From: a virus
Strand: one strand, 5' to 3'
Length of the DNA stretch: 22,266 nucleotides
IMG/VR virus record: IMGVR_UViG_3300022745_000151
Location: 1-22,266 of that record
Under the pieces are notes generated by a model. That model ran no database searches. It was given only the letters and a program-made list of their open reading frames with translations, and was not told where the DNA came from. This document shows positions 1 through 22,266 of this stretch, piece after piece; position 1 is the stretch's first letter; every line of letters starts with the position of its first letter. The position numbers were made by a program, and so were the translations under genes.

Positions 1-800
1 GCCGCCTGGCCGACAGTGGGGATAGAGCCGGGCACAAACTCGCCCATCATCGTCCTAAGCGCGTTCTCTTGGCTCGGCCCGACAAACGGCGCGGATGCGT
101 CGGCAAGACGCTGCGCTACAGCATCCGCCTCACCGCCCGACGCCTTGCGAAGCGCCCGGCCAATGATGAGGTTTTGCCCGCCATCATAGAACGGCTCGGC
201 TGCCGCCTTGAGCGTTTTAGCGCCCGTGATCGCCGCGGGGATGGCGCCGCCCAACAAGCCGCCGATGCCTGAGTTGAGCATCGTTTCGCTGCCGCTTGTC
301 GAAGGCTGAAGCAGGCCCGTCAGCGCCCCGACAGCAGCGCCGCCGGTCACGGTGTTGGCGCCCGGGATCAGCGCGGTAGGCGCAAGGGCTGCGATGTTGC
401 CGACGATGTTGCCGGCCATGCCCGCGCCGGTACGCATCAGAGGTGCGTCGCGCTGCCGGTCCTGTGCGACTTCTTGGCGCAGTTCGTCAACCCGCGACAC
501 CGGCTGCCCGGTGATGAGGCCCGACAGCGTGGGCTTGCGAGGGCTGACGAAATCGGCCACGCCCGCGCCAAGTTGCTGCACGCCTGTTCCGAGGTCGGAA
601 AACGCCTTGCCCATGCCGGCCCGGAACTTGTCGAGGCCAGACATGCCCGCGGTTGGGTCGGTGGACGGCCACCCGTCAGGCTGCGGGTTGGCTTGAGCCT
701 TGGCCGCCTGATACGCCTTGACCACCGTGTCAAAGTCGGGCGTGCCGCGCTTGTCGGCGTTCTTGACGATCCACGCGGCGTATTCGTCAGCGGTTGCCAT
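1..800 (-). CDS. P22 gp16-like DNA ejection/internal virion protein, 3'-partial
   Basis: Open from ATG at 800 to the window edge; the C-terminus lies outside (about 266 residues seen). The N-terminal stretch EYAAWIVKNADKRGTPDF recurs at the start of large internal proteins of podoviruses. Residues about 120-190 are rich in Gly, Ala and hydrophobics (GMAGNIVGNIAALAP), as expected of a protein that is ejected and interacts with the host envelope. It is the third of three consecutive genes in the P22 order gp7, gp20, gp16, which is the main reason for the assignment. The start overlaps the previous stop by one base (TGATG), implying translational coupling. No lytic transglycosylase motif is seen in the visible part; it may lie downstream. 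Role as an ejection protein is inferred from synteny. Confidence 0.65.
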   Translation of the reverse strand, partial: MATADEYAAWIVKNADKRGTPDFDTVVKAYQAAKAQANPQPDGWPSTDPTAGMSGLDKFRAGMGKAFSDLGTGVQQLGAGVADFVSPRKPTLSGLITGQPVSRVDELRQEVAQDRQRDAPLMRTGAGMAGNIVGNIAALAPTALIPGANTVTGGAAVGALTGLLQPSTSGSETMLNSGIGGLLGGAIPAAITGAKTLKAAAEPFYDGGQNLIIGRALRKASGGEADAVAQRLADASAPFVGPSQENALRTMMGEFVPGSIPTVGQA

Positions 801-2266
801 CACTTGCCCCCGCGAATGATCGCGTCAGCCTGCGAATGCAGGTCAGCATTTGCCGGCTGCGCTCGGTTGTAGTTGGGCATCGTGGAATCTGGCAAGCCAG
901 CCGCGCGGCGCTGCTCAATCAGGTTGTTGGCCTGCGCTCCCATCACCATTCGGTAATGCTGGATCGTGCCCTTCAATTGCGCCGGACTGTTTGCAGTGCT
1001 GAACGCTTTGGCCGCCTCTTCGCGCTCGCCGACACCGCCGCCGCCAGCCACAATGGCCTTGACCACCTCTTGACCGACGATGTTCTTGATGGCGTCGAAG
1101 TTCGTAGCCTTCGGGTCGCCGGTCTGAGTAGCAAAGAAGTTGCCGACCTTGTTGATGACCTGCGTGTTCCCGTTGCCGAGCGCGTCCACCAATTCGCCAA
1201 GTTGGTTCAAGTGCTCATTGGCGGTCGAGACAGACCGCAGCGCATTCCCGAGCGGCCCGCTGGTGAATGCGGTAGCCGCCGCCCGCTTGGCTGCCACGGT
1301 CGAGGCGTCATAGTCCGGGTTGATTTCCATGACCCTGGCCAGCGTGCGCTGATTCCGTGGGTTCAGCAGCGCCATGCCGGTTGGGGGCGGCAGCTGACCC
1401 TTGGCGATGGCTTGCGCCGTCGTTTCCATGGCCGAATCGGGCGCGCCGTTGGGGCCAATGCCAGCGACGGTAAGGTCTTTGCTGATGTTGGCCGCGTTGT
1501 TTGCCCGGCTGGTGGCGTTGTTCATGCCGGTCGTCTTAATGCTGGTGTCCGAAGACAGTTGAGCATCCGGGCTCACCGTGTTCTTCACGCTGTTCGTCAC
1601 CTTGACTTGACCCGTCACAGGGTCAACCGCAAGGGTGTCGGTCGTGCCGCCAGTGTTCCGCGTCTGGATCGTCGGCAGCAACTTGTCCGCCGCCAGCGCG
1701 TGAGAAGCCGCCCATTGTTTGATGGCTTCGGGGTTGTTGCCGATCTGCTGAAGCGCTGCGCGGTCCTGCGGAGACTGTCGGCCGGTCAGTTGCTCAAACG
1801 CATCGAGGGCATTCGTCGCCGAGTCAAGCGTGGGGTTCGCCATGACGCCGGCCGAAAGCGTCTTGAGCACGCCGAGATGTTTCTCTAGCGTGTTGGCATT
1901 GAACTCGCCGGCTTGTGCGGTGTTCTTCGCTACTTCCGATCCGACTTGCTGGCGCTTGAGGTTTGCTGCCTCAACTTCGCCGGCATGGGCCACCGTCCCC
2001 GGCGTGGCGCCCGGCCCGCGGAGGATAGACAGCAACGCGTTTTGGTCGCCGTTAGCCTGCTGATAGGCCGACCGAATGGCGTTGGTGTCGTTGGCCTTTG
2101 CTTGCGCGTCCTGCACGGTCTGCCCGTACATGAGCTTGGCAAGGTCGTTCTGCCGCTGCACGCCCTGAAGCTGCGCGTTTGCAAGGTCGCGCTTGTCGAA
2201 GTCGGCCATGTAGTCCATGACCGTGCGCTGAGGCTGCGCGTACTGCGCGAAGATGTTCGTCGCCAT
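800..2266 (-). CDS. P22 gp20-like DNA ejection protein
   Basis: The 488-aa product (P22 gp20 is 471 aa) begins MATNIFAQYAQPQRTVMDYM, followed by a Gln/Ala-rich, probably helical segment (residues 20-130). I chose ATG 2266 rather than an upstream in-frame ATG at 2284 because it overlaps the preceding stop as TGATG and has a GGGGGA ribosome site six bases upstream. Length, helical composition and position between the gp7-like and gp16-like genes suggest an internal protein packaged in the head and ejected with DNA to help form a channel through the envelope. There are no catalytic motifs. Function rests on synteny and protein character, not on recognised domain residues. Confidence 0.65.
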   Translation of the reverse strand: MATNIFAQYAQPQRTVMDYMADFDKRDLANAQLQGVQRQNDLAKLMYGQTVQDAQAKANDTNAIRSAYQQANGDQNALLSILRGPGATPGTVAHAGEVEAANLKRQQVGSEVAKNTAQAGEFNANTLEKHLGVLKTLSAGVMANPTLDSATNALDAFEQLTGRQSPQDRAALQQIGNNPEAIKQWAASHALAADKLLPTIQTRNTGGTTDTLAVDPVTGQVKVTNSVKNTVSPDAQLSSDTSIKTTGMNNATSRANNAANISKDLTVAGIGPNGAPDSAMETTAQAIAKGQLPPPTGMALLNPRNQRTLARVMEINPDYDASTVAAKRAAATAFTSGPLGNALRSVSTANEHLNQLGELVDALGNGNTQVINKVGNFFATQTGDPKATNFDAIKNIVGQEVVKAIVAGGGGVGEREEAAKAFSTANSPAQLKGTIQHYRMVMGAQANNLIEQRRAAGLPDSTMPNYNRAQPANADLHSQADAIIRGGK

Positions 2267-2949
2267 CAGTGGTCCCCCGTCCATCCGCCGTCAGTGTTCC
2301 AAGGGAACTGACCCGTACCGCCAGACGACACCGGGCCGCTTCCACCAAATCCGCCGCCGTACCGCTGGTAATACGCCCCGATGGCGTTTGCCGCGTTGCC
2401 CCAGGTGTTCCCGCCCAGCAGGCGAGCGCCGGCCGTTGCATCGCCTTGGCTGCTGACTAGGCCCGACATGTTCTGCGCCGCCTGTTGGCCGCTCGCAGCG
2501 CTGGCACCCGTGGCCGTCTGCCCCAGCCCCGCAAGCGCCGCGAGCCGGTTCAGCCGATCCTGACGCCGCTGATACTCGGCGTTGTACCCGGAGGTTGCGT
2601 AGTCGGTACCGAATCGCGCAGCAGCCTTGAGAGAAGCGCCAGACACCCGGCCACCAGCGGCAGCGGTCTTGCGGTCAATGGCCTGTTGCCCTTGGTTCAG
2701 CCCGAACTGATAGCCCGGCTGCGCCTGTACCTCGGCAGCGGTCGGCATCGTGCCAAGTTCGCCCGCGTACTGAGACAACGCATTCACCCCCGCCTGGCGG
2801 TACGGGGCTTGGTCGTTGTACGCCCGATCCGCCTGCGTCTGCTGGATGTCCAGCGCCCGCTGTGTCGCGTCGGCCTGCGTGTTGGCCGCGCTGCGGGCGG
2901 CATCCGCGCCGATGAAGGCGCCGACTACGTTACCGATTGCCCCGGCCAT
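2266..2949 (-). CDS. P22 gp7-like DNA transfer/ejection protein
   Basis: The 227-aa product is close to P22 gp7 (229 aa). It opens with a small-residue hydrophobic stretch with GxxxG spacing (MAGAIGNVVGAFIGADAARS), as is usual in phage DNA-transfer proteins. An amphipathic Gln/Ala-rich region follows, then a Gly-rich tail (YYQRYGGGFGGSG). P22 gp7 is a virion protein expelled before DNA and is N-terminally processed; processing here is not visible. The gene overlaps the end of the upstream GNAT-like gene by 20 bases and is coupled to the gp20-like gene by TGATG. Synteny with gp14-gp7-gp20-gp16 strengthens the call. Confidence 0.72.
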   Translation of the reverse strand: MAGAIGNVVGAFIGADAARSAANTQADATQRALDIQQTQADRAYNDQAPYRQAGVNALSQYAGELGTMPTAAEVQAQPGYQFGLNQGQQAIDRKTAAAGGRVSGASLKAAARFGTDYATSGYNAEYQRRQDRLNRLAALAGLGQTATGASAASGQQAAQNMSGLVSSQGDATAGARLLGGNTWGNAANAIGAYYQRYGGGFGGSGPVSSGGTGQFPWNTDGGWTGDH

Positions 2950-3361
2950 ACTGAAGCTCCATCAAAATCAGATCCATCAAGACGCCGCCCCGGCTGATGC
3001 AGCCCCGGACCCGCCCGCACACTTCAAAGCCTAGCCTTTGAGCGAGCTTGAAGGCCGCGATGTTTTCGCCCGGAATCCGAGCGACAAACCCCAGCGCCCC
3101 GAACTTCTCCCGAACCCACTCAAAAGCCTGACGGCACAGCACATCCGGCCTCGCTTGCTTCGGAGGCATGGCAATGTGAACGTCCCACCAGCCCGCAGAC
3201 CACGGCCTGAACTCCATGACACCCAGCCCCACAGACAGCCAAAGGCTACGGGCCATGTCAGGCTGAAAATCGGCCACCGATGCCCCGTCCTCGCTGATCC
3301 ACGGCCACACATCAGGCCGGCCAAAGACGCGCAGAACATCGGCGGGGTCGGTGATCCTCAT
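2930..3361 (-). CDS. P22 gp14-like head-assembly protein with GNAT-type fold (DUF2824-like)
   Basis: This 143-aa protein has the C-terminal signature of GNAT acyltransferases: an alpha helix, a beta strand and then ENIAAFKLAQRLGFEVCGRV (about residues 99-118), matching the usual N-A-x-x-L-x-x-x-LGFE motif. Phage proteins of this type lie at the P22 gene 14 position and some are annotated as head-assembly protein gp14 (family DUF2824). Here too it lies between the tail-hub genes and the gp7-like gene. The acetyl-CoA loop is not clearly canonical, so catalysis is uncertain; a structural or assembly role is equally possible. ATG at 3361 overlaps the preceding stop (ATGA). It ends in TAA inside the next gene. 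Confidence 0.65.
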   Translation of the reverse strand: MRITDPADVLRVFGRPDVWPWISEDGASVADFQPDMARSLWLSVGLGVMEFRPWSAGWWDVHIAMPPKQARPDVLCRQAFEWVREKFGALGFVARIPGENIAAFKLAQRLGFEVCGRVRGCISRGGVLMDLILMELQYGRGNR

Positions 3362-3687
3362 GTCTGCAAGTACCCGCTAATCCACACGTTGAGCGCAAGC
3401 CCCGAGGCTTCGATCTTTGCCCCCGCGGCCATGTTTTGCCCCACAAGGCCCGGGATCGTGGTCGGGGCCGCGCCAGCCGCCGCGATCGGCAGCGACGACA
3501 CAATCGGCAGCGCCGACCCGCCCGAGGGGGTTACCTGAATCGTTGCCGTCACCGGCGCGCCAGTGGTGTTGTTCAGGGTCGCTGCGCTAATCGTCAGCGT
3601 GGAACTGTTGGGCACGGTGTACGAGCTATCCGAGGCCGTCGCAGTGAGCGTCTTCAGCAGCAAGGTAACGGGGGTGCGGGTTGCCAT
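3358..3687 (-). CDS. Small Thr/Ser/Ala-rich probable virion protein
   Basis: The 109-aa protein is rich in Thr, Ser, Ala and Val with alternating beta-type patterning (SSTLTISAATLNNTTGAPVT) and almost no charged residues after the start. This suggests a compact beta-sandwich virion component rather than an enzyme. It starts three bases after the previous stop (TGAACCATG) and overlaps the next gene by ATGA, so it belongs to the late operon. It sits between the gp10-like and gp14-like genes, the region where P22 encodes tail needle gp26, but it has no coiled-coil repeat. I do not recognise a family. Confidence 0.55.
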   Translation of the reverse strand: MATRTPVTLLLKTLTATASDSSYTVPNSSTLTISAATLNNTTGAPVTATIQVTPSGGSALPIVSSLPIAAAGAAPTTIPGLVGQNMAAGAKIEASGLALNVWISGYLQT

Positions 3688-3690
3688 GGT

Positions 3691-3981
3691 TCAGCCTTGC
3701 ATGGGGTAGATTTCAAACGCGCAGCACTCGGCCGATTGCATCAGGTCAGCGTCGGACGACATGCTACCAAGTGGTTGCATGACTTCGGCCCCTGCTTCGG
3801 ATTGGCTGACCATTGGCTGCATAGCAGCGAAAGACCCGGCATCGACATCGCCAGTGCTCAAGCCATCCACGCCACCAGCGCGAAGCGTCAGGTCGTGGAA
3901 AAACCGATACCAATCGGCAGCGACAAGCCCGGACGGGCTCACCAGCGGCGCCCGAGACGGCGGAAGGGTAAGAAGGCTCAT
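3691..3981 (-). CDS. Small hypothetical tail-region protein (PSRAPLV...WYRFF N-terminus)
   Basis: The 96-aa product has an N-terminus (LPPSRAPLVSPSGLVAADWY followed by RFF) of a type that recurs in small proteins near tail genes of many podoviruses. The rest is Gln/Met/Ser-rich and ends with two adjacent cysteines (AECCAFEI). ATG 3981 overlaps the gp10-like stop as ATGA, so it is probably translated by coupling. Its place directly after the gp10-like gene corresponds to tail needle gp26 in P22, but it is far shorter than gp26 (233 aa) and shows no trimeric coiled coil. A tail-tip or adaptor role is speculative. Confidence 0.55.
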   Translation of the reverse strand: MSLLTLPPSRAPLVSPSGLVAADWYRFFHDLTLRAGGVDGLSTGDVDAGSFAAMQPMVSQSEAGAEVMQPLGSMSSDADLMQSAECCAFEIYPMQG

Positions 3982-5372
3982 GACAGTGCCGCCCCTTGCA
4001 TGGTCAGCGGCACCGCGTCACTACAGCGCAGGCGATGTACCCGAGAGCCACCAGCAGGACACGTCCCCAGAGGCATCCACCGGATTCGTTGCTGCCTGCG
4101 TCCCGCCGCGCCCAGCGATTTGCGAAGCGGAGAACCAAAGACCGCACCACCATCGTTGCTCACCTCAAGCGTGATGTTCCCAGAGGTTACGTCCCCGGTC
4201 GTGCAGCGAAGCTCTAGCCCGTGATAGGTCACAGGCTCAAACGACGGCGCCAGAAGATGCGGCCAAGTTCTCTCGCGGACCAGCATGTCGCCCGCCAGGT
4301 CGTGATACGCCCGGCCCAACTTGTAAACCTTGGTCCCGCCGAGTGCGTACAGCTCAGACCCAAAAAACGCGGTGAACTCCACCCGTGACGGCGTCCACGA
4401 GCCAGAAACAAGCTCGCCCCATTCGTGCCATAGCTTGGTCGCAGCGTCCCACACCCAAGTGGTAGACATGCCGGGCGCCCACAGGCCGACGAACTCAGAC
4501 CCGGCGTCCTGATAGGTCCACATGCGGCACTGCGTCAGGTCGGTGGAAGTCTTCAGCGCTTGCTCTACGGCCTGAGTGCTGATCCGCAGCGCTTGGTAGC
4601 CGTTCAGCATGTAGACGTACGGCCCGCCGGTGATGGTCTGCCCAACCCAAACCAGCGTATCCGCAGCGCCGCAGACAGCCCGATACCCGACACACCCCAC
4701 ATCAATCGGGGTGCCTTGGTAGCGACTGAACGGGAAGTCTGTCCCGCCGTTGTTGATCCAGACCTCAGTGGACCGCGTGCCAAGGAGGAACAGTTCACGA
4801 CGACGGACGATGATCGCCACGATGTCATCCGGCTGGGTGTCGGCAGACGAGAAGTCGAGGGCGTCCAGAGTAGAAGCGTCGTCAATGGCGCTGATGTAGA
4901 ACTGTTCGGTTGCCGGAGCGAAGAACACGAAGTACCCGTCGATGTACTCCACCACCGGGGAACCGCGCCAACCGGACGACGAGACCACGGAAAACGTGCC
5001 GCTATCGAGGCTGAACACGTACAGGTTCGTCCCGTCCACAATGGCAAGCTGCCCGGTGCCCGTGACCATGGAAACGAACCCCGAGGACGAGTACAGCGTC
5101 CCGCGGTTGACCGGGGCGCCGCTCACAATCTCGTACAGGGTCGCGCCAGCCACGACGAAGAACCGGCCGTCTGCCGCCCAACGGCCGCGAACAGTGGCCC
5201 CAAGGTCGGACACCAGCGACAGGCCCGGGGCGCTTTCCATGACCAACGGCGCGGCCTCTCCCTGCCCTTCCACGATCATCGGGTAGAGGTTCACGGACCG
5301 CTGTACGGCCGTCTTGCGGTCGTTCAGGTAGTACGAAGGCCCCGCGAATTGGACGGTAGGCGCGCCGGCCAT
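3978..5372 (-). CDS. P22 gp10-like packaged-DNA stabilisation (tail hub) protein
   Basis: The 464-aa product compares with 472 aa for P22 gp10. The N-terminal pattern SYYLNDRKTAVQRSVNLYPM, then EAAPLVMESAPGLSL (residues about 13-55), is characteristic of the family. The rest alternates beta strands as expected for a propeller-like hub (for example RRRELFLLGTRSTEVWINNG). In P22, gp10 binds below gp4 to close the portal channel after packaging and to hold the tail needle and tailspikes. I start at ATG 5372, which overlaps the gp4-like stop (TGATG) and has GGGGTGG five bases upstream. An in-frame GTG at 5381 would add three residues but lacks a sensible ribosome site. Confidence 0.87.
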   Translation of the reverse strand: MAGAPTVQFAGPSYYLNDRKTAVQRSVNLYPMIVEGQGEAAPLVMESAPGLSLVSDLGATVRGRWAADGRFFVVAGATLYEIVSGAPVNRGTLYSSSGFVSMVTGTGQLAIVDGTNLYVFSLDSGTFSVVSSSGWRGSPVVEYIDGYFVFFAPATEQFYISAIDDASTLDALDFSSADTQPDDIVAIIVRRRELFLLGTRSTEVWINNGGTDFPFSRYQGTPIDVGCVGYRAVCGAADTLVWVGQTITGGPYVYMLNGYQALRISTQAVEQALKTSTDLTQCRMWTYQDAGSEFVGLWAPGMSTTWVWDAATKLWHEWGELVSGSWTPSRVEFTAFFGSELYALGGTKVYKLGRAYHDLAGDMLVRERTWPHLLAPSFEPVTYHGLELRCTTGDVTSGNITLEVSNDGGAVFGSPLRKSLGAAGRRQQRIRWMPLGTCPAGGSRVHRLRCSDAVPLTMQGAALS

Positions 5373-6043
5373 CAACGCCACCCCGTGAGGATGTTCCCGC
5401 TGACCGTGCCGGCGCCGATGATGGCCGGCTCGGCCACTTGAGCGGCCAGCGTCTCGCGCGCAGCACTTGCAGCCCGCCGCACATCAGGCGGTACGCTTCC
5501 GACCACCGGCAGGGCAACCCGCTCGGCCAGCACAGCAGACAGGCCAGACTTGAAGCCGTTCGGCATCACGTAATTGGTGTCCAGGTCCGCGAAGTCGGAC
5601 ATGGACTGCTTGACCCGCAGCGTGATCGGAACACCCGTCAATGCCGGGTAGAAGTACACCGTGGACGCACCGTCATAAGCCCAGTAACGAGGCAAGCCAC
5701 CGGATAGGCTCTTGATGCGCACCTGTTCGTGGTACTGCTGCATCGTCAGCGGGTCAATCGGGAAGTCGCCAGACCCGGCGTTGTACGTTGCCCCTAGAAG
5801 CTCTTGGCCCGGCTCAATCGCCGCCCAATCCGTGCCCAGAGTGCCCGTGATGCCGGTCAGCGCAGCAGAGGCAACCAGCGATTCCTTCCAAAGAAAGGTG
5901 CCGCTGCCGCTCCACTCGTCTGCAATGTCGTTCAGCGCATCCAGACACATCGTGGACAGGTCCGGGTCGATGGCCTCCCCCGGCGACAACCGGTTAAGGT
6001 GCAACGACAGAGCCGTCGTGATGATCTGGCGGGCGGTTGCCAT
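5372..6043 (-). CDS. P22 gp4-like tail accessory factor (portal-tail adaptor)
   Basis: The 223-aa protein begins MATARQIITTALSLHLNRLS and continues with GEAIDPDLSTMCLDALNDIADEW-type sequence, the helical start typical of phage head-completion/gp4 proteins. Trp and Tyr residues (LPRYWAYDGASTVYFYP, about 115-131) give a beta-strand middle, and helices follow. P22 gp4 (166 aa) docks in twelve copies under the portal after packaging and has been reported to have muramidase activity; no catalytic residue can be assigned here. The start overlaps the AT-hook-like gene's stop by one base and the end is coupled to the gp10-like gene. The order coat, gp4, gp10 supports the call. Confidence 0.82.
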   Translation of the reverse strand: MATARQIITTALSLHLNRLSPGEAIDPDLSTMCLDALNDIADEWSGSGTFLWKESLVASAALTGITGTLGTDWAAIEPGQELLGATYNAGSGDFPIDPLTMQQYHEQVRIKSLSGGLPRYWAYDGASTVYFYPALTGVPITLRVKQSMSDFADLDTNYVMPNGFKSGLSAVLAERVALPVVGSVPPDVRRAASAARETLAAQVAEPAIIGAGTVSGNILTGWR

Positions 6044-6207
6044 CAGTCAGCCTTGCGAGGACGGCCGGGGCCGCGCTTGACAGGTTCGGCATCGGGCGCG
6101 ACATAGGCGGGCTCGTAACCCGCCTCGGTCAGCGCCCGGTGTTCGGCCTCGTCGTTGGCGACTGCGTAGCCGCCAGCCTCGGGGTTGGTCATGTTCAGCG
6201 GGTACAT
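6043..6207 (-). CDS. Small acidic protein with AT-hook-like C-terminus
   Basis: This 54-aa protein has an acidic, Glu/Ala-rich body (EAEHRALTEAGYEPAYVAPD) and a C-terminal basic tail KRGPGRPRKAD. The tail contains the GRPRK core of AT-hook minor-groove binding peptides. I chose ATG 6207, where TGATG overlaps the previous stop; an ORF reading back to 6279 would overlap the upstream coding region heavily. Similar small proteins with a GRPRK tail occur near head-completion genes in tailed phages. Whether the hook binds packaged DNA, the head interior or nothing is unknown. Confidence 0.6.
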   Translation of the reverse strand: MYPLNMTNPEAGGYAVANDEAEHRALTEAGYEPAYVAPDAEPVKRGPGRPRKAD

Positions 6208-6737
6208 CACTCTTCCGTCCAAGAAACCGAAATGTCCAGACTGTTGCCCGCAGCCGTCGAGGTGCCGTAGTTGATGCACAACGACTCGGTTGCATCACGC
6301 AGCGTCGGGAGCTTCATGTACATGCGCTCAAACGCGAACACGATAGGGGCCGTTCCAACCGACGCCGAAGCGGTCGAAAGGATCATGCGGGCCGTGCTGA
6401 CGTTGCCCACTGCCGTTCCGAGGCTGGAAGGGTTGGCCGTGTAGGCCAAGACCGTTGCTTGCGCAGCGCTGCCGGAGTTGGCCGTGTCAAGGTTGACAGC
6501 GGTTACCGCGGTTGACGTGCCGCCACTGTTGGCCGTGGATCGCTTGACGATGCTGATAGGGATCGCCGCAGCCGCAGTGGCAATGCCGCTGATCTGAATC
6601 TGATTGATCCGCACGACGCGCCCAGCTTTGCCGGTGATCGTGAAGATGTCGGTAGCCGAAGCCGCAGGCACAAGCCCGCTTGATGCGGCCATGAACGAGG
6701 CTTTTTCGTTCGGTACGTTGGTGCTTTCCTGTGCCAT
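6207..6737 (-). CDS. Small Ala/Ser/Thr-rich head-associated protein, hypothetical
   Basis: The 176-aa product is rich in Ala, Thr and Ser with beta-strand periodicity (ISGIATAAAAIPISIVKRST) and ends SVSWTEE. There are no cysteine-based or catalytic motifs. The sequence looks like a jelly-roll or beta-sandwich decoration or head-stabilising protein, but the family is not recognised. It follows a strong UUCG hairpin (6762-6783), and its ATG at 6737 has AGGG upstream in the leader. It is coupled to the AT-hook-like gene by TGATG. A role in the capsid is inferred from its position two genes after the coat gene. Confidence 0.6.
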   Translation of the reverse strand: MAQESTNVPNEKASFMAASSGLVPAASATDIFTITGKAGRVVRINQIQISGIATAAAAIPISIVKRSTANSGGTSTAVTAVNLDTANSGSAAQATVLAYTANPSSLGTAVGNVSTARMILSTASASVGTAPIVFAFERMYMKLPTLRDATESLCINYGTSTAAGNSLDISVSWTEE

Positions 6738-6761
6738 GTGCTTTCCCTAGGGGTTGAAGCA

Positions 6762-6783
6762 GGGGCCGGCCGAAGCCAGCCCC
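6762..6783 (-). terminator. Strong UUCG-capped hairpin between two head genes (no U-tract)
   Basis: On the minus strand this reads as a 9-bp stem GGGGCUGGC / GCCGGCCCC (one U-G pair) closed by a cUUCGg tetraloop, one of the most stable RNA loops known. It lies in the 52-base gap between the 163-aa and 176-aa genes. No run of U follows, so it is not a canonical intrinsic terminator. A pause, partial attenuator or RNA 3'-end stabiliser is more likely. Confidence 0.5.
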
Positions 6784-6789
6784 CACAGG

Positions 6790-7281
6790 TCACGACGTGG
6801 CGAACGGGGTCGCAGTGGTGCCAGTGGCAACCACTTGGCCGTCAATCGCCCACTGCGTCGAGCTGATGCACGTCACGCGGTAGCGGTCGCCGATGGTGCC
6901 GCCAGTCGTGGTGCCGTTGGACGACAGCGCGCGAATGGTGGTGCCGTTGGCCGGGTAGGCCGTGGCAGTCGTCGCGCCGCTGTTGGCAGACACGACGGCA
7001 CCGACGAGGAACGTCGAGGCATCGGCAGTGATGATCTTGGCCGCGTTGCTGGTGATCGTGGTCTTCACCAGAAAATCGTAGGTCAGGCCGATGGTCGAGG
7101 CCGAAGTCGGCGGCAGCGTGTAGACCACGCCAGCAGCCGAATCGAACAAGCACAGCGCGCCCGACTCTTCAGGGGCCAGGGTGCGGGTAGCGCCCACGCC
7201 GTCAATGACTTGGCGGTACGCGCCAAGAACTGCGACCGGGCCGACCGGAGTGGCGCGCGGGATGGAAGGAATGGTAGCCAT
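6790..7281 (-). CDS. Small head-associated protein, decoration-like, hypothetical
   Basis: This 163-aa protein contains a pattern seen in small proteins next to phage coat genes: LAPEESGALCLFDSAAGVVY then TLPP (residues about 36-58), followed by beta strands rich in Thr, Asn and Gly. It looks like a beta-rich decoration or capsid-associated protein; no enzymatic motif is seen. It is the first gene after the coat gene and lies downstream of a UUCG hairpin terminator, so it would be made in lower amounts than coat. The start ATG 7281 is preceded by GGAGAA. Function is inferred from place and composition only. Confidence 0.6.
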   Translation of the reverse strand: MATIPSIPRATPVGPVAVLGAYRQVIDGVGATRTLAPEESGALCLFDSAAGVVYTLPPTSASTIGLTYDFLVKTTITSNAAKIITADASTFLVGAVVSANSGATTATAYPANGTTIRALSSNGTTTGGTIGDRYRVTCISSTQWAIDGQVVATGTTATPFATS

Positions 7282-7303
7282 GAGGTTCTCCGTTGGGGTT
7301 CAG

Positions 7304-7322
7304 AAAAGGGGCCGAAGCCCCT
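7304..7322 (-). terminator. Intrinsic terminator/attenuator after the coat gene
   Basis: Immediately after the coat stop codon the minus strand reads AGGGGC-UUCG-GCCCCU followed by UUU: a 6-bp stem with a cUUCGg loop and a short U-tract, the classic form of a Rho-independent terminator. The short U-tract suggests partial termination, which would keep coat transcripts in excess over the minor head and tail genes downstream. The flanking TTCAG/CTGAA could pair to extend the structure. Confidence 0.7.
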
Positions 7323-7325
7323 GAA

Positions 7326-8597
7326 TCACGACGTGCGGCGCACGCACCATTCCGGCTTGGTGGCCGTCACCGCGTACAGCACATCAAAGCGGCTGATGAA
7401 GCGGTTGTTGGTGATGTCGAAGCCGCGCACAAACCGCAGGCTGATCGAGCCCTCATCGGCCAGGCTGGCGTTGTAGGCCATGTCCATCCCGCCCGGAACT
7501 TCCTGCTCCGGAGAGGCGAAGGTGATCGCATCGCGGTGCCAGAGGATGTTTTGGGTGTAGGTGGTCGAGGCCGTGCCGGTCTTGACGGTGATTGCGGCGT
7601 TGTCAGCCGGGCGAGCCGTGACGTTCTGGAACGCACCACCAGCGATGATCGCGGGGGCGATGATCGCGGTGAGGTTGCCGGAGCCGTCCGAAGCCGCATC
7701 GGCCGTGACAACGAACGTCATCAGCGAGCCGGTGTCTTGCTTGGTCTCAAGGTTCACCGAGTTGACGCCCGCGATGGTGATCACGTCGCCAGCCTTCAGG
7801 CGGGTAGCGGCAGCAGCCGTCCAGCCGTCAGTGATCAGCGACGTGGTGGACGCATACGGGTTATCCGTCGCGCCCGCGTTCGTCGTGCCTTGGCTCGCAC
7901 CGTTCACCAGCGGGGTGCCGCCCAGCGCGCCGACCGTGTGGCTCGGCACGTTCTGCGACATCACGAAGTCAAGGCCCAGCGCGGTCTTCATCACGCCCGA
8001 CTTGTACTGTTCGGCCAGTTGGTTCTGGTCGTTGTACAAGGTCGCCAGACCGGCCACCACAGCGGCGTTCGCGGTAGGCGACAGACCGGCGTAGTAGTCG
8101 CCCGGAGGAACCGCGAAGTTCTGCGCCGGCACCTTGGCGTTCAGGATGTCCGCGATGGTTGAAGGACCGGTGCCCGGAGTGCCGACGAAGTTGTAGATCT
8201 GGTTCTTCAGCGCCGACGCGATGCGGTAGTCCAGTTCCGCAGCGATCCGCAGGCCAGCCGGCTTCAGGAAGCGATCGCGGAAAGCCTTGTCCACGCTGCC
8301 ATCGTTGCGGACGGCGGTTGCGAGTTCGAAGTTGCTCACCGCGAAGTCGATGCCGATTTCCGGCTGAACCGTCAGGTCCACGGTCGATTCGGTGATGTCC
8401 TGAACCGAAGCGGTTGCACCAGAACGGATGGTGAACTGAACCGGGCGGCGCACCTTCAGCGTCGAGCCGGGAGCGTACTTGCCCTTCCACTTGTCGTCGT
8501 GGTCGGTGCTCATGCGGCCAAGAAAGGCCGACGTGTTGTGCGCAATGCGCAGAACCTCATTCGTGATGAGGGTGGAAGTCTGAAGAGAGTTAGACAT
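7326..8597 (-). CDS. Major capsid (coat) protein, P22 gp5 type
   Basis: The 423-aa product is close to P22 coat (430 aa). The N-terminus, with LITNEVLRIAHNTSAFLGRM then GSTLKVRRPVQFTIRSGA, and the segment DLTVQPEIGIDFAVSNFEL are characteristic of the P22 coat family (HK97 fold, N-arm and E-loop). The region about 225-345, rich in beta-type Thr/Ala/Gly sequence, corresponds to the P22 inserted I-domain. The C-terminus (SLRFVRGFDITNNRFISRFD) is the P-domain end. The coat assembles with scaffold into the procapsid. The gene has a GNRA hairpin and a GAGGA ribosome site upstream, and a terminator right after its stop, consistent with high, separately tuned expression. Confidence 0.9.
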   Translation of the reverse strand: MSNSLQTSTLITNEVLRIAHNTSAFLGRMSTDHDDKWKGKYAPGSTLKVRRPVQFTIRSGATASVQDITESTVDLTVQPEIGIDFAVSNFELATAVRNDGSVDKAFRDRFLKPAGLRIAAELDYRIASALKNQIYNFVGTPGTGPSTIADILNAKVPAQNFAVPPGDYYAGLSPTANAAVVAGLATLYNDQNQLAEQYKSGVMKTALGLDFVMSQNVPSHTVGALGGTPLVNGASQGTTNAGATDNPYASTTSLITDGWTAAAATRLKAGDVITIAGVNSVNLETKQDTGSLMTFVVTADAASDGSGNLTAIIAPAIIAGGAFQNVTARPADNAAITVKTGTASTTYTQNILWHRDAITFASPEQEVPGGMDMAYNASLADEGSISLRFVRGFDITNNRFISRFDVLYAVTATKPEWCVRRTS

Positions 8598-8606
8598 GGT
8601 GTCCTC

Positions 8607-8622
8607 GGCGCCTCACGGCGTT
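8607..8622 (-). repeat. GNRA-loop leader hairpin, copy 1 (before coat)
   Basis: Minus-strand sequence AACGCCGTGAGGCGCC folds as CGCC-GUGA-GGCG, a 4-bp stem with a GNRA tetraloop. It lies directly before the coat ribosome site GAGGA and nine bases from the ATG. The same 16-mer occurs before portal (13708) and, with loop GAGA, before scaffold (9426). The flanking sequence of this copy and the portal copy is also related (GTTGCGA on the plus strand). Its likely role is in translation initiation or mRNA processing. Confidence 0.6.
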
Positions 8623-8639
8623 AGAGAGTTGCGAATGGC

Positions 8640-9410
8640 CTATCGGCCGTGTTCCTGCTTGTTGGCCCACGCGATCCAGGCTTTGGTGTCCCTGGGGTCG
8701 GGGGCCGTGTTGGCTTTGCCTGAGCCTCGGCCGGGTTCAATCGGCGCCGGGGCGTTACTGCGCTGGGGCTTTTCCGCTGGCTTTGCCAGCTTGGCTTCGA
8801 TGGCTGCGAGTGCCCGACCTGCGCGGATGTCCGGCATGTCGGCGATGCGCTCGGCCTCGTCGGCGTTGTCTGGATCAGTCAGGTATTCCAACAGGGCGCG
8901 CGGGTTGTCGGATTCAAGAACGGCAAGTTGCTTGCCTGTGTCCCTGAAAACGCCCGCTAGGTCGTTGGTCAGTTCCTTGAACTGATCTTCCCCAAGCTCT
9001 TTGAACAAGCCCTTTGCGCGTTCGCGTCGTGTTGCTTCCTCGGCTTCCTGCTTGGCGATCGTCGGCGCCCGTTTGCGGGCTTCCTTGTCAATCAACTCTT
9101 GCAGTTCAGCGCGGGTGAGCGATAGAGCGTCGCTGTCGGCTTGCTGTTGCGTATTGTCGCGCGTTTCTGCGCGATTGTGCAACCCATCGGTTGCCTGTTT
9201 GCCCTCGTACAGACGACGGGTCAAGTTGTCCACCCGGCGGCGAAGCCGTGCTATCTCCTTTTCCTCGGGCGTCTTCTGTGGCTTTTGCTCGCCTTCCCTG
9301 GCCTCGCCCTCGGGCTTGGCTTCGGCTTCAGGCGCAGCGGTCTGTTGCTGGCCGTCCGCCCCTGCGTCCACTACGGGCGCGTCTGGCAATACGACTTCTT
9401 CGGTACTCAC
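8640..9410 (-). CDS. Scaffolding protein, P22 gp8 type
   Basis: The 256-aa protein is highly charged, without cysteine, and directly precedes the coat gene. It has an acidic, Pro/Ala/Glu-rich N-terminus and a predicted coiled coil (EEKEIARLRRRVDNLTRRLY, about 49-68). Further helices follow, and a C-terminal tail (DTKAWIAWANKQEHGR) resembles the basic coat-binding helix-turn-helix end of P22 gp8. Scaffold guides procapsid assembly and is released before packaging. The start codon is GTG at 9410 with AGGAG five bases upstream, behind the second GNRA hairpin. P22 gp8 is 303 aa, so this version is somewhat short. Confidence 0.85.
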   Translation of the reverse strand: MSTEEVVLPDAPVVDAGADGQQQTAAPEAEAKPEGEAREGEQKPQKTPEEKEIARLRRRVDNLTRRLYEGKQATDGLHNRAETRDNTQQQADSDALSLTRAELQELIDKEARKRAPTIAKQEAEEATRRERAKGLFKELGEDQFKELTNDLAGVFRDTGKQLAVLESDNPRALLEYLTDPDNADEAERIADMPDIRAGRALAAIEAKLAKPAEKPQRSNAPAPIEPGRGSGKANTAPDPRDTKAWIAWANKQEHGR

Positions 9411-9425
9411 TTAAGCTCCTTTGGG

Positions 9426-9441
9426 GGCGCCTCTCGGCGTT
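9426..9441 (-). repeat. GNRA-loop leader hairpin, copy 2 (before scaffold)
   Basis: Minus strand AACGCCGAGAGGCGCC. The stem matches the other two copies but the loop is GAGA instead of GUGA; both fit the GNRA class, so the change preserves the fold. Flanking GGG and CCC could extend the stem past a small bulge. It lies just upstream of the scaffold ribosome site AGGAG and GTG start. Confidence 0.6.
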
Positions 9442-9456
9442 GCCCTTGGGGTGTTT

Positions 9457-9478
9457 GCTAGCCTTTGCCCGGGCTAGC
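9457..9478 (-). terminator. Hairpin between tailspike and scaffold
   Basis: A perfect 7-bp inverted repeat GCTAGCC / GGCTAGC with an 8-base loop lies in the 99-base gap after the tailspike stop. There is no U-tract (the minus strand continues AAACACCCC), so it may be a pause or an mRNA end-protecting stem rather than a full terminator. Nothing else coding is seen in the gap. Confidence 0.4.
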
Positions 9479-9509
9479 GGCGGGCTTCATTACCGGCAGG
9501 GGATGGAAA

Positions 9510-11447
9510 TCAGGCCGCGACTCGCGTCCACGTCGTGGAGCCGCGGATATAAGCCCCGACACCAGTGCCGAACCCGGCGTTGGTGTTGTAGAAACTCGCG
9601 CCGGCTGCGTGGTTCGCCACCGTGGCGTCCAGCAGCGTGCCGTCAAGTTGCAACGAGCATGGACCAGACAGCCGCAGCGATGTACCCGCGCCCAGGTTCA
9701 ACGCTGGCGCTGCCGGGATCGTTACGCCGCTGGCTTGCAGGTTGATCACCGATGTGCCGGCGCTGGTGTTGATGAACTTGTTCCCGGGGTTGGCGCTGAA
9801 GACCACATCCCGAAGCGCGAGATTCAGCGTGCCAGAGGTGCCCACGTTGAAAGCGTTCCAGCACGAGTTCACGACGGTGCCGTTGAGCGTCACAGACACC
9901 GGCGTTGTGTTGGATCCCGCGTTGACCACGTTGTCGAGGGCGTCGATGTAGCCGCCACGCACTTCAATGTTTGCCGTTACCGCGGTGCCCAGGATGTAGA
10001 CCAAGCGGCCGTTGTTACCCGACGACCGGGCCACCGGTTGGTCGAGCACCAGCTTGCGCACCGTGATCGGATTCGTGCTCTGCCCGAGTGACACCACATG
10101 GTTCTGACCGCCGCTCACGATGTCTTTGACCGTGACGGTCCCCACCTCGCCGCCTGTCGCCCACAGCGTCTCGATGCGGCAAGCGATGCCCGCCCCGGGA
10201 TTGGTAGTGCTGCTGATAAACGTCACGCCATCAATGACGCCATACGGCGAGGCGTAAAGGATCAGGTCGGCGGTCGCGGTACTGCCGCCTGCGTTGACCA
10301 CCGTCAGCCCCAATACATCGCCTTGGCAGAAGTCGTACGCGACATAAGCCGCAGGCTCCCGAGTCTGAGCCGACGTGTAGTCGTCACCGCCGTTGCCTGC
10401 GCCAACGCCGTACACCTCGCCACCAAAAGCCGGCCCGTAGACCTTTACGGTGTCGCTGTTGAGCTTGTCCCCACCGACGTTGGTGGCGCGGTACTTGGCC
10501 ACGCCGCCGAAGCAAAGCACGAACTTGGACGTGTCGCGGCCACTGATGTCGCGCGCCTCCACGTCGTATGCGCCAGCCAGAATCGCCGCGTGCAGCGTGT
10601 AGCCGGCCCCGTTGTTCCCGCCGCTGTTGTTCCAGTTGATGACGCCGTTGACCAACTTCACTCGGCGATTCGCCACGCACGCCACGACCGTTCCGGTCGG
10701 AGAGGTGGTGGGCAACCGGCGCAGCGTGACGACGAAGTTATTCGCGTCGGTCACCGATTGCACATAGAACACGCCGCTGAATTGGCCTTGATCGGCGCGG
10801 TTCAGCCACACCCAGTCGCCAACCGCGCGGCCGTGGGCTGTCCACGCTACGCTGACGGAAAGCCCCGACGACCATGTGAGCGTGACCGATACCGGCGCCG
10901 ACACCATCGACTGAAACGCTTTCGTCGTCACGACATTGCCGATGGCCCCCCACGCCTTCAGTTCCAAGCCGCCGAGGTCGAGCGTCACGCCATCGCCGAT
11001 GCGCAGGGTTTGCGACACGTAGACGACCAACCCAGCAGAGACGAGGCGCACCGTCGCGCGGCCGTTGGCTGACGACACGGCATCCATTGCGGCTTGGATC
11101 GCTGCGGCATTTGTGGCGGCGGCCGACGCACTGGCCGTGGCGTCAACGAGAAGCGCGACGTTCCCAGCCCCTGACACTAGGGCTTGAGTCGCCGCATCCA
11201 TCCCGCCCCCGCGCTGGTAGTCGTAATCAAGCGCTGCACATGTGGCATTGCTGACCACGACAGAGGCGCCCTCTGCAAACGGTCCGTAAACCCTGCGATA
11301 GACGCCGGGGCCGAACGAATCGGTAACGACCGGACCAACGTTAGGCGTTGCAATAACGGACCCGAATCCGCCATTCGTCGCAATCGTTACCGTGCCGCCG
11401 TCGCCGACCGTCAGCGTGACGTTAGCGCCTTGAGCAAGTGCAGTCAT
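9510..11447 (-). CDS. Tailspike/receptor-binding protein with right-handed beta-helix region
   Basis: The 645-aa product compares with 667 aa for P22 tailspike. Residues 1-75 (TVGDGGTVTIATNGGFGSVI, VYRRVYGPFAEGASVVVS) form a small beta domain. A helical Ala-rich linker follows (about 96-125, AAATNAAAIQAAMDAV), of the kind found before phage beta-helix depolymerases. From about 150 the sequence has the repetitive short strands and turns of a pectate-lyase-type beta helix (GVTLDLGGLELKAWG, ASGVTIPAAPALNLG). Catalytic acids cannot be assigned by eye, so hydrolase activity on host polysaccharide is an inference. The start overlaps the portal stop (ATGA). Its place between portal and scaffold is unusual for this phage type. 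Confidence 0.75.
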   Translation of the reverse strand: MTALAQGANVTLTVGDGGTVTIATNGGFGSVIATPNVGPVVTDSFGPGVYRRVYGPFAEGASVVVSNATCAALDYDYQRGGGMDAATQALVSGAGNVALLVDATASASAAATNAAAIQAAMDAVSSANGRATVRLVSAGLVVYVSQTLRIGDGVTLDLGGLELKAWGAIGNVVTTKAFQSMVSAPVSVTLTWSSGLSVSVAWTAHGRAVGDWVWLNRADQGQFSGVFYVQSVTDANNFVVTLRRLPTTSPTGTVVACVANRRVKLVNGVINWNNSGGNNGAGYTLHAAILAGAYDVEARDISGRDTSKFVLCFGGVAKYRATNVGGDKLNSDTVKVYGPAFGGEVYGVGAGNGGDDYTSAQTREPAAYVAYDFCQGDVLGLTVVNAGGSTATADLILYASPYGVIDGVTFISSTTNPGAGIACRIETLWATGGEVGTVTVKDIVSGGQNHVVSLGQSTNPITVRKLVLDQPVARSSGNNGRLVYILGTAVTANIEVRGGYIDALDNVVNAGSNTTPVSVTLNGTVVNSCWNAFNVGTSGTLNLALRDVVFSANPGNKFINTSAGTSVINLQASGVTIPAAPALNLGAGTSLRLSGPCSLQLDGTLLDATVANHAAGASFYNTNAGFGTGVGAYIRGSTTWTRVAA

Positions 11448-13642
11448 TGCGCCATCCCTTCGCCCGCCTCGGGGCCTTCCATCTGTTCAAACTGCGGAGA
11501 CTCGGCCTGCTCGTGCATCGGCGAGCCATCGGGGCCGGGGCCGTCCATCGGAGAACCGTCGTGCATCGGAATGGCCGGCTGCCAGGCTTCCGGACCGGGC
11601 TGTTCATTGCCCAGCGGGTCTGGCTGGCGCATCATGGTTTCCAGCGTCTGCACCACCAGCGCCTGAATGTCCTGCGGGCTGATTGCGTCCTTGAGGCCAA
11701 TCATCCGCTTGGTCTCTGCCTCGTAGGCCAGCCGCGCCTCTTCCTCGCTCTTGTCCTCCGCGGCCTGCTTGGCTGCGTCGGCGTCCTGCTGCGCGGCGTG
11801 AGCGTGCGCGATGGCTTCTTGCAGGGCTTGCTGAAGCTGGTTGACCTTGTTGATGAGGTCGGCCGTCTTCGGCTGCTTGGCCGCGTCAGGATTGAGGATC
11901 GCCTGAACCTCAGGCGGCGCCATCGCGGTGAACACTTGGGCCATCTTGTCGGCGTGCGGGATGTCCTGCACCTGAGCCCAGAACGGCATGATGACCGGCG
12001 CCACCGATGGGTTGTTCCGCATCATTTCCGTGAACGCCTGCTGTGCTTGCGTGCGCTGGGTGGCAAAGGCCGCCCCCACGACTACCCGCGTGTCATAGCT
12101 GCCGATGTTCAGGTTGATGGACAGGCCCGTATCGGTTTCTTGCACCGCTTCAGGCTGGCCCGGGTTGATGGTCACAACCCCGTGTGTCCCGTCGATGCCC
12201 AGAATCCGCTGCTGTCGCTTGGTGTCGATCAGCTTCGCAGCCATCTGTAGCGTCAGCTTGCCGAGGTAGGCAATCGAGGCGGCCATGTGCGACGGGAAAT
12301 GCGCGGTAGAGGCTTCGCCCTGCTGCTTCCGGCTGTCTATGGCAACGCCTGACGTTTCATTGCTCGGCGCACCAAGGTTGGCTTGGTACATGCCGATAGC
12401 GCCTTGAATGTCGCTCTTGGCCTGTTCGGCGCCTTGAACGTGCATCCGCAGGTCAACCGACAGCGGCGCCCTCTGCGGTGAGGCAATCGGCCCTTCCTCG
12501 TCAAGGTCTCGGTACGGCAGGTAAGCCCGCGATTCCGCAGCGGCAGCGTCCCACAGCTTCTCAAGCCCGCGGATGGCGCGAATGGGCGTGATCCACGGCG
12601 ATTTCGGGGCGGTTGCCATGTACGCCCGCGCCTCCGACATGTGGTAGTTGTACGCCTGCTGCGCAGCCCGCGCCCTGCGGGGGATGCCGCAGTACGTCAT
12701 CCGGCCACCAGCCCAGCCAACATAGCCATAGACCGGAATGATCCCGATGCCGTCAGCCGGATAGGGGGCTTCCTTGCCGTCCTTGTCCTTGCAGGTTTCC
12801 AGCACCTCGGCACCGGACATTTGCCGCCACCACACGCGGCGCGTCTTGTCGGTGCGGTTGCCCGTCACTTGCACGACTTGGCCGCGCTGCCGAGCCTGCC
12901 AGAAATCGTCCTCGGGCAAAGCCTGCTCGTCGCCCTTGTTGTCAAGGAACATGACGATGTTGGCTTTGGCGTCCTCTATCGTCCACTCTTCGGCAACGAC
13001 AATGGATTCCCGCTCGTCCCGCGCCTTGCGCCGGTGATCCTCTTCACCGTAGCTCGCCAGTTCAGCCTTAGGCCATTTGCGCTTGAACTCGGCGTTAGAC
13101 CACGGCGTGAGGATGACGCCTCGGGTCGCATCGCAGCCGTCAATCTCCACAGACCACGGGTCGATGACCACGCGCAGGGGATCGCCCTCGGAGCCAATGC
13201 GCGGCTCTTGGTAGCCTAGAGCACGGTCCACGTACTCCGGCCGCAACGTCAGATAGCCAACACCAGCGCGAGCCGCAGCGGTCAGCGCCCGGGCGTAGTG
13301 CTGCTGGGCGCGCGAGACGTGCTCGATGTGCCTGAAGATGCCGTCTTGCTGTTCGGCGCAGCGCTTGTCTCCATCGCCCACCGGCAGCGTGTGAAGGGCC
13401 GGCGGCCTCTGCTCCACCTGGCCGGCCACATTCGCCACGTACTGCCCGAGCTGGTCAAACACCAGACACGGCCGAGACCCTCCCGGGTCCGACTCTCTGC
13501 GCCGCTTGTCCTCAATGTCCCACTGCTGCGGGTCGGACGGATCGGAAAACGCGAGGTCTTCCGCGATCTGGTCGCGCTGCTGCCGCATTGCGCCGATTGA
13601 TTCGGCGTACCACGTCTGCGAGTCGGAGACTACATCAGCCAT
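11444..13642 (-). CDS. Portal protein, P22 gp1 type
   Basis: The 732-aa product compares with 725 aa for P22 portal. The N-terminus (SDSQTWYAESIGAMRQQRDQ) and DKRRRESDPGGSRPCLVFDQ then LGQYVANVAGQ, plus the phrase AGGRMTYCGIPRRARAAQQA at about 330-350, are typical of the P22 portal family. The C-terminus is a Gln/Ala helix (QLQQALQEAIAHAHAAQQDA), like the P22 barrel, then a Pro/Gly/Gln tail. The dodecameric portal is the DNA entry and exit channel and docks terminase. I start at ATG 13642, giving MADVV; an ORF from TTG 13684 gives an unlikely leader. No clear Shine-Dalgarno precedes 13642. Confidence 0.87.
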   Translation of the reverse strand: MADVVSDSQTWYAESIGAMRQQRDQIAEDLAFSDPSDPQQWDIEDKRRRESDPGGSRPCLVFDQLGQYVANVAGQVEQRPPALHTLPVGDGDKRCAEQQDGIFRHIEHVSRAQQHYARALTAAARAGVGYLTLRPEYVDRALGYQEPRIGSEGDPLRVVIDPWSVEIDGCDATRGVILTPWSNAEFKRKWPKAELASYGEEDHRRKARDERESIVVAEEWTIEDAKANIVMFLDNKGDEQALPEDDFWQARQRGQVVQVTGNRTDKTRRVWWRQMSGAEVLETCKDKDGKEAPYPADGIGIIPVYGYVGWAGGRMTYCGIPRRARAAQQAYNYHMSEARAYMATAPKSPWITPIRAIRGLEKLWDAAAAESRAYLPYRDLDEEGPIASPQRAPLSVDLRMHVQGAEQAKSDIQGAIGMYQANLGAPSNETSGVAIDSRKQQGEASTAHFPSHMAASIAYLGKLTLQMAAKLIDTKRQQRILGIDGTHGVVTINPGQPEAVQETDTGLSINLNIGSYDTRVVVGAAFATQRTQAQQAFTEMMRNNPSVAPVIMPFWAQVQDIPHADKMAQVFTAMAPPEVQAILNPDAAKQPKTADLINKVNQLQQALQEAIAHAHAAQQDADAAKQAAEDKSEEEARLAYEAETKRMIGLKDAISPQDIQALVVQTLETMMRQPDPLGNEQPGPEAWQPAIPMHDGSPMDGPGPDGSPMHEQAESPQFEQMEGPEAGEGMAQ

Positions 13643-13665
13643 GGCAAAGGAAAGGCCGACCCCCA

Positions 13666-13698
13666 AGCGGAGAGCCGGCCTCAAGTTCGAGCGGAGAG
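13666..13698. repeat. Direct repeat of AGCGGAGAG in the portal leader
   Basis: AGCGGAGAG occurs at 13666-13674 and 13690-13698 (plus strand), i.e. CTCTCCGCT twice in the portal mRNA leader, 24 bases apart, between the GNRA hairpin and the portal ATG. This is a possible protein or RNA binding site, or an accident of a small duplication. Confidence 0.3.
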
Positions 13699-13707
13699 AG
13701 TGTCAAC

Positions 13708-13723
13708 GGCGCCTCACGGCGTT
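13708..13723 (-). repeat. GNRA-loop leader hairpin, copy 3 (before portal)
   Basis: Identical to the coat copy (AACGCCGTGAGGCGCC on the minus strand, GUGA loop). Here it lies 65 bases upstream of the portal ATG, not adjacent to a ribosome site. If the extended -10 at 13740-13748 is used, the hairpin would begin about ten bases from the 5' end of that transcript. Confidence 0.55.
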
Positions 13724-13739
13724 GGTTGCGAGCGGCTAG

Positions 13740-13748
13740 ATCATAACA
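13740..13748 (-). promoter_or_regulatory. Possible extended -10 promoter upstream of portal
   Basis: The minus strand reads TGTTATGAT, matching the extended -10 consensus TGnTATAAT at all but one position. There is no good -35 box at the expected distance. It lies right after the terminase stop and would give a portal transcript starting near 13733. Evidence is only the motif. Confidence 0.3.
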
Positions 13749-13767
13749 TGCAACCGTTTAGTTGCAT
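13748..13767 (-). terminator. Inverted repeat at the end of the large terminase gene
   Basis: A perfect 7-bp stem ATGCAAC / GTTGCAT with loop TAAACG on the minus strand begins within the terminase stop codon. It lacks a U-tract. It could be a weak terminator separating the terminase genes from portal, or an operator next to the possible extended -10. Confidence 0.4.
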
Positions 13768-14993
13768 CAGATGCGCAACCCTGCGGCTGCGGATTGGGTG
13801 AAGTCGTATTCCTTGCCAGAGGCTTTTGCAGCCCGCCGCGCGCCTTCGCAGGCATATCGCAAGCTGTCGATGACGTGGTTGTCCCGGTCGGCGAGCTTTG
13901 GAAGCACCGCAGACGTGAGCGGGTCTATCTCGTAGCTGTACTGCGTCAGTTCCTCTATCGTGTGCCGACACCGCGGATTGACCACGATGTCAAAGCTGCG
14001 CAGGAACTCAATCCCCTCTTCCACGCTGCGGGCGCCCTTGATGGCTGGCAGCATCTTCGGGAAGCCGTGGCGCTGCATGTAGCTGATCGTCTCCGGCCTG
14101 GCGCTGTCGGCCGTGGTGGGCCAGCGCTCCGAGTCGGGAACCGTGCGGAACAGTTCCGGCATGAAGTCAATTTCGCACCCAACCCGGTACGCCTCATGCG
14201 TCACGTACAGCGTGCGGCCGACGATGGAGCACTGCACCAGCACGGAAGGATCGACGCTGAATCCCCAGTCTGCGCCTTGCCGAAGAATCCACGACGGGTC
14301 AACGTCGAATTCCTCAACCCGCCAGTTCTTAAAGACGCGTGCTTCGCTGCTTTGCTGGTACTTGCCCAGCCACACATGGGCGTACTTGTCGGGGTCTCTG
14401 CGCCGGTCGTACTCCATTTCCGCCCGTAGCTCGTCTGGCAGCCACGGGTTGTCCATGTAGTTGACCTCGACCACCGCAGCATCAGGCGGCAGTTCCTTGC
14501 CCCGTAGCAGCGCATCAATCGGGTCTGTCGGCTGCGCGGGGTTCCAGCCGAACCACAGCTGAGACCCTGGCTTGCGAATGGTCGGCCGCAAAAGCGTCAG
14601 GCTCTTGTCGCTGGCCGACTGCGCTTCCTCGAACCACGCCCTGTCGAACCCTTCCAGCGACTTGATGGAGTCGGCCGTGTGGTTCTGCATGCCTTCGAAG
14701 ATCGTCACCCCGCCCGCTTTGGACAAGATGCGCCGGTCCTGAATCTCGAAATACGCCCCAGCGTTGAAGTGCGAGACCTTGGCCTCTAGCAGCTTCTTCA
14801 CGCTGAATTCAAGGCTTTTGAGCGTTTCCCGCAGGCACACGCAATCCAGCCGCTCGGCAATGTTCTCGCGTAGCCAGCGCTCGCCGAAGTAGTGAGACTT
14901 GCCGCTGCCGCGCCCGCCGTGGGCGCCGATGTAGCGGTGCGGGCCTTCCAACGGCTCGAATGCTTCGGCGACCTGAATGCGCAGGCTGGTCAC
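13767..14993 (-). CDS. terL: Terminase large subunit (ATPase and nuclease, PBSX/Terminase_3-like)
   Basis: The 408-aa packaging motor is complete. The ATPase half has Walker A GGRGSGKS (26-33) and a Walker B with catalytic Glu in FDRAWFEEA (116-124). The C-terminal RNase-H-like nuclease has its first acid in GADWGFSVDP (Asp 242), TADSARPE (Asp 296) and a last acid in DNHVIDSLRY (Asp 376), the usual three metal-binding positions. It cuts concatemers and drives DNA into the procapsid through the portal. The start is GTG 14993, overlapping the small-subunit stop as GTGA. It belongs to a shorter type than P22 gp2 (499 aa), so the packaging module may have a different origin from the P22-like head module. 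Confidence 0.92.
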   Translation of the reverse strand: MTSLRIQVAEAFEPLEGPHRYIGAHGGRGSGKSHYFGERWLRENIAERLDCVCLRETLKSLEFSVKKLLEAKVSHFNAGAYFEIQDRRILSKAGGVTIFEGMQNHTADSIKSLEGFDRAWFEEAQSASDKSLTLLRPTIRKPGSQLWFGWNPAQPTDPIDALLRGKELPPDAAVVEVNYMDNPWLPDELRAEMEYDRRRDPDKYAHVWLGKYQQSSEARVFKNWRVEEFDVDPSWILRQGADWGFSVDPSVLVQCSIVGRTLYVTHEAYRVGCEIDFMPELFRTVPDSERWPTTADSARPETISYMQRHGFPKMLPAIKGARSVEEGIEFLRSFDIVVNPRCRHTIEELTQYSYEIDPLTSAVLPKLADRDNHVIDSLRYACEGARRAAKASGKEYDFTQSAAAGLRI

Positions 14994-15271
14994 TTGGCCT
15001 TGACGATCTCGACAATGATCTTCTGGAAAGTGTGTTCGCCGTTCGGCCCTGCGCCGTTGACTTGAAGCGGCAGCACCTTGCCAACCAGCGTCAGAAAAGC
15101 CGACGACGTTTTCGGGTCGTGCGCGCGGTCGATCAGGTACGGAATGCCACCAGCGCCGTCCAGCGCTTGAAGAATCATGTCTTTCAGCGCGGCCGTGGTC
15201 TTGTTCGGTACGCCTTTCTTGCGACCCATGCCGGCAGCAGGAGGCAACACTTTGTTGGGCTTGTCGGCCAT
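14990..15271 (-). CDS. terS: Terminase small subunit, probable
   Basis: The 93-aa basic protein lies immediately before the large subunit with a GTGA overlap. The sequence GRKKGVPNKTTAALKDMILQ (about 16-35) is the GxxxGxPNKxT-type N-terminal segment common in phage small terminases and DNA-binding packaging proteins. A helical region follows (FLTLVGKVLPLQV), the usual oligomerisation area. It would recognise the pac or cos site and stimulate the large subunit. ATG 15271 is preferred because AAGGG lies eight bases upstream; GTG 15274 is an alternative adding one residue. An extended frame to 15298 overlaps the upstream gene. Confidence 0.78.
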   Translation of the reverse strand: MADKPNKVLPPAAGMGRKKGVPNKTTAALKDMILQALDGAGGIPYLIDRAHDPKTSSAFLTLVGKVLPLQVNGAGPNGEHTFQKIIVEIVKAK

Positions 15272-15275
15272 CACA

Positions 15276-15494
15276 TCAACCCTTCCACACGGCAACATAC
15301 CGCCGAACCTTGTACAGCTTTGACTCGGTGTTGAACGGCTTAAGCGGCACTTCCTCGCCGTCCTTTTGGTCTTTCAGCACCACGAACCATTGTGGCCTAA
15401 AGTCGTCTGGCAACTTCGGGACAATCTTCCCGTTGATCTCAATCACGATCAGATCGCCTGCGAGTAGTGGCCCTGGGTGCAAATCGAACGCCAT
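15276..15494 (-). CDS. Hypothetical protein upstream of terminase
   Basis: The 72-aa protein is beta-rich: LLAGDLIVIEINGKIVPKLP, then QWFVVLKDQKDGEEVPLKPF and a basic end (YKVRRYVAVWKG). It resembles a small barrel, but I recognise no family. ATG 15494 has AAGGTG five bases upstream and lies four bases after the previous stop. The same 11-base junction TGATGTGATGG occurs at its own end before the small terminase gene. An alternative ATG at 15509 would add five residues. It is the second gene of the late operon; function unknown. Confidence 0.55.
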   Translation of the reverse strand: MAFDLHPGPLLAGDLIVIEINGKIVPKLPDDFRPQWFVVLKDQKDGEEVPLKPFNTESKLYKVRRYVAVWKG

Positions 15495-15498
15495 CACA

Positions 15499-15612
15499 TC
15501 ACCTTGCATTTCCGCACGTCACAGCGTGCATTTTCGCAGACTTCTTGCGTGTCATCCACCCCGGGCACTGGCTCAAGGTGTGGTTGCCTGCGCACAGTGG
15601 GCACACCCCCAT
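15499..15612 (-). CDS. Zinc-knuckle miniprotein (CX2CX3HX4C)
   Basis: The 37-aa ORF encodes MGVCPLCAGNHTLSQCPG, then a basic segment (TRKKSAKMHAVTCGNAR). Residues C4, C7, H11 and C16 form a CX2CX3HX4C arrangement close to retroviral-type zinc knuckles, which bind single-stranded nucleic acid. The stop TGA at 15501-15499 is four bases from the next ATG with the junction found again before terS, which argues for a genuine translated end. The start is uncertain: ATG 15612 lacks a clear ribosome site, and an in-frame ATG at 15669 would give 56 aa (MCCTVPKTG...). The longer antisense frame running up to 16833 is not credible. Confidence 0.45.
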   Translation of the reverse strand: MGVCPLCAGNHTLSQCPGWMTRKKSAKMHAVTCGNAR

Positions 15613-15631
15613 TAGGGGAATACGATTGTGC

Positions 15632-15660
15632 TTGCATGGTGTACCTGTCTTCGGTACAGT
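15632..15660 (+). promoter_or_regulatory. Sigma70-type promoter with overlapping dyad operator
   Basis: TTGCAT (15632-15637) and TACAGT (15655-15660) are separated by exactly 17 bases, a good fit to -35 and -10 boxes for the plus-strand cassette, with start near 15667. An inverted repeat TGTACC-N7-GGTACA (15640-15658) covers the spacer and reaches into the -10 box, so a dimeric repressor bound there would block polymerase. The helix-turn-helix gene at 16521 in the same operon is a candidate binder. Confidence 0.55.
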
Positions 15661-15708
15661 ACAACACATGGACAGCGCACGGTGCGAGGTCCGAAACGGA
15701 GAGACACC

Positions 15709-16023
15709 ATGACCGCAGCCCGCTACGCCCTTCGGACCACCGCCATCGCTGATTGCAACGCCATGTGGTCTACCGGCAGCTACTGGACCGCCAGCGTCCC
15801 GACCGCCGACAAGCTGCTGACTGGTTCGCAAGTTGACGCGCTGGCCGCTCGCCACCCGCAATCCGTCGTGATTGATGTCATCGTCCACCGCGCCGCCACC
15901 GCAGTCTGGATGAAGGCTTTCCGCGCTGCCACGGTTGCCAACAGCACCCACGAACAACGCCAAGCCGCTCGCGCCGCTGGTGATGCCGCCGTTCAAGCCG
16001 CCGGCTATACCTTGACTGCGTGA
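15709..16023 (+). CDS. Hypothetical 104-aa protein, first gene of counter-oriented cassette
   Basis: It starts at ATG 15709 with GGAGAG seven bases upstream; an ORF reading from 15628 would run through the promoter. The product is Ala-rich with mixed helix (QRQAARAAGDAAVQAAGYTL at the C-terminus) and a hydrophobic strand (QSVVIDVIVHRAATAVWMKA, about 51-70). I recognise no family. It is encoded opposite to the phage late and early operons, behind its own promoter, as expected of an accessory (moron-like) gene. It is the best-expressed candidate of the cassette, having the best ribosome site; anti-defence is one possible role but unproven. Confidence 0.6.
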   Translation: MTAARYALRTTAIADCNAMWSTGSYWTASVPTADKLLTGSQVDALAARHPQSVVIDVIVHRAATAVWMKAFRAATVANSTHEQRQAARAAGDAAVQAAGYTLTA

Positions 16024-16029
16024 TTTTAC

Positions 16030-16299
16030 ATGTGCGACATCACTATTTTCCGTGTTTATGTTTTGAAGCCCTTGAAACATAGGGATAAAAAACATGCCGT
16101 AATGATCTACAGGGTTGGCGCAAAAACAAAAGAAAGCGCAATCGAGACGGTCCGCCAAAAAATCATCAACTGCGAAATTCATCAAAAGCCGGGCTCCCGC
16201 ATAGTTGCATGCACGGAGTTTGGACCGGCGCAAAATATTGTTACCGATGGCGTTGTTTATTGGGACAAAACTCGCGCCAATTCGGCCGAAACCCTCTAA
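16030..16299 (+). CDS. AT-rich hypothetical 89-aa protein
   Basis: The gene is about 45% G+C by my hand count, against roughly 60-70% in nearby coding sequence, and uses codons such as AAA, ATT and TTT that are rare elsewhere in the window. The product is basic: ITIFRVYVLKPLKHRDKKHA, then a strand-helix-strand pattern with VGAKTKESAIETVRQKIINC (29-48). It lies six bases after the previous stop and lacks an obvious Shine-Dalgarno, so translation may depend on coupling. Composition indicates recent acquisition from a lower-GC source. The family is not recognised; the small alpha/beta layout would fit an inhibitor or accessory protein. Confidence 0.6.
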   Translation: MCDITIFRVYVLKPLKHRDKKHAVMIYRVGAKTKESAIETVRQKIINCEIHQKPGSRIVACTEFGPAQNIVTDGVVYWDKTRANSAETL

Positions 16300-16332
16300 C
16301 CCCCCGCCCCTCTGGGCCTTTGGAGATTGATC

Positions 16333-16524
16333 ATGACCATCAGCAACACCCCCACCGAAGTCACCGTCAGCGCCAAGTCTTTTGCCGATAGCGACGACTG
16401 CCTGCAAGCTGCTGCTGACGCCTACGCCGCCAAGCACGGCCTGACCGGCTGGGATCTGGCCCCGCGCTGGGCCGACGACAGCCGCGAAGAAATCGTCCTG
16501 ACGGTCCCCGCGTTCGCCGCATGA
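16333..16524 (+). CDS. Hypothetical acidic 63-aa protein
   Basis: ATG 16333 has GGAG seven bases upstream. The protein is acidic and opens with a Thr/Ser-rich strand (MTISNTPTEVTVSAKSF). It continues with a helix (DDCLQAAADAYAAKHG) and ends REEIVLTVPAF, suggesting a small beta-alpha-beta fold. The pattern (unusual-residue strand, helix, Trp, final strand) does not point me to a family. It overlaps the following helix-turn-helix gene by ATGA, so the two are translationally coupled, as small inhibitors are coupled to their regulators in acr-aca operons. That parallel is inference. Confidence 0.55.
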   Translation: MTISNTPTEVTVSAKSFADSDDCLQAAADAYAAKHGLTGWDLAPRWADDSREEIVLTVPAFAA

Positions 16525-16685
16525 CCGCCCGAGCCACCGAAGCATCCGCCCGAGCCGCGGAGTACGTGCGGCAGGGGCTGTCCTTCCGCGAGGCAGCGAA
16601 GAAGGCGGGCGTGTCGCTGTCAACCTGTCAGGCGGCATGTCGTCGCGCTGGTGTGGTGTCGCAGCGGGCAAAGCCTGCTCCGTAA
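16521..16685 (+). CDS. Small helix-turn-helix protein, putative cassette autoregulator
   Basis: This 54-aa ORF runs from ATG 16521 (ATGA overlap with the previous gene) to TAA 16685. The stretch YVRQGLSFREAAKKAGVSLS, then TCQAACRRAGV (residues 15-45), is a clear resolvase/Hin-type helix-turn-helix: helix, Gly-Val-Ser turn, recognition helix. The protein is basic and is little more than the DNA-binding unit. Placed last in an operon of small unknown genes whose promoter carries a dyad, it resembles Aca regulators of anti-CRISPR operons in position and size. The dyad half site TGTACC would be its predicted target. Confidence 0.6.
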   Translation: MTARATEASARAAEYVRQGLSFREAAKKAGVSLSTCQAACRRAGVVSQRAKPAP

Positions 16686-16840
16686 TCATCGCACCACCAC
16701 AGGCGGCGGGCTGTCTTTGGCACGCTCCCGCCTCATCCGCTCGGCATCCGCATTGGCCTGCCTGCACAGCTTTCGGACGCTGCCGCGGAGCTTGTCTCTG
16801 CGGCTCTCCGGATTTCCATGTGGATTCCTTCATTGCCGGT

Positions 16841-16846
16841 TATAGT
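16841..16846 (+). promoter_or_regulatory. Possible -10 box for the second plus-strand gene group
   Basis: TATAGT lies 36 bases before the ATG of the cysteine-rich gene, in the 196-base gap 16686-16881. The best -35 at usual spacing is weak (TGTGGA at 16-base spacing). AAGGTG six bases before ATG 16882 is a good ribosome site. The rest of the gap shows no credible gene. Confidence 0.3.
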
Positions 16847-16881
16847 CTGAAAACGGATTACCGTGTGGAAAGGTGTGGTCC

Positions 16882-17103
16882 ATGAGTACGGAGACGAAAC
16901 GATTTGTGGGTGGCAGAGTTAAAGGTGGCTGCAGCCTGCACGACGCCGAGAAGCCAGAGCTTTGCCAGAAGCATCTGCAGAGTTGCCCGGAGCCGCGCAC
17001 GGTGGACTGCTGCGGCGTGGTGGACGAACACGACATCGTGGAATTCCACCGTTGCGGCAGGCAGTGGACGGTGCCGTGCAACTTTGATGAGGACTACTCA
17101 TGA
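16882..17103 (+). CDS. Cysteine-rich 73-aa protein, possible zinc binder
   Basis: ATG 16882 has AAGGTG six bases upstream. The 73-aa product has seven Cys (17, 28, 35, 43, 44, 58, 66) and four His (20, 31, 50, 56): KGGCSLHD, LCQKHLQSCPE, VDCCGVVDEH, FHRCGR. CxxH (17/20) and CxxH (28/31) pairs could ligate zinc. An acidic tail (NFDEDYS) follows. No known zinc-finger family matches by eye. It overlaps the next gene by ATGA and heads a second group of plus-strand genes. Confidence 0.55.
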   Translation: MSTETKRFVGGRVKGGCSLHDAEKPELCQKHLQSCPEPRTVDCCGVVDEHDIVEFHRCGRQWTVPCNFDEDYS

Positions 17104-17321
17104 CATACGTTTGGCTGGTCGAGGAGTTCGGCCCGGAAGGCAACAGCACCGGCCGCTACATGCTGGACATGGGCTCTCTTGCTATCACCTGCGACGTATA
17201 CGCAGCACGCCGACTGCGGTGGCAGATGTCGGCCGGGTTCCGCGCGCTGGACATGAAGGAAAAGCATGGCGGCGACTGGAGACCTGTGGAGCATGGATTC
17301 GAGGACATCGACAATCCGTGA
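17100..17321 (+). CDS. Hypothetical 73-aa protein
   Basis: ATGA overlap with the cysteine-rich gene and a TGA-ATG junction with the next gene indicate a coupled trio. The sequence MTYVWLVEEFGPEGNSTGRY looks like an opening beta hairpin, followed by a helix (DVYAARRLRWQMSAGFRALD). It contains one Cys and no visible motif. Small phage proteins beginning with such Trp/aromatic beta hairpins are common, but no function can be named. Confidence 0.5.
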   Translation: MTYVWLVEEFGPEGNSTGRYMLDMGSLAITCDVYAARRLRWQMSAGFRALDMKEKHGGDWRPVEHGFEDIDNP

Positions 17322-17711
17322 ATGACCACTGACATCCTTGACCTTCCCGGGTGGACCGTCCTTGCCAAACGCCTCGAAGACCGTGAGTACGAGCTTGAAG
17401 CCGAGTACACCGTCAAGCCCGCCGCTTGCCAGAAGTGCGGTGTGCTGGACCGGCTGTATCGGCACGGCACCAAGGACACCATCTACCGCGACAGCCCCAT
17501 CAGGGGCCACGCAACCCGCATCCTGGCCCGCGTACAGCGGTACAGGTGCCGGGAGTGCAGCGGAGCGTTTGAGCCGGCCTCGCTGTTCGTCCACCTGACC
17601 CCTGCTGTGGTCCCTGGCGAACATCGAAAGCCGATGCTTCTCTGCCAGAACTGCCACAGACGATTCCACACGGACGAAGCTAGCGGTCATGCGTCAGATT
17701 CCACACACTAA
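17322..17711 (+). CDS. Zinc-ribbon protein, ISL3-transposase N-terminus-like, with HNH-like tail
   Basis: Residues 1-85 resemble the N-terminal zinc ribbon of ISL3-family transposases: DLPGWTVL, CQKCG (Cys 36/39), LYRHGTK, IYRDSPIRGHATRILARVQR, then YRCRECSGAF (Cys 76/79). The transposase catalytic domain is absent and the protein ends at 129 aa. The tail contains VH (His 91) and LLCQNCHRRFH (Cys 108, Cys 111, His 112, His 116), which looks like the end of an HNH nuclease (LCxxCHxxxH). It is either a transposase fragment with a divergent or frameshifted end, or a domesticated zinc protein/nuclease. It starts at ATG 17322 directly after the previous stop. No IS ends were found around it. Confidence 0.5.
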   Translation: MTTDILDLPGWTVLAKRLEDREYELEAEYTVKPAACQKCGVLDRLYRHGTKDTIYRDSPIRGHATRILARVQRYRCRECSGAFEPASLFVHLTPAVVPGEHRKPMLLCQNCHRRFHTDEASGHASDSTH

Positions 17712-17754
17712 TCCGTTGAGCCGTCTCTGCCGTGGGGGTCTACTTCGCGGGTTC

Positions 17755-18378
17755 TCATGCGGCCTCCATCTGCGTCACAAGGTCGGCGTAATCGCCCCAT
17801 TGGTCGGCCATTGCTTCGGCGATTCCTTGGTATGTCTCGCTTCTGAGCTTCCAGCGGTCTTCGCTTGGCGGCATCAGGTGGACCCGCGGAATTCGTCCGG
17901 GGACTACTTTGGTCGGCACCAAATGCGGCAGGCCCTTCAGCCATAGGCATGTCGCTTTGGTCTCCCCATGTCCGAATTGCCACGGTTGAATGACCTGATC
18001 TGGTTCTCTCCACGCGCTGGACATGATGCAAACCGGGTTCTCGATTGCAATTCGCGGGATCGGCATACGCGCCAGCGCGAGGAAAAACTCTATTGCCGCT
18101 TGTTGTTCGCCGCTTGCCCGCTTTTCCGGAAACCACCTGGCGCCGCTTACAGCCAGGTGAGTGCATGGCGGATGGGCGATCATCAAATCCCACGGGATCG
18201 AACAATACTCGCCGCGCTTTTGAACTCCAAACTCTGCCGCAATGAGGGCGTCGCCTTGGATGTGGTGTTCCGACCCATCATCAGCCGGCAACAGGTCGCA
18301 CGACCACGCGTCATGTCCGCGCGCTCGAAACGCCCGACGCACTGCGCCGCTTGATTCGCAGGCAATGAATACGCGCAT
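17755..18378 (-). CDS. DNA cytosine-C5 methyltransferase-like protein (short)
   Basis: The 207-aa product has the core landmarks of cytosine methyltransferases: a SAM-binding start (MRVFIACESSGAVRRAFRAR, replacing the usual FxGxG), DLMIAHPPCTHLAVSG with the PPC catalytic loop (Cys 72) and AIENP (111-115) in place of ENV. It lacks the long target-recognition region and clear motifs IX-X, so it is about half the length of classical enzymes. Proteins of this short type are common in phages. ATG 18378 overlaps the RusA stop (TGATG), with GGGAGG upstream. It is the last early gene before the opposed cassette. Methylation to evade restriction is plausible, not shown. Confidence 0.65.
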   Translation of the reverse strand: MRVFIACESSGAVRRAFRARGHDAWSCDLLPADDGSEHHIQGDALIAAEFGVQKRGEYCSIPWDLMIAHPPCTHLAVSGARWFPEKRASGEQQAAIEFFLALARMPIPRIAIENPVCIMSSAWREPDQVIQPWQFGHGETKATCLWLKGLPHLVPTKVVPGRIPRVHLMPPSEDRWKLRSETYQGIAEAMADQWGDYADLVTQMEAA

Positions 18379-18716
18379 CACGCCTCCCTCACTTCCACCC
18401 TGCACATGCCGCCCAGCAGCGGCGCGCGCCAGATAGCAAGCCCGTCGATCTGGCTGTCGTCGTCCCACACGCCGGCATGGGTCAAGCTGTCTAGGGCGCT
18501 CTTGAGTACGTTGTCCAAATCCCTGCGGCGTTTGTCAGGCATCCAAGCCTCAATGTGGACCGACACCCTATGGCTACCGAATCGCGGCCAGCCATGAGCG
18601 ATTGAAAGCGCTTTGACGGCCTCTCTGTACTCGCGGCCTTCCCGGCTTATCAGCACTTTGGAGCCGACGTGTCGCCAGTAGTGGTTCACGGACGGGGGCC
18701 AGGGAAGGACGATCAC
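18378..18716 (-). CDS. rusA: RusA-type Holliday junction resolvase
   Basis: This 112-aa protein shows the RusA signature: LPWPPSVNHYWRHV (4-17), then RRRDLDNVLKSALDSL (63-78) with the catalytic acids Asp 66 and Asp 68 and Lys 72, and WDDDSQID (84-91) giving the third acid. It is a homodimeric nuclease that resolves four-way junctions and branched DNA before packaging. The start is GTG 18716, overlapping the upstream stop as GTGA. The position after replication genes is normal in lambdoid-type phages. All catalytic residues appear intact. Confidence 0.92.
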   Translation of the reverse strand: MIVLPWPPSVNHYWRHVGSKVLISREGREYREAVKALSIAHGWPRFGSHRVSVHIEAWMPDKRRRDLDNVLKSALDSLTHAGVWDDDSQIDGLAIWRAPLLGGMCRVEVREA

Positions 18717-18904
18717 GCGGCCATCCTTTCGCGCTCTTCAGCCCGCAGCACAAACCGCGCCGCCTGAAGCCGCACCGGGTCCACCCATTCGCCCGCCTCG
18801 TGCTTCGCCAGCAGTTCGGCCGCGAACTCTCGCGCGATGCCGTTGTTGCGCATTCCCGGGGGCGCCACGTCTTCGGGGACGATTCCGACCATGCGCTCAC
18901 TCAT
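18713..18904 (-). CDS. Small hypothetical protein between replication genes
   Basis: The 63-aa protein starts MSERMVGIVPEDVAPPGMRN, then a charged helix (REFAAELLAKHEAGEW) and a second helix (PVRLQAARFVLRAEERERM). It resembles small helical phage proteins without known function. ATG 18904 lies inside the last codons of the upstream gene (ATGAG overlapping its GAG TGA), and its own stop overlaps rusA as GTGA, so it belongs to the coupled early operon. No DNA-binding or zinc motif is visible. Confidence 0.55.
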   Translation of the reverse strand: MSERMVGIVPEDVAPPGMRNNGIAREFAAELLAKHEAGEWVDPVRLQAARFVLRAEERERMAA

Positions 18905-19415
18905 CGCCGCCCCGCGCAATCTTGATTACCGACGCGGCAAGCTGCTGAATCTCGGCGGGAGGTTCGAGTAAAGCCTGCCGCTCATCGTTGCCGACAGCGG
19001 CCTTGTAGTTCGCCGCGAACTGCCGCGCCAGAAATGGGACTTGGTCCTCTTGGCTGTTGCATAGCGCGCTCCATCCGCCGATGGCCCCGAGCGCTGCGCG
19101 TTCGGCCCCGGTAAGCTTCGGCGTGCCATACCGGCCCACTGAGCCGATCTGCGAGAACACCCGCTGCCACGCAACGAGTGCATCGTCTTCCGCGCTACCG
19201 CGAAGTTGCCGGATCACGTCCGCGGGCTTCGGGCAGAACTGGCCGCGACTCGGGTCGGTGGCATGGCTCGTCATCGCGGTCCTGACGGCATTGAGCGGGA
19301 ACGGCTGGCACGCCGCCCACCACACCGACAGGGCGAATTCCGTGATCGGCTCGCGGTAGAAGCCGCACACGTCGGCCAGCAGCCGGGCGAACTCGGGGCG
19401 GTCTGATTCGGTCAT
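18897..19415 (-). CDS. Putative replication accessory protein (DUF6475/helicase-loader type)
   Basis: The 172-aa product has the layout of proteins that follow phage replication initiators: an N-terminal helical domain with the phrase FALSVWWAACQPFPLNAVRT (27-46), then HATDPSRGQFCPKPADVIRQ (51-70). That phrase strongly resembles the DUF6475-type pattern of 'N-x-x-T/A-DPxxGQFxPKPADVxR' found beside O-like genes. The C-terminus is helical. A lambda P-like helicase-loading job is inferred from place and pattern. ATG 19415 overlaps the O-like stop (ATGA); the longer frame to 19520 lies within the O-like gene and is rejected. Confidence 0.6.
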   Translation of the reverse strand: MTESDRPEFARLLADVCGFYREPITEFALSVWWAACQPFPLNAVRTAMTSHATDPSRGQFCPKPADVIRQLRGSAEDDALVAWQRVFSQIGSVGRYGTPKLTGAERAALGAIGGWSALCNSQEDQVPFLARQFAANYKAAVGNDERQALLEPPAEIQQLAASVIKIARGGDE

Positions 19416-20203
19416 GCTTGCGCTCCATTCGCCCAAGCGAGGGCGATGTTTCGGTTGTCGTCTTCCACGGCCTGCCGCTTGTTCGGCGCCTGCTTGGCCT
19501 TGAGGGTGGCCTGCAACCACGGCACGGGCTGAATCGGTTTCTCGACGGCGCAGCGCTGTAGGGCATCGACGACTGCCGCGTCTCCGTGCTGCTTGCGCTG
19601 AACGCCGAGCATTGACCGGGCGTTTCGGTCTGTGACCCCGGCTGCGGTCAGCAGCGGCACCCCGAGGGCGAAGATCACGTCCGCCGGGCTTGGCGGCGCC
19701 CCGGCGCCCGAACCGATAGGTTCGGAAGGTATTTGCTTTGCAGAAGCAGATGCAAATGCAGGGGGGGGTTGTTTGTCGGGCGGAAGGGGGGTTTTAGAAC
19801 CCCCCTCCGTTGACCTTGGCCTACCCCCCTTTGAACCATGTTCTGCACCCTTCGCGCCATGCGATGCGCCGGCCTGACCCCCGTTTGCACGGCGCTCGCG
19901 CAGGTCTTCGTCGCGCACCATCCGACGGCTGAAGATGGCCCCTGACTCGGTGCGCGAGAACACGCCCGCCCCCTCAAGCTCGGCCACCAGCGCCGCGCAT
20001 TCCTTCGGCGTAATGCCCACCAAACGCGCAAGCTGGGCCGGCTGCATGGGTGCGGCGCCGACCATCAGGCGCCCGTAGGGCTCGCAGTCGTGCATGAGGC
20101 AATTCATCTCATGCCATAGGCCGCGGGCAGCAATGGAGCACGCCTGCAACGCCGTGTCTCGGCGCCAGTCGCCCCAGTAGTACTGTGATGCAGGTCGTTT
20201 CAC
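19412..20203 (-). CDS. O-like replication initiator (winged-helix N-terminus)
   Basis: The 263-aa product has three parts. Residues 1-100 (RPASQYYWGDWRRDTALQAC, then QPAQLARLVGITPKECAALV and IFSRRMVRDEDLRERR) form the winged-helix domain of phage replisome organisers. Residues 105-175 are a Gly/Ser/Pro/Lys linker of low complexity. Residues 176-263 (PADVIFALGVPLLTAAGV, VPWLQATLKAKQ) are a helical domain typical of such proteins. It would bind the origin and recruit the helicase loader encoded next. The start is GTG 20203 (GTGA overlap, GGAG upstream). The linker DNA holds G/C tracts and a hairpin that may be the origin. Confidence 0.72.
   Translation of the reverse strand: MKRPASQYYWGDWRRDTALQACSIAARGLWHEMNCLMHDCEPYGRLMVGAAPMQPAQLARLVGITPKECAALVAELEGAGVFSRTESGAIFSRRMVRDEDLRERRANGGQAGASHGAKGAEHGSKGGRPRSTEGGSKTPLPPDKQPPPAFASASAKQIPSEPIGSGAGAPPSPADVIFALGVPLLTAAGVTDRNARSMLGVQRKQHGDAAVVDALQRCAVEKPIQPVPWLQATLKAKQAPNKRQAVEDDNRNIALAWANGAQA
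19761..19829. other. Candidate replication origin inside the O-like gene
   Basis: Four G/C tracts lie within 69 bases: G8 at 19761-19768, G6 at 19786-19791, C6 at 19800-19805 and C6 at 19824-19829, two in each orientation, several next to TT (GGGGGGTT). The central pair makes a perfect 8-bp stem (19786-19793 with 19798-19805) and 4-base loop. A less G+C-rich stretch (about 19730-19760, TGCAAATGCA and TTTGCTTTGCAG-like sequence) is adjacent. Lambdoid phages carry ori inside O. The tracts also encode only linker residues. Confidence 0.4.
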
Positions 20204-20406
20204 GCGGTCCACTCCGTAGCCAGCAGCGCACCGCATATCTCGGCGTCCACCTCGTCGCGGCGCCTGACAATCCCAGCCTCTGCCAGGCGGTCAGTAATGC
20301 GGTCGATTTCAGCGATGCGCTCGCTGATGTACCGATAGCCGATGGCCGCGCGAAGCTGCTGCTTCACTGCCTCAGGAATCGGCGGGTTGATGCGCGGCGG
20401 GTTCAT
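20200..20406 (-). CDS. Small helical hypothetical protein
   Basis: The 68-aa product begins MNPPRINPPIPEAVKQQLRA and continues as charged helices (RISERIAEIDRITDRL-like, ending GALLATEWTA). ATG 20406 overlaps the previous stop (ATGA) and its own stop overlaps the O-like GTG start (GTGA), so it is tightly embedded between a regulator and the initiator. No motif is recognised. The frame extending up to 20802 is a shadow of the winged-helix gene. It may modulate replication or be a DNA-binding accessory, but that is only position-based. Confidence 0.55.
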   Translation of the reverse strand: MNPPRINPPIPEAVKQQLRAAIGYRYISERIAEIDRITDRLAEAGIVRRRDEVDAEICGALLATEWTA

Positions 20407-21041
20407 GCCGCCTCCCGTTCCTCGTTGGCAGCCAGCGCCCGGACAACCCGAAGAATCCCGTTTCGGGCAGTGCGTCCCGCCCAGTACTTCTGGCGATTCA
20501 GCGTCTGTCCGTTCGGCTTCGGCCGCGGAGCATCGCGCCCCATGCCAAGCGCAAAGAACGCGACAGGCGCACCGCCCATGTCCCGGCGCTCCCACTCGGC
20601 AATCCGTGCCATTCCGCTTTCGCGCAGGTACTTGAGGCCTCGGAGCACAGTCTGATGCGCCATGCCGGTCTCCGCGGTCAGTTCGGCCATGCACTTCGGC
20701 TCTGCCATCGCCCGGAGAAGCGACACCATCGCAATCACGTCGCTCTTCGGCCGCGACCGTTCGTAGAGACGCACGCCGGGGATTCGGTGCCGGCCGCGCC
20801 ACTCGGGTTGCTTGGCATCTTCACCAGCGCCGACAACGTACACGGGCTTCGTGTGCGTGCCGGGCTCGCTCTTCCAACTGGTTATGTGCGCCTCGCCGAG
20901 CTTGTGCAGGCTGACCACAAAGTCAGCAGCAGCCGCATCGGACATGCTGAACTGCTCTGCAAGCTCTGGAATCGTCATCGGCTGATGCAGCGCCACCCAG
21001 CGCTCAAGCAGCTTTGACAGGCCGGACCTATGGGCAATCAC
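20403..21041 (-). CDS. Two-domain winged-helix DNA-binding protein
   Basis: The 212-aa product carries two probable winged-helix units. The first (residues 20-60) is MTIPELAEQFSMSDAAAADF and the following VVSLHKLGEAHI. The second (about 102-150) is SLLRAMAEPKCMAELTAETG, then MAHQTVLRGLKYLRESGMARI. Both show the helix-turn-recognition helix-wing order. The basic C-terminus is RTARNGILRVVRALAANEER. It could be an early transcription regulator or a replication-region binding protein. The start is GTG 21041 with GGAG nine bases upstream. A 93-base gap with two dyads precedes it, so it may have its own regulated promoter. Confidence 0.6.
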   Translation of the reverse strand: MIAHRSGLSKLLERWVALHQPMTIPELAEQFSMSDAAAADFVVSLHKLGEAHITSWKSEPGTHTKPVYVVGAGEDAKQPEWRGRHRIPGVRLYERSRPKSDVIAMVSLLRAMAEPKCMAELTAETGMAHQTVLRGLKYLRESGMARIAEWERRDMGGAPVAFFALGMGRDAPRPKPNGQTLNRQKYWAGRTARNGILRVVRALAANEEREAA

Positions 21042-21087
21042 TGTTCAAATCTCCATCAGCCGATGTAGGGATTTCTGAAACCCTTGC

Positions 21088-21116
21088 ACACGGTGTAAAC
21101 GCCTTGCTGGGAGCAA
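21088..21116. promoter_or_regulatory. Pair of dyads upstream of the winged-helix gene
   Basis: ACAC-G-GTGT (21088-21096) and TTGCT-GGG-AGCAA (21104-21116) are perfect short palindromes, 7 bases apart, in the only sizeable intergenic gap of the early region (21042-21134). A weak minus-strand promoter (TTCACT-17-TTTACA) overlaps them. They are possible operators for the Cro-like or winged-helix proteins. Confidence 0.35.
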
Positions 21117-21134
21117 AGTGAAGGCATGTCCACT

Positions 21135-21350
21135 TCACGCACTCCCGGCCGGCACGCAGAACGCCAGCGCGATGTCCGCGGCAATGCGCTCGGCCTGGGC
21201 CATCAGCTCGCGGCCGGCCATCAAGTTGCGGAAGTGCCGCGCCGCGGCATGGGTGCGCTCGCGGCGGCCGGGGATGGCGCGCATCGGGCGGTGTCGCACG
21301 ATGGCCAGGCGGCTTCGGGGCATGAAGGCGAGGCGGTAGGTGCGGCGCAT
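21135..21350 (-). CDS. Small arginine-rich hypothetical protein
   Basis: The 71-aa product is very basic at its N-terminus (MRRTYRLAFMPRSRLAIVRH, then RPMRAIPGRRERTH) and ends in a helix (AQAERIAADIALAFCVP). Arg-rich starts of this kind can bind RNA, as in antiterminators, but there is no defined N-protein motif. It begins right after the previous stop (TGAATG) with GAGGGG close upstream, which supports translation. Because G+C-rich shadow frames are often Arg-rich, confidence is moderate. Confidence 0.45.
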   Translation of the reverse strand: MRRTYRLAFMPRSRLAIVRHRPMRAIPGRRERTHAAARHFRNLMAGRELMAQAERIAADIALAFCVPAGSA

Positions 21351-21746
21351 TCAGCCCCTCGCCTTCTTCGCGGTCTCGCGGATCACGCCGAACATCGCTT
21401 CGACGTACCCCATGGCGCTCGGCAACGTCATACGCAACACTGCATCACCCATCACTGCCTTCCACGCGGCGTAAGCCTCCCGCTCGCGCTTGTTCATCGG
21501 CGTCACGGGCTTCGGCTCAGACTCGGCGCGGAGAACCTTTGCCGCCTCGTCCTGGCACAGCTTCAAAGCGACCTCAACACCGGCCCAATCGGGATCAACG
21601 CACCGCATGGCGCTACGCATGCCGGGCTGCACCAGCACAAGGTGGGCGCCCGCGGGGAAAGCATCCCATCGCATATGCTCGGCGACGGGTTCGTACCGCA
21701 CGCGCTTGCCGGTCTGGACCTTGCGGTAAAGCGTGTCGGTGCTCAT
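21351..21746 (-). CDS. Hypothetical phage protein (MSTDTLYRKV type)
   Basis: The 131-aa product starts MSTDTLYRKVQTGKRVRYEP, followed by GAHLVLVQPGMRSAMRCVDP. This pattern (LYRKV, RY-PV, GxHLVxxxPGxRS, VDPD) is familiar from early-region proteins of many temperate phages of proteobacteria, without known function. The second half is helical (NKREREAYAAWKAVMGDAVL). ATG 21746 overlaps the zinc-finger gene stop (ATGA). It is probably an early, non-structural protein of the replication operon. Confidence 0.6.
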   Translation of the reverse strand: MSTDTLYRKVQTGKRVRYEPVAEHMRWDAFPAGAHLVLVQPGMRSAMRCVDPDWAGVEVALKLCQDEAAKVLRAESEPKPVTPMNKREREAYAAWKAVMGDAVLRMTLPSAMGYVEAMFGVIRETAKKARG

Positions 21747-22009
21747 GCCTGCACCCCCTCGGGGGTGGTGACGTGAGCGGCCAGCACATCAGCTGGCATT
21801 GCCGAACCGCGCCAGAACAGGTCCGCGCCCAGCACCATCCCACGGCCCATCATTTCGGCAGCGGACATGCATCGCCGGTCAATGCCGTGTTCGCCCGTGC
21901 GATGCTTTTCGAATGCGTGCGTGCTGTTGAACAGGCGCCCGCAGCCGGCGCATTGGCTCCGGTCGCCACGCAAAGTGACGCCCATCGCTGCGGCTTTGAT
22001 GGCACTCAT
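21743..22009 (-). CDS. Small C2H2-like zinc-finger protein
   Basis: The 88-aa protein contains CAGCGRLFNSTHAFEKHRTG then EH (residues 20-41): a C-x2-C-x12-H-x4-H arrangement with a Phe in the usual core place, so a classical zinc finger. GIDRRCMSAAEMMGRGMVLG follows. Similar proteins with CxxC, FxxxxAFEKHRxGxHG and RRC occur in many phages near the immunity region; their job is unknown. ATG 22009 overlaps the Cro-like stop (ATGA). A longer frame to 22075 lies inside the Cro-like gene and is rejected. DNA or RNA binding is the reasonable guess. Confidence 0.65.
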   Translation of the reverse strand: MSAIKAAAMGVTLRGDRSQCAGCGRLFNSTHAFEKHRTGEHGIDRRCMSAAEMMGRGMVLGADLFWRGSAMPADVLAAHVTTPEGVQA

Positions 22010-22266
22010 GCTGCCGCCCTCGCCTTGCGCGCGGGCTTGCCAGCCTCCACGGCAGTGATGCCGAAGTGGTCGCACAGCGCTTGGACGTGCTGCATTCCGG
22101 GGTTGTCACGGTCCCCATACGCCAGCTTTCGCAGCGAGTGAGACGTGATGCGCCGGTCGCCTGCAAGGCCAGCCGCTGCGCTCGCTGATTCCGCGATGCC
22201 GGGCCACTGAGAAGCCCCGGCCGCCTTCAGGCGTTCGCGGATGATGGAAAGGATCGGTTGCGCCAT
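22006..22266 (-). CDS. Cro/CI-like helix-turn-helix regulator
   Basis: The 86-aa product starts at ATG 22266, the very last base of the window, so an upstream extension cannot be ruled out. The segment WPGIAESASAAAGLAGDRRI followed by TSHSLRKLAYGDRDNPGMQH and VQALCDHFGI (about 21-71) is the small phage repressor fold: helix-turn-helix (SHSLRKLAYG as recognition helix) and the LxxYGDRxNPxxxxVQxLxDxF pattern of Cro-like proteins. A basic tail (KPARKARAAA) follows. As first gene of the leftward early operon it would act as Cro, with a divergent repressor expected just beyond the window. Confidence 0.7.
   Translation of the reverse strand: MAQPILSIIRERLKAAGASQWPGIAESASAAAGLAGDRRITSHSLRKLAYGDRDNPGMQHVQALCDHFGITAVEAGKPARKARAAA

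Follow-up and report, generated by a model that had tools for sequence, protein, structure and literature searches.

The window analysed here, which is the whole 22,266-base stretch of IMG/VR virus record IMGVR_UViG_3300022745_000151, belongs to a phage with P22-like head genes, and Xanthomonas phage PBR31 is among its TerL relatives (66% identity). Minus-strand terminase, portal, scaffold, coat and head-closure genes occupy the left side of a small island, and minus-strand methyltransferase, RusA and replication-type genes its right side, so that plus-strand genes in the island run counter to both neighbours. The original prediction for this locus described four such genes behind a promoter of their own, laid out in the manner of an anti-CRISPR (acr-aca) operon. 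All four open reading frames are present at the predicted lengths (104, 89, 63 and 54 aa), and the last two overlap by ATGA as claimed (Table 1). An independent codon-usage gene caller recovered four of four, calling ORF89 from a later start (65 aa) and giving the HTH54 gene a weak score (1.5). ORF89 lies within a stretch of 45% G+C in a record that averages 63%. A simple consensus scan found no intrinsic terminator for the cassette, and DNA similarity to the whole island was absent among phage records.

Table 1. Features of the counter-oriented island and their positions in the window
Feature	Coordinates	Strand	Remarks
Promoter, TTGCAT (15632-15637), 17-nt spacer, TACAGT (15655-15660)	15632..15660	+	Assigned by comparison with relatives
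Dyad TGTACC-N7-GGTACA, candidate operator	15640..15658		Within promoter spacer; from sequence
5′ leader hairpin GGAC-AG-CGC-[ACGGT]-GCG-AG-GTCC	15670..15692	+	Kept in 5 phage records; constant loop RCGGT, changing stem
ORF104, cargo gene 1	15709..16023	+	104 aa; no relatives found (databases in text)
ORF89, cargo gene 2, AT-rich	16030..16299	+	89 aa; no relatives found (databases in text)
ORF63, cargo gene 3	16333..16524	+	63 aa; small phage family DDCLxAAA...GWDLxPRW
HTH54, terminal mini-HTH, proposed autoregulator	16521..16685	+	Homologues end the cassettes of L026, G001 and G003
ORF73a, Cys-rich	16882..17103	+	Second plus-strand group, outside conserved cassette; 84-87% identical in L102, L104, L105
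ORF73b	17100..17321	+	ATGA-coupled to ORF73a; outside conserved cassette; 74-86% identical in L102-L105
ORF129	17322..17711	+	Outside conserved cassette; ISL3-transposase zinc ribbon and HNH-like tail

While the four genes of the predicted island stand, its end does not, since plus-strand genes continue to position 17711; three further genes make seven counter-oriented genes in two groups, with a gap of 196 nt between them. The protein encoded by the last, ORF129, matches phrog_5749 (3e-19), PF14690 (6e-9) and the HNH family phrog_2255 (0.0016); its N-terminal zinc ribbon is fused to the HNH-like tail, and it resembles a domesticated or truncated transposase piece. ORF73a and ORF73b are also coupled in L102, L104 and L105, where a gene of 91-93 aa that is missing from the window precedes them, and they form a separate small accessory pair. 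On the other side of the island, the leftward operon starts with a minus-strand sequence (15499-15612) for a 37-aa peptide, MGVCPLCAGNHTLSQCPGWM..., whose Cys/His pattern resembles a zinc knuckle and which matched no family.

Comparison of the window with four further uncultured phage records (L026, G001, G003 and L022) shows that a putative promoter and a predicted leader hairpin are retained among phages, while most of the genes downstream change. The cassettes of L026, G001 and G003 end in a mini-HTH gene (55-59 aa) that follows mostly different small genes, so that a homologous mini-HTH is terminal in four of the five records, L022 being the exception. In L026, whose TerL is 83% identical to that of the window, a counter-oriented 135-aa gene is coupled to a 55-aa HTH gene near the terminase genes, and the HTH protein shares 36% identity with HTH54 across 50 aa. 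Among the TerL relatives surveyed (n=80), those with upstream sequence showed a counter-oriented mini-HTH pair only in L026 and the promoter and leader before another gene pair only in L022. The upstream DNA of the window and L026 aligns through CTTGC at -35, GTACAnTA at -10 and ACATGGrCAGCGCrCGGTGCGAGGyCC, after which comes the start codon; 24 of 27 positions match across ACATGG...CC, and about 60 bp of promoter and leader are common to the window, L026 and G001.

Scanning IMG/VR for the core motif yielded ten contigs, namely that of L026 itself, one new true instance (G001/L113) and eight others (L110-L112, L114, L116-L119) in which the motif lies inside coding genes and which were dropped as chance matches. 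G001 has the full promoter and leader, then genes of 67, 75 and 120 aa, then a 59-aa mini-HTH gene (44% identity to HTH54, E 2e-8). G003, reached through its relative of ORF63, has two promoters, small genes that include this relative, and a terminal mini-HTH (41% identity to HTH54, E 6e-6). The covariance model R1, built from the window, L026, G001 and G003, scored the window's promoter and leader at 83.9 bits, the window being one of the model's own sequences, and it yielded one extra match, L022, which is weak but well placed, with its end at the start codon that opens a counter-oriented pair of 83-aa and 59-aa genes. No mini-HTH match was found in L022, where the last gene encodes a different 59-aa protein. 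In about 1 Mb of loci, a regular expression for CTTGC...ATGGrC with the RCGGT hairpin matched five independent records and no others. The carriers differ: the TerL of G001 is 36% identical across half its length, and no TerL match was obtained in G003. All five instances are metagenome contigs, and the leader was absent from 399 Burkholderiales genomes and, in a search without a positive control, from 299 genomes of the Cupriavidus family.

The promoter had been predicted to be covered by a dyad, and the dyad is indeed there, between -35 and -10; the promoter itself holds by comparison and lacks the support of a consensus, as a strict sigma-70 scan called none and the TTGCAT-17-TACAGT assignment rests on relatives rather than on a consensus score. 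In the five records the CTTGC at -35 is invariant, and GTACAnTA is common to four of them. The dyad is modestly non-random (equalled or bettered in 4.6% of promoter shuffles, P about 0.05), occurs only once in the record, and is specific in sequence to the window, not being kept in relatives. Shuffling gave P 0.98 for the promoter dyad of L026 and 0.59 for that of G001, both of them weak; in G003, each of the two promoters has a perfect GCGCA-N3-TGCGC dyad in the interval from -35 to -10 (background 0.011 per kb). In Aca-regulated promoters, one inverted repeat is always located in the core promoter, sometimes with a second, similar one upstream or downstream (PMC9410906). The leader dyad (GCGCACGGTGCGA) may be the same site as the G003 promoter dyad, a possibility that suits the window and G001 but, at one mismatch, not L026.

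The leader hairpin, which formed no part of the original prediction, is better conserved than the promoter dyad. Its core reads CGC-ACGGT-GCG in the window and G001, CGC-GCGGT-GCG in L026, AAC-GCGGT-GTT in G003 and GGC-GCGGT-GCC in L022, such that two of the three inner pairs change on both sides, an outcome equalled by 13 of 500 shuffles; the covariation vanishes when the partner strand is slid, and the outer stem shows a change from GGAC/GTCC to GGGC/GCCC. We regard the case for a conserved RNA structure as good but not overwhelming, because the five leader sequences were selected partly through the motif itself and because three of them (from the window, L026 and L022) belong to phages that are related. 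A 14-codon upstream ORF (MDSARCEVRNGETP; 15668-15712, plus strand) runs from the ATG ahead of the hairpin to an ATGA at the start of ORF104, an arrangement that L026 shares and that G001, G003 and L022 lack. An explanation of the leader as coding for this peptide was rejected, since the reading continues differently in those three records while the stem changes are compensatory.

HTH54 is predicted to form a three-helix HTH (pLDDT 81) and matches only generic HTH models (HTH_psq, 2e-5; HTH_28, 0.0015). By sequence it found no Aca chain in the PDB at E<=10, nor did the mini-HTH profile at E<=1, a search in which the Aca1 positive control was detected. Its best structural match, with Z 5.4, was to TrpR-like HTHs and reflects a common arrangement; no Aca chain was in the list. 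First matches to the N-terminal HTH of a large terminase (75% over 20 aa) were dropped as generic. A LuxR-like HTH match in G016 was also dropped. The best PDB sequence match of the mini-HTH profile (alignment A3) was 2lvs, titled CRISPR repeat binding protein (E 0.00019), which is probably generic HTH similarity. The recognition helix of HTH54 (VSLSTCQAACRRAG) is the most divergent among the four mini-HTHs, which would be consistent with operator and HTH drifting together, though with n=4 it is suggestive only.

The three upstream proteins had been called unrecognised, and this proved correct in PHROGs, Pfam, NCBIfam and PDB sequences, in which no homology to known Acrs was found either; for ORF104 and ORF89, phage records and IMG/VR also held no relatives. 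No toxin domain was found in any cargo protein. ORF63 comes from a small, undescribed phage family found at 10-11 IMG/VR viral loci (40-63% identity), and relatives were absent from 85k prokaryote genomes. Most of its relatives occur without the mini-HTH, only two of about ten phages having both, and the neighbours of the family differ between phages; those in L004 include a YqaJ-like nuclease and a RecT-like gene, as judged by eye. Two of the phages with an ORF63 relative, L018 (391-771) and L019 (1127-1507), also encode a 126-aa low-complexity protein that is nearly all Gly, Tyr, Asn and Asp. AlphaFold2 gives ORF63 a small beta-alpha-beta fold (pLDDT 87), for which neither the PDB nor BFVD held a match at E<=0.001. 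Cargo homologues did not turn out to be structural or replication proteins, an outcome that would have counted against the original prediction. ORF63, with its relative in G003, is the only recurring cargo gene; the 135-aa protein of L026 and the 67-, 75- and 120-aa proteins of G001 show no relationship among themselves or with the window cargo.

Among the closest known counterparts is an acr-aca operon, acrIF1-aca1 of Pseudomonas phage JBD30, which likewise has small cargo, its own promoter with an inverted repeat, and a last, overlapping gene that encodes a small HTH protein, and which is inserted among phage structural genes; Aca proteins are mostly single HTH domains of 60-65 aa (PMC9410906). 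The two differ in that HTH54 has 54 aa and JBD30 Aca1 has 79, with similarity limited to 22 HTH columns and none over the full length; in that the window cargo is unrelated to known Acrs; in the conserved leader hairpin of the window; and in that the window cassette, unlike acrIF1-aca1, runs against its neighbours. Aca2 of phage ZF40 is reportedly a DNA- and RNA-binding HTH regulator. As in the window, a promoter dyad and an mRNA hairpin are found in the operon of this HTH regulator gene. Aca2 has about 125 aa and its own dimerisation domain and belongs to the DUF1870 family (PMC9410906, PMC8434428), whereas HTH54 is a putative binder of only 54 aa, and a hairpin of the window type is also found in L022, which lacks the mini-HTH. 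Anti-defence genes of archaeal viruses were discovered through a conserved early regulatory sequence, and there, as here, such a sequence precedes diverse small genes and discovery proceeds by promoter rather than by protein (PMC11065993). The present case differs in concerning bacterial phages, a sigma-70-like promoter with a leader hairpin, and five instances whose genes are candidates from sequence alone.

The acr-aca-like plan of the original prediction thus stands in its layout, with short same-strand genes, a promoter containing a dyad and a small terminal HTH gene, and other phages repeat it with cargo that mostly differs, as an acr-aca-like cassette would be expected to do. Identity as an acr-aca locus did not follow, because there is no Acr homologue in the databases named above and no Aca homology where compared; the activity is putative. 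The cassette has its own promoter, lies amid unrelated operons and is variably present in relatives, as morons are. In our judgement it is probably a moron-like accessory cassette that is autoregulated by the mini-HTH and works in the manner of an acr-aca operon. Because the same promoter and hairpin precede mostly different genes, the cargo appears exchangeable and possibly anti-defence: within this reading, an anti-defence function of some kind is a tentative proposal with somewhat less than an even chance, and an anti-CRISPR function specifically is unlikely. Host RNA polymerase would fire the cassette promoter soon after DNA entry, and small host-directed proteins, plausibly anti-defence, would be made. 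The accumulating mini-HTH would then bind the candidate dyad between -35 and -10 and shut the promoter, as Aca proteins do, and the leader hairpin may be an element of RNA-level control or stability. The stronger version, with a 55-aa mini-HTH exerting double control over exchangeable anti-defence genes through the promoter dyad and the conserved RCGGU-loop hairpin of the mRNA leader, we consider distinctly improbable as a whole.

Indirect hints of anti-defence, which concern L022 and not the window, come from relatives of its 83-aa cargo protein. Acidovorax phage Alfacinha1 (Peduoviridae; L133 4380-5458, OP131590.1) carries one (34% identity) amid tail genes, where the next gene downstream is annotated as an HTH gene and is of another type, HTH_31. 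In MW202796.1 (Manatee Spring phage; L134 5001-7013) a relative precedes an anti-restriction gene (phrog_7245, 2e-80) by three genes.

The mini-HTH could instead be a developmental switch that controls the terminase and structural genes from a shared intergenic region, with the small genes being ordinary early genes. In its favour, only a short intergenic region separates the cassette promoter from the terminase-side operon that it faces in the window, L026 and G003. In G001, however, the promoter, hairpin and HTH follow a gene block of the same direction and are not divergent from a late operon, and the conserved element points to the cassette, its placement being set by the distance to the first cassette start codon. 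This leaves a switch of this kind with a small chance. Operons of the HigBA type, which are type II toxin-antitoxin systems, also place the toxin first, a terminal HTH last and an operator in the promoter (PMC9410906), so that one small gene might encode a toxin and the terminal HTH an antitoxin and autorepressor. The lack of a toxin domain in the cargo and the swapping of cargo before a conserved HTH, which is unlike a specific toxin/antitoxin pair, make such a module very improbable.

The hairpin may also have nothing to do with the HTH, being a cis-acting antitermination or mRNA-stabilising element of a nonessential operon in which the terminal HTH gene is fortuitous. Its position at the 5′ end of the transcript, constant loop and covarying stem would suit such a role, and because L022 keeps the promoter and hairpin with no mini-HTH match, the leader is not tied to the mini-HTH alone. 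We nevertheless find this explanation doubtful, since four cassettes, from three phage lineages, all end in a homologous mini-HTH and no Rfam family matched the hairpin.

The mini-HTH of this probable acr-aca-like moron cassette, which also has a conserved leader hairpin, is undescribed. If the reading as a moron-like, mini-HTH-regulated cassette is true, the promoter and hairpin would serve as a protein-independent marker of phage accessory, perhaps anti-defence, genes that homology searches have missed, and the mini-HTH family would provide a bait for guilt-by-association. Should dual control also be true, the promoter-hairpin pair would be usable as a bait for new anti-defence genes. The cassette makes it possible to test regulation by one of the smallest HTH proteins, whether through DNA, RNA or both.
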